A model generated the notes under the pieces. It saw nothing but the letters and a program-made list of their open reading frames with translations. It made no database searches and was not told where the DNA came from. From contig JAECYW010000005.1 in the NCBI GenBank assembly GCA_023014335.1, positions 186,001 through 250,000 on the forward strand: DNA of 64,000 nucleotides, read 5' to 3'. The first letter of the stretch is position 1. Every line of letters starts with the position of its first letter. The position numbers and the translations under genes are program-made. This DNA is from Galerina marginata. Taxonomy: Eukaryota; Basidiomycota; Agaricomycetes; Agaricales; Galerinaceae. Below, one piece after another: positions 1-64,000 of this stretch.

Positions 1-29
<29 letters not shown>
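1..29. repeat. Homopolymer A run at window edge
   Basis: The window opens with 29 consecutive A residues. It may be the tail of a retroposed element lying outside the window, or an assembly edge. Nothing else identifies it. Confidence 0.5.
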
Positions 30-33
<4 letters not shown>

Positions 34-42
34 CTCTCATTA

Positions 43-545
43 GCCTTACCTCAATAATCAAAGAATACATATAGGCACTTGGCCGGCTATAAGCCGCCAA
101 GTGCTCTTTCCCACTACTCAAAAGCGCAGCGTGTGTTACACCAAGCCTAGCAATCATTGGTCGAGTTTAAGTTACAAACTTACCCAAGTCCAATGAGCGC
201 GCCCAAGGCCTCTGGTACACGTAAGCAAAACATATACGGCAGTTCCGTCTTTGAGACGAACCGTGATGCCGATCAACCTGATCGACCTGGGGGATAAAAT
301 TTTTGCGTGCAAAGACTTGCCACTCTTTGCTCTCGCACTCACTGTCCCCCAGTACCAGAGGCACCTTTTAGATTTCTTTATTACCCACCCACCTCATCCC
401 CTTCTTTACAGTATATTATTTGGTAGTGCCTTACCTCAATAATCAAATAATACATATAGGCACTTGGCCGGCTATAAGCCGCCAAGTGCTCTTTCCCACT
501 ACTCAAAAGCGCAGCGTGTGTTACACCAAGCCTAGCAATCATTGG
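43..545. repeat. Pair of 118-bp direct repeats
   Basis: Positions 43-160 and 428-545 are the same 118-bp sequence; I see a single mismatch. Each copy contains a short hairpin: CACTTGGC and GCCAAGTG-type arms around a central ATA (about 77-104 and 462-489). The 267 bp between the copies shows no convincing coding region. The arrangement could be a very short terminal-repeat element or a local duplication. No clear TG...CA ends, primer-binding site or target duplication were found, so the class is not assigned. Confidence 0.7.
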
Positions 546-1586
546 AGGCGCGTTCTGTAGTCTTCACGTGATCGGTGGCACATTCACCTCCGCATCTCAG
601 GTTTATTCCAACTTCATCTTTCACCTCAACTTCAAGTTCCATGTTTGCTAGCTTTCCTCGAGAAAACACTCCTTCGCAGTCCCGTTGTAAATGCGGCTAC
701 TGACTGGGCAGACACGGACGCCGTTCTTATCAGTGGTCCTCAAGATGCAATAACCACATCTCCAACGGGAGTCCTACCAAACCTACCGACTCTCATGCCA
801 TGACAACTCCACCTGATGCCATTGCTCACGCCCCTTTGGTTGCGGCACTGGCGGAGCAGTCGCGGTTGCGCCTTTGACGGTCTCTGGTCCCTGGTCCCCG
901 CTTCCGACATCGATGTCTAATGCCACTACTGTGCTACATATCCCTCCCAATCCCTAACGTCAATCCTAACTCGTCACGAACGGCTCGTGGATAAAGCGCA
1001 AGCAAACCGACGCAGATACTAGGGAACGGAGCGGGGCCGCGGCAAGAAGAAAGGAGGCGAGAAAGGAGGGTGGTGGTAATATGACGACAGGGACGGTAGA
1101 CCTGTCGACAAACTTGGAAACCCAGTCCATGTCGATGAGGCTCGTTTACCAATTTTGAACAAGGTCGGAACCCCATTCTATGTCGACTTCGAGGGTGACC
1201 CGATCTTATCGTAAATTCGTCATAATCAGGTCAGTTTGATTTAAAGATCTTGTTTGTTTAAACCATATGCTTCCCTCCTCGTTTATCCTACCCACCTTGA
1301 CAACCCCGACCGTTTAAGCTGGTCGCTCCTCGTTTATCCCACCCACCTTGATTACCCCGATTGTTTAAACTGTTTCAACAATCCCCGTTTAAACTATCAA
1401 TGAGTTGTTTATAACCACCTATTCCCAATACAAATAGATTTCCAAAGATAGCTGGCTCTGGTTGATCGCGTTCAGTTTAACTAAACATTTCCTACGACAA
1501 GGCATAGATTACACCCAGTTTCTACGATAGCGAAGTTTAGATAAACTAAACGAGTGTCAACATGGCCCCAGGTTTAATCAAAATCC
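546..1586. other. Non-coding region upstream of the transposase-like gene
   Basis: No supported gene. Positions 1275-1321 and 1326-1372 are two diverged copies of a 47-bp unit beginning CTCCTCGTTTATCC. Between about 1240 and 1550 the motif GTTTAAAC/AGTTTAAAC occurs repeatedly in both orientations. Clustered short motifs like this are common in the subterminal regions of DNA transposons, so this may be the left end of an element carrying the gene at 1587-5793. No terminal inverted repeat was identified. Confidence 0.4.
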
Positions 1587-4500
1587 ATGGAGATTTTTAG
1601 CGACCTCCACAACCACAGCATTATTATGGGCGCGCGGCACCGTTCTGCAGATGGTGCACATGAGAAGACACCCTGGAGCTACTTAGGACCTGCGGGCATG
1701 TACGCGGCACTCACCAAGAAAACCGAGGAAGTAAAGCGTTTGAAGTTACAAGCCCTCAATACACTGCGTATGATCAGTGTCCGAAATCAACACCTCGACG
1801 CATGGAAGCGGCTCTCCATGGCTATCAGCCAGGAGAATATTCCTCGTATACGCAGCCTTCTTGCCACAGCGCATCGCGCTGGATCCAGCGTATTTTCTAT
1901 GATCGAAAAAGTCAGCAAAGCTGCACGACGAGTCTACAGTCCTCGTGGCTACGCTGAAGCAGATTACAAGCTTGCCTACCTCATTTACAAGATCGGAGGA
2001 CGTTCCGCCGCAAACATTGCTCATAAAGCCTTGGGAATCCCCTCAATTGATACATCGAAGGAACATATTGCTACTTCACCTCTTGTCTCATCGCCAAAAT
2101 TTCCAACGCATACTGAATTACATTCAAATGTCTCCCTCTGCTATCCTGCCCCACCACCAACTTGGTCGACTCAAGAAGGTCGCAAAGTCATCAAGGGAAT
2201 GATAATGCAGGTCGACGAACTTAAAATCCAAGAGAGATTACGCTGGGACCCCCGATCAAACCAAATTCTTGGGGTGTGCCGCGAGCACAGCACCGGAAAG
2301 TGTTCACTAGATTTTCGATCAATTCATCAGGCAGACGAGGTCCTCGGGTGTTTGAAAAGTAAGACTGTACATCTTGCCACCGAAGTAAGTGCTAATGCTG
2401 ATGAACTGGTTTTAAACTTACCAACAATTCAGGCTACAGTAATTGGAGCATCCATTCTCTCCAAAGATCCCAACGAATACACCACCAAAGCGTTCGCAAT
2501 ATCTGGAAGCTGCAAACAAGAGTCAGTAACTCAGCAAGAAAAATTGTTGCGAGATGCAAGCGAAGCATTGAAAGAGAATCAAACACTTGCCAACTACTGT
2601 CGCTTATACTGCCTCGGTTCAGATGGCGACTCTCGCCGTCGACGCGCATTGATAGCGATAACTCTCTGCCGCGAACTCGACTGCGACTCATATATCTATC
2701 CAATCCTGTCTCAATTGCTGTTATTCAACTTAAAGTGTGGAGTTGACGATCTTACCTCAGATTTTGACTGGAAACACGTCCTCAAACGCTTCCGTAACAC
2801 CTTGCTGCGACAAAAGGGATTTTCGATTGATGGAGTAGCAATCAGCAACTCAGTTCTAAAAGTCCACCTTATTGCGAATGGGATGTCATCGACAACTGCT
2901 GATACAATATTAGCGCCGAATGACAAACAGGACGTGGTACTCATGATAAAACTCTTACATGCCATCGCTCTACTTCCCCTGTCACATCCTGAAGATCGAC
3001 CACTTGTCGAGAAAACCCGCCGCATACTTCGCCTCCTGGGACGTGTATATTGGAATCTCCTGGAAGCATACATGGACGTCAGGCTCTCATTGAATGAACA
3101 ACTTGATCATCTCAGCGCGGCAGCTCACCTGATTCTGGCTATCTATAACACCGACAAAGGCGAATTCATACCTGTCCAGACATGTTTTGACGTCATGTCG
3201 ATGATCAAGAACATTTATTTCTGCGTCGCGAAGACACAGGTAGACGATCCGGATGGCGAGTTCTGGATAATTCTTCTCGGAACAGATGGCCTGGAGAAGG
3301 TCTTTGGGAAAGTGCGGACAATGGTGGGCAACGATACTAATGCAGACCAGCTTCAACTCACCAATCGGATTGACGGCGCTGTGAAATGCGTCAATATTCT
3401 TGAAGAGCATCCGGAATGGGGTGGTCAATCCCGCCGCCTATCAGTAAAGCCCCTTCCAAACGATGCGACGGAAGTATCAAGCAAATACGACCACATCAGT
3501 CCGAAGGCTTGGATAGGCGACGTCCATGTTGCCACCGTGGCCCTTGATGGGTGTTGGTCTTCTGGACGGAGATCTGCTGAAGCGGCTCTGGAAGACGCTG
3601 GCGTAAATGCACCATTTGAAAGGATGGAGAGTGTTGGTGGCTTTGACATTCTATGTCCGTTTGGCAGCTCCAAGATGATGCTAGCAGATGGAAAACTAGC
3701 AGCGGGTGAGCGAGAGGAATCAGAAGAAGAGAGAGACGACACGCAACTTTCGGATGCCACGTTCTTGCCTCCTAGTCCAGGGATTCCACGGAGCCCAGAG
3801 ACATCCGAGTCAACGGCTGACACTCTTGGTTCTCGTGATCACGTTGATCCGATAAGTCTGGACGATGAGCTCGAGCCTGACTTCGACGATGTTACAGGGC
3901 TCGCAGATGCTTCAAATTTGGGCAATCAGCCTCCACCGTATGATCCATGGGTACTTGTTGATGGGAAGAAAGTTCACAAGGCCACCATTCTCCGACTCTA
4001 TTCCAACCCTTTCGCAGTTTCCGACTCAAAGGATCGTCTTAAGCGCGTTCGAGGATTTTCACAGTATAATGAAACATCACCGCCCAACAACACAGGCTCC
4101 TCCGAAACCTCTCCGTTGACTGTTGCATCCGATGGCAATAACCCCGACATTATTTGTGTCCAAGACCCCATTCTAACTCTGGTACGCTGCAATAAGCAGA
4201 TATTTTTGGCTCTTATCCAGATCACCGGCATTCGTTACAATTCTACAATGGTCGAAACCCTACCGGCTCGGTACTTGCACGAGCCCAATGTTCGTCTTAG
4301 TGGGCAGGTTATGAAACTTGCCCTTCTTGATGCTTCTCATCAGCCGGATGGTCCTGACTGGGAATGGAATGGGGCATTTGAAGCCCGATCAACATTCCAA
4401 CTAGCTGAAGGAAATTGGTTTGAACTTATTAATCCAGTCATGCAGCTTGCGTCGCGAGGGCGGAATGTGGGGAAAGATACATATGCATTTCGTACTGCCG

Positions 4501-5793
4501 AACTTCGTGCGATTGCCGCATTGCTTTACCAACGTCTTGAAAACGATCTTCATCGTCTTCCAGAAGTTCCACAAACCGCGTCGTTCCCGTATCGATCTGT
4601 GGAAGGTGCGAGTTTCTTCGGATTTTAACCAAGTTGAATGCTGATAATTGTTTTTGTTACTCCGTAGGCTATGCTTGCTTTCTCTGCGAAAATGACACTG
4701 TTGATGGAGATCGTAGCCGCGAAATGGACCTCGACTCATGTTGCCTTTGCCGCAAGGTATTGTTGTCAAAACTCTCCGGCCCAGCCCTCGTTACACACAT
4801 GGGTGGCCATATCTTACATGACTTGCGGCTCAGAGACCACGTAAATCCGTGTGGTTTCTGCCTGAATACCGGATCTCTTTGCATGATTAAACTAAATGTT
4901 ACTTCTAAAGTTACGACCATCGATATGAAGGCTTCACGGTGCCCGCACTTACGAAAGATTACAGTCAAGACAGCGGCTACTTTCACGCCACGTTCGCCAT
5001 GCACAAACCACCCTCTCGTCTGCCCGCTTTGCCCAGAAAAGTCGCCAGCAGTCTGGAAATACAATTTCCGTGCACATATTGTCTCCTCACATCCTACGGC
5101 AAATCCTGACCTCTATCAACGTCTTTTCGAGTTGCAAAAGGATGAACATACCTTAATGAAAGCTCAGTTCCAGGCGGTTCCACGTCAATCCAAAACTTCG
5201 AAGCAAGTCAATGTTCTCCCTGTATCGGATGCTCATAGTTCGAGATTGGCATTGCGGTAAGCTTGGAAATTCGAGATTTAAGTTAATGTGCTTACCTCAG
5301 GCTGCGATTTAGTGAGACATCAGGACCAATGGACGTTGACGAGGACCAACAAGAAGCTGATGAGGATGAAATTAGCGAGGAGGAGGACGGTGATCACGAT
5401 GAAGAGATGGTACCACTCACAAATGACCCAAATGAACCCCGGCCCTCCATAGTAATGGCACCACCCGACTTGCTTTCACGGCCTCGCAAGCGGAGAGGTG
5501 CCCCAAATGAAGTCGACGGCGACGACGAAAACCCCATGTGTGCCGATGACGGATGCGAAACAACAATTGAAAAGGTTGACCTGCTGCGATGCGATGCACC
5601 AGGGTGTGAGTTGACGGTAAGTGGATCTCAAATCTAACAGATTTACATGCCAGACTTACTTTCTATTGCTTAGTATCACTTGTCATGCCAGGGTCTTCTT
5701 GAGAAGCCAAGTGGAGGTTGGTTTTGCGACGATGAATGCAAGAAGAATGCGGGCTGGAGAGTGGGGAGTAGAAAGCGCCGCAAGAAGGACTGA
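1587..5793 (+). CDS. P-element/THAP9-like transposase-related protein with C-terminal PHD-like finger
   Basis: Four-exon model: 1587-4605, 4668-5256, 5301-5616, 5674-5793. All junctions are GT...AG, frames join exactly, and it predicts 1,347 aa. The core resembles P-element-superfamily transposases. VDELKIQERLRWD gives a candidate first aspartate, D210. LGSDGDSRRRR gives D346. GTDGLEKVFGKVR gives E570 and resembles the LENFFG...R block of P/THAP9 proteins. From memory, the D346-E570 spacing is close to that of the P transposase. An acidic linker (about 700-780) is followed by a C/H-rich region (about 1,007-1,160). The C-terminal end reads C..C, C..C, H..C, W.C..C, as in a PHD finger, then a basic tail (GSRKRRKKD). 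No stop or frameshift is visible. It could be an active element gene or a domesticated one. The start codon is the first in frame; further 5' exons cannot be excluded. Confidence 0.7.
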
Positions 5794-5932
5794 GGTTACG
5801 ATGACTAATATACATTTGTCATCAGGAACATGTCCAAATTAGGAAGGAGGGGGGGGGGGAGGGCTTGAGAATCCTTAAACGCAAAAAATAACATGATATC
5901 CCCGTTTTTTTTCTTCCCTACCCCTTGGCATC
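5794..5932. other. Short gap between transposase-like gene and MITE-like repeat
   Basis: Contains a run of ten or more G residues near 5850 and a T run near 5905. No gene seen. Confidence 0.4.
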
Positions 5933-6425
5933 GGTCCTAAGACTGCAAAAGACCGCACAAAACCGGAAAAGACCAAGACCGCGGTCTTTTGCAGTCCTAA
6001 GACCGGTCTTGGTAATAATTATTTAAAACAGGTTGTGAGCCGTATTTACATGAAAAATATTAAATATATCACTCGGTAGACTTAATTAAATACTAGTTAG
6101 CTTTAAAACAAGCCCAAGAACGTGAAAATCCGTGCAGAATTGACAAAGAAATAAAATAATTAGAAACTATCTACTGTTTTTCGAAGAATTTTACGGTTTC
6201 TACCGTAACTTTGTCAGTTTTCAACCGAATGAGACGTTCTTGGGCGCGTTTTAAAGCGTATATATTGGGGTACAAAAGACCGGTCTTAACCGATGAGACC
6301 GGTCCTCCAAGACCGGTCTTTTTGCGGTCTTTCAATCTCAAAAACCAAAAGACCGGACTGCTGGTCCGGTCTTTTTCCGGTCCAGTCCGGTCTGGTTGCG
6401 GTCTTTTCCCAGTCTTGAGACTGGA
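5933..6425. mobile_element. MITE-like non-autonomous DNA element
   Basis: The two ends are inverted copies: the left end reads AAGACTGCAAAAGACCGCA and the reverse complement of the right end reads AAGACTGGGAAAAGACCGCA. Both ends are packed with palindromic GACCGGTC/AGACCGGTCTT motifs, while the AT-rich centre (about 6010-6240) has none. Short elements with motif-rich subterminal zones fit non-autonomous hAT-type transposons. I could not find a matching 8-bp target duplication, so the exact ends are approximate. It abuts the 5' side of a gag remnant. Confidence 0.5.
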
Positions 6426-6429
6426 CTTC

Positions 6430-6818
6430 CAAACACTACATGGAAAGCAAGACAGGAAGCTGCTGCTGAGTTGCTCGTTAAAGCTCTTGACGATGATCAG
6501 CTTATTCACGTTCGTGGACTGGATTCCAAACCAGCGCTCATGTGGGAGAGACTCCGGTCTGTCCATGAGAAGACTGGAGTAACAGGCTCTGCCTCCGATC
6601 TTTGGAACCGATTCCATACTGCTACCTATACCAACCGGGCGATACCACTCCGTACCCATATCAGCACCATCCGTTCTTATGCCGAAGCCCTCGAACGACT
6701 TCACGATGATAAACCTTTGGACACCCAAATTATATCCCGCATATTCACTTCACTTCCTTCTTCCTATTCGACCATCATTAAAATCCTGAAAATCCATGAC
6801 AATGCCAACGACATCGAC
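6430..6818 (+). pseudogene. Copia-type gag remnant, 5' part
   Basis: The open frame includes LLVKALDDDQLIHVRG, MWERLRSVHEKTG and a region ending in SLPSSYSTIIK. This is the usual core of copia-group Gag polyproteins (UBN2/gag-like). It lacks the N-terminus because a MITE-like repeat lies directly upstream, and it is cut at 6818 by the hAT insertion. The frame resumes exactly at 11296 after the hAT element and one copy of the 8-bp target duplication are removed. No protease, integrase or reverse transcriptase is present nearby, so this is a dead fragment. Confidence 0.8.
6811..6818. repeat. 8-bp target site duplication, left copy
   Basis: ACATCGAC lies immediately before the left terminal inverted repeat of the hAT element. 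The same 8 bp follow its right terminus at 11288-11295. An 8-bp duplication is the hAT signature. Confidence 0.95.
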
Positions 6819-7005
6819 TAGGGATTGGCAGGGGTAACCCTGGGGTATTCCAGAGCTACCCCTACCCATACCCCAGCAAACCCATACCCTCGCATGAGGG
6901 TATGGGTTTCGGCGGGTCAGGGTATGGGTTTTCACGGGGTCTGGGGGTACAAAAACCCGTGCGGGTCAGGTTCACGGGTTGATAGTAAATATGTACTCTA
7001 CAGTC

Positions 7006-10000
7006 CTAGATAGCATCCCAATTATCCGGCAATTCCTGCTCATCACCATCTACTTCAGGAAGAACAGCAGCAGCTTTAACATCACTGTCTTTCACATACC
7101 CAAGGAGACTCCAAACCCCGAGGCACAAAAGCGCTCGCGTCGACTGGACCGAAAGCCGACTACGGACATGGGACAATAAAAGGCGTCCCTGACTAAATGT
7201 TCGTTCAACGTCGACTGACGTCGCTAAAAAAAATAGTGAGGACAGGGTAATATAACACAACAGAAGACGTACCGGGGATGGATAGATAGTCAAGCGCCAT
7301 GCGGTGAAGGCGAGGGAATACGTGCTTATGCTCATACCACCAGAGCAGCGCATCTTCGATGTGTTCGGGTTCAGTACTCAAGTATTTTGCGAGCTCATCC
7401 CGTACAGCCGGCGCTTCTGGGGGCTGAAGTGCCGGAAGGTTGTCGAAGATGTTTTTCGATGTTGTAGTCTTCAACTGAGTAATAAAAATCGTAAGGTTCG
7501 TAAAATCGGCTTCAGAAAGGAACAAAAAACCTTGGTAGGAGCAGGAGCTGCCCAATCCGCATCCAAAGAAGCATACGATCTGTCAAATTCGGTTTGAACA
7601 ATCGCCTTTGCCTCATCGATCCAATCCGCCTGCCATCCAGCCTTCTCGAAATACTTGAGCTTGTGACGAGGGTGGAGGACTGGATATTAAATAGATATGT
7701 ATCAGATTATGTATGTTATCGAGAGAGGATTACTGAGGTACATACCCATTGCAATCCGGAACACCTCGGACTGGTCGGTTTTGCTATAATAACGGTTTAA
7801 TGTACGTTTACCGATTGCGAGTGCTGCTTTGATGGCCACGGAGTACGCGTCTGAGCTTGCAGCCGTTGCGAGGTGCGCATCAATGTGATCCATGGCCGGA
7901 ATTACCGTCGCAATATTAGGCGTACTGCGAGAGAAGAACAATGTTGCGTCCTTAAAGATCTAAAGAATTGTTGAAGTCAATATGGAGACGCACTCAATTG
8001 AAAGAATAACTCACCTTCAAGACGTCCCGCAGCTGCTCTCCGATCTTCCAGTCCTCCTCACTTAGCTCGTACTGTCTGAGTTTCATGGCACGATCGCCCA
8101 TGATAGTGTTGAGGGCCACGCGATGCTCAACTGCGAAGTCAAGCATGTCGAAAGTCGAGTTCCAACGGGTACGGACGTCTCGAGGCATCATTCGAGCAGC
8201 AACCTCGAGGTCTTCGAGTACCGAAAACCATCTTGGAAGGATAAGCGTAGTCGAATTCTTGATAGCAAATGCCGCTTTGCGAAGCTGATAAACGAAGAAA
8301 TAAACAAGTTATTACTTAATTCGGCAAGGTAACGTTCTCTCACCTTTGTTAACAACAGTCGCACGGGCTTAACACTTTCCTCCAACTCCTCCAACTCCTC
8401 CTCACTCATCATCTCACGTTCGTCGACCCATCCCTCAACGTTATCGGTGTCTCCACCCTCGCCATCGTCAGTGAGATCGGATTTGGCTTCCTCGGTCTCG
8501 ATATCGCCAGCCAGCTTCAAGAGCTCCTCCGTGGCATCGTCAAGAATCGCATCGGCCTTTGCTTCAGGTATGTCAAATTGCTTGATGATGCTCTTTACAA
8601 CGAGGTTTAACACGTGCGTGAAGCAGCGCGTCTGGTTAGCCGCTCCCGGAAAGTCCTCGAGGAGGTCCTTGAGTTCATCGAACATGGCATCGTTGTTGGT
8701 TGCGTTATCACACGTAATCGAGAGGATCTAGGGAAGTAGGTCAGTTATACACTCATTTTTCTTTATTGTTATCACTTGAATGCTCTTACCTTATCACTTA
8801 TACCGAAGTCTTTGAGGATCTGCGCAAACGCGGCTGCAAGATTTAGGCCCGAGTGTGAATGCGCGACTTCAAGAAGGTCGAGAAGCATTGAGGCGGGGAC
8901 GCCTTTGACCTCGAAGTGAACGGTTACAGCAATGTAGGCCTTGTTGTTGGGAGAAGTCCATGCATCGGTAGCAAAGTTGAGGGCACCCTCATGCTCCTGA
9001 TGGTTTTGCAAGTAAGTAGACTGCTAGTTGCATCATCGATAACTAATAAAATTTTACCTGAAGCATCTTTGCGAGACGCTTTCGAACAGTGACGAACACG
9101 GTCTTGACATCGCGTGACACCGTTTCAGGCGAGGGCAGATAGTATTCAGGTCGTCCTGTTTTCATAAGCGACCTGAATGCGCGATCTTTGACGATTTGAA
9201 AGGGTCGTTTATTCTCAGATACCCAACGGACAATTTCGGCTCTACAGAATTTGGTTAGTGGGAAAAAGTTAGAAGGTATGATTCTACCTTGTTTCGGTCT
9301 TTGTGTGTTGACGGTGCGAATAGGACACTTTCCCTTTTCCAATCCTTTCAAACTCGGCCGTTATCGATCCGTCCCGCAACTTCGACTTCGCCAGAATCTC
9401 CCGTGCTCCAGCCAGGTCCTTTGTCGCATCCGCCGCTGTGACTGCCTCATCACCCCAGCAAATCCTAGCATGCTTCCGCATGTTACTAGTTGATCTCGCA
9501 TCACTAGTGTCAAGATACCGGCGGACATCGCGCCCGTTCTTCCCTTTGCAGCGGCTAGCTCCGCACTCGAAGACGTGGTATCGTCGGCTTTCCTTGTACT
9601 CGATTCGAGGGACCTTTCGGAAGAAGACATAGATAGGTGAGGTCCATTCTTTCGAGAGTCGCTCTGTTTAAGAATTAGCCTCGGTTTGCAGACAAAGGAC
9701 AGGAACGAACTTAGCTCTGCCTCCGCGTCTTCCTCCGCCGCCTCGTCATCATCTACTATGATCACTGAACATGCTTCCTCGCCGTTATCTTCATCATCAC
9801 TTCCATCAGCTGCCTCGAGGATGTGTTGGGGATTACGTGGCGGGTTTGAGCGAGGGCGATCGCGGTCGTCAAGAACTTCTTCAATCTCAGGTGATTGTGT
9901 TCGCGTTCGTGCAGTCTTCGCGGATGGTCCAGGCTGTGCAGGCTTCGCGGATTGCGAAGGCTTTGTGGGTGGACGAGTACCTTTTGCCGGAGCTGTCTTC

Positions 10001-10182
10001 TCCGTAGTTGGTCTCGTTGGAGCGGAGGTGGTGGGTGCAGCCTTCTGCGTCTTGGGTTTTTTCTTAACCAGCATAATAGGTTTGCCATTATCGTCGAGTG
10101 GGGCGGTCCTTTTGCGGTCTGGGCGACCTTCGAGAATTGGTTCGGTAGGGTGCGTAGGCATCGTTGTTGAGATTGAACACAC
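7006..10182 (-). CDS. hAT transposase, 10 exons, apparently intact
   Basis: Model: complement of 7006-7223, 7273-7474, 7531-7679, 7746-7959, 8015-8284, 8344-8727, 8790-8996, 9058-9241, 9288-9663, 9711-10182. Every intron (46-66 nt) has GT...AG ends and the phases close to give 891 aa. Order of features: a disordered basic/Pro/Thr-rich N-terminus; a BED-type zinc finger (about 178-215, FECGASRC ... RKHARICW); the catalytic core with D355 (NFATDAWTS), D420 (SITCDNATNND) and the CFTHVLNL motif; TRWNSTFDML; and the C-terminal dimerisation region (DELAKYLSTE, WW..H...FP, TSVDVERTFSQGR) carrying E826. All three DDE residues are present. Start may instead be the methionine at 10164, six residues in. 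This is the autonomous-type gene of the surrounding element. Confidence 0.93.
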
Positions 10183-10361
10183 GAAGCTGACCTTGTCGTA
10201 GGGATGAAATATCTATTGTGACCGTCCGATTTGCTACACATGTGGGTGCGGCTCCGATATAGTGAGCTTGTGTTTAACTGTGCTATCGGTTACTGATGCG
10301 CCGATGAAACAGGAGGTAGATACAGAGAAAAGGACCGAAAGACGTTAAATACCTCAACGGT

Positions 10362-10851
10362 ATGGCGCCCACTACCCACGTTCTTACACCACTCATGTCT
10401 GACCCAGCTCCTCGCGTTGTTCAAACGCGCTGCTACTCTCATGTTGTCCATCTTGTTTACCAACAAATATTGCATCAAGACCCGTACGTACAAGCTGTGT
10501 TGATGCATTCAGAGGACTTCATTCGTGTAAGCTGCCCTCAGTTAGCCTAACGTTTATTTATTTACTCATTTACCTATTCAAGATCTTGCAATTAAACACT
10601 GTCGAAGATTTGGATGAGGACTTGGTCTCGGATGAGGATCTTCCAGCTCTCGAGAGTGTCGAGGACGAGGAGTATTTGACTGCTTTCGGAGTATGTATGA
10701 CAGGCACCTCACTATTTTTTAAATACTTACTCTTCTTCTCAAACAGGCTGATAGTTTCGCCCAGTTTAATTTAACGGTCAACATCTCGTTTGACACCTGG
10801 TCATCTGGGAATGCCGATGCCTGGTTTGGTGATGTTATGCATGTAGAATAG
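10362..10851 (+). CDS. Small second gene inside the hAT element
   Basis: Three exons (10362-10526, 10583-10690, 10747-10851), all phase 0 with good GT...AG signals, predict 125 aa. Exon 1 has RCYSHVVHLVYQQ, which resembles the CFTHVLNLV motif of the neighbouring transposase. Exon 2 is strongly acidic. Exon 3 has FDTWSSGNADAW, which resembles the first catalytic block (DAWTS.N) of hAT transposases. The two motifs are in the reverse order of a normal transposase. It lies divergent from the transposase. It could be a rearranged transposase fragment captured as an accessory gene or simply a decayed internal duplication. Function unknown. Confidence 0.5.
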
Positions 10852-11063
10852 TTTGTTGATAAGGCTACTCGTACTTGTTGACATCTGTACTGTGCATAGA
10901 TATTTTCAAGTTACCGAGTTCGCGCGCCGTATGATGATCCTAGCATTTTTACTGACACGTGGGGTGTAGCTTATGGTGCATAGGTCTGCAGGCATAGCCG
11001 CCGAGTCCCTGGCGCTTTCTGACCCGCCCACCCATGGCTGGGGTATGGGTTTTGGGAGGGTAA

Positions 11064-11121
11064 ACGAAGCTTTTCTTACCGGAGGCGTTTTAAAAAGTGC
11101 CTCCGCTAAGAAAAGCTTCGT
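11064..11121. repeat. Strong hairpin in hAT right subterminal region
   Basis: Arms 11064-11086 and 11099-11121 (23 bp, one mismatch, beginning ACGAAGCTTTTCTTA) face each other around a 12-nt loop. It sits inside the motif-rich right end of the hAT element. Possible roles include a transposase-binding structure or a transcript-end structure; the sequence alone does not decide. Confidence 0.85.
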
Positions 11122-11287
11122 GTGAAACTCACGTTGGCGTTGATTAAGCGCCACCTCAGCGCCTGACCCGCTAACCCCTGTCACGGGTATGGGTTTTTGT
11201 AGGGTATGAAAACACAGACCCGTACCCGTACCCTGACAAAACCCGCACCCCAACCCGCGCGGGTCGCTTTACCCGTGACAATCCCTA

Positions 11288-11295
11288 ACATCGAC
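11288..11295. repeat. 8-bp target site duplication, right copy
   Basis: ACATCGAC directly follows the right terminus of the hAT element and equals the copy at 6811-6818. Confidence 0.95.
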
Positions 11296-11604
11296 TTTAT
11301 CGTTGAAAGGGTCCTCGCTGAGGAAACCACTCAGAAATTGACCACAAACTCATCTGTGACAGCTGGAGCTAGCAACAGTATCCAGGCTCTAATGACCACT
11401 CATACCCCATCCCAGTCTCTCGTCTGTGAGACCCCAGCTTGTAAGGCTAAAGGTCGGACCGGACACCTCACCGAGAATTGTTTCTGGCCTGGAGGCGCGA
11501 AGGAAGGCCAGTGGCCTGACTGGTGGTTCAAGTTGAAGGGTATTCAACCGGTTGAAGATAAACCATCGGCAATGACTGCTATTTCTCATGCATATGCACT
11601 TTGA
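11296..11604 (+). pseudogene. Copia-type gag remnant, 3' part with zinc knuckle
   Basis: The frame continues the gag remnant that ends at 6818: the junction reads NDID before and FIVERVLAEE after the hAT element. It contains a knuckle-like block (CETPACKAKGRTGHLTENCFW) and then GGAKEGQWPDWW, the usual end of gag in fungal copia elements. It stops at 11604 with no pol downstream. It therefore documents the pre-insertion target rather than a working element. Confidence 0.8.
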
Positions 11605-12147
11605 TCTTTTTTACAATCTCGTACCTACCTTTGTCACGTGTACCTACAAAGTAGTTACCTTGTCACGTAGTCACACACGGACTTCCTTATCTTTATCCAT
11701 CATTATCCGTCCTCGTTCCTCACCTTTACACGTCCAGCTCGCCGTATCTCACATTATTCTGACGCAGATACACCGTTATATACTCCCAAATTTAGCCAAA
11801 TTTCTAACAATTTTTAACACCTCCAAAAGTCGTCCCAAGAGGCCCCATGTTAATAACATGTTATTAACGTGTTATTAACACGAATTATTAACAGTGTTTG
11901 TAAACATTGACTTTTCAACGGTACCCTAATCAACACCTCTGACAACGACGAATACGATGACCACAACGTAGGCTACCACTCTTGCTTGGATGATTGAAAT
12001 CTTTTGGAAAACTTAGTGCTCTCTCGAAACATAAAAAATACCTAGTTGTCTACCTACTTGCTACCTACTCGGACGTCTCGAGTCGAATGTTCGCTTAACC
12101 TGAGGAGGAGCTCTCTTCAATTTCATGAATGCTCGGGAACATAAGGA
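11605..12147. other. Intergenic region with perfect 20-bp palindrome
   Basis: No gene supported. 11849-11868 is a perfect 20-bp palindrome (GTTAATAACATGTTATTAAC), followed by a second imperfect GTGTTATTAACAC. The stretch probably contains the promoter of the gene at 12148. Confidence 0.5.
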
Positions 12148-12825
12148 TTGCTTGGCTACCCCACTCGAGGTCGGGATCATTTATTTCGAATTTTCTCCCA
12201 GCCTGCCTTCGGTCTCGTCATGCGAGCCTTTATTTACAACGCACCGTCGCACTTTGAACTCCACGCCAATGCTCCACGAGTTCCTCTGTCTGAACGGGAA
12301 AATAGGATTCCGAGACACAACTCTTTCGTATCGCGCAAGTGACCCAGTCTATCGATATTATCATGTTCACTGCCTTACTACGACGAAACTGGCGGCAGCT
12401 GGCGGGATTTACATCATGATTCACATAATAGGCGAAGTTTGTACTGGCTCGATATCGTCCTTGTGACTGCAGTTTTGGGAATTATGGCTAGTGCATTCGC
12501 TTTCTGGCTTCGTCGAGGGTATGTTGACTGGCCTTGGCATATCATCCCGAATACTTGTTTTGTCACTCAACAGATATACGATTTGGACTAACCTAGGCTC
12601 CTCCGAGTCAAACCTGCTTTCCGACATACCTTCATCAGCTTCTACTCCCTCCCCAGGTTAGCAGGTTTTCTAGTCACATTCGTCAACATCAACGCCATGC
12701 CAATGCCTCTCCCCTCCTTTTCCGCGTCAGTAAAGACAATGTCGCGGCGCCGAAATCCTTCTCCGATTCGCGACTGGGTTGACAGAAGACGGGTTCGTCG
12801 TAAACCTCACGGTTACTCCTACTAA
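12148..12825 (+). CDS. Predicted small single-pass membrane protein
   Basis: Four exons (12148-12338, 12399-12518, 12574-12656, 12731-12825) join in frame with GT...AG introns of 55-74 nt and give 162 aa. After a polar N-terminal region there is one clear membrane segment (about 81-101, LDIVLVTAVLGIMASAFAFW), an RR stop-transfer pair, a Ser/Pro-rich stretch and a very basic C-terminus (MSRRR ... RRRVRRK). I do not recognise a family. The ATG at 12148 is the first in frame, but 5' exons carrying a signal peptide could be missing. The frame closure over three introns is the main support. Confidence 0.5.
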
Positions 12826-13487
12826 TTTCTGCCCCTTGCCCCGCTGAAGGATAACTGGATCCCTACATTCGAGAAAGCGCACCATGGACCAGAGTATACC
12901 TTTCACACTCGGGGATTTGTGAGGATGCTTTCGCAGATAATCAATATCTACAATACTGATTGGTCGTAATTCACTCCCGCCATGCACTGGCACGAAGTTT
13001 AGCAGTTTTAAGATCATTTTTCCCGTTCGTCTACTACAATTAGTAATCTTCTAGATATCCTTTGGGCTCTTTTCCCCTCGTATATTGTGTTTTTGGTAGA
13101 TTTGACTGTAAATATTGGTGCAGTGCGGGCTGCTGGACCACAAGTTCATGCTCGTTTCTTTTCACGATGCGGGTTCCGGAATTTTTTGTGCTACAAAAAT
13201 AAAATTTAACACACCTTATCGTTTTCTGGGTCTACTTACTGAGAATGATGATCATGCCAATTGTTTTGTTGGATAAGGTGGACTTTTGATTACTGAAAAC
13301 TGGCATGAGAACTCAAGTTCACCACCTATCAGTGATCTGCTCACGATCTGGCAGGTATTCTGGCATTGACAGATCGAGCAGGCGTTGAATACATAAAGCC
13401 ACTGGTACATAATGGCGTATGATATCCAAGTGCTTGTCCAACAAAAAGGGGATTTTACTCACCTCTCCTCCCAAGTTCCAACTTGAG
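12826..13487. other. Intergenic, no gene seen
   Basis: AT-rich with short broken frames only. It holds the 3' flank of the membrane-protein gene and the promoter of the cysteine-rich secreted protein. Confidence 0.4.
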
Positions 13488-13763
13488 ATGAGGTTATTTC
13501 ACGCCATCGCACTTATCACCTCGGTATCGACCACTGTACTCGCACTTTCATGCGACACAGACACGCAGTGCATCCCTCTCAACCAGATGTGTGCCCCGCC
13601 TTTGAGGCTTTGCGTGTCGGCTTTCTGCTTCGCGGGGGTGTGCAAGCTACCCGTGTGCGTGCGGACCGCGGGGGTGTGTCCGGTGAGTGTTTACTTGCTG
13701 CTCACTTACTTACTGTAGGGGATGTCTGATCGGATGACATTGTTTTGTTCTACTTTGCAGTGA
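13488..13763 (+). CDS. Small secreted cysteine-rich protein
   Basis: Exon 13488-13682 encodes 65 aa; a GTGAGT...TTTGCAG intron (13683-13760) is followed at once by the stop codon TGA. The N-terminus MRLFHAIALITSVSTTVLA is a classical signal peptide. The mature part, about 45 residues, contains eight cysteines, suggesting four disulfides. No homologue is recognised. The size, secretion signal and cysteine content are those of effector-like small secreted proteins. An alternative is that the reading frame simply ends inside the intron at a later stop; in either case the secreted cysteine-rich part is unchanged. Confidence 0.6.
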
Positions 13764-13934
13764 ATCGGACATAACATCGAGATTCGAGAGGTGTGAAGGA
13801 ATTTCTATAAATAATATTTGGAGCCTGCTACAAGTGTCAGTTCGAAAATACATACTACGCCCAATTGATAACTTGATTTGACTGTGAAATGAATCCAGGT
13901 TCTGTCCCCTGAATTGAAGCTACTGGGCAATCTG

Positions 13935-15533
13935 TCAAAGGATCCCCGAAATACACTCAGACTCGAGGACGGCGCTTGCCCACCACATCCTCCAAAGCAC
14001 TTTCATACTTGCTATTCTATCAGGAAATGCCAACTTTGGCGGATGATTCATAGGACAAGTCGTGAGATCAAGGACAGGGACCTGACGACCGTATCTTTTC
14101 TGGGCTTGCACAAAGTTAGAGACAGAAGCCGAGACATATTGAATGTCCAGAGTTTTGGCCCATCCAGAGAGGTTGAAAGGCAAATCGTCGAGTCTTAGGG
14201 TTTCGAGGACTGGGAAGAGGGGCCAAGAAACCTGTTTTTGCGCGTCGACGATCGAGGCTAGGCCTACCTCGTCAATGACCAGTTTCTTGATGGACGGAAA
14301 TGAGTGGGCGAAGGCGGCGAAGGAAGCATCAATCAGGAACTCTGATGGCGATACTTTCAACTCCAAGTCCGTAACACGATCGAATGCTGGCGTTGGAAGA
14401 GTGAATGAGGTCAACAGGCGACTCAAGTCTGTCGAGGAACTTCTGTATGAGAGGACGAGAGACACCTTAAAAACAGACACCGACGGCAAATTTGTGCGTT
14501 TAGTTTGATCCTGGAGTGATAAGGAGTGGGAAGATGTTTCGAGAGATATGCTGGTCGAAACATGATATGTAAAATAATCCCTTGCGAACGTGGAAAGAAT
14601 GTCAAGGGCCGCAGCTAGGTCGTTCGAACTTTGTAGGTCAGCTCCTAATTCACTCGCGGTCATGACGAGGGAGCAACCTCTCGCTGGCGTAATGCGTCGC
14701 AGGAAAGTTACACATGTTACAATTTCCGATTTGAGTTGTATATAGCGTAGGTTTGGGAGATGAATTTGTGAAAGATAATTCAAATGGAGTCCATCGCTTG
14801 ATATAAGTTCGGATTGGCAGATGTCTATGGATTCGAGGAGAGGCATCCGGCTGAGCGCATCCAAAAGTTCGGTGGGGGTGAAAAACGAGCCGAGGCGGAG
14901 AGAGCGAATGTTGGGATGCCACGGCGCATAGAGGTTGGGCTTTATGAATGCAGCGTGAAAGGTGGAAAGGAAAGGTGCCTCGTTCGCAAAAAGAGACTTT
15001 GCTGTTGGATTGGTTGAGCTATCTGCCTCCCAATTAACTTCGAATTCTGGCAGAAACCCGTGGAAATCGAGGTCAAACACACGGAGATGCGGAGCTGGGA
15101 GGTAAATAGCGCGAAGGAGTTGGGAGTCGAGCCCGTGTATATCAAACCTGACTGCCAATACTTCAATTCTGTCCCAATGGGTGTTAAGAAGCATGAAAAA
15201 GAACGCCTTGATCTTCTGTACGACTGACGTACGTTCTTGTTCAATCTTCCTCGTGGCCTTAATCCATAGCGATGACGAGGGGCCAATGCATTGGAGGATT
15301 TCGTCTTTGAATTCGTCGGAGTAAAGGCAGAGACGGTCGAGATCAAGAAGCTTCCCCCAGAGAGAGGGTGCAGTGAGGATGATGGACCGCCAAAGACGGC
15401 ATGCTTGCGATGCAAAACGGGTTGTTTTCAGAGGGTTTTCAGAAGGCGAGAAGATGTTCGCATTGAGGTTGAAGATATAAAGGAGTACGTCAATGTCTAG
15501 ACGATGTACGGGTACCTGGGCTGGTGTCGCCAT
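13935..15533 (-). CDS. F-box-like protein with leucine-rich C-terminal part
   Basis: A single uninterrupted frame of 532 aa. The N-terminus (VHRLDIDVLLYIFNLNAN ... CRLWRSIILTAPSLWGKL, about 9-65) matches the degenerate F-box found in hundreds of Agaricomycete proteins. The remainder has spaced LPNLRYIQLKS, LLESIDICQSE and FPSIKKLVIDE blocks typical of their leucine-rich tails. Such proteins are expected to act as SCF ubiquitin-ligase substrate adaptors, but most are uncharacterised. The gene is intronless and sits just outside the left arm of the inverted duplication. Confidence 0.85.
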   Translation of the reverse strand: MATPAQVPVHRLDIDVLLYIFNLNANIFSPSENPLKTTRFASQACRLWRSIILTAPSLWGKLLDLDRLCLYSDEFKDEILQCIGPSSSLWIKATRKIEQERTSVVQKIKAFFFMLLNTHWDRIEVLAVRFDIHGLDSQLLRAIYLPAPHLRVFDLDFHGFLPEFEVNWEADSSTNPTAKSLFANEAPFLSTFHAAFIKPNLYAPWHPNIRSLRLGSFFTPTELLDALSRMPLLESIDICQSELISSDGLHLNYLSQIHLPNLRYIQLKSEIVTCVTFLRRITPARGCSLVMTASELGADLQSSNDLAAALDILSTFARDYFTYHVSTSISLETSSHSLSLQDQTKRTNLPSVSVFKVSLVLSYRSSSTDLSRLLTSFTLPTPAFDRVTDLELKVSPSEFLIDASFAAFAHSFPSIKKLVIDEVGLASIVDAQKQVSWPLFPVLETLRLDDLPFNLSGWAKTLDIQYVSASVSNFVQAQKRYGRQVPVLDLTTCPMNHPPKLAFPDRIASMKVLWRMWWASAVLESECISGIL

Positions 15534-15691
15534 TTTGCAGCGCTAGCACGAGAACTATCCGAAGAAGCAATATTAATGGCTTTGGGGAAACCAGGACGAG
15601 CATGAAAAATGCGATACGGTTACAATCTTATCTTATCTCAATCAGTCATAAGTGCTCTTGGTGATTCGAGCACGACTAGAATGTCCAAGGC

Positions 15692-15799
15692 AGTACCTAT
15701 GTTCCACATGTACTCCAGCCATCGACGCTTGTTCTGGAGTGGACAAGGTGGTGGATGCAGATACCGCAGATTTTAGGATTTGGGATTACACGTAACTAA
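15692..15799 (+). pseudogene. 3' stub of a wax-synthase-like acyltransferase gene
   Basis: The frame reads STYVPHVLQPSTLVLEWT and continues to a stop. It corresponds to the last residues of the acyltransferase at 63678-63998 (STYFPHVLRPSTLVLGLT). Upstream of 15692 the similarity stops abruptly. This is the duplicated tail of that gene left at the outer edge of the left arm, so it cannot make the enzyme. Confidence 0.7.
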
Positions 15800-15944
15800 T
15801 CGTAATTTGGGAGCACCTTACTCATCCATGTACTGCAGTCCTCTCTGCACTAAAGGTAGTGAAGATGCATCTACGGATCAGATGTGCGAAGCGATCAAAT
15901 AAGCTTATTCATAAATATATTATATACTTAAAGGGCCGGCGAAA

Positions 15945-18505
15945 CTATCTGCCATGACGAATCTCCCGTTGAGAAAAGCAAGCAATTGAGTCCAACCAGT
16001 CCTCCTCAGTCAACTGCGGCCAAAGTTTGTCCAAAAAGAGCAGTTCGGCCGTTTGTGTCTCCCACAAGAAGAAGCCGCTCGTCCTGCAAAGGCAGCAGCC
16101 AAGTCAGAAAGGCGAAAATGTAATATAACCACCACTCACCTGCGCTCCGAGGTTCTAACGATGAGCTCAACAGGAGGCACGCCGATCTGAGAGCAAAAAG
16201 TCCCCTGACCGATGCTATCCTCAGTAACTTCCGCTCCCCGAGCTATGACGCTTCGCACTGAACGTACGATTTCATCGCGTCCGCCATATCCCACCGCGAC
16301 CTGGAGGAATAACCTCGAGTATTTCCTTGTCATGTCCTCCAAAAATTCGACCGCATCCAATAGGTCTCGCGGTAGTCTTTCCCGACTCCCCACGACGCGA
16401 ACGCGGATTTGGAATAGATGTACCGTCGAGGAGAATGCAAGGTTTTTGAAGTGACAGGTCATCAAGTGGAAGAGGCAGTCGACCTCCTCTTTTGGGCGCC
16501 TGAAGTTCTCGGCAGAAAACGCCCATATGGTGAGATATCGAGGCCCGAGACCTGGGTGGGCATACGCGGCTGTATCGGGCATGAAACGAATCCACCATTC
16601 GAGAATTTTGCCTGCGGTCTGTGCTCCGCGTTGGTGGCCGACTATGACTGGCTGATCAATAGTCCGTGCATAACGTCGATTTCCATCCATGACAAAACCT
16701 ACTGTAAGGATAATTAATATCGAACACCACAAACAAGGCAGGTAGCGAGCTTACTGTGGCGCGGTATTTTTATTTCGCCATTTCCGAATATTATGCTCTC
16801 CTTGATTTGGGTTTTCCAGCGAGCAGCGGTGTCCAGAATATTTCGCCGTATAGCGTCAATGGTTATCCCTGCTAGCTTTGCAGAAAGGCAGATCCAGGGT
16901 GCTATCCAGGTTACAGACCACCGAGCCTCCACAGAACTCAACGACCTTGCCCGTAAAACGCATACGAGAAGGCGCTGGAGGAAAGTTCCCTTCATGGTCC
17001 CCGAGTCAAGCCAAAGCACGTATGAAGGAAGGCCGACCCCGCTGTCAATCGAATTCAACTCTTCGGGGCGCGGCTCATCGAAGAGAATATCCATGGAATG
17101 GATGGTTTGTAAGGAGGACTACGGCGAACAAGTTCACGGGTTTAGTATAGTATTATAATAACACGAGGAGAAAAGATTAGCGTACCGTGAAAACTGGCAT
17201 CAACTGAGGCTCCAGAATAAGCCACAGGCATATTGCTCCACGCAATGGCAGCCACATCAACATTGGGTAGAAGAACCAAAGAACGGCAATCAGTATCTTC
17301 TGGGTTACGCGCCGAAACGGTGTACTAAGCGCCTTGAGCTGGTACCGGTGGTTGTCGCGAACTCGCTGGGGAAGCAAGTCAAAGCCGATCATGAACGCGA
17401 TGCTCGACATAATTTTGCTGATGCAGTTCATTTTTGTAGTCAGAATCGGGGTTTCCATGCTTTGAACGGTGGTTCGGGAGGGATCGAATGAATCTCCCTG
17501 GTCCAGAACGTCTAAATGTTTGTCCAAGGAAATTAAGAAAGATTCGTAATCTTTACTCAAAAGCGCCTCGGGGATGCCAGCGTGCGATCCCATGCTGGCG
17601 AAATCAAGTACTATGGCATCCTTTGCTCTTTTCGAGAGCCTATGAAACAAGTTGTGGGTCAATACTGACGGCCACGAAATCGCACAAGTGTGATACGCAC
17701 GGTCGTCCAAAACGCGTCTCAAAAGCGATGGTAGCCCAAGTGAGCATGCAGACGATGTATACCTTCAGCTCGTCTACATACCCATGCGCTTCGATATCAT
17801 TAGAGATACCTAGTTCCTTGCGCATCTGATCGGTAATTTCCCCCTGGATATCGCGGTGTATCCAACGTAGACAGCTCGCAACCTTCTCCCGTTCATCGGG
17901 AGAGCCGTTGGACGCTACTTCAAAGAAAAGGAGCGTTCGGAGTAGAGGAACCAACGGGCAGGTGTAGAATTCGCAATGGAATTTGGTCTAGGAATGGAAA
18001 TGAGTTAGAAAGGACAATCGTTCGAGTTCAGCTGGGGCGGCGTACAGTGAAGCTTTTCCTCGGGTTATGCGTCTGTTTCAAGTTACAATCATATGAGCAT
18101 GACGACCCATAATTATTCCACTGAGGACCTTACCTGGAGGAGGACCACAGTAACGGAGGCAATAAGACTCATTAAAAAGCCAGCTTTCAATCGAAGCTCA
18201 TCAGTAATATTGACTTCCATAAAGCGAGGATATCGCAGGCGAATGACGGAGGGAATGAGATATGAGCCGACAATGGCGACCAAGCAGGCCTGGAAGGTGA
18301 AGAGCTTTAAACACAATGGGCTGAAGAGTATTAGTACCCCAATAAGACGGAAACTCTCCCGTACGTCGAACGACGTTGGGGTGATGGCGAAGAATGTGGC
18401 GTCGTCGGGAAAAGCATTGGAGGCAGCGGTCTCGGATTTAGGAAGGATGGAAGGCGTTGACAAACTTCTCGTTTCTGCCTTTGAAGAGGAGGTGGTCGTC
18501 GCCAT
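15945..18505 (-). CDS. MpaB-like oxygenase / cis-prenyltransferase fusion, left copy
   Basis: Seven exons (complement of 15945-16083, 16140-16701, 16755-17118, 17186-17639, 17701-17987, 18046-18072, 18134-18505) give 734 aa. N-terminal membrane segments (about 50-125) precede a region like the ER-bound oxygenase MpaB/DUF2236 family: RTLLFFEVA...DEREKVASCLRWIH, FGRPLSKRAKD, HAGIPEALLSKDYESF and LLPQRVRDN. After another hydrophobic stretch comes a complete cis-prenyltransferase: FVMDGNRRYA with catalytic D507, GHQRGAQTAGKILEWW, LTIWAFSAENFRRP, VGYGGRDEI, VRTSERRTSGFFLW and a C-terminal RHG (RxG motif). The latter family condenses isopentenyl diphosphate into cis-polyprenyl diphosphates. The oxygenase half is assigned from remembered family patterns, and its heme ligands are not evident. 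It diverges from the HsbA-like gene. Confidence 0.85.
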
Positions 18506-19937
18506 GCGTGGTCGAGAAGAAGCCAATAGAGGAAAACCGTGAGCGACAAGGATTAGGCGTTCAAAAATAAAACCAAACGCTTCCAGAGATAAAAATTGAA
18601 CCAGTCAGCTGTCAGGCCCTCTTAGAATGGAGCTTCGAAACGACGCAATATCCGGAAAGAAACGAGCTCTCTGACGTATTCAGACAAATAAATCTCTCCG
18701 ACGCTAGAAGAGAACGTGAAGTCGGAGTGACTGATGTTTGTTGGAAGTTTCCTATAACGTGTTAGTAGTAGGCCCTTGATGACACGAATCCGAACAAGAT
18801 TGAAATAGACTGTAATTTCGGGCAAACCTGAATGTTTCAGAAGCACCTCTCCACCAGGTACCGTGAGCACGACTGTAAAGTACCATTGCGTTCAAACTTT
18901 GGCAGAGATGAGTCCAATCCATGGGGCTTAGAGGCTGGAATCGCGTCACACACGATGGACAGAGGCAAGCAACGAATGAAAATGAGCTGACAAACAGGCC
19001 GTGCACAGCCACTGCCCACTGATGGCATCTATGCTATTTTTAATCTGAATTATCGACAGCCAGCTCGGCGGGAAAAAAAACATGATGTGTCGGAACCCCA
19101 GAGCTCGACGATCTCCCGGAAAAAGTTACAGCTGAAAATAAGTAATCTTCTTTCAGGAGCCCTCAGGGCCGGATCCGCCAAGGTCTATGGGTCTATTCAA
19201 TTTTCTATTTCCTTAAAGTTTCTCGCGCCTCGCCTTCTAGTTTGCAGGCGCTCTTCGAGATTTCTCACTTTCATTCTTCCATTTTGACAATCGCTCTTGT
19301 CGAACAGAACTTAATTTTGCCCTTGGTTTGATGCAATTAGATGTTTTCCACATTCTGTTCGGCAGGCATTCGTCTGCCTTGTCGTTTCCCTTGTTCGTCA
19401 CGCTCCACTAGCGCCTCACCAAATTGAATGATATCTGTCTTCGTTCCCCGTTACACTTGATCGGATCTTGAGAGGTTCCGTTCTCCGGATTTGGTCTCCA
19501 TCAGCGCCTATCCCGCTTCCCACCCAGCTGATCCGAAAGCGCTTCTTGTGCTTTCCCCAATGATCCCCATTGTCTTGCCTTAAACTTCGTTCTTCACCGA
19601 GAGGCAGAATTGTAGAAAAGGGTACGCTTCTAAATTCTCTACGTTGGCGTTCTATGTATTCTCGAATTAATGTAAAGGAAATATCGTACAAATGGGCTCA
19701 ATTCATTTACCATTTCTTAGAGCTTCTCGAGCCGAACTAAATAGTGCTTCTATTTGACGTGATTGACGTGTCACTCCCTATCGTTTGTTCGTTCGCATTC
19801 GGTAGTTTTCCATTCCGTAAAGTTGGCTTCCTTTTTCGCCAAATTCCAAGAATGCGGCAACAAAGTAAACTCTATTCTATCCAACGACGAGGTATAAAAA
19901 CCGTACACATTAGATGGTTCATTTCCCATCGTCCAAG
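18506..19937. promoter_or_regulatory. Divergent intergenic region, left arm
   Basis: Lies between the start codons of the fusion gene (minus) and the HsbA-like gene (plus). It is partly conserved with 58873-60918. A frame at 18752-19012 on the minus strand encodes MVLYSRAHGTWWR, also present at 60013-60267, but flanking residues differ freely, so I do not call it a gene. A TATA-like GGTATAAAAA precedes the HsbA-like start at about 19890. Confidence 0.4.
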
Positions 19938-20657
19938 ATGAAGCTCACTCTCTCTTTTACTCTACTCACATCTCTCATCGCCGTCGCCTTTGCATCTGTG
20001 GCTGACACCGTCAACAATATTGAAAATATTAAGACGCAGATCCTCACCCTCCACAAGACCGTCGCCGCTCTTCCTGATACAGGAGGGTCTCTCCTCAGTG
20101 CTATGGTTCGTCTGATTCTTGTATCCGTTTGGATCCTCCACTAATATTACCTCTGTCCACGCAGAATCTTCACTCTGGTGCCAGCAACGTCGTCGCGGCC
20201 ACGAAGAAGGGAATTGCTGATTTCAGCGTGAGTTCTTTCCTATCTTCACTAGAGTGTAGGACCTAATTATTATTTATGATATTATAGGGTCTACCGAAGC
20301 CGTTATCCGAGGCCGATGGTGACCAAATTCTAGCCGCCTACGAAGGTGTTGAACCTGTTATCTCGGACGTCTCCAGTACGATTGTCGCCAAGCGGGACAC
20401 ATTTCGATCCGTTCCTCTCGTTGGCAACCTCGTAAACCCCGTCGCACAATATCATTTCATCACCACCAGAGCGTTTGGATCCCAGCTTCTAGATGCCTTC
20501 ACCGCAGCTGGCGCATCGGTTAGACCTCTATTTATTTCAGTTTCACGTCTTTCAAGCGCTTATACAACTGTTATAGGATGCTCAGCTAGATAGAGCAAAG
20601 TCTTTAAAGACCTTTGCCAAAGCCGCGATCGACCGTGCCATCGCGGCATATTCGTGA
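19938..20657 (+). CDS. HsbA-like hydrophobic surface-binding secreted protein, left copy
   Basis: Four phase-0 exons (19938-20105, 20165-20227, 20288-20518, 20577-20657) give 180 aa. MKLTLSFTLLTSLIAVAFAS is a signal peptide. The rest is helical, with VADTVNNIENIKTQI at the start and TFAKAAIDRAI near the end, the layout of hydrophobic surface-binding protein A (HsbA) family members of about 170-190 residues. Such proteins coat hydrophobic surfaces and, in Aspergillus, recruit hydrolases. Extracellular location is expected. Exon lengths equal those of the right-arm copy exactly. It converges on the barrel-like gene 210 bp downstream. Confidence 0.85.
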
Positions 20658-20867
20658 ATGTCACCTGAGCCTTCACTTCGTCTATTGGTCAACGTAGTTA
20701 AAGAGGTACATAGTTCAGCTGCTGTGTAATGACCAAATGTTTTCGGAATGCTTTCCTTAACGCTTGTTCAGTAAAGAGAAGAAAAATTCGACGACATTGC
20801 TCTACATTGATGCAAACATTCCTCCCGAATCATCAGGCTAGAAGCTCAAGGCACAGCATTGGAGCGC

Positions 20868-21378
20868 TCAGAGGAACTCCCAAGTAACTGTAAAATAATT
20901 CATAAACCCATGGGTAATCCATAAGACCACATGAAACGACCTACTTGGAACAATACCGTCCGACAGACTGGCGATTGCCGAGAACGCGCCCGTCGACAGA
21001 TCGAAAGAGTTATTGTTCTGGCATGCTACACAGACATCCGTGATGGTTATTGTGACGCTCTATTGAAAGCCAGGGCAGCAAAGTTATCGGGAGAATAATC
21101 ATAATGAGAATGAGAGAATGTTTTTTTGAGAAACGAGCCGACCTTGCCATTGTTGACATTTGTGATTCTGGCCTGGTGGAAGCAGAGGCTTGACTGGGTA
21201 CCTGGGTTGCCGTACCGCGCGACATCTAAGACGAATCAAATTAAAGGGCATGAAAAATTGAAAACGCAAACTTACCAATGGCACCAACAAGGTCGCTATC
21301 TTGGTGGACGGTGCCGCAAGCACCGGCAAGCCCTCCCTGCGAGAAGAACGTTGCACTTGTCGACGTCGAGATCAGCAT
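20868..21378 (-). CDS. Small double-psi-beta-barrel-like protein (Barwin/RlpA type), left copy
   Basis: Four exons (complement of 20868-20887, 20945-21059, 21143-21225, 21276-21378) give at least 106 aa. Key pieces are LAGACGTVHQDSDLVGAI, DVARYGNPGT, SLCFHQARITN, VTITDVCVACQNNNSFDLS and FSAIASL.DGIVP.NITW. This is the ACG ... V.D.C..C ... DLS..AF..IA pattern of the RlpA-like barrels found in expansin- and Barwin-type secreted proteins. Many are cell-wall associated or effector-like. The proposed start (MLISTSTSATFF) gives a poor signal peptide, and the frame stays open upstream (GFLRCLLLTPFV), so the true start or a 5' exon may lie further out. Confidence 0.65.
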
Positions 21379-23215
21379 GACAAAAGGAGTGAGCAAAAGA
21401 CAGCGTAAAAAACCTACAATCCGCCTGTCTTCACGGTTCCAGCATATGTGGAGGTTGCGTTCGCCAGAAAAGAAAGAAACGCGATATTGATCGAGGTAGA
21501 AAGCTTCATCGAGTTCGTGCGTGAAGAATGATGAACCCAAGACAACCCGATTCGGGTGGCTTTATACGATTCTGTAACGTATTCGCTTACACGAAGCGTT
21601 GAGGAATTCGGGCTTGAGGGTGATGTGAGACGAAGTTATATTGAGAACCACGGTCCCCAATGTCCTACCTGAGAATCTGAAAATGCCTCGCCTAAGGCGG
21701 AAGTGAAGTGGGGACACCTTCTGAGCCGCCGAGTTGGCATTCTTCATATCCTCAGAATATCTATGACCTATGTCAAGGCGAAGCGCCAATACTGTAGGTG
21801 CATTTTTTCTCATACAATAACGTGTGCATGTGCCGCCAGCTTTAGAAAATTATCGCTAAACGATATGCCTACTTACCTGCAATACGCATACAGTATGTGC
21901 CGACTCTAGACTTTCGAGTCCCTAGCAACCGAAAGTCCGGGTCCATAACATAATTGTCCAAGCCTGAGTAGTCTGTAGCGGCTCGCTAAGGTCTGCTACA
22001 GTATATGGGGATTGAAATGTGACTACACAGCGCTAAGCGACTGTGTGTGCGATTTTAACTTGTCGGCCTATCGAAAACACCTGCGATACGTAAGTACATA
22101 CACACGGTTGCATTTGATTTTTCGTAATTACTGTACATCACCGCTCAAGCATGCGCATGTTCAAGAGTCGCTTGCGCTGTTATATCCCCATCCCCCTTCA
22201 ACTTGGGTCTGTATGTACATAATTCTTCTACAGCTACAGAGAAATCGCCGTGACAAACGTGTAAACGCACACAATGGTACGGACCGACATGCATAACACG
22301 CGTGGCTTGAGCTACTAATAATATTAACCAAGGCGTAGACTCGGAAGTTCGGCTTCTAGTCCGATGAAGACACAAAAGGCAAAGCTCTTCAACGCAGGAA
22401 CATGATATCCACCAGAGGATATCGCACAATTCCGGCGTCCGGGGGGAGGAGAGCTCTGCTTCGAAATAGTGGACAAAAGAAGAAATGGGACATGGTATCG
22501 ATGGGTCAGAGAAGTGTATCCCCACCGCGAGAGCGTTGCGCGCCTGGTTGGCTCCTGAAAATTCAGTTTAAAGTCGAGGTAAAGATCCAATTCGGGAATG
22601 AGGTTCGTACATGAATAATAAAGCATATGAATGGAGTTTTCTTTAGCCCACACGAAGGTCGTTTATGAAGGATCTGATATCGCATTGACGGTGAACTTGA
22701 TGGCACAATCATCGAATCCTTGCGAAGGAAGATTACAAATGACTGTCCAACATGTGGGCAAAGGATGAAAATACAGGATGGAGTAGGAAGGCACAGAAGC
22801 GATTCAGCAGAGGACTTCAGACCGAAAGCACGGAGTTTCTTTACCGTAAGATAAATGGGTCTATCGAATGAAATACCATACCAATTCAAATTAGGTGGAA
22901 AGTTCGCGTTAGCCCAGCGCACAACACCTCATTACAGACAGAAGTTGGCCGCACGCGCAGGAAGTAAGGACAGAGTTTAGCACTCGATTTAGTCGAGTAT
23001 CATGCAAATTGTGTGTTGCATGGAGAAAATCTGTGCGAGATCAGTCGAATGCCTTTCGCGCGCGGCGGAGGTGTCTGAGTTCTCGGAGGCGTCGGCGGTT
23101 CTCGTATTAAGTTGACGGAACACTGCCAGGGAACAGGGATCGTTTGATCTGAAGACACCAGCCTAAGGAGACTCGTAGAGAAAGACGGCTGGGAACATAG
23201 ATCCTCTTGGATTTC
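21379..23215. other. Left-arm intergenic region
   Basis: No gene supported. Parts, for example around 22640-23130, are alignable with 56750-57200 on the opposite strand. The stretch around 21800-22600 appears specific to the left arm. Confidence 0.4.
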
Positions 23216-24010
23216 GGTGGATGTCTATATGGTGAGCAAGGTCAAAGGTGGCTTGTCTATCAGATCGATGGTTATCCCGATCACGGAGTGATTGATCCAG
23301 CGAATAGGCAGGCGTGAAATTAAAGAGGCGCTTCGGCTTTATTGTACTCACGCCACAACTTCAACATCAACCTCCGGCTGTCTTCCTCCGTCACCCGTTT
23401 GCCATTCCGTCATCGAGTAGTCAGTCTCCTGTCTATAGGTAGCAAATCACACTCTCGACTCGCTTTCGAATGCCATACCTGATTTTTCCTCGCTATTCTC
23501 GCAAGATACTGGAGGGATTGGGGAGGAACTGATGGTTTAAAATTTTTCTAGGTCCTTTAACATGACACATAACCCATCCTGAACCCATCTTGCCCTCTTT
23601 TCGACTTTTGGGCTATTTAGCTTCAAGCTCCAGGTGAGTAATCCCCAGTTATACGATTAAAACGTCTAACTCACACTCTTCCACTGCTTCTGGTTGCACC
23701 ATGCTGGCTCTATCGCTCTCCCGATGTCGTAACCGTGAAGGCGATGATGCATCAATCCTTGGATCCAGGCGAGGGGCGAAAGAAAGTCGAATAGGTAGAC
23801 TAATTGTGGTCACGACAAGTACGTTCTGCTCGTGTTCTTTTCGGACTTTACACTTAGCATCCCAGCTATTTAGCTGTCACCGCGTCGCCTTCAATGAGCT
23901 TCTTGATTCAAGCACCAATGTCCGTGCAGCAGCATATCAGCTCTCCGGAACACATGAAGAAATCTTGATCACTGTATCTTCCTCGTATACGACGGAATCG
24001 GGAGAGAAAG
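23216..24010 (+). repeat. Dispersed repeat, copy 1 of 3
   Basis: Contains CAGGCGTGAAATTAAAGAG at about 23310, a CTCACGCCACAAC block and later AGGTCCTTTAACATGAC. The same order of blocks occurs at about 37925-38660 (plus) and, for its first half, at about 56230-56720 (minus). No convincing protein is encoded. The central copy lies outside the inverted arms, so this is a dispersed repeat rather than only part of the segmental duplication. Confidence 0.7.
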
Positions 24011-24550
24011 GCCATTGCCTCCCTCCTCCCTGTCCCAGGGCTGGGATATGACGGGCTCTTTCTCAGATCCTGAGTCGTACCTCCCCACCGAGGTCGCCAC
24101 GATTGGCAGATTCATCCTTTATCTAGTAACGGTGGTATACCTCCGTCATATACGGGCCTCCCGACCGCGCTCCAATGCACCAACACCAGCACCAACACTG
24201 GCAGGGTTCCCCATCTTCGTCGATCACAGAAACTCCACCGCCCTACTTAGGAGGACACCAACACCAATGCCAACAACAGCCGTCCCTCCCATCTCTCTTT
24301 GAGCTCGCTCGAGTCAGTCGGCCTAGCAGCCCCGCACGAACCGCCTTCCTTCTCCTCAGGCATGCCATCAACATAGGTCGTCGCCTTCAACCGTTGGGCC
24401 TCGAGGCGTACTCATCAATTGCATGCGAACTCGGCTGCAGCTGCAGACTCGAAGAGTACAACCGCATATATACCGCTCTCTACCCTATGCCTCCGTCTAC
24501 AAAACGACGGGAATCCTTCGCCTAAGGGCTTTCATTCGCCGTCTGTGATG
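24011..24550 (+). pseudogene. Decayed coding region shared with the right arm
   Basis: The frame around 24175-24525 includes SRPSSPARTAFLLL and a C-terminal LEEYNRIY. The right arm has the matching SRPARTAFLLF (about 55677-55760, minus) and LACELxC-like residues before LEEYDRIYGAM (about 55540-55620). Shared codons suggest an ancestral protein-coding gene, but frames are interrupted in both arms. Family not recognised. Confidence 0.35.
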
Positions 24551-25449
24551 AACGTGATCGTCTTCTCCCGCCTTGTTCGGCACTGGTGGTCTTGGATATT
24601 TCAGGTTATCTGTCGTTTGGACATGCCCGTCACGCCCTGCCCCTGTTGTTGGGAGTTGGCTTTTTAGGGTACTAAAGTACTAACAGCGGGCTCGCGATTT
24701 CTGTTGTGCTTTCTTATTTTCGTGAACTGCAAATTTTCGTTCTCGATACTGGTGCTCGTTATCTTTCTGTGTTCAACCGTGATTATAGCCGGCTGCTGCC
24801 CTTATCCGTTGTCAATTATCCTTCTGCGTTGTCGATTTTCATTCGTACTTCTTGTTCCTGCATGCCTTCCGTCGCGTCCTCGTCGTCTTCATGCCATTTC
24901 TTTCTTCGACGCATCTAGCTATATATATATATTCACCACCCGTCATTCGTTCGTCATCTCCTTATTTCATTATTTTATTTCCATTACATTGATTATATCT
25001 ATCATTTTTTTCATCCCATTCTGTTCCTCTCCTTGAAGTCTCAGAAATAGCTCCTAATACCGATCTTCCCTCGCAGACCATCGAAGTGCGGATGACCGGA
25101 TCGACACCCGTCAAAGCCCTAGATTAGAATGAGAAAGTGGATATATCAACGGTACAAGCGTAATGAGAGGGCTTTCAAGACCTGTATCGTGCACTGATAG
25201 ATCCGTCATGTCGTCGTGGTCAGCGACAAAAGGGAAGCCAAGAATGTCACAAGGTTCCGACGATAGCTTTCCCATTCCAAGGGATATCCATAACGGAACA
25301 AATTTAGACTGCTCTAGAGGGAAGTCTTCCCGCAAGTTTCTGACGCCGTTTGTCTCCGTTATCCTATTATAAGCCCAAATGCTGACTGTTCTGAATCAGC
25401 TTTATATAAACCCCTATGTGAGTAATCTACCTCTCAGACTTCCTCTAAG
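24551..25449. other. Junction between left arm and unique interior
   Basis: Pyrimidine-rich, with many short hydrophobic frames that show no start or splice logic. No gene supported. The last 100 bp presumably include the promoter of the oxidoreductase. Confidence 0.4.
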
Positions 25450-26749
25450 ATGACCACGCACACCGCCATTGCGACCACCGCCAAGGGTGTATACGGAGCC
25501 ATCCAAGTGCCTACCGAACAACCAGGCCCCGACGAGGTCCTTATCAAGGTCGCCTATGCCTCTGTTGCGGGGTTCGACGTCTATGTTTCATCGATTGGCT
25601 GGTACGTAGAAGAATACCCTGTGGGGTTGGGACTGGGCGCCGCTGGTACTGTTGTCGGTGTTGGTGAAGGTGTTAATGACCTTCAAGTCGGCGATCGGGT
25701 ATGTTTTTACTCGTGGTGTCCTTCAAGAGTCTGATTTACTGAGTGCTGTAGGTGATTGCGTGGGCATATGGTGGATCTAAAGATGTTTCTCTTGCATTCA
25801 AAGGTACACGGGCAAGAGCTCTCCAGGAGTTCAGCGTTCAATCGCGATCCACTGTCGCAAAGGTATGGACACCTTGGTGAAACTTGGATGAGACACATTC
25901 CACTATTCTGACGGTTCTTTGCAGATCCCGGATAACTTGCCTTTCGACGTCGCTGCAACAATCCCAGACAATTTCGGTGTCGGATACTACACGTTATTCA
26001 CCAAGCTTGCTCTCCCAGTCTCCTCTTTTCCTGCAACAAGACCCCCGCCTCTCGCGTCAACCCCGATTCTCGTCTATGGCGGCGGAGGCAGCGCATCTCA
26101 ATCTATCATCCAGTTACTCCGCATTGCAGGTTATACGAACATTCTGACTACGGCTTCACCGAAACATCACGATTACCTCATTTCTCTCGGCGCTACACGG
26201 TGCTTCGACTATCGTAACCCACGATTAGTGGAAGAGATCGCCGAAGCCGTTGGTGGGGACGGTAAAGTGCCGATTGTGATAGACGGAATCACTACGGAAA
26301 CCACGATTAGCACCTGCGCCAAGATTATCAGACCCGGTGGCGATCTCGCGCTGTTATTGCCTATCAGCCCAGGTAATTCACTGGTTGATTCGTCCGGTGC
26401 GGAGGTGTATATGGAGCTCCGTGAGGATGTCAACCCTCTGCCTGAGGGAGTCAAGTATGTAGGTATAAGAGCCTTTTTAGCAGAGGAGGTACGTTGTAAT
26501 TTATTTCTTTTTGGACGCTACTCAATTTCTGATTTGTTAAATCATAAATCACAGGAGGATCCATTCCTCAGGGAAAATTTATTTATCAAGATCCTTCCAG
26601 ATCTACTGCAAGCTGGCCTAGTCAAACCAAACCACGTACGTTTGATTGACTTCCCGGGGACTTTGGAAGAGCGGGTGAAAGCGGGTATGGATTTAGTCAG
26701 GGGGAATAAGTTGAGCAACGAAAAGTTGATCGTAAAGATTGAAACTTAA
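25450..26749 (+). CDS. Medium-chain dehydrogenase/reductase (quinone oxidoreductase-like)
   Basis: Four exons (25450-25698, 25752-25862, 25925-26488, 26555-26749), all phase 0, give 372 aa. The N-terminal GroES-like part (EVLIKVAYASVAGFDVY ... GAAGTVVGVGEGV) is followed by a Rossmann domain with an ILVYGGGGSASQ nucleotide loop (about 160) and the LGATRCFDY motif. It lacks the structural and catalytic zinc cysteines, as in quinone oxidoreductase and trans-enoyl-reductase-type members that use NADPH. The third intron (26489-26554) is a multiple of three and could be retained without breaking the frame. Substrate unknown. Confidence 0.9.
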
Positions 26750-27048
26750 AGATGCATACATGTATTGGATGGCTTAAAATATTGTTATATTTTTTCGTAA
26801 CTGCCGCTTGGTTGTAAACACGAGCCGCCTTCATCAATTTGGGGTACCCAATTAGAATACCCGGTCGGTTAATTTGACGCCTATCCAAGGCCCGAGGGGC
26901 GTTGAAGTTTGTGTTCTGAAGAAAATTTTGCTGCACAAGATATATATTGCCATGTATCGCAGTCTAAGTTAGTCGAGTATCAAATACAGTGGAAACGTTA
27001 TAGTCCATTTACTGTCCACTACGTCCTCCCCCCAAGTGCCATTCAGAA
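26750..27048. other. Intergenic, convergent gene ends
   Basis: Holds the 3' flanks of the oxidoreductase (plus) and of the 508-residue protein (minus). No gene seen. Confidence 0.4.
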
Positions 27049-28690
27049 CTACCCTATAAAAAGTTCATCATCATCTGCGCCGACAAACCGGATCCACTCT
27101 TCAGGTGCCTCTCTTGCTCTTAATAGAATGCGAGACGAATTCCACTGCGAAAGAAGTGCAAAAAATCCTTGAATGGCGACCAGAGCAATATTATTTTTGT
27201 TAGTTTGAAGCAAAGTTTGGAGTTCCCGTTGGATGTGATCGTTGCGAAGTTTTCCAGCACCATTTGAATCGTCTATGGATTGAAAACCATCCAATATTCG
27301 GAGGAAACGGTCGTGAGATGTTTTGATTAGTTTTGTGAGTTCTACCTGAGGACTGCGAAAGTGCTTGTGCGCCGCGAGCATGTCCGCCAAGCTCAAGGTA
27401 GCGAACTGATGGAAAGCTATATATCCATGAAGTCAGTTGAGCATCATCCTCGCGAAGGTTGAAACGCACCTTCATAGGACATCACACCAATTCTTTTCTG
27501 AGACAGTGAACGGTAGAGAAATATGCACGAGGCCAGATTCTCTCCTGGATTCGACATTGCTATGTCAGATGACCTGGGGTCACTGTCGATGGAAGGAAGG
27601 TTCTTCAATGCAGCGACAAATTCTGCTGGTTCTTTGAGTCCATCCAAAACGGAGAGGACGGTCTCGATCATTGAATATGCGAATTCTCTGAGCCGTTTCC
27701 ACCTTTGAAGGGTCGGTTTTGTCATGTAAATTATCGCCTTCGGAAGGCCGTAAAATTGTCCTGATGCGAGGGATTCAAGTGGTTCACCTGTTGTATTTCG
27801 ACGCCATGTGAACACATTGTCAGTGGCGGTAGGGGTAGCACCACTGGTAATTTGGTATTCTCCCTGGGCAGTACGAAGGATGTCATCCAAATTCTGATCA
27901 CTTACGAGATCGACGTAGGAGGATCGTGTACCACTGTCGAAGTGAACGAAGGTACGGTCTTCGATCTCGTAGCATTTGAATCGACCGATGCTTGTTGAAA
28001 GGATGAAGCAAGTTCCACCTTTCGTGGTCTGCGCCAACGAAGCGTGCTGGAAGTACTTGCTCACCAGGAAAATGAAGCCATGTCGGGAAATACGCCCGCA
28101 ATAACAGTTGCCCCGACTGATCACCACATCCAAAGGAACATCTGTATCATATTCCGCCAGCGCGTCATTTGGTTGTCCGGGAAAGAGACCTAAACGAGCC
28201 AAAAGGTCGAACGAGCAACTCCCATTGCTGATGCGACCGGAATCGGGATCTATTGGTAGATCTCGGAGAAGGAGTGATTTTGAGAAATGGGGTACGTTCA
28301 GCGTGCCAGATTGGCCGGAATATTGATTCAAATATGCATCTTTCTCCACGAGCCTGCGGACCACTGATAGCGAGGAAATTCTACATTCAAATTTATCCAA
28401 ACCAGGTACAGAGAAAGCAACTCACTTTGGTTAGAGTCCTCCTGTGGTCCTAAGTGGTAGACATCGCCAGCGATATGACTGAATTGGCCGCCATGAATTA
28501 CAAACTCGGATGCTCCCTCGAACTGAGCCATTGCGAAATGTAGTGGATTGATTGGGTGACTTCCCCCCGCGTCTTTGTCTTTTAAACCGGTTTTTGACAG
28601 ATATGGCTGGTCTTGTATTTCGCACCGCCATTTTGTCCCGCAGTTTGGGACGTGGGAACAGGGCGGTGCTGGTTGTACCTCAGTCCCCAT
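27049..28690 (-). CDS. Conserved hypothetical protein with fungal NLR-type N-terminal motif
   Basis: Three exons (complement of 27049-27416, 27470-28363, 28426-28690) with phase-1 GT...AG introns give 508 aa. Residues around 54-77 (FEGASEFVIHGGQFSHIAGDVYH) match the short F..A..F.I.GG.F..V.GD motif that opens many Agaricomycete NLR-like and signalling proteins. No NACHT, kinase or repeat domain follows. The middle (about 150-330) is rich in short beta-like segments, and the end is helical. Function unknown. The protein could be a stand-alone relative of those modular proteins. Confidence 0.65.
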
Positions 28691-29603
28691 GCAGTGCAGC
28701 GCTTTACTAGCCTCCTAGATTACTATTAGAAAATAAAAGGCGGTGTATGTCTTTGAATGAACCCACATGGCTTTGTCAATCAGTCCGTTCCTTCGATTTG
28801 ACACAGAACTGCCTGCTCGGTCGTCTAGTATGGCTACTCTCATGATTATAAGAACAAAGGTAAGGACTGAATCAGTTCCAGTTCATTTGCCTCAAATGCG
28901 GTGCATAGAGTACCTCACTCACGGCCGAAAAACAGGTGGGCAAACTCAGAGGGCGCATATCAAAAGCACCGGCACGGAAAACAGAAAAGTTACCAAGATT
29001 CATAATATCTACGAGACAGAGAAAATGCGGGGCTTAAGTACCAAAAATATAAAGGAGAAAGCGAACAGTTGGATATGGATTGACTCACCTCAGCCGAACA
29101 TGTGTATGACTGTTAAAAATCACGCATTCGCCGGGGTGAGTGGTTGTCAACCAACATTCTGTAGCGACAGCAGCGGACGGTAGACGGTGGGTATGCTGTG
29201 ATAAATACATCATCTTAGGAATGGTCAGGCACGGACAAGGCGACGTCAATTCGCCAAATACCTTAATCAAAATGCATCGCTTTTCATAGACCTGAGATGA
29301 GGTCTACCTATTCAATATGGATGGTGTCTCGTTGACTCCAATTCCCTGAAGGAACACCACAGACGGTGACGGTATCTGAAGGAGTAAAAAGTGAATGCAG
29401 CGTAGAGTTGACGTGGATCGCGATGGGCTATTTCAACGGTCAAGGAACAAACTATTTATGACGTAGTGTTCGGGTGCTATTCCTTACTATCACGTGCTGC
29501 TCAAAATTAGTCAGCTTTGACCTCACCAAAACATACAATCCTCCTGCTCTGATTATTCGTTAAACGACGGTGTCGAGCAGCTTGATCTTAAAGTCGCCTT
29601 CCG
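28691..29603. other. Intergenic between divergent genes
   Basis: Separates the 508-residue protein (minus) from the F-box gene (plus). Scattered short frames only. Confidence 0.4.
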
Positions 29604-30584
29604 ATGGAGAGGAACCTCCTTAATTCACCCGATTTCACGCTACACGTATACAGGAAGCAGAATATTTGTGACAACACATTGGACGATGCGCAGCTGGAAA
29701 CACGGTGTCCGCTCGACAATGGGCGGCACAATTGCACGCCTATATCCGCATTTTCTTCCACCAATCAGCTCGATAGGCTCCCCCTAGAACTTCTCGTTGA
29801 GGTTCTACTGCAACTAGACATCCCTTCACTGACTCGCTTCCGCGGCCTCAACCGCCACGCAATGGAGCTTGTCAACTCGGTTCACCAGTACACCGCGATC
29901 ATCAAGCATTGCCCCAACATCATCCGCGCCATTATCAGCATTCAGGCGGACGCGTTTGACTGCAGTACTCTGTTTAGAACACTTTGTACCAGTCGATGTT
30001 CCACGTGCAATCACTTTGGCAACTTCCTCTACCTTATAGACTGTCGTCGCGTCTGCTACTTCTGTTTTACCCGGCTGGCCGAATACTTTCCCCTCACAAG
30101 TCGCGAAGCATCCAAGTTCTTCACCCCTAACACAGTGCCACGGGGAAAAGCTAAAAGCTCCCGCAAACTCTTAGAGCTGGCTAACCCCCCAAGCGTTCTA
30201 AGCCTACCTGGGCGATACTGTGGCTCTGGGATTACGAGAGGTGGGATTTTTCAGGGGAGACGTCTTCGACTTTACGATCGCCTGGCGGTGGTCCAGGGTC
30301 TGGTAGATAAAGGCCTTCCACAGTCGGACAAAACCACCTGCGAACCTAAGCGACATATGGCCATCATCTCCGCGCCGATTCTGCTCGATGCTGGCCAGCA
30401 GGTCGACGAAGGATATTTCTGCCTTGGTTGCTGGGACGAGTCGGACGAGAAAACCAAGCATTTCAGAATCAAATACACGACAGAAGAGATTTCGGAGCAT
30501 ATTGAGAGATATGGGCGAATAGAGAGGAGGCCGAGGATTCCAGGCTGGTTCATGCACATTCCTAAAGACCAAATCACGCCATAG
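29604..30584 (+). CDS. F-box protein
   Basis: Single-exon frame of 326 aa. The F-box is clear at about 55-95 (LDRLPLELLVEVLLQLDIPSLTRFRGLNRHA). Downstream is a cysteine cluster (C-x2-C ... C-x2-C around 130-152, SRCSTCNHFGN, CRRVCYFCF) and a second CLGCW near 275, compatible with zinc binding. This layout is common in fungal F-box proteins of about 300-400 residues with a short zinc-ribbon-like middle. Expected role is substrate recognition in an SCF complex. Confidence 0.8.
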   Translation: MERNLLNSPDFTLHVYRKQNICDNTLDDAQLETRCPLDNGRHNCTPISAFSSTNQLDRLPLELLVEVLLQLDIPSLTRFRGLNRHAMELVNSVHQYTAIIKHCPNIIRAIISIQADAFDCSTLFRTLCTSRCSTCNHFGNFLYLIDCRRVCYFCFTRLAEYFPLTSREASKFFTPNTVPRGKAKSSRKLLELANPPSVLSLPGRYCGSGITRGGIFQGRRLRLYDRLAVVQGLVDKGLPQSDKTTCEPKRHMAIISAPILLDAGQQVDEGYFCLGCWDESDEKTKHFRIKYTTEEISEHIERYGRIERRPRIPGWFMHIPKDQITP

Positions 30585-32358
30585 TCAATTTCCTGGCATT
30601 TCGTTACAAGGAACATGGACACCCGACCCAATTACCCACCACAGGCAGAACCTCTTCTGTCATCCGGTACCTACCTTGTCAATCCTCCCGTCGTCCCTTC
30701 TATACCCCTCGGCGCGTTTCCTACATCTTATATTGCTCTACCCGATAGGCCTGCGAAGAGGATGGAGAGAGGTAGAACGCAGGCGGTGCGCCGAGGGTGT
30801 CCCTGGAGCTGTAGTTTGCACTAAGGCAGCGGGTTTCGATTGAAGGATCAGTGGACATAGATCTAGACTATATAGAGGTGCATCTTGGAGATGACAGGCA
30901 AGACAAAAAAGTTAACATTTTAGTTGTGGGCGAGCGACAAGCATGGAAAGAGCGTTGACACCTAAAGGCTACATGCTCTGAATCAGCAGCTTGTAGAGAA
31001 ACCAGGATCAGAATAAAACAAGCCTTGGTTTGGCTGTGGTTCCTGGGAGGACGGCAATAGAAGGATGGAAACGGGATCACTATTTCCCCAGCGCGGTTTA
31101 GTTTTGGTGGGGAGACAGCTGGAGACCGTTCGAGTAACAGTCCAGGAACACCCTAGGAAGTAAAAAGTAAGACGAACTAGCGTGGTTTCATTCCGTTTTG
31201 CATCATCACGCCATAGAATTGGCTCACTTCGAGTCTTCGACACCCGCGGCGCAGGCTCCCGCCCAATCCGTAATTAGTATGCTCGACTAGATGAACATGC
31301 GAAGAGAAAGAGAGGGCGACGAAGAATGGTAAATGTACGAGGATGTTAGAGTGAGCCCGTCGCTGGGCTGAGGGTGCTTGGTGACACCAATTCCGTAGAG
31401 GATGACGGGATGATACGAAGAACGAAACTAAACGACAGCCTGATTTCGAGCTTGAGCTTCGATCTTACTTTCTACCTGCTTACTTCTACGATTTACTTGG
31501 ACTGATACGCGCCCGAAAAGCCTTTAGCGACCAACACTAGAACTCTGGGCTAAGTTATGCTTTCATTCGGCTTTGGGTATATTGACAGATTCTCGTGTCA
31601 CGCGTCAAGCATTTGGGAGGCGTAGGACGGGCCCGAGAAGACGCTGAACTTCAAAGTGAAAGCTGGACAGCTTCGCACTCGCGGCTGTACTCCTTCATCT
31701 TGATCCTTCTGAAGGTTTCATTTCTCCTTCCCGTCCTTCTTTCCCCCCATTTGTTCCTGATGTTCGCATTTCTCTGCTGCTTCTCCTCAGAACCAATCCG
31801 CACTCGCGGTCAAGACTTCATCTAGTTGACAAAACAGAGCAGTGCAGAATGATACACGTCTGATATCTACATCATCGATGAGTTCCTTACAAGCTTGTTT
31901 AATAAATTCAGATCTGAACCTACCAGACTATATACATTATCATTCTTCCTTCCCTCAGGACATCTTTTGCTTTGGGTCAAATATTTTCCTTTATATCGCG
32001 CCATCTCTTTCCTTCGAGACTGCATTTTCGTGGTGAGATTATTCCATCGACCATTTTTTGCTGACCTTCATCTTTTCTCTCTTCTCTAGATCTAAATGGG
32101 TTTTCTGCTCGTCACTTCCTATCGGTTCTCGTAACCGTGAGCTTGTCTCAAGCCCATCGAACCTTTAAGTCGTAATCGCACAGCGAAATTGCTCACGCCA
32201 CAATTTCAACTTCAACTTCCCCGTCGACCCATCCTCCTCCGGTGGAACAGCCGCATAGTAGCGAAACCAGGCGAAATACACGCTCCAGTATGTGTCGCAA
32301 GAAGAGTACATTTGACCTACGGACCTGATACAATTACATTGGGACAATGAGCGGTAGT
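30585..32358. other. Intergenic, no gene supported
   Basis: Several open frames of 60-85 codons lack starts, splice logic or recognisable motifs. Serves as the common 3' region of the F-box gene and the 648-residue gene. Confidence 0.4.
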
Positions 32359-34642
32359 CTACGCGATTCTCCTATCTACAGGACAAACCCCGTATGTTTT
32401 CGCGTACTTCTGCATCGCAACTTTCTTCTGCGCCATCTTCTTCTTGAAGTATTCGACGTGCTTTGGCTGCATGACCGTCACCGTCCCGTCCTCCAACATG
32501 GATGTGAGTGGTAACTTTTTGGTCGCTATCGGCAAGGTCAGTAAAAACTCGTTCAGGCCGCCAAGCCCGTCGTATTCGCCAGGGTCCTTTTCGTTCTCGC
32601 GGCCTCTATATATTCTTCGCTTCGAATCCGCAAGCGCCATATATTCCTGAATCGCATTGGCCGTGTCTGCACTAGCGCCGGCGAACCGATCTCTCACTTT
32701 ATCGAGGTAAGCGTCGACGCGCTGGGTGAAGACATTGATATAAGTGTTGTCGGGGGTGGCCAAAAGCTGAAGGAACTCGTATTCGGGGCTCTCCGGATCT
32801 TGGGAGGCGGGGGAAGCGTTAATAGCCGTAACAATTTGATCAAGTACGTCGTAGTGTCGTCCATCAGCCTTTAACGTCGCCGTCTCTGGAACATAAGCCA
32901 TCAAGCTCTCGCGGCGAGCTGAGTAGACAGGGTTACTGTGCGACGACAAATATAAGCATGAAAACATACACCATAAAAACGGAGAGAAGTCTTACAAGAA
33001 GTCAACCATCAACATAGCGGCGATCGCTTTCAAAGGTAACAGGATCGCTTCGCGTCTCGTGACCCTGAAAACCATTTCGTTGACGGCCTGGTAGTCCTCT
33101 ATGCCGGGTTCGATTATGGGAAAACTGAAAGGGCCTTCGGATCCTTCAACTGCGAGCCTTTCAGTCGGCGGAGCTGTACTGTTATCGTTGTAGAATAAAC
33201 TGAGGCCAAGATAGTCGACGGATTCGACGTAATGTTGATTCGTAATAGTATGTAACTATCCAAATGCTTAGCTGGTGCACGCATATACGGATAGAAAGAC
33301 GAACCTGGTGCTCGCTACCGACGTCAGGCAACACGGTCTGCAACGCGTGGGAGTTGAAGAACAATGTCAATGGGACTCCGTTAATCCTGGCTGCTTGCTC
33401 CTGCACTTGGGCCGTCGACGTTCTGCTGGCTCTAATATTCATACTCCGGCTGAGCAGGATGTGGCCAACCCAGTCCTTGACCGCCGTTACCTGTGGCAAG
33501 GGCGTCGAATTCGTGAGCGGCCCGTCGAGGAAATTATAAGCTTCCATCATAAGTAAGTTCACGAGCACGATTTCTATGTAGAAAAATGACTTACTGAACC
33601 TTGAACTGTACCACCTCTCCACTGATGCGATGACAACAGGCTCGAAGTCCTCTACACGCCTCTAGAATAAAAATAGGCCTGTTCACAATCACGCATCTCT
33701 AACGAACAAGGAACTTACCACACGAGAAAACGCCGGGCCACTATCTCCACTGAAAAGTACGTCGTATAGGGCATTATGAGGATCACATTTAGATGCATTT
33801 CCCCTAGAGGATCCCAACGACCTTCTGAAGACTTCCTGGTTACTACCGTCAAACCAATGTGGCCAAGGCGCCAGCAGCTCCTGATAATATATATTAAATT
33901 TCGAAACCGCCGGAGGACATGTAATGGTCTTACCTTCATCACCATCACACCTCCGATGTGGCTAGTATTTAGTTATATCAGAGAACGCACGAAAATCAAG
34001 GAGAGAAAAAAAAAACCTTACCCGTCGAAAGGACCCAAGTCCATGGATTGCGACTTGAACTGGCGAATATTTCGATATATCAACCGTAAATATTAGATCG
34101 ACTTTCGAACTACTCACCGCGTTGAGGCTGTCCCCTTGGAAAACCCAGCCTTGCCTCAAGCGCCCATAGAACCTCATAATACCGAGCCGGCGGCTAGCGT
34201 CGAGGCCGTTTGGATCCCAGCTTGCACACTGAAGGAACGCATCCGGGCCAGTCCCATCGGGATTTCGGCTGGCTACCAAGCAAATAGTCCGTTGCTTAAT
34301 GGCCTGGGTGAGATCGAGGATGGAATTGGAATTTGTGACCAGATCAGGGAGAACAACGATAACGAAGCGAAGGTGACGGGAAACAGAGTTGAGAGGATGG
34401 TCAGGAGTGTCATGATTGTAGACAATTGGTGTCCCATCGGCAAGGGCAAATGTACTATAGCTATTAGCAGGGAAAACGTCGTTGAGAATGGAGCGCAGGC
34501 TAAGAGCTCTGTCGGATACGGGAGTCTTTGCAAGCCATTGACCAAACCAGTCCGTAAGTCCCCCAATTTCTGCGGGTGAGAGATTTCGAGGGTGTTCGTC
34601 AATACCAGCAACAAAGGACACGATAGGTTGGACGGTGGACAT
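32359..34642 (-). CDS. Conserved hypothetical protein, 648 aa
   Basis: Seven exons (complement of 32359-32935, 32996-33255, 33305-33661, 33719-33880, 33934-33961, 34022-34059, 34118-34642). All introns are 48-60 nt with GT...AG, and exons as small as 28 and 38 nt join exactly in frame, which strongly supports the model. Within exon 5 a further 54-nt stretch with a good GTAAGT donor could be an optional in-frame intron. No signal peptide or membrane segment is evident. Notable blocks are FDGHIGGVMVMKELLAPWP and NPVYSARRESLMAYVPE. I do not recognise a domain. Function unknown. Confidence 0.75.
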
Positions 34643-34845
34643 GGTAAGAAAATGCGACTCGATAAAACGAAGCTAAGTCCGTTCTTGAATCGTTACTACA
34701 CGCAACTTATAATTATACCCCAGTGAACGTGCCAACGATCTATCTGGCTGGCCATCAACCCATTTGTCTTGGAAGCGCAGCTGGCGCTTGAATTAACCCC
34801 AATGCAACGCAGGCCGGATACCACTTGACCAGACTTGATCCACCG
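34643..34845. promoter_or_regulatory. Upstream region of the 648-residue gene
   Basis: About 200 bp between the start codon and the diverged repeat array. No specific motif assigned. Confidence 0.3.
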
Positions 34846-35512
34846 TACGATTGAACTGACCAATAGAAAGTGCACAGGTGACTTTGAAACGTCAAATGTG
34901 CTTTCATGTCCTTCTATATACGAAGAACCCATCAAAATATTACTCAGTTAGAAGGCAGTTGGCACATTCGGTCGATTAAACTGACCAGTAACAAGTGCAC
35001 AGGGGACCATGTTTTAAACCAATGTCAAACTTGTTTTCTTACGCGTACTACGCCTTGCATATACCTTTACCAGCGCGACAGTTTTTGAATACAATAACTA
35101 TTTGAACTTAGAGGAAGCTATCGCATAGAATTCAGCCAGTTTTCTACTAGAGAACCCATCAATCGGTAATTCCATTGGAGCAATGGAAGCGCTGTCGGTG
35201 CAGGACTCGACCGACAGGACAATTAAACCGACAAGTAACGAATGCACAGTCTGGTGACGATTTCTAAACTCGACGTCAAATATGCTTTCATTTACCTTGC
35301 ACATACCCAGACCAGAGCAAGAGATTTCTCGAACAAGAAGCTTAGAAGAAGCACTCTCATCTAATTTGGCCGCTTTGCTACCCAGAGGCGTGGTCAGCAC
35401 ATGCGGTCGGAACGCCAATTGTCCCGTAGTACAATTAATTTGACCAGTAAAAAGCGCGCAGGTGACTGGGTTCCGAAATTTAGGTCAAACGTGCTTTCAT
35501 ATACCTTGCATA
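34846..35512. repeat. Four diverged copies of a promoter-like repeat
   Basis: Four related blocks occur at about 34846-34920, 34970-35070, 35214-35306 and 35426-35512. Each has ATTRAACTGACCAGTAA-type sequence, then GTGCACAGGTGAC, then GTCAAAYRTGCTTTCAT and often TACCTTGCATAT. Spacing is irregular (about 120-245 bp) and identity is partial, so they look old. They lie in the divergent space between the 648-residue gene (minus) and the gene at 35873 (plus). Confidence 0.65.
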
Positions 35513-35872
35513 TTTCCAGACAAGTGGAAGAGTTATATCGAACATGAAGCTCAGTGGAACCATCCTCATCGAATTCGGCCAATGAGGCGCAAGAGAGAGG
35601 ATCAGCTGTTGGTGAATCCTTCCTTCCAATTCCAAATTACTTTCCCAAGCTGAAATAACAAAAATCGCTGTCGGTGAAAGTTTATTGGATGCCAGAAGTA
35701 ACTTAGATCGGATTAAAGAAATGACGTATCAACGGGACTCCGAATTTCCCGACGAATAGATATTGACGCTTCGGTGACCGCTGCATATAAACTGGCAGTA
35801 TCGAAGCTGTCATCTTTCAGCCTTCCGCCTTCAGCTCTTGAGTAACTCCACCGCCTACTCTAACCGAAAACC

Positions 35873-37504
35873 ATGTCTTTAGCACGTCACAATCCTCCTG
35901 GTTTTTCGAACGACCTCACGGAGGAAAACAAGAATAGCTGGTAAGTGTCGTCATAATGATAGTTTCGATCTATTTCTACGCGAATATTTTCTGATTACAC
36001 GTTTTTCACGCTCAGGAGCGAATGGATCAGCTCGATCATGGACAGCGCTCGTAACTCGCAGGCAACGCAGTTCTACAACGCGACCAAAACCGAAGAAAAA
36101 GAGCCCATTGCTACCAGAAGGATCACCTGGATCGCATTTCCCAGGAACGTGAGTGCTCTGCCATCCAGACCGTAGTTATTCTCAGCGAAATTTAAACAGC
36201 TCGTCGTCCAACTTCCCAACAATCGTGCGAGATGGCGTGCGTCGGACCGGAGTCGGGATACTCAGGACGAGTATTGCGAGTGGTAAGTCCAAACCTTTCG
36301 TATTCGTACACGGTCCAAGTCATTCAAATTCTATTAGGTCTATCAAAAGGAACGCAGAAGGCAAAATGGTCAGAATTGTCTTTTGTAACGAAGGACCAGA
36401 GGTATTTATCAACAATTTAATTCTTGCCGAATACCCTCTGACGCGTTTGTTTATTAGTATTTCAGATTCCTCGGCGACCATCAGCCCGACACCCTTCTCC
36501 GTCTCTACCAAGAACATAACCCCGGAGTCGGCATTCAAAGCGCGGACCTTTTTCACGATGACCCGCACTCTGGAAAAAAGGTCTACAACCCGGAAAACAA
36601 GTGGAACGACGCCACAGATACCGGAACCATCATGCATTTGTGAGTCTTTAAAACGTCCCAGATTTAACCAATGAAAAGTTTCTGACATTAACTTCGTTAA
36701 AGGATTCAGCGCAACAATACTTTGGCCGCACAAATCAACCTTGGTGCGGATGCGACTGTCATCAGAAGACGTTCGGACGGTACGGTGATTACTGACCGGG
36801 ACGAGCTCATCCGCTGTGGCCGATTCGGGGGCATCGAGAGGAACTCCGACCCGCATGTAAGCTGAAGTTGTACTTATACCACTTACCCAGCTAACAGTAC
36901 GCCGAGAAAGATTGGAGCCGAAGTCAATACCCTCGCTCGCGCCGGCGCTATGGTCACCATCCAGGATCCCGTCGGTCTCTATATCGATAGGTAACTTTTG
37001 TTCCTTATGTTGGAGGGAAGCGTGCGTCTAACACAGTATTGCATCTCATAGTATTAATTGGGGTCTTATTCAGCCTCCCCACGGCCACCATGACGACCTT
37101 AGTCAATTCTGGAAATGGACTCGCGGCACTCAAGGTCATGTACGTTACATAAATTTGATATTCGAGTTCTCGATAATATCCTGATCTGTGGATTTTGATA
37201 CGTCATCCAGTGGATGAGGGCAGAGTTCGAGATTCCCGCGGACAAAGGTTATGTTCTTGGCGATCTCTTCGTTCGAGGTGTTCCTTTAGAGTTCGGTGGC
37301 CAGCTTGCGGGTTCGTTTAATCATCCTATAATTTTATTGATACGTTACTTATCCAAACTAGACATCATCAGCATCGCCCTTATCGGTCGAGCAAGTGACC
37401 TTGAAGGCAATAATCAAGCTGAACCTTTACCTTGCGTTGGATCCGTCGCCACATTCATGGCGGCTGAGGGCAGTGAAACTGGTATTTGCGAGAGTAGGGT
37501 GTAA
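35873..37504 (+). CDS. Conserved hypothetical protein, ten exons, one anomalous junction
   Basis: Exons 35873-35940, 36016-36148, 36200-36282, 36338-36401, 36458-36639, 36703-36856, 36899-36990, 37052-37139, 37211-37310, 37362-37504 (about 368 aa). Characteristic blocks are VFCNEGPE, YNPENKWND, QINLGADATVI, DELIRCGRFGG, DPVGLYID, FWKWTRG and MRAEFEIPADKGY...FGGQLA. I associate this pattern with an uncharacterised soluble family found in fungi and bacteria. Nine junctions are regular. Between exons 6 and 7 the donor after CAT (GTAAGC) and the only nearby acceptor (AACAG) leave the frame one base off. Either splicing is non-canonical or a one-base change has broken this copy. Confidence 0.6.
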
Positions 37505-37924
37505 AAAGTCAGAAATGGTGTGCGCAATTCGACGTGTAGTGTATTATAACCGTGTACAAACTTCAATTTTATTACTTCTTGGTAAAAACGATCAATTGTT
37601 AGTAATTGGGTCCAGGAGAAAAACGGTACACTATCAGAGTCTATCCAGCTCATTCAAAATATTCCCTTCGCTATCGCTCTCGTAGTGTTAGTCACTCGCA
37701 TTTTCATTCGGCCTCGCACGTTTCTGCGCCAGCCTTCACCACGAAGCGTGTTCAGCAGACTGTAATGAAAATTGGAGGGAATGTTGGTTAGCAAGGGCTC
37801 GGTGTCCTGAAGATGGGGCTGGAGCAAGCCTCAGACGCCGAAGTATGAACTGATTGGACTATTCCAATGGAAATTAGAAACTAGAACATTTGAGGGCAAC
37901 AAGCAGAAATGTGCTGAACGGATG
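37505..37924. other. Intergenic 3' flank
   Basis: No gene seen between the end of the ten-exon gene and the dispersed repeat. Confidence 0.4.
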
Positions 37925-38660
37925 TTTATCCCGATCATCGGGATGTTGATCCAGCGAATCGGCAGGCGTGAAATTAAAGAGCCGCCTCGGCTCCATCGTA
38001 CTCACGCCACAACCTCAACGTTTTCAACATCAACCTCCGGCTCCTCCGTTACCGGTTCCTCGTTCATCAATCTGTCACAAACAAACCTATTTCCTGTACG
38101 TATTAGATCGCGAATCACTCTCTCAGCAGGCCTTCGAATGAGCTACCTGATTTTTCCTTGCTATTCTCGCAAGATACTGGAAGGATTGGGGAGGAACCAG
38201 TGATGGTTTCTAGGTCCTTTAACATGACGTGTAGCCCATCTTAGCCCTCTTTTCGACTTTTGTGCTATTTAGCTTCGGGCTACAGGTGAGTAATCCCCAA
38301 TTGTAGGATTAAAGCGTCTAACTCACTCTCTTCCGCCGCTTCTAGGAGCACCTTGCGGCTCTGTCACTCTCCTGTTCTAGTAACCAGGAAGTCGCTGGTG
38401 ATCGATGATGTGACCCAGGCGAGGAGCGAGAGAAAGAGAAAGTTAGGCAGACGAATTGCGCTTACAAAAAGTACGCTCTGGTCGTGTTGTTTCCATGCGG
38501 TACAAACTTAATACCCCAGCTATCTAGGCGTCGTCTTCAGCGAATTTTCGCCATTTCCTTCCCGCTCGATTCAAGCACCAATGTCATACAACTGCATTTC
38601 AGCTCTCCGACATCTATTACATGACTTCGATCACTATACCTTCGCCTTACTTTAACGGAA
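37925..38660 (+). repeat. Dispersed repeat, copy 2 of 3
   Basis: Collinear with 23216-24010: CAGGCGTGAAATTAAAGAG at about 37961, CTCACGCCACAACCTCAACG, AGATACTGGARGGATTGGGGAGG and AGGTCCTTTAACATGAC, then the GATCACTATACC block at about 38630. It is the only copy outside the inverted arms and lies near their centre of symmetry (about 40.0 kb). Confidence 0.7.
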
Positions 38661-40036
38661 TCTCCCCGTCTCCAATAACCACATCTCGCATCTGCTTTGT
38701 TGACATTGCCGCGACCATCCTTGGTACGCCTTGTCTTCGCTGCCCTCTCGACCCCAGACCTGATTGTTTTTCAAATTCGTACAAGACCAACTGGGCAAGG
38801 CCTGAAGAGCCCGAAGCTACATTTGTTGACCTCGTTCAGCAAAGCAATCTTCCAAGTATGTTTTTCTCGTCGTTTACCCATCCATTAGTTGATGCTTATC
38901 GAACTTCCACGGCATGCAGGCAAAACGGCCCTACAGAAATCAATTTCCCTCACTGGCCAGAGGGGATACTGATGTTAGTGGCGATGGGCTAGCCGCCTTC
39001 TGACGGCACGACGGACATAAAAGAGAATGATCGAGGTCCGTTCCGTTGCGCTTCAGCTTCTCCTTATTTTACTATTGTGTATTGATTTCCCTAGGGTGAA
39101 CCCACTCCAACAACAGCACCATGACAGTAACTGGGCTCGCAATGAGGAGGCACGAAACCCGTAGGGTTTTGCATAATTCTATCAACCGTAGTACTACGGC
39201 TCTTGAACTCATGCTAGTCTCGTACGTGCCGCTGAATGGGATGAGGCATTGGCCTCTCATAATAGATCCTCTCTTGCGTTCATGGTTTGATGATCTTCGC
39301 AAGCCTCTCTGAAATCTCAACATGCTTACACGGACCGGAGAGTTGTCATATTCCGAGCTGGATTTCGATAGTCTCTACCGCTCGGACTCTAGAAGCCCAA
39401 GTTTTGATAGGGGATCTCGAAGTTCTTCTGGTTTGCCACCTCACGCTCAACTAATCCTTGTCTGGTCTGGTCTCGTGGTGAAGTTTCTGATAGCAGGACA
39501 GGTGACTGGTGAATGTTCTACTGTGCCGCTATGGGTTTACTCTACTCCACTTGACAGGAACGACATTAACTCGGGGAGAAGAACGCATACAACGAGGCTC
39601 CAGAAATTCACAGAAGCTGTCTTACTGAAGTCGCTATTCCCTCGGGCATCGGAGAAGAGATGTCAGGCTTTGAGAATAACGGTGGCTACGCTTACAGTCT
39701 GCAAGAAATTAGCTGAGCGTTTTTAAGAATGGGCGCTAAAGAGCACGTAGTGAGCGGTCTTATAATTATGGCTTATCACCGTCATCAGTTTCAAAAAAAA
39801 GGAACTAGGCAACCGGAAATCGGTCGATCGGTTCAGCGGTGCACTTGCGGCCTTCTCGATCTTCACTAGTAAGTTTGCTCCCACGATTTCAACTCTCATC
39901 TGTCTCGGGTTTACCTTCTTCCTTCTTTCTGTGGGTGAGATAGTGAATTCCGTCCAAAAATATGGTGCCACCCTTCGTAATCAACGGAGGGGGTTCGGTG
40001 ATTTGACAGTTCGAACTTCGGGAGCTCACCCTTACC
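38661..40036. other. Intergenic, no gene supported
   Basis: Frames up to 134 codons (39322-39726) lack recognisable motifs or flanking splice signals. Includes the promoter of the transporter gene. Confidence 0.35.
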
Positions 40037-41918
40037 ATGTCCGCCCACCAGCCATCGCCCACCGTTCTGTCTTCAGATAAGTCGTTCAAGGACGATAATG
40101 GCACAGTGGTGGACATGTTATCGGATGATACCAGTGATTCAGAAGGTGGTCCTCGTGCATGGGCAACCCTCATAGGAGCGTGAGTCATCTTTTAAATCCA
40201 CATAACTGCAATTCCATACAACTTTTGTAGTTTCTTCGTTGTGTTCTGTTCATCGGGGTGCGGGATTTTTCCTGCAGCAAAGTTTGCACTAAAGAACCGC
40301 ACTATGGTACAGATATGTCAACAGTTTTGGGGTTTACGAAGGTACGCACTTCAATACAACCTATACAGTTGTTCTCATACGATCTCAATAGACTATTATG
40401 TACGAATATATCTGAATGACCATTCGTCATCGAAGATAAAGTTGGCAGTCCTCTGTTTCATCGTCGTACCAAACTGATCGCCCTCTCAGTTGGATCGCAG
40501 GAGCCCAAACGTTTTTGCTCTTCAGCACGGGAATTTTTTCGGGATATGCGATGGATATCGGATACTTGTAACCTCCTCCTCATCTGCCGATTACTTCACG
40601 CTATTTATATCGTCATTACTTTCTAGTCACTATGTGATGCGCCTAGGATCTCTCCTCCTCGTATTCTGCCTGTGCATGGTCTCCATCTCGCAGCCACAAC
40701 AATGGTACCAGGTGCGTTTATTTTAACGTTGGTTTAATACAAGACTTAACATAAATTTTGTTCAGCTATTTCTCGCACAGGGTGTCGGACTTGGGCTTTC
40801 TGTTGGAACCATTTACGTCCCAGCTCTCGCAGTAGTAGCCCAACACTTCAAAAAACGGCGTTCATTAGCAATGGGCATCGCCGCCTCGGGCTCCTCACTC
40901 GGCGGTGTTGTCCACCCCATCATGTTAAACCAGCTTTTTAACTCGCCTCTCGGGTTTCAATGGGGAACGCGAATCAGCGCGTTTTTCAACCTCGGGTTGC
41001 TCCTGATCGCCAATCTACTAATGACCACCCGCCTTCCGCCTCAGACAAAGAAATTTTCGGATCTGGTACCTTATTGGGTTGCTTGTCTCCGCGACCCAAG
41101 CTACCTCGCCGCGATGGCGGGCACCTTCTTTCTCATAACCGGTGTTATTTTTCCAACATACTTTCTTCAGTTAGACTCGATCAAGCACGGTATTAACGTC
41201 AACCTGGCATTCTACATGGTTCGTCGCTTCTCCTCTTAAGTTTGATTCATTGGAATTTGTTTCCTTGTTTGCTAGATTGCCATGATAAACGGCTCAAGTA
41301 CTGCCGGCCGTGTCCTCCCTACAATCGTGGCGGATCGTATAGGGATTTTTAATTTGCTTATACCCTGCACATTCGTCTGCAGCATTATAAACTTCTCAGT
41401 GGTCGCTGTCAATGACGCTGCTGGAGCCATTACTGTGGCTATACTATTTGGGGTGTTCTCTGGCGCAGGTAATTTCCACACTTGATATCACGGAATCAGA
41501 AATAAAGAAACATTTTCAGCAATTTCGCTCCTTGGCCCTATGCTAGCAAATATCTCTACGAATATGTCAGAAGTAGGGTAAGCTGTAGGGTCACTCAATG
41601 CGATGCCTTCTAACGATTTTCGGGTAGTGCGCGTATCGGTCTATGTCTTGGTATTGCAGGAATCGGGACTTTGATCGGTAATCGAACATCTGATTAACAA
41701 GTTGCTATGTTCACCTGTACTTAGGTCCCCCAATAACTGGCGCCCTTTTGACTCCAAGACTCCTCTGGCTTCGACCGGCTCTTTTTAATGGGGTATGTCT
41801 ACTGGCCTAATTGTACAAATTGGGTTATTGATCATTCAATAAGATATGTATGTCTATAAGTGCCATCGTACTTATATTTGCCGGGATAAATTCTTCACGA
41901 GCAAAGGCAAAAAAATAG
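40037..41918 (+). CDS. MFS transporter, monocarboxylate-transporter-like
   Basis: Twelve exons (40037-40179, 40231-40257, 40325-40341, 40392-40440, 40490-40567, 40627-40711, 40766-41218, 41276-41468, 41520-41577, 41628-41677, 41725-41792, 41844-41918) close in frame to 431 aa. They include 17- and 27-nt micro-exons coding GAFFVVFC and FGVYEDYY. Twelve hydrophobic segments can be placed. WIAGAQTFLLFSTGIFSGYAMD (TM2), FKKRRSLAMGIAASGSSLGGVVHPI (TM4-5) and NGSSTAGRVLPTIVADR (loop 8-9) are signatures of fungal MCT/MCH-type facilitators. Expected location is the plasma membrane. Substrate unknown. It lies about 1.5 kb from the UstYa gene, so a role in exporting a peptide product is possible but unproven. 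Confidence 0.85.
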
Positions 41919-43388
41919 AAATAGATACCAGCTCATTGTGAATAGAAATTCGAGACGAGCTGCGTCGGATTTTGCTCGATAACAAAGGTTCTGTGAACAG
42001 ATAATTCTTCTGTTAATCCGCTTCGAGGCTGTGGATTGGTTATAAATCACGCCTCAAGAGAAATTCGCCTTGCTATACCAAAAAAGTTACACCGGTCTTC
42101 TTTGGACGAGGGAAGAGGGTGTAGCAAACAGTACTTATTATCTATTATCAATCCACCGAGCGTAGTTGATTGAAGGGAAGACGTCAACAACAGGGAGTTG
42201 CGTATCGCCAGTGGAAATGGAAGATCGTGGATTTTACAACGGAACCTGTTGGACAGCACGTTGGATATCCAACGGAGTTTATTGAACTTGGCGAGAGTCA
42301 GCTACCTGTCCACCGTTTATCAAACTAACCCTAAATTCGCTGGTTAGTAATCCACACTCTGGCCATTCATATTTCCATATTCATAAGTGTTCAAGGACTC
42401 CCATAAAAACCATTTGTCCCACCGCTCCCGCTGAGCTTCTATGTATTTCCCTTGTCCAAGTATGCTGATCAGAGTACCGAATTTATTTAGCTATTTTTCC
42501 TACAGGAATTTGAACCACCAGTACATCCTTTCTGCTTCATGGTTGCTAGCACCTTCCTATATCTATTTGTCATGATTTTCCTATCATTTGAACAATTGGA
42601 GGTGGCATGTAGCCATATGATATGTATTCTGTACGAGATGCCGATCCAACACTGTTGAAAACCTTTGCTTTTTAGTACATCTGAATCCAGCCACCTGATA
42701 GTTTCCACTGTTGAGCCATCGAGAGGGGGTTCGATTTTTGGAAGCGAACAAAAGAGGGGTACGTCATCCGTGTGTCGTGGGGACTGCTCACGAGGATTCG
42801 TCGTGATCTCCAGTTGGTTTCAGAGCGCCTTACATTTGTAGGAGGCGATGACATTCTTCTTGTCTGTAGGTTTCATTCTTTTGCATCGCCGCCGAACGTT
42901 TGGTATTAGATAACAAATCAGAGATTAGCTGTCAACCTCTTCGATACCTCCAGTCTGATGGACTTCCCGCATGAATAATCCGTTTCCCAGATTGCATCCG
43001 CAGCCTGGTTGTCATTTTAGGCTTTGGGTGGTTGTACTCGGCCAGAAATCCCGTTAAGTAAATGGGTTTCATCATTTCTCACGTCGCTTTCTTTACTTAC
43101 TCGACAGTGGAAGGTCGATGCAGACGGGTATGGGAATCTAGCCTATATCTATATTTAGTAATCCACACCCCCATTCGGGCAGGATTGAACGATATGGATC
43201 AATAACGGGTGGGTGATACAAGCATCACCTTCAAAATTCACTGACAACACCGACGGTCTAAGATCACATGCCTAAACACCTTCATCTTCTCATATGTATT
43301 AGACTGTCCGGCCATGAGGATCTTAGGTTGTTAAGCCGATATTTAAAAATCGTCGTGAAGACAAGCGTAAATTCTGATTGTAAAAGAA
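41919..43388. other. Intergenic, no gene supported
   Basis: Low-complexity AT-rich stretches and frames under 75 codons. Both flanking genes end here, so it is a convergent 3' region. Confidence 0.4.
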
Positions 43389-44088
43389 CTACGAAAATGG
43401 CTTAGGTAGGTAGATGTCATCGGACTCGTCCCAGTGACTTTCTAAATATTCCCTAACTTGTACCCAATTCCTGCACTTATGCACCATACCCATCCCAGTT
43501 GCCCCAAGGTCCTTTACGCCTTGCGGGGTGATATAAGTCTCAGAACGCTCCAGTGTGGTGTCTGCAGCGCACAAGACTGCCTCCCGTAGGTATGTCAGAC
43601 AGTGGTTCATGTGGTGATCGAATCCGGTGCCATTCCCTGGGAAAGCGATGTTGCCTGTCTTTGCTGCCACATACGCGTATCTCATCGCGTCGAGACAATG
43701 CAGTTGGTGATACATCGACAGTACGTAGAAGTCGGAATTGGGTCCCAACTTGACCCAACCTCTGCCGCGTGGGAAGTTGGAGTCCCAGTCCGAATCTGCG
43801 GTCATGGAGAAGACTTCGTCGTCCAACCATTCTCCGACCATCGAGACTGGACGAATATATAGCGGCAGTTGCTTAGGTTGGTCTTCTCCGATGTATGCTA
43901 TCCAGTCAGTAGCATGAGACTTAGTGACAAACCGTCAAGAAATGAGAGTATTATCTCTTACAGTATTCTACCTGTTCGGGATGCAGGTGGACTTGGAGTT
44001 CGTGAATGGTGTTCGTCTTCGATACTAGCTGAACTATCTGCAATAGCGCGAGGAGTGTCAAGCCGCAGATGAGCGACAGCGTCTGCAT
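43389..44088 (-). CDS. UstYa-family (DUF3328) oxidase
   Basis: Two exons (complement of 43389-43897 and 43962-44088; intron GTAAGA...ATAG, phase 1) give 211 aa. A membrane anchor (LSLICGLTLLALLQIVQLV, about 4-22) is followed by the luminal domain with both hallmark motifs: YHQLHC (H106, H109, C110) and HHMNHCLTYLRE (H138, H141, C142). UstYa proteins act in the secretory pathway as copper-dependent oxidases that cyclise or otherwise modify fungal ribosomal peptides such as ustiloxins and asperipin. The length is normal for the family. It is 286 bp from a divergent membrane-protein gene and 2.2 kb from the repeat-peptide precursor, so it is the best candidate tailoring enzyme for it. Confidence 0.9.
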
Positions 44089-44374
44089 TAGGTCGATATC
44101 GGGCGCGAATGAATGTGGAGAATTCTGACAACAGTGTTGGGAATCTGGTAGGCTTTTATGCAGTTAGGACTTATGGCTCCGGCGAGGAATAGCGTGACAC
44201 AGATTTTACTTTTAAATTCGAGGAAATATAGAATTCTGATTTGGCATGGGAGATTATACAGAACGGGAAAAACTGTCGCGACGGACTAGGACTAATCTGG
44301 TCGACCTGTGGGAACGTCCCGGAGTACATAGGTAAATATAAGAGAGACCCTCCTTGTCTACCCCTGTCGTCCAA
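44089..44374. promoter_or_regulatory. Bidirectional promoter region
   Basis: 286 bp between the start codons of the UstYa gene (minus) and the membrane protein at 44375 (plus), suggesting shared regulation. No binding motif was assigned. Confidence 0.4.
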
Positions 44375-44805
44375 ATGGCATCCTACGCCCCTCTTACCCA
44401 AGAAGACGATAACTCAAAAGAAGACTTTTCGTCCAACTCCCCTTTAATCTCTGACTCTCAAACAAAGCCGTCTCCAACTCAGAAGCGCCCTATTGGCTTT
44501 CTCATTGCACTTGCGCTACTCGCAATAAATCTCATTCTTATTGGCGTCAATGTATCGCTAGAAAAGCGAGTATTCAACTTAGTCAGAGAGGCCATCCCTC
44601 CTTTGGATCCTATCAACCTGCCAGCGGTTGATCAATATCCCGGACTCAAGGGCGAATCAAGACAAATCAGTAAGTAAGGTTTATGCGCGACGCAAAGTAC
44701 CTACTAATTGGACCTTTTCTCTTCACACCATTGCTTTTAAATAATCGTTTTCATTGAGTAGTACTTTTGCGTCAGAAGGAGATGTACGGGGTTCGGAAGT
44801 CGTAG
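44375..44805 (+). pseudogene. Truncated single-pass membrane protein with DQYxGL motif
   Basis: Exon 44375-44669 encodes MASYAPLTQEDD..., a membrane segment (about 46-66, IGFLIALALLAINLILIGV) and LPAVDQYPGLKG. This is the N-terminal design (cytosolic tail, single TM, LPRPDQYVGL-like motif) of a large Agaricomycete membrane-protein family, and UstYa proteins have a similar start. Splicing at GTAAGT...GAGTAG to 44762-44805 stops after 112 aa, leaving no luminal domain. Another frame at 44763-44883 stays open (TFASEGDVRGSEVVEV) but needs a phase the donor does not give. Probably a degraded gene. Confidence 0.5.
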
Positions 44806-46321
44806 AAGTAACTGTAAACGGTTGGATTGCAGATGACTGTGACACTGAACTGATCAAATCGAATAATGGAAGATACATTTCATAGGCTATATGGCTTTCC
44901 TACGGCCCAGCCGTGGACGACAAAGTTAAAAATGGGACCTACATGTGAACCCGTACTAAATAATTCAAAAATTGATAATCCCACCTCCAGAATATTTGAA
45001 TTCGAGTGATTGGAAAATGACTGGACCTAGAATATATTATGGTTAATACCCAATAACTCACACTACATTCTAGAACGTCGGAAAAGTTCATTTTGGGTGG
45101 GAATACACCAGTAGGTTCATAAACATTACGACGCGCGCGCAGGGCACTCAGCGTGTCAGGTGTATGGAAGGTCCCGCCTGAGGGAGTGTTGGAACGTTCC
45201 CAAGAAGGGTGGGTTGTGTTATTTCAAGAATCGTGGGATGGTGTAAATTTTTAATTTGGCTACAAATTTGTCCAAGTAACATCATGGGGAAGCAGGACTC
45301 TTCAAAAAACCGCTGAGAAGTGATTTTTAATATAAAAGCCCTGTAGTTGTACGCCAACCTGGAGGTCTCGAAAGACGTAATATTGATGAGCGATCTGTTT
45401 GAAATTGATGCGATCAAATTACCGACGTCGCGATGTGAGAACTTGTTTAGACATTCCCATTATTTTTGGCAATATTCAAACCACATCTGCTGAGAAATTA
45501 GAGATAAGGGAGCTCAATAAATGTCCTGAGACAGGGAAGGAGTTGGCTATGCTTTTAAATTCCACGATTCCAGGCTAAGAAATGACACATAACGAGTTCC
45601 GAAATTTATTTGGCAGGGCTTCTCTCGAGCGAAATTGGATCTTATCTATAGCATTTCGGGGTTCTTTACATTGTGGAATCGACACATTGACATGCCTACC
45701 GTACTGAAAATGCGACAGAAATAGCCGCGAGAAGAAAGCCTAACGTGTAAATTCTTAGTCCATCCAGTCGTGTGCCTGCCACCGGCTAAAACAAGACTCA
45801 CTGTTGATCAGAAGGCGTCAGAAAAAGGAAAGACTTAATGTCGGAGCTATATATAAATATGAACGGTAGTTGTCCTGTACACTGGATTTATGTCGAGCGT
45901 TTGCTAGTGGGGAAAGACAAAGATAAGACCCCTAGACATGGAGCTTACCCATGTCGAAAAACCGCGCCCAAATGGAAGGGTCTGTGAGAGAAGATTCCCC
46001 GAGTCTCGACTGAGGAAACCAAATATTTGACCTCTGATATACTTCTGGGCTGAGCACTCATACGCACAGTCAAATAAAGAACTTTATCATTTGAAAAGCT
46101 AGATTACATCGACCGCGGAGATAGAGTAGTCAAGTCGTTTTTCTGATGGCATGGGAAAGGATGAACGATGTGGAAGAGTCTCATTAAACTCCCAGATATT
46201 CTCTGGAACAAGACGTCTATCGCCTGATGGTGTCGATTTGGCCTCCTTCATAAAAGGAGAACTGGAGAATTTGTTCATTCAGTGGATTACACCCCAACAA
46301 GTATCATTCAGCTTTACAAAT
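44806..46321. other. Intergenic upstream of the repeat-peptide gene
   Basis: AT-rich with no supported gene. The last 200 bp contain the presumed promoter of the repeat-peptide gene; TTCATAAAAGG at about 46248 is TATA-like. Confidence 0.4.
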
Positions 46322-47941
46322 ATGCGTTCTTTGACCAGCCTCATTTCTTTCGCCCTTCTGGCCATAAGTATTGCTAATGCGGCTCCCATTACTGGCACCT
46401 CAAACATTGGTGAGCCTTTTATATTCGTCGGTTGATATTTACTGACGCGTAGCATACAGGTGATTATTCCCTCCAAGTAATCCTGGCCTCAGAGGCTCTA
46501 TTCTGATCAATATTCCGGCTTTCCCCTTTAGAATTGAATGGTCGCTCTCCGCCTAAGAATTCCCCCTTAGGTATGGCGACGGAGACGTCCAATACCGAAG
46601 GTATGTTGGTATTTAGAGTCATTTTCCATGCATAATATGTCAAATCCAGCGTTGAATCCCCGCTCCCCACCTAAGAATTCCCCTCTGGGAATGACGACCG
46701 AAACGTCGAACACGGAAGGTAAAACACTACTTCTCTTTTTATTCCTCACTTATGGGTACATCTCAAGCGTTAAATGCCCGCTCTCCTCCTAAGAATTCTC
46801 CCTTGGGCATGACGACTGAAACTTCCAACACTGGAGGTGAATTACAATTTTGGTTTGCTTTTCTCTGCTTACCTGTCTGTATCCATCAGGTTTGAGCGGC
46901 CGCTCTCCTCCTAAGAATTCTCCCTTGGGCATGACGACAGAGACTTCGAACACCGAAGGTGAATTAGTTTCCTGGGTTGTTAACGTTTTTTCTCACTTAA
47001 TTGTTCGCATCAGCCTTGAACGCCCGTTCACCTCCCAAGAATTCTCCCTTGGGAATGACCACGGAAACTTCTAACACCGGAGGTTAACTAGAATCTAGAA
47101 TTTTGGTTTTCCTCGCTTACCTGTACGCATCAGGTTTGAACTCCCGCTCCCCTCCGAAGAATTCTCCCTTAGGAATGACGACTGAAACTTCTAACACCGA
47201 AGGTGACTTAGAATGTCGTGCTGGCAATGTTTTTCTTTGCTTAACTGTTCGCATCAGCTTTAAACGCCCGCTCGCCTCCTAAGAATACTCCTTTGGGGAT
47301 GACAACTGAAACCTCTAACACCGAAGGTGAATTGATATTTTGGGTTTTCAACTATTTTCTCGCTTACCGGTTTGCGTTAGCTTTGAACGGTCGCTCTCCT
47401 CCCAAGAATTCTCCCCTGGGAATGACGACAGAGACTTCGAACACCGGAGGTACATTAGTTTCCTGGGTTTTCAACGATTTTCTTCCTCACCGGTTTGCAT
47501 TAGCTTTGAACGGTCGCTCTCCTCCTAAGAATTCTCCTTTGGGAATGACGACTGAAACTTCTAACACCGGAGGTGAATTAGAATTTTGGCTTGTTTCTCA
47601 TCGTTTACCTGTACCCATCAGGTTTGAATGCTCGCTCGCCTCCTAAGAATTCACCTTTAGGAATGACGACTGAAACTTCTAACACCGAAGGTGAATTAAT
47701 ATTTTGGGTTTTTAGCGATTTTACCGCTTACCCGGTTTGCATCAGCTTTGAACGGGCGCTCCCCGCCTAAGAATTCCCCTCTGGGAATGACGACTGAGAC
47801 GTCGAATACCGAGGGTATGTTGAAATTTCGAGTTGTTGTTCCTTGCTGAATCTTTCACCTCTAGGGCTCAACGCCAGGTCTCCTCCCAAGAATTCTCCCT
47901 TGGGAATGACAACTGAGACGTCGAAGACTGGGTCGTTGTAG
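46322..47941 (+). CDS. Secreted repeat-peptide precursor, one unit per exon
   Basis: Thirteen exons: leader 46322-46409, eleven 69-nt exons (46532-46600, 46650-46718, 46768-46836, 46890-46958, 47014-47082, 47134-47202, 47258-47326, 47381-47449, 47504-47572, 47622-47690, 47746-47814) and the last exon 47865-47941. All introns are phase 1 with GT...AG, 49-56 nt apart from the first (122 nt). The predicted protein has 307 aa. MRSLTSLISFALLAISIANA is a signal peptide. Each unit reads (A/G)LN(G/A/S/P)R, then SPPKNSPLGM, then (T/A)TETSNT(E/G); one unit has T for S in KNTPLG. The last ends KTGSL. The design (signal peptide plus many near-identical copies) is that of fungal ribosomal-peptide or kexin-processed precursors. 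There are no dibasic KR/RR sites and no tyrosine, so processing would be unusual. It could instead be a repetitive wall protein. Confidence 0.85.
46532..47941 (+). repeat. Twelve-unit tandem exon-intron array
   Basis: The unit is 118-124 bp: a 69-nt exon and a 49-55-nt intron. Introns are also similar, often GTGAATTAG...TTTTGG...CTTACC...CATCAG, so whole exon-intron units were duplicated. Exons differ mainly at synonymous sites, apart from the residue before R and the final E/G. Successive starts are spaced 118, 118, 122, 124, 120, 124, 123, 123, 118, 124 and 119 bp. Confidence 0.95.
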
Positions 47942-50285
47942 ACGGGGACGGGTAGCTCTAAGCAAATAATTATAACCAGTAGCCGTGTCAGATTCTGTTT
48001 TCAGCCTGTCGAAGTGTGTTAATCAAATCGTTGATGTATTCAAGTAAATTTCTCTCCACTATGTGATGCGTTCGTGGAAGTCGATGTCGTATTCACAGTG
48101 AACGAGGAGAGCATTCGGGTCTGTCCAGATGCACGATTCAATGACGGGCTAAAGCAATATTTATCGTATCGACACTCGTAGACCGAAGCACTCCTACACG
48201 GCACGCAAAAGGTCACGTCAATTTAAACCTCAGTATTTCTGAAGCAGGTGCGCACTTTAATCGGAATATTCGCCTATGTTCTGCCAGGAATTCCGAGCGA
48301 TATCCGATGTTCGATGTTCAACATCAATCTCGACTTTCAACGTCCTGCCTGGAACTCTTGAAAACTTTAGTTTCAACACCGGAGCCGAAGGTTGGAAATT
48401 AACCTTAAATGCGAATTTTCTTCGACAGTCCGGAAATGAATAGATGCCTTCTCTCCTAACGATCAGCCAATAAATCGATATCGAACATTGACGAGATCAT
48501 TAATGTTTCCTAGAACCGTTTGGTGATTTCGCCGTAAATTCCGATATATTTGGAAGGACGACACAATACAGGTAAGAAATCAGACAAGAACGCCATCGAA
48601 AAGGGAGAGGACGAAACCGCTCATTCCGCGGATGGTGGGGGCAGATGTTAAGGATCTACGGTAAATTGGGCACAGTTAATTTCAAAACGTCAAGAAGATA
48701 CGAAAATCTTACCTTGGAAGAGCGAAGGGGAAAATATCCACCCAGTTAATTAAGAAGTCCATGAGTCCTGACTGAAAAGATTCTCTAGCAAAAGCCTGGG
48801 CAAGCTGCTTAACAGTGAGCGCGAGACCTGAGGAGAAAGCACGATACAGATAGTTAGAGGCGTTACAACGAAGGGAGAGAGGGACGAACACACCATTTGC
48901 ATTCATACGCTCGTCCATCGATTTGATTGCTCCAAAGGACTCGGAAGGTAAGAGAAAGAACGCCATATAACTCTTCAGACACCGACGTCAATAATCTCCT
49001 GGCCAGGGCGTGTGGCAACCAGAGAGTACGTGGTGGATTCTGGAAAGACGTGATGAAGAGAAGTGGCTGAGCGAAAACCAAGAAAACTAGAGACGGCTAG
49101 AGGTGGAGGTGCATTAGAATCCAGGCAGAAAGGTCAGAAGGAAAACCTCACAAGCAAAAGAAAGCCGTCTGACACCACAGACAGATCCGACCACAACGTC
49201 CTGTAAACTGACGGCACCATTTCCAACACCAGCACACGGCGTCACAGTCGGACTGCCTGGAATCTGATCGATAAGCTCGAGCCTCGCCCGCTGTCAACGA
49301 TCCAGTACCACTTCCTGCCAGATTCGCCCCATCGGCCACACATTCCACTAGATTGTCCCAATGAGCGTCGAAACTTGGGCAGCATACTAAGTAGCGTACC
49401 AGGAAGCGAGGACAACGTCCTCATTCATCTTCTGCCCACTACCAATCTTCTGAGGATCTTCAGTTGCGGCGGTAGCGACCGCAACTCGAGCAGTCGACGC
49501 CAGCGGAGGACCCTAGCTGACGTTGACGGTGGTGGTGAAGCCTTTGAAGGGCGAAGGACGATCGTCCTCTCTTCGTTCAGCTTGGTTTGTCTGATCGTCG
49601 TCCTTACAGGCTGTGGGATTGGATGCCCTGCGTCGGCCAGCACCTGGGTGGTGACTGGCGGAGAAAAGAAGGCGAGATTTGTCGATGTGGCGGCTGAGAG
49701 AGGACCTAGACGGCGTTGCTTGTCCAAGGACGTGGTGAGTTCGTTGCCATCGCTATTGGACAAGACAGTGCGATAACATGAGCAAGAGGTCGAGTCCGAT
49801 GCAGAGGGTGCGGTCCGTGCGCCAGCCCGGTGTATCCGGACCGCCCGTGCCTGGCTGGCGAAACTAGCTTTCCACAAATTACGCTAGTTTGCTCAACGTT
49901 TCACCGTTGTCGTGGTCACCGCTCTTTATCTATCAGGACTACGACATCCGCAAGTTGACGATTAAAGGTATAAGGGAATAAATTCAAAGCGGGTTATTCC
50001 ATGTCAATATCTCGGTTCATCTCATTATTTAATGTGATCAGCAAATTTGGCAATCACCGTCTTGCTCTTTTCGACGGCTATCTCGGCAGAAGAAATTCCA
50101 AAGAGGATCTGTAAATGGATTCCAGGAAATTGTTGCCTCCCCACCGCTGCAGCGTAGGCGAAATTCAGCACGAATCCCCCGCACCCTCTCATATTCTGTC
50201 TCGGTAAGTTCTCTATCGAACTGACAGGACATTCTAGCAACGTAATGCCGACATTACTTACGCAACCTTGTTGAAGACACCTTCA
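47942..50285. other. Intergenic, no gene supported
   Basis: Open frames on both strands at 48709-48966 and 49375-49877 (up to 150 codons) have no recognisable motifs, and overlapping frames on opposite strands suggest base-composition artefacts. A small unrecognised gene in 48.7-49.9 kb cannot be excluded. Confidence 0.35.
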
Positions 50286-51089
50286 CAGCAGATACAGATG
50301 ACGCTCTGCAGTTCGCCGTCGTGTTTCCCAGCGCATCATATTTATCTGTCAACCAATACCAGAATCGCGATCTGTTCTGGGCGCTCCGAGGATGCGGAGG
50401 TCCTGCTTTAGCCTTTCGGAGTCCACAGCGAGCTAAGTCTTTAACAACACGCTTGCCTTCACCTTTCTCGCGCAGAGTGGGCCAACAACGCGGGCTGTGG
50501 ATATTACCATGGAACCTCATCGCGTGTTATTATAGTCGAAGGAATGAAAATCTCGGCCGCCCTTTCTACGTCTTCCAGGCCATTTGAGGCTGTCAATCTT
50601 GACAATCTCGTTAACTCCACCCAGAATTTCTGCTTCCACTTCTCTTCCGCTCCTGCTGGGTCACTGCATAGCGCTATTTCTTCCTTGGTGCTGCCGCGGA
50701 ATTCGACCGAACCTAGGAATGTGAGGATGCTTGCTGAACTATATGCGAACTTGACTGGTGGAATTGCATAGTAAGTAACATCCATTAGTTGGTTCGTAGA
50801 TCTAATCGTCTCCTTGCCAATTAGCAAGGTCGGAGGTGGGCCGGTAGTTACCTCTGATCCATTCACAGTCCCGCTGATTCCAGAGTGGCGTACGTCTATA
50901 TCTGACTTGATCCTCCTTCCAACTGGTGCTGGTCTACCCCCGTTACAGATGCCAACGTTCTTAACCTCAGAATAACATTGTTTGACCAGATGCAAACTTT
51001 TAGAAAGCTCACTCCGCGACCTATCGGCGGCCAGTATTTGAACGAAGTCAGTATCGAAGATATGACTGGGGGTATACTCTGATTATTTT
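50286..51089 (+). pseudogene. FAD-linked oxidase (BBE-like) remnant
   Basis: A frame starting at about 50286 reads DDALQFAVVFPSASYLSVN then YQNRDLFWALRGCGGPA, the FAD-binding PCMH signature (…N.DLFWALRGGGGG) of berberine-bridge-type oxidases, with the last GGG motif altered. The end of the region (about 50990-51089) reads FRKLTPRPIGGQYLNEVS, like the C-terminal GGAYLNEA block, but then stops. Between them, frames are interrupted, and the substrate domain is far too short. The N-terminal flavin attachment region is absent. Such oxidases often occur in fungal secondary-metabolite loci; this copy looks dead. Confidence 0.65.
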
Positions 51090-52168
51090 AATAGGTCAAC
51101 TACTCTTGGAAGAAAATTGGCTGGGTGGATTTATTTTCTGTTTTTCTCAATCAGTAAATGGTTATCGTCCGTAAGGGTGTTAACTCTGAGCTGTAAAACT
51201 ATTCCAGGACATTGAGAGTTCGAGCCATATGAAAAAATAACAAATCTGAGGTATCAGGTAGACATAATAATCGTTGTAGCGACAATGGCTTAAAAATTCT
51301 GATGAAACATGTTAGGCCCCCAGGTGACAAGATGCGATGTCTGTGTCTGTAGTATCATTCACCAACAATCGATGGCTACTGCACCGACCGGTTATACTGT
51401 AATCACCAACCTCAAGGGATGAGATCAACGAAAAGTTTCAATGTATGCGATGGCGTTCACCATTTTTAGACCCTATAGTATTCCCGCAAACATTTCACCG
51501 ATGATTGATTGGGTAGTAGCTGATTGGTTGCTTGTCCGAGCTTCTCCAGCCTGGAACAGCGAGGGTAGATCTGATGAACCTATCCTAGCGACTGTGCAGA
51601 AAGTGCGTTCTGACACAGCCAAAAATAACGTTCTCACAGATTCTATTTACCGCCGAACAGCAAAGTATATTAACAGCCGACTCCAACAGCATCTCGAGAT
51701 AGTTGACTGATGAATAGCCTTTGAACCTCCTCTCGAGGAAGGCGCAGCGGCGATCTCAACTCAGCCGCATTCACCAGTTTGCCTCTGCAGCTGTGATTTA
51801 TCTAGCAAATTGCCTAATCGACAAATGCCTAGCCCAAGCTCCCATGCGCCCTCGCCATGCAATTTGCATATTCCGAGCTGTCCCTACGAGCCCTGCGCTC
51901 GGACAGACGCTCTAGTTGCAACTATGTTCAATGGGGTGGTTTATGAATGGTGTGATTTCCCCAATGGCTATTTTAGAATAGATCAGTCGGGCACCACGGC
52001 GCATCAACGCAAAGTCGCGTGCGATGGCGATGCCTCATGGAAGGGGTTGACGCCAGCATATAGCTTATTCCTGTACGCGGAGGCATTTGTTGAGAACCTT
52101 TATAAGGAAGAGTACCCAGCAATCAGTACACTAGGTAATCATCATTCCTTCTTTTCGCCAGTACAACA
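51090..52168. other. Intergenic or decayed sequence
   Basis: Frames at 51441-51710 and 51810-52274 show no recognised family. Nothing firm supported. Confidence 0.35.
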
Positions 52169-54181
52169 TGTCCTCAGTTCAACCTGCTCTACCAGCCGTC
52201 CTGGACCTCAAACCCAGTTTCGGATGGGGTTTTATTGGTGCCATATTTGCAGCAGTGTATGCCTGCCTTATTAGAGTATGACTGTTGTAATTTAATAACT
52301 TAACCCCTTGCACAGCTTTTACGGAGTCACAGTCGTGCAGACTTTATTCTATGTGAGCGAGGATACTTTCAAATTGCTGCCTACTGCTTACCACTGTTAT
52401 AAATACAGTTTCAGACATATCCCAATGACAGGATTGGCCTTAAACTCCTAGTAAGTTTTATTGACTTCTCGCCGTTGATCGCTAAACAAAATTTCCTTGT
52501 AGGTTACTGGGATCTGGTACAAAAACCTGAGATGAGACGTAGAAACCTGTCTGATACATGTTCACAGGATTATTGATACACTATCTCTTATCATGGCTTC
52601 TCATGGGACATACAATTGGCTCGTTATCGATTTTGCCAACCCATTGGCTCTCAACAATGTTTCCTGGTAGTAGTCCCTATCTGATCCGCGCCAAGAGATT
52701 AGCGCTGATCCCTATGACAGGTCTATTCGTGTGGGTTTTATTACGAAGGAATATTGTTCAACAAACTGATTATTTTTTGATACTCGAATAGGCCGAGCCA
52801 CTTTGTGGAGTAAGCGAAATACACTTAATAACAGCCCATGGTGGTTTTACTCATGATCACATCTAGGCCACAATTGCCCTGTGTGTCCATTTGTGAGCGC
52901 TGATCGTAAAATATTCACGGTGGTATCTCAATCCTTTTAGATTCATGGCACGCAGAATTTATATCTGTGAGCACTATTGCCTACCTTACGAGAGCCCTGG
53001 CCCATTGTCTTCGATAATAGTCAACCGGAAATTGGTATCATTAGGCTTCCTCATTGTAGGTCATCTAAATAATTGATGTCTTCGATGACTCAGCGAACGC
53101 AAAGGCTGTGGTTTCGTTTGTTCCTTTCGGTGTGTCTTCTCTTCGGACGAGTGGTCATAAATATTCAAGCAACCCAAACATAGGTGTAGGAGTTTGTAAG
53201 CATTTTCTGGCCGCTGAATTTTGCTAGAATGTCTCATTGACCACTGGGCATCAGCTGCTGTGATCGTAGGGTACGAGCACCTTCTTTTCAGCATAAGCTG
53301 ATATTCGACGAGCTATTACAGATTAACCACACCGGGAAATTTTGAAGTCGTCAGTCTTAAATTGCATGTAGGGATGAATTCTACCTACTCCCCCGTCGCC
53401 ACTCATTAAAAATTCTTTCTCAGTCACTCACGATTGTTGCTACTGTTTTTACCTCATCCCTGGATATCGTGATCGCTGTAACACTCGTTACCCTCATTCG
53501 CTTGCACGGGAATAATTCATCCCTGAAAAGGTGGAGAATGCATGCTGGCTTTTTGATAGACCTCTCCATCTGACATCCGAGTAGAACAGATCAAATGATA
53601 TCTGCCTTGACGATATACCTGCTCACCAACAATCTGCTCACCAGGTATGGACATTGTCATGTTTTCCTACCTCTCTAATCCTACGGTAGTTTTGTAACCA
53701 CTACTTTACTCATTACGGTAGGCGGGAATCGTCAAAGCAGGTCAGTGGTATTACTGACCAACTGTGAGTCTCAGCGACTCGCTGCATCCAAGGTTTTGGT
53801 GTATGAGGCATTCAGCTTGGTCATCTCCAAAGGTGATTACTAGGACACTTCAATTACACCAGGCTATTAATTGGCCTTTCCCTACAGCTTACACCAATAC
53901 CTTTTTGTCCCAGTACGTTGGCGGTTCTTAACCGTAGATATTACTTTCACATTTGGAAATTTAGGCTAAATGTTCGCAAGTCTATTCGGGGAGGCGGGGT
54001 CCTCAGTACGCAAGTCTCTACTCACGTCAACAAAAGTATGGAACCCATGAAATTTAATCCGGGACTTTTGTCCGGTGAGGAACTCGGGTTAGAGGTTGCT
54101 CATCCAAATACCGTGAGCTTGCGAGGCATCAGCAACAGCAATATAAATTCCACTAATCTACTTCAATGTAGTGACAGGTGA
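52169..54181 (+). pseudogene. DUF6534-type multi-pass membrane protein, probably decaying
   Basis: The first exons splice cleanly: 52169-52257, 52317-52353, 52409-52450, 52503-52516, 52568-52666. They encode LKPSFGWGFIGAIFAAV, FYGVTVVQTLFYFQTYPND, RIGLKLLVTGIW and IIDTLSLIMASHGTYNWLV. This is the N-terminal half of the seven-TM DUF6534 family common in Agaricomycetes. Later pieces are recognisable: FVWVLLRRNIV (about 52725), TIVATVFTSSLDIVIAV (about 53428) joined by good splice sites to RTDQMISALTIYLLTN, and LNVRKSIRG (about 53965). TM4 and the region 52667-53420 cannot be joined in frame, nor can 53650-53960. Transcripts might rescue parts of it; from sequence it looks degraded. Confidence 0.55.
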
Positions 54182-55479
54182 AGGTACGATAACCCATACT
54201 TGTACTCGAGTACGCGGATTTAGGGTCACGGTCGCTAACTTCTGCAAAATCCTGACGGCTGGACATGTAACACGTTAGAAATTGCCCTAATGTAAAGAGT
54301 TAGTTCTGAACCTTGAAACACGGAAATAAGAGTGATCACGACTCCTGATTGTATAATTTTTCTAAACATACTCGTTCAGTCCTCCACCACTCCTTTCCGT
54401 GGAAACGATGAGATAAACCACGTGAACTACCTTGGTAATAACCTGTTATGCCCTCCACCACTAGGGTCTGCACACTTCGGTCGAGGAAATTATGGACGGT
54501 CTCCACATCCTCGGACAGCCTGTGGCCGATTGTGTTGGTATTGGCATTCTCGACCGTCTATCCTCTTTGCCCCGCAGTCGCAACTACGCAAAAACAGCGG
54601 AACAAGCAGTTCTAGAACATGACGTCATGTTGCTACACCGATGTGCTGGTCATCGATTTATCGTCCAGTGGAACGACAGGATTTGCCAAAGACAAGGACG
54701 ACGGGCTGAGGGGGGTGTCGATTCAGTCACCCGCACTTTGATGGTCTGCGAGGGAGGATCAGTCTTAGGACTTATTTCAGGGATTTTCAAGAAGATGAAG
54801 GGGAACGGAACGGAGGGAACGTGGTAGATTCGATAAATGTAATGAAAATGTGAATTAAAGATAAAAATAATGAAATGACGAACGAGAAGTACTCCCAAGA
54901 CGCCAATGTACAGTATAACCAACAGGCAGCCAAACGTCGGCTAACCTGAAAAAGCCAGGAGGGCTAGTGTTAAACAAGGCAGGAGAGAAAGATATCGCTC
55001 ATCACAGGCGTCCGAAAGGTGGGCAAGTCGTTCCTGGTGGCTTTGCCCGTACCTGAGCCGCCGATAAAACTCGTCGACCCATCAACTACACCACCGACCC
55101 CGGAACCTGCATGCTCTCTCGCCTCATCTTCCTAGGCTTCAACAGCAGCGGCCCCACCTCTCGCCCACAGAGAAGCGCGATTTACGGGCTGGTCGCCTAG
55201 AGCATCGCCTTCGACCTAAATAACCTTGGAAAGTTCGGGATTGTAGGCGCGCCTGCCATCGGTTGTGGATGGATAACCTGATGGGGTGATAAAAAGGGCG
55301 GACGTGTTAGGCATAGGTCCGTATAAGGAAGGCATCAAACGACTCCAGATTCGAACCCGTCCTCGACAGGGATAGGTACGAGAAGTAGCCCTGTGAACTT
55401 CGGTTGGGATGGGGTGGCGGCAGGCGCGGGACATTGGGCCTCGTCATGCGTATATGCCCGCGTGAGAGATGACAAGGGC
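54182..55479. other. Intergenic up to the right arm
   Basis: Short frames only (for example 54492-54827 plus), none with recognised motifs. Confidence 0.35.
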
Positions 55480-55493
55480 GACGGCGAACGAGA

Positions 55494-56160
55494 GCATTCA
55501 GGCTAACTCACATCGCGCTCGTAGACGGAACCGGAGGGGGTGGAGCACGAAACGGGCTCCATAGCTCCATAGATGCGGTCGTACTCTTCGAGTTTGCAAT
55601 CGAGTTCGTGTGCAAGTGATATGTACGGCTAAATGTCCGACTGGTCAACCCCGTCGACTCCGTCGCTAATGGTGAGCTAGAAGAGAAGGAAGGCGGTACG
55701 TGCAGGCCGACTAGGTCGAGAAAGCTCGCAGAGCCGGGTGGGGACGCGTGTCCGTGGAAATGATGTTGGCGTCTCCTCCTGGGTAGGGGGGTGCAGTATC
55801 TGAGGTTGACGCGGATATCGAGCCCTGCTGGCGTTATCGCTGGTTTTGATACTGATGTTTGGCGAGGTCGTGAGGACTCGTACGTGGCGGCGGCAGACCT
55901 CCGTTAACAAATGAGGGTTGGATCTGCCAACTGTGATGACCAGAGTCCTACTGCCCGGAGAGGTACAACTCAGGAGCCAGACGTGAGGCCGTCGTGTTCC
56001 TACTCGAATGTGTCGAACGCGGATGCGGGATGCTTGGATTAACCGGCAAGGAAAAGGCGAAAGTTCTGTGAAGGCGACGGCTGGATAGCTGGGATATTTT
56101 AGTTCGTAGGGCATGGAAAGAACACGACCAAAGCGTACTTTCCACAAGCCCAATCTGTCT
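55494..56160 (-). pseudogene. Decayed coding region shared with the left arm
   Basis: The minus strand carries LAHELDCKLEEYDRIYGAM followed by a GTGAGT donor (about 55500-55620), and SRPARTAFLLF upstream. Both match 24011-24550. A continuous gene cannot be built in either arm. Family not recognised. Confidence 0.35.
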
Positions 56161-56229
56161 ACCTATCTTTCTCTTTCACTCACTCATCGCCTGAGTCAAG
56201 TCATCTATGATCAGCGTTTTCACGGTTAT

Positions 56230-56720
56230 TGAACAGGAGCGCGGTTGAGCCAGCAGCCTGAGGGTGCAACTAGAAGCCGTGGAAGAAAGAGTGAGTTAAA
56301 CGCTTTACTCGCACAGCTGGGGAATACACACCTGTAGCCTGAAGCTTAACAAATCAAGTATCGCAGAGGAGGGCAACATGGGCTATGCTCCAATTGGAAG
56401 AACCTTGAACTTTTGAACGTTTGAACCACCAGTTTTTTTCCAATCCTTCGAGTACGTTGCGAGAATAGCAAGAAAGAATCAGGTATGGCAGTCGAAAGCG
56501 AGCCGAGAGTGCAATTTACGACCTATAGACAGGAAACTGACTTTTTGATGACGGATTGGCGAACAAGGACCGGGTGGAGGAGGACAGCCGGAAATTGATG
56601 TTGAACTTGTGGCGTGAGTACAATGAAGCCGAAGCGCCTCTTGAATTTCACGCCTGCCTATTCGTTGGATCAAACACTCCGTGATCGTGATAACCCGCAA
56701 TCTGATAGACAAGCCACCTT
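56230..56720 (-). repeat. Dispersed repeat, copy 3 of 3
   Basis: Read on the minus strand it matches the first half of the repeats at 23216 and 37925 (CAGGCGTGAAATTCAAGAG, CTCACGCCACAAG, then the AGATAGG/CTATAGGTCG region). Confidence 0.65.
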
Positions 56721-57431
56721 TGACCTTGCTCCCAGCCGTCTTTCGTTTCCTTGGGCTAGTATCTCCAGATCAAACGATCTCTGTCCCGTCAACGCGATAC
56801 GAGAACCGCCGTTTCCGAGAACTCAGACACCTCCGCCGCGCGTGAGAGGCACTCGACCAATCTCGCACTGATTTTTCTCCATGTAACATGCAATTTGCAT
56901 GATTCTGGACACACTTTAGTGCTATATATTGGAGTTAATTCTTGCGCGTATAGTCGACTTGTGTCTGGAACGCGGCATCATGTTAACTTTCCACCTAAAT
57001 CGAACTGGTGTGGAGTTTTATTTGATAGACCTAGTCATCCTACGATACGAAACCTCTGTGATTTCAGTCTGAAGCCCTTTCCCTTTTGAATCGCTTCTGT
57101 GCTTCCCACTTTCGCTTCCCACTTTTGTTTATCCTTTGCCCTCTGTGCACCCGCATCATCCACTTATCGTATGCATTTTTATCCTTCACCCACGCTTTGG
57201 ACAGCCGTTTGGAAAGTCTCACAAGGACCACCCGAGCCGGGCTATCAAGAGCTCATCATATTCTACACACGCGAATCCGATGAGGCTTTCCACTTCGATC
57301 GATATCACTTTTGTGTTCTTTCCGGGGGGCTCAACCTTCACATACGCTAAGCCTGTAGAAACACACTCTGCTGCAACCGTGATGACGGGGTTGTATGTTT
57401 TTTCTGCGGTCTTTCGCTTGCCTGCTCTGTT
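56721..57431. other. Right-arm intergenic region
   Basis: Alignable with 21380-21560 and 22640-23130 on the other strand. Contains the upstream region of the barrel-like gene; no other gene supported. Confidence 0.4.
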
Positions 57432-57945
57432 ATGCTGACCACGGCGTCAATGAGTGCAACGTTCTTCTCGCAGAATGGCCTTGCCGGTGCTTGCGGCACC
57501 GTCCATCAAGATAGTGACCTTATTGGTGCCATTGGTCAGTTCGCATTTTCATTTTCTTATCCTCTTTAACTCAGGTCGTCTGTTATAAAATTCCTCTTAG
57601 ATATTGCTCGGTTTGGCAACCTCGGTACCCAGTCAAGCCTCTGCTTCCACCAAACCAACATCACAAACACCAGAAATGGCAAGGTTGGCTGGTTTCAACT
57701 AACGACCATTCTCCCATTTTTACGACTAATCTCTCGATACCGTTCTTTCTATAGAGTGTTACAATATCCATCGTGGATGCCTGCGTAACATGCCAGAACG
57801 ATAACTCTTTCGATCTGTCGACGGGCGCGTTCTCGCAGATCGCCAGTTTGTCGGACGGTATCGTTCCAAGTAAGTTGTTTTGTGAGGGTTTATGATTAGA
57901 TATGGGCTCATGGATCATTTTACAGTTACTTGGGTGTTACTCTGA
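57432..57945 (+). CDS. Small double-psi-beta-barrel-like protein (Barwin/RlpA type), right copy
   Basis: Exons 57432-57534, 57601-57683, 57755-57869, 57926-57945. Their lengths of 103, 83, 115 and 20 nt equal those of the left copy exactly, giving 106 aa. Motifs are LAGACGTVHQDSDLIGAI, DIARFGN, SLCFHQTNITN, VDACVTCQNDNSFDLS and SQIASLSDGIVP. The DVC of the left copy is DAC here. The start is again uncertain: MLTTASMSATFF is a weak signal, and the frame is open upstream without a better ATG. Expected to be secreted and possibly wall-associated. Conservation of all splice sites and cysteines argues that both copies are functional. Confidence 0.65.
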
Positions 57946-58153
57946 GCGCTCCGACGCTGCGCCTCGAGCCTCTAGGCTTGTGATTCCCGAGGAGTCTTTG
58001 CATCAATGTAGAGCAATGTCATAAATTTTTTCGCACCTTATCGAACAAGCCTTACAGAAAGTATTCCGAAAAACATTTGATCACTACACAGTAGCTGAAC
58101 TACTTCTTTATCTACCGTTGACCCATATCCGAAGTGAAGGGCTCGGGTAACAT

Positions 58154-58872
58154 TTACGAATATGCTGCAATGGCACGGTCGATCGCGGCTTCGGTAAACG
58201 TCTTCAAAGACTTTGCTCTATCTAGCTGGGCATCCTAGAACAGTTGTCTAAGCTCTTGAAAGACGTGAAAATGAAATAAAAAGGGGACTAACCGATGCGC
58301 CAGCTGCAGTGAAAGCATCTAGAAGCTGGGATCCAAAAGCCCTGGTGGTGATGAAATGATATTGTGCAACGGGGTTTACGAGGTTGCCAACCAGAGGAAC
58401 GCTTTTGAATGTGTCCCGCTTTGCAACAATTGTACTTGAGATATCCATAATAGCGGGTTCGACATCTTGATAGGCCGCTAGAATTTGGTCACCATCGGCC
58501 TCGGATAACGGCTTTGGTAGACCCTACGATATCATAAATTAAAATTAAGATTTAAGTCTAGAGAGGATAGGAAAGAACTCACGTTGAAATCAGCGATTCC
58601 CTTCTTGGTCGCCGCGACAACGTTGCTGGCACCAGAGTGAAGACTCTGCATAGACAGAAGTAATATTAGCGGAGGATCCATACGGATATACGAATAAGAC
58701 GGACCATAGCACTGAGGAGAGACCCTCCTGTATCGGGAAGAGCGGCGACGGTCTGGTGGAGGGTGAGGATCTGAGTCTTGATATCCTCAATATTGTTAAC
58801 AGTGTCGGCCACAGATGCAATGGCAACAGCGATAAGAGAGGCGAGTAGCGTAAAAGAGAGAGTGAGCTTCAT
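58154..58872 (-). CDS. HsbA-like hydrophobic surface-binding secreted protein, right copy
   Basis: Exons complement of 58154-58234, 58293-58523, 58583-58645, 58705-58872 (81, 231, 63 and 168 nt, identical to the left copy), giving 180 aa. Signal peptide MKLTLSFTLLASLIAVAIAS. The mature helical protein differs from the left copy at scattered positions only (IEDIKTQILTLHQT versus IENIKTQILTLHKT). An in-frame ATG three codons upstream (58881) is an alternative start. It faces the fusion gene divergently across 2.0 kb and converges with the barrel-like gene. Confidence 0.85.
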
Positions 58873-60918
58873 CTTGTACAATGGGAAATAAACCAGCTAA
58901 AGTGTGCCGTTTTTATACCTCGCTCGTTGGATAAAACAAAGTTCACTTCGTTGCCGCATTAGTGGATGTTGGCGAACAAGGAAGCCTGTTTACGGAATTG
59001 AAAACCACCGAATGGGAGCAGGACAAACGATAGGGAGGGACACGTCAATTACATTAATGGAAGAATTATTTAGTTTGGCTCTAGAAGCTTTGGATGAATT
59101 GAGCCCATAGATTATTGTATGATATTTCCTGTGCCTTATTTTAGAATGGAACACTTTCTCTCAAACTGTAGATGACTGAGGAGTATATACCTTTCTACAA
59201 TTCTACAGCTCGGTGAAAAATGAAGTTTAAGGCAAGACTACGGGAAAAACGCCGGAGGCGCTTTCTAATCAGTTGGGAGGACGAGGGATAGGCGCTGGTG
59301 GAGACCAGATCTGGAAAACGGAACCTCCCAAGATCCGACCAAGTGTATAGCACGGGACGAAGACAGATATCATTCACTTTGGGAGTGTACTTTACAAATG
59401 CCAAGGCAGAAGAATGCGTGACGAACAAAATGTGGAAAACGTCTAATTGCACCAAACCAGGAAGAAAATCAAGCTCGGCTCAACAAGCGTGATTGTTTGA
59501 ATGGAAGGGTGAAATGAGGAAATTTCGAAGAGCGCCTCGAAACTAGAAGGCGAGATTCAAGAAAGTTTGGGGAAATAGAAAACTGAATAAGATAAGCCCA
59601 TATCTTGTCGAAGGTTTCAGAGATATGATTTCATGTTATAATATTATTATTGGTGGATAAGCGGCATGGCCTAGTCCCAAATATTTAAATTTGAAGGAAG
59701 GTACAGACAGGTTCACGCATATGTCCTGTCAAGCATTCATATATTCATATATCACCATTTTGACTGCTTCTCGCCTCAAATGTTGCTGTAACGGTTTCCA
59801 ACACCTAATATTTACCGCGTCATTGGCGTCATCGATTTTTCCTATTCGCATAGGAGACTTTGGCGAAGCTGACAGCTCCAGAAGAAAGTTTACAGCTGGT
59901 TTGAGGTCTAACTTTTTCAGAGAGATCGTCGAGCGCTGCCGTTCCACAAGTTATATATTGTGAGGTCCAGACCGAGCTAATTATAACTGTTGATGATGCC
60001 ATCAGTGGCAGTGTGACTGTCAGCGCTTTCGTTGCTTGCCTCTTGCCATCGTGTGTGACGCGATCCCAGCCTTCGAGCCTCAGCTGCCCAGACTCCATGG
60101 ATTGGACTCCTCCTTGCCAAACTTTGATCGAGATGGTACTCTACAGTCGTGCGCACGGTACCTGGTGGAGAGAAGCCTCTGAAGCATTCAGGTTAGCCCG
60201 AAGTTACAATCTGGTTCAATCTTGTTCGGATCAGATTCATATCTGGATGACTTTCCTTAACGTTTAGAACGCGCAAAAAACGCGTTACAGATTCAAATGG
60301 TCTTTCTAAAGCCTAACTGCCGAAGACCCGACCCAGGCACATCAAAATGAGAATGATTTCGACTCCGAACACCTCTTTCTAAACAGCTTATCTGGAAGGG
60401 GGCCCCCTCCCCCCCTTCTAGTTTTAAAACCTGTTCTAAAGGCTTTCCAGACTACATTTTGACCTCCGCGTCCATTTATGACATGATGGCCGGTGTCTCT
60501 TCGCCTTACTATGCCTAATTCAGGTACATATCTTTGCCCCCGCTTTCGTTTTGTAAATTTATATGAAGCTTGTTAAGGTTCTCTAAATTCTGGTGATAAA
60601 TCTCTAACCTGGAGACAGCCGCGAAAACTAGGTCTAGAAATCAGTTTGAAGTCCCAGATCGTTAAGGAAAGTCATCCTCTAACGCTCTATAGGAGACTTC
60701 CAACAAAACATTTGTCACCCAACATCGTTATCGTCACGACCTCTCAACATGCCCAGTGTCAAATTTCGCGTTCTCTTCTAGCCTCGGAGAGATTTCTTTG
60801 CCTGAATTTGGCAGCGAGCTTGTTTCTGTAAGACAATTCGGTTTTATTTTGAACGCCTCAGCCTTGTCGCTCAAGGTATTTTCGCTGTTAAGCTCCCTCG
60901 GCCAGTTCTCGACCACGC
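58873..60918. promoter_or_regulatory. Divergent intergenic region, right arm
   Basis: Between the starts of the HsbA-like gene (minus) and the fusion gene (plus). About 0.6 kb longer than its left counterpart. Contains the conserved MVLYSRAHGTWWR-encoding block at 60013-60267 and a C/G-homopolymer-rich stretch near 60400. A TATAAAAA-type element (GGTATAAAAACGG reversed) precedes the HsbA-like start at about 58910. Confidence 0.4.
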
Positions 60919-63496
60919 ATGGCGACCATCTCCTCTTCAAGTGTAGAAAGGAAAAGCTTGTCACCGCCTTCCATCTCTTCTAAATCCGAGGCCGCTGCTT
61001 CCAATGCTCTTCCCGACGACGCTACATTCTTTGCCGTCACCCCAACGTCGTTCGACGTACGGGAGAGTTTCCGTCTTATTGGTGTACTGATACTCTTGAG
61101 TCCATCGTGTTTGAAGCTCCTCACCTTCCAGGCCTGCTTCGGCGCCGTTGTCGGCTCGTATCTCATTCCTATCATCATTCGCCTGCGATATCCCCGCTTT
61201 ATGGAAGTCAATATTACCGATGACCTCCGATTAAAAGCTGGATTTTTTATGAGTCTTATTGCCTCCGTTACTGTGGTCCTCCTCCAGGTAAGGTCCTCAG
61301 TGGAATTATGGGTCATCATACTCATATCGTTGCAACTTGAAACAGACGCATAACCCTAAGAAAAGCTTCACTGTACGTCCCCCAGCTAAACTTAAATTAT
61401 TGTCTATTCTAACGCAGTTTTCGTTCCTAGACCAAATTTCATTCCGAATTCTATACCTGCCCATTAGTTCCCCTACTCCGGACACTACTCTTCCTCGAAA
61501 TAGCGTACAACGGTGCCCCCGATGAACGTGAGATGGCTGCGAGCTGTCTGCGTTGGATACACCGCGCTATCCAGAAGGCAATTACCGAGGAGACGCGGAA
61601 GGAGCTAGGGATCTCCAATGATGTCGAAGCGCGTGGGTATGTAGACGAGCTGAAGGCATACATCGTCTGCATGCTCACTTGGGCTACCATCGCCTTTCAG
61701 ACGCGTTTTGGACGACCGTGCGTATCATGCTTGTGCGATTTTCATAGCCGTCAGTATTCACCCACCACATGTTTCATAGCTTATCGAAAAGAGCGAAGGA
61801 TGCTGTAGTACTTGACTTCGCCAGCATGGGATCGCACGCTGGCATCCCCGAGGCGCTTTTGAGTAAAAACTACGAATCCTTCATGGTTTCGTTGAACAAA
61901 CATCTAGACGTCCTGGACCAGGAACGTTCATTCGATCTTGCCCGATCCACCGTTCAAAACATGGAAACTCCGATTCTGACAACGAAAATGAACTGGATTA
62001 GCAAAATTATGTCAAGAGTCGCGCTCATGATCGGCTTCGATTTGCTTCCCCAGCGAGTTCGCGACAACCACCAGTACCAGCTCAAGGTTCTGAGTACGCC
62101 CTTTCAGCGCGCGATTCAGAAGATGCTGATCGCAGCTCTCTGGTTCTTTTACCCCATGTTGATGTGGCTGCCATTGCGTGGAGCAATATGCCTGTGGCTC
62201 ATTCTAGAGCCTCAGTTGATGCCAGTTTTTACGGTACGCTGCTCCTTTTCCCCGTTTGTTTATGATATTATACTAATTATGATCATTCGAATCTCTTCTC
62301 CGTAGTCCTCCCTGCAAACCATCCATTCCATGGATATTGTCTCCGACGAGCCTACCTACCCCAATGCGGACAACGAGAGGTTGAAATCCACAGATAGCGA
62401 GGATGAGTTTCCTTCAAATGTACTCTGGCTCGACTCGGGTTCAATGGAGGGAACTTTCCTGCAGCGCCTTCTTGTACGCTTTTTACGGGCAAAGTTGATG
62501 AGCTCTGCGCAAGCTCGCTTGTCTGTCGCCTGGATCGTACCATGGATCTGCCTTTCTGCAAATGTGGCAGGGATAACTGTAGACGTTATACGGCGAAGTA
62601 TTCAGGACACCGCTGCTCGCTGGAAAACGCAGATCAAGGAAAGCATGATATTCGGCGGTGATGAAATTAAAATACCGCGCCACAGTAAGTTCGCTACCTG
62701 GATTATCCTCTGATATTCGATACTAATTTAGCCTCACAGTAGGTTTTGTCATGGATGGAAATCGACGTTACGCCCGGACTATTGGGCAGTCAGTCATAGT
62801 CGGCCACCAACGCGGAGCACAGACCGCAGGCAAAATCCTCGACTGGTGGGTGCGTTTCATGCTCAAAGCAGCGGCATATACCCGCCCAGGTCTCGGGCCT
62901 CGATATCTCACCATATGGGCGTTCTCCGCCGAGAACTTCAAGCGCCCAAAAGTGGAGGTCGACTGTCTCTTTCGCTTGATGACTTTTCACTTCAAGAACC
63001 TTGCATTCTCCTCGACGGTACATCTATTCCAAATTCGCGTTCGCGTCGTAGGGAGTCGGGAAAGACTACCGCGAGACCTGTTGGATGCCATCGAACTTTT
63101 GGAGGACGCGACAAGGAAATACTCGCGGTTGTTCTTCCAGGTTGCTGTGGGCTATGGCGGACGCGATGAAATCGTGCGTTCAGTGCGAAGTGTCGTAGCT
63201 CGGGGAGCGGAAGTTACTGAGGATAGCATTGGCAAGGGAACTTTTTGCTCTCAAATTGGTGTACCTCCTGTTGAGCTTATCGTTAGAACCTCGGAGCGCA
63301 GGTGAGTGGTGGTTAGATCACATTTTCGCCTTTCTAACTAGCCTGCGATTTTTACAGGACAAGCGGCTTCTTCTTGTGGGACACTCAAACCGCCGAACTG
63401 CTCTTTTTGGACAAGCTTTGGCCGCAGTTGACTGAAGAGGACTGGCTGGACGCAATTGGGAGCTTCGCTCAACGGGAGATTCGTAATGGCAGGTAG
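60919..63496 (+). CDS. MpaB-like oxygenase / cis-prenyltransferase fusion, right copy
   Basis: Seven exons (60919-61287, 61346-61372, 61431-61717, 61780-62233, 62306-62684, 62740-63301, 63358-63496) give 738 aa. Exons 2, 3, 4, 6 and 7 have the same length as the left copy; exon 5 is 15 nt longer and exon 1 is 3 nt shorter. Domains in order: two N-terminal hydrophobic segments; the MpaB/DUF2236-like region (about 140-345: RTLLFLEIAYNGAPDERE, RWIHRAI, FGRPLSKRAKD, GIPEALLSKNYESF, LLPQRVRDN); a hydrophobic LWFFYPMLMWLPLRGAICLW segment; and a cis-prenyltransferase (about 505-738) with D511 in MDGNRRYA, WAFSAENFKRP, GYGGRDEI, RTSGFFLWDT and the terminal RNG (RxG). Every prenyltransferase motif is intact. 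The product chain length and whether the oxygenase half is active are unknown. Confidence 0.87.
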
Positions 63497-63677
63497 TTTG
63501 CCGGCTCTTCATTTAAGTAAATTATATGAATAAACGTATTTTGATCGCTTCGCAAATGACTGTATGGTAATCTAAAATTATTAACCACCTTAACTGTTAG
63601 TGCACGATGGATTGGTACATGGATGTGTTCGTGCTCCAGAATCACGATTAGTTATATGTAATGCTAAATCCTAAAAT
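63497..63677. other. Convergent 3' region
   Basis: Short space between the fusion gene (plus) and the acyltransferase (minus). It is conserved with 15800-15944. Confidence 0.4.
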
Positions 63678-63998
63678 CTACAGCATGTGCATCCACCTCT
63701 TTGTCAACCCCAGAACAAGCGTCGATGGACGAAGTACATGTGGAAAATAGGTACTACCTATTAAACCACGAGTAAGGTAAGCATCGACCACTTGATTCCC
63801 CCACAGCAGCAACCAAAGAGCCACCCATATCCAGCCGCTGATACCGCCGACCCTACGGCCTGTGAGGGCTTTGTACGCGTGCTCTGCTAAGATCCCGACA
63901 CCCATCATGACGAAAAACCCAGTAACACGCGCAAAGTCCGTGCTCCGCCCCATACCCCACAGGGCAAAGGCGTGTAGCAGCCCGGAGGAGAGGAACAC
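63678..63998 (-). CDS. Wax-synthase-like membrane-bound acyltransferase, 3' part
   Basis: The open frame reaches the window edge, so only the C-terminal ~106 residues are seen and the gene continues beyond 64000. FLSSGLLHAFALWGMG is the SGLLH block carrying the conserved histidine of wax-synthase/MBOAT-like acyltransferases. It is followed by two membrane segments (VTGFFVMMGVGILAEHAYKAL and WIWVALWLLLWGNQVVDAYL). Fungal members often acetylate terpenoid or meroterpenoid intermediates. The last 35 residues are duplicated as a stub at 15692-15799. Confidence 0.75.
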   Translation of the reverse strand: MFLSSGLLHAFALWGMGRSTDFARVTGFFVMMGVGILAEHAYKALTGRRVGGISGWIWVALWLLLWGNQVVDAYLTRGLIGSTYFPHVLRPSTLVLGLTKRWMHML

Positions 63999-64000
63999 AC

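Follow-up and report, generated by a model that had tools for sequence, protein, structure and literature searches.

A candidate secreted peptide precursor with one repeat per exon beside a UstYa gene in Galerina marginata

A gene for a candidate secreted precursor in which each repeat of the peptide occupies an exon of its own was located in Galerina marginata, in a stretch of 64,000 nucleotides (contig C39, 186001-250000) that is called the window below. The gene spans positions 46322-47941 of the window on the forward strand and comprises 13 exons and 12 introns, giving a spliced product of 307 aa (Table 1). The sequence gives good support to a secreted precursor of ribosomal peptides whose repeats are encoded on symmetric exons. 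It is also likely, in our judgement, that the gene is a micro-exon relative of the dikaritin precursors, the product being secreted, cut and modified by the enzyme of an associated UstYa gene. The exon-per-repeat anatomy of a UstYa-type precursor appears to be new, and the UstYa-type working that the locus suggests is known.

In the mechanism proposed here, splicing would join the signal-peptide exon to twelve micro-exons that contribute one 23-residue unit apiece, and the precursor would enter the secretory pathway and be cut into near-identical peptides, probably at the lone arginine before SPPK. A membrane-anchored UstYa enzyme, encoded divergently, would then modify the released peptides, and a transporter of the major facilitator superfamily (MFS) may export the product. 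For this explanation the exon structure, the coding constraint, the UstYa gene, the transporter and a layout common to four other UstYa loci were read from the sequence; splicing, secretion, the cleavage site, modification and export are what we infer.

Table 1. Features of the precursor gene, its neighbours in the window, and repeat precursors at other UstYa loci. Positions are those of the window unless a contig is named.
Feature	Position	Strand	Length	Basis or remark
MFS transporter, three exons joined, part of longer gene	40766..41590, end approximate	+		PF07690, E 1.3e-14
UstYa (PF11807, DUF3328) oxidase gene	43389..44088, exons 44088-43962 and 43897-43389	-	211 aa	72.6 bits against a cut-off of 25
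Small ORF between UstYa and precursor	44375..44671	+	99 codons	One transmembrane-like stretch
Start codon ATG	46322-46324	+		Spliced translation
Exon 1, signal-peptide-like MRSLTSLISFALLAISIANA, then APITGTSNI	46322..46409	+	88 nt	By eye and by a simple signal-like scan
Intron 1	46410..46531	+	122 nt	GT-AG, phase 1
Repeat exon 1	46532..46600	+	69 nt	ELNGRSPPKNSPLGMATETSNTE
Repeat exon 2	46650..46718	+	69 nt	ALNPRSPPKNSPLGMTTETSNTE
Repeat exon 3	46768..46836	+	69 nt	
Repeat exon 4	46890..46958	+	69 nt	Sole unit with LSGR
Repeat exon 5	47014..47082	+	69 nt	
Repeat exon 6	47134..47202	+	69 nt	
Repeat exon 7	47258..47326	+	69 nt	Sole unit with NTPLG
Repeat exon 8	47381..47449	+	69 nt	
Repeat exon 9	47504..47572	+	69 nt	
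Repeat exon 10	47622..47690	+	69 nt	
Repeat exon 11	47746..47814	+	69 nt	
Repeat exon 12 and stop TAG	47865..47941	+	77 nt	
C28 precursor, 13 micro-exons	C28, about 93890-95214	-	42 nt per exon	13th exon ends in stop; pN/pS 0.126 (13 units)
C43 precursor, 16 micro-exons of AEDVDQGNIIWS type	C43, about 451897-453600			pN/pS 0.150 (10 of 16 units, those matching the expression)
C39 precursor, 4 exon-units, [ED]STVDEASINWGK	C39, near 67.5 kb			pN/pS 0.023 (4 units)
C23 precursor, single exon, 6 units, AEDPAGIDGVSFAHAYTSR	C23, near 177.5 kb			pN/pS 0.069 (6 units)

Structure and coding constraint of the precursor gene

The first-pass annotation had described a signal-peptide exon followed by twelve phase-1 exons, each encoding one 23-residue unit, and both the exactness of these coordinates and the openness of the 307-aa frame were confirmed. 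All 12 introns are bounded by GT and AG and lie in phase 1, and introns 2-12 measure 49-55 nt. The identical design ascribed to the exons holds as a design and not as sequence identity, since units 1, 4, 7 and 12 each depart at one place from the part that is otherwise constant, and GSL-stop closes unit 12; the introns had been called near-identical, which overstated a mean pairwise identity of 67% for introns 2-12 compared with 80% for the exons. Because the eleven 69-nt exons both begin and end in phase 1, adding, losing or skipping any of them would alter the dose and keep the frame, and it follows from the anatomy that the number of units could change in this manner. Under intron retention, an in-frame stop would be read in 4 of the 12 introns; three have a length that is a multiple of three, and two (the 8th and 9th) combine such a length with freedom from stops.

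The units follow the consensus ALNxRSPPKNSPLGMTTETSNT[EG], in which the first place is held by A, G or E. The lone arginine before SPPK is kept in 12/12 units and the residue ahead of it is small (G, P, A or S). Ser, Thr, Pro and Asn are abundant in the unit, from which Tyr, Trp, Phe and Cys are absent. Neither Cys nor Trp occurs anywhere in the 307-aa precursor, and the absence of KR, RR and KK from it rules out Kex2 processing at dibasic sites. The stretch RSPPKNSPLGM may bear some resemblance to plant peptide hormones.

The repeat exons are coding. Across the 66 pairs among the 12 units, pS was 0.588 and pN 0.048 (pN/pS 0.082), with pN as low as 0.018 within the stretch RSPPKNSPLGMTTETSN. 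Variable columns numbered 6, 3 and 19 at codon positions 1, 2 and 3, of 22 each (hypergeometric p 3e-7, a value that treats the columns as independent, which those of related repeats not quite are). Synonymous sites have thus diverged and amino acids have not, and the internal exons are fixed at 69 nt compared with the variable length of introns 2-12. The array was also detected as a tandem repeat by Tandem Repeats Finder, with a spacing of 118-124 bp and an additional 244-bp double period; exon and intron are duplicated together.

A search of the 69.3-Mb genome (43 contigs) with the core pattern of the unit returned 12 exact matches, every one in the precursor array, and the reversed pattern returned none, which argues that the array is not a product of chance. 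Protein search of the genome agreed that the array occurs once, save for one match with E 0.8 elsewhere. A search of 5.8 billion proteins, in which scoring covered the 7994 candidates with the most words in common, yielded no relative of the precursor (best E 0.5, taken as chance), and Pfam gave a single row with E 9.3. The core pattern was matched 7 times in bacterial and archaeal genomes, always singly, and not at all in viral contigs. The earlier proposal of a new ribosomal-peptide family can be kept for the peptide, given this lack of relatives, and must be given up for the logic of the locus, which resembles that of repeat precursors already known from the UstYa and Kex2 systems.

Gene neighbourhood and survey of UstYa loci

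Of ten window ORFs compared with Pfam, those for UstYa, a zinc-binding dehydrogenase and an F-box protein were matched and seven were not; PF11807 was found at one place only in the window. The UstYa gene carries both HxxHC motifs (HQLHC and HMNHC) and is divergent from the precursor, with 2234 bp between the two ATG codons. Its main exon has 96% identity over 150 aa to a protein listed as hypothetical in Galerina marginata CBS 339.88, a match present in the collection that gave no relative of the precursor; in that strain the precursor may be unannotated or absent. The MFS transporter was recognised solely after three exons had been joined, a single exon giving no Pfam match, and its position suggests that it belongs to the precursor cluster. 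The small ORF between the two genes had no Pfam match and matched itself alone in the genome; its sequence resembles the N-terminus of a UstYa protein, and it may represent a small gene or a remnant. Elsewhere in the window, two inverted stretches (16136-18542 and 60888-63305) contain similar ORFs, one of them with MDGNRRYARTI, which resembles a cis-prenyltransferase.

The PF11807 profile gave 49 exon-level matches in the genome, or approximately 22 places once neighbours within 10 kb had been merged by hand. Eleven of these were examined, namely the window and 20 kb around each of 10 others, roughly the top-scoring ones. A repeat precursor was found at 5 of the 11 places and was built of one exon per repeat at 4 of those 5, so that this design outnumbered the single-exon one by 4 to 1. 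All five precursors, that of the window included, are head to head with UstYa, at 0.7-2.2 kb from the precursor ATG to the nearest UstYa match (in the window, to the UstYa start codon). By simple arithmetic (approximately 22 places in 69.3 Mb), a random gene would lie this close to UstYa in about 0.2% of cases. The signal-like scan picked up four of the five precursors and missed that of C28, whose ATG was placed from its known sequence.

Exon-per-repeat arrays were identified using a strict chain search for mini-exons of the same phase with at least 60% identity, for which one reversed strand per region served as control. Arrays were recovered at C39 near 67.5 kb, C28, C43 and the window, the last split into a phase-1 piece of 6 exons and a piece of 5 exons read in phase 0, and no chain of 4 or more was found in the reversed controls or in the rest of the window. 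A looser chain search yielded 6 real chains against 1 control chain, which came from the reversed window array itself; it added one piece of the C23 precursor and no new locus. A repeated-peptide scan returned the same four arrays and the single-exon C23 precursor; here the array loci also matched on the reversed controls because the arrays are DNA repeats, so that coding constraint and exon anatomy, rather than this control, carry the claim. Genome-wide searches with patterns of the arrays gave one stray exact match at C2 and, with two mismatches allowed, five matches and one control match; as the patterns were derived from the arrays themselves, these counts show only that those repeat types occur nowhere else in bulk.

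The remaining six places (C23 near 306 kb, C13, C33, C16, C43 near 587 kb and C39 near 487 kb) were without a coding-looking array. Repeats at three of these places were rejected as non-coding, their spacings not all being divisible by three: two 48-bp arrays in opposite orientation close to the UstYa pair at C23 (near 310.2 and 314.1 kb), one weak fourfold match near 659.8 kb on C13 and another near 135.8 kb on C33. At C16 near 88 kb and C33 near 125 kb, near-identical UstYa pairs lie on different contigs, reflecting either a recent duplication or an unmerged haplotype.

The signal-peptide exons of the window gene and of C28, C39 and C43 share A-[AF]-P-[IL] after the hydrophobic core, a motif that C23 does not quite show. 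At C28, every unit exon but the final one closes with Lys and is followed by an exon that opens with Arg, so that a Lys-Arg pair is formed only after splicing at 12/12 unit borders, which ties the exon borders to processing. The C39 precursor near 67.5 kb has such a pair across 3/3 unit borders. At C43, a lone Arg, preceded by Ser, opens most units, and KR opens four or five of the 16; the exact number varies with the choice between two adjacent acceptor AGs (several acceptors read TAGAAG/CGC, with the slash at the border). The choice of acceptor could add or drop the Lys of KR, which would make the cleavage site switchable by splicing. At C23 the link between units is always S-R, with one Arg following Ser. 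The single Arg after a small residue, in the window as at C23 and in most of C43, suggests that the cut would fall after Arg and that the peptides would start with SPPK. No relative of the C28 precursor was found in a protein search (about 8000 candidates scored), and Pfam matches of the sibling precursors (CHZ and others) rest on repeats and were taken as chance. A stretch of C1, 4386327-4386674 on the reverse strand, matches the single-exon C23 precursor query at 94%, as does C23 itself, and has no UstYa match near it.

When the window UstYa was compared with the genome by tblastn, its best matches (E 1e-27 to 1e-31) were the UstYa genes at C13, C16, C33, C43 near 587 kb and C39 near 487 kb. 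Those at C39 near 69 kb, C28 and C43 near 449 kb, which stand beside siblings containing Trp, matched at E 3e-6 to 0.5, and the C23 UstYa near 176 kb was unmatched at E 1 or below. Judged by these matches, the window UstYa is of another subtype than the UstYa genes beside the four siblings. The 20-kb regions around the five loci that share its subtype were free of coding repeat arrays.

Comparison with known systems and alternative explanations

Many short symmetric exons are also found in the micro-exon genes of schistosomes, animal parasites in which such exons encode secreted proteins; those genes are taken as unrelated, and no UstYa-like enzyme is known for them. With the dikaritins (ustiloxins, phomopsins, asperipin-2a and victorin) the window gene shares a signal peptide (recognised by eye), repeated units, a UstYa gene next door and a transporter nearby. 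It differs from them in having one unit per exon, no KR between units and no aromatic residue, and in the lack of any tyrosinase match within the window or of any S41 peptidase match across the genome. An early definition, recounted in a portion of PMC12048977, listed five genes for a dikaritin cluster (tyrosinase, methyltransferase, several DUF3328, and transporter or peptidase), some of which later clusters lack; of this set the window has the transporter and a single PF11807 place. The cluster for asperipin-2a is small too and includes a single UstYa homologue as well as a transporter (described in a section of PMC6514808). According to extracts from PMC6514808 and PMC7329392, dikaritin UstYa enzymes form oxidative rings, mostly on Tyr; Phe is used in the victorin core (extract from PMC9233826), and Tyr is present in 65.6% of the repeat sequences beside DUF3328 genes (extract from PMC7329392). 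As the window unit is free of aromatic residues, the enzyme would either do other chemistry here or act on something other than this peptide, and this feature, together with the mismatch in UstYa subtype, is the weakest link of the UstYa reading.

The Kex2-processed repeat proteins (KEPs) are likewise secreted tandem-repeat precursors, the signal peptide of the window gene again being recognised by eye, and the C28 and C39 siblings have Lys-Arg at their unit borders as KEPs would; KEPs are defined by dibasic sites, however, and the window gene has none. Epichloecyclins, for which a signal peptide and imperfect repeats in GigA give rise to related peptides (excerpts of PMC6514808 and PMC9233826), resemble the window precursor in these two traits and differ from it in their KR (Kex2) sites and Tyr-based rings. 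Because dibasic sites and an aromatic core are absent and the UstYa is of another subtype, the gene was filed neither as a dikaritin nor as a KEP.

The same features could be read as those of a secreted cell-wall or surface protein that works uncut, its repeats giving length and the UstYa gene belonging elsewhere. Secreted repeat proteins rich in Ser, Thr and Pro are known in fungi, and the composition of the unit (Ser, Thr, Pro and Asn, without Cys) and the lack of a dibasic site would suit one. Rps3 is a named fungal example in the consulted part of PMC6374014. We nevertheless regard this as unlikely, since conservation holds for individual residues over almost the entire unit and not only for its composition, a single Arg after a small residue also separates the units at C23 and in most of C43, and the divergent UstYa recurs at four other repeat precursors. 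That recurrence, in 5/5 cases, together with the roughly 0.2% expected for such proximity by chance, also speaks against a precursor of linear, unmodified signalling peptides whose neighbouring UstYa acts on another substrate. Such a precursor would account for the lack of an aromatic residue for known UstYa cross-links and for the difference between the window UstYa and those of the siblings, and an excerpt of PMC7329392 places most Basidiomycota repeat precursors away from DUF3328 (103/1680 near one); on balance it seems improbable. A minisatellite, decayed or non-coding, whose splice sites arose by chance would explain the tandem array and has a parallel in the non-coding-looking arrays near another UstYa locus (C23), but it is scarcely credible in view of the low pN/pS, the constant exon length beside variable introns, the junctions all in phase and a frame that is open from start to stop once spliced. 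The secreted, UstYa-associated precursor is the explanation carried forward.

Consequences for surveys of fungal peptides

It is plausible that the repeats of fungal peptide precursors usually sit in a single exon, as they do in one sibling here. A literature search over titles and the starts of abstracts, with most subscription journals outside its scope, found no description, among the matches listed, of a fungal peptide precursor in which every repeat has its own exon. The survey excerpted from PMC7329392 took 14.5 million annotated proteins as input and reported repeat precursors near DUF3328 at a share of 6.1% in Basidiomycota (103/1680) compared with 30.1% in Ascomycota (1647/5372, as printed); it is proposed there that the enzyme motif differs in Basidiomycota, or that cyclization hardly occurs in them. 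As surveys of this kind start from annotated proteins, precursors cut into exons of 39-69 nt may well be lost, and such micro-exon genes are probably missed by them. Precursors are also missing from UstY clusters of lichens (Lecanoromycetes), as stated in a part of PMC12048977. The cause is perhaps the same, although those data are from Lecanoromycetes and the link to the present genome is offered as a suggestion only.

If gene prediction misses micro-exon precursors, the DUF3328-linked share in Basidiomycota would be undercounted. On an evidence base of one genome and 11 of its approximately 22 UstYa places, examined at the level of sequence, we put forward as a tentative idea, less probable than its opposite, that mushroom-forming fungi hold a large overlooked class of UstYa peptides with one core per symmetric micro-exon, in which the protease site would be formed or switched at the splice junction and splicing would set both the dose and the mix of peptides. 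To such a class the window gene would add an aromatic-free core that is cut at a single Arg and is subject to an unknown UstYa chemistry.
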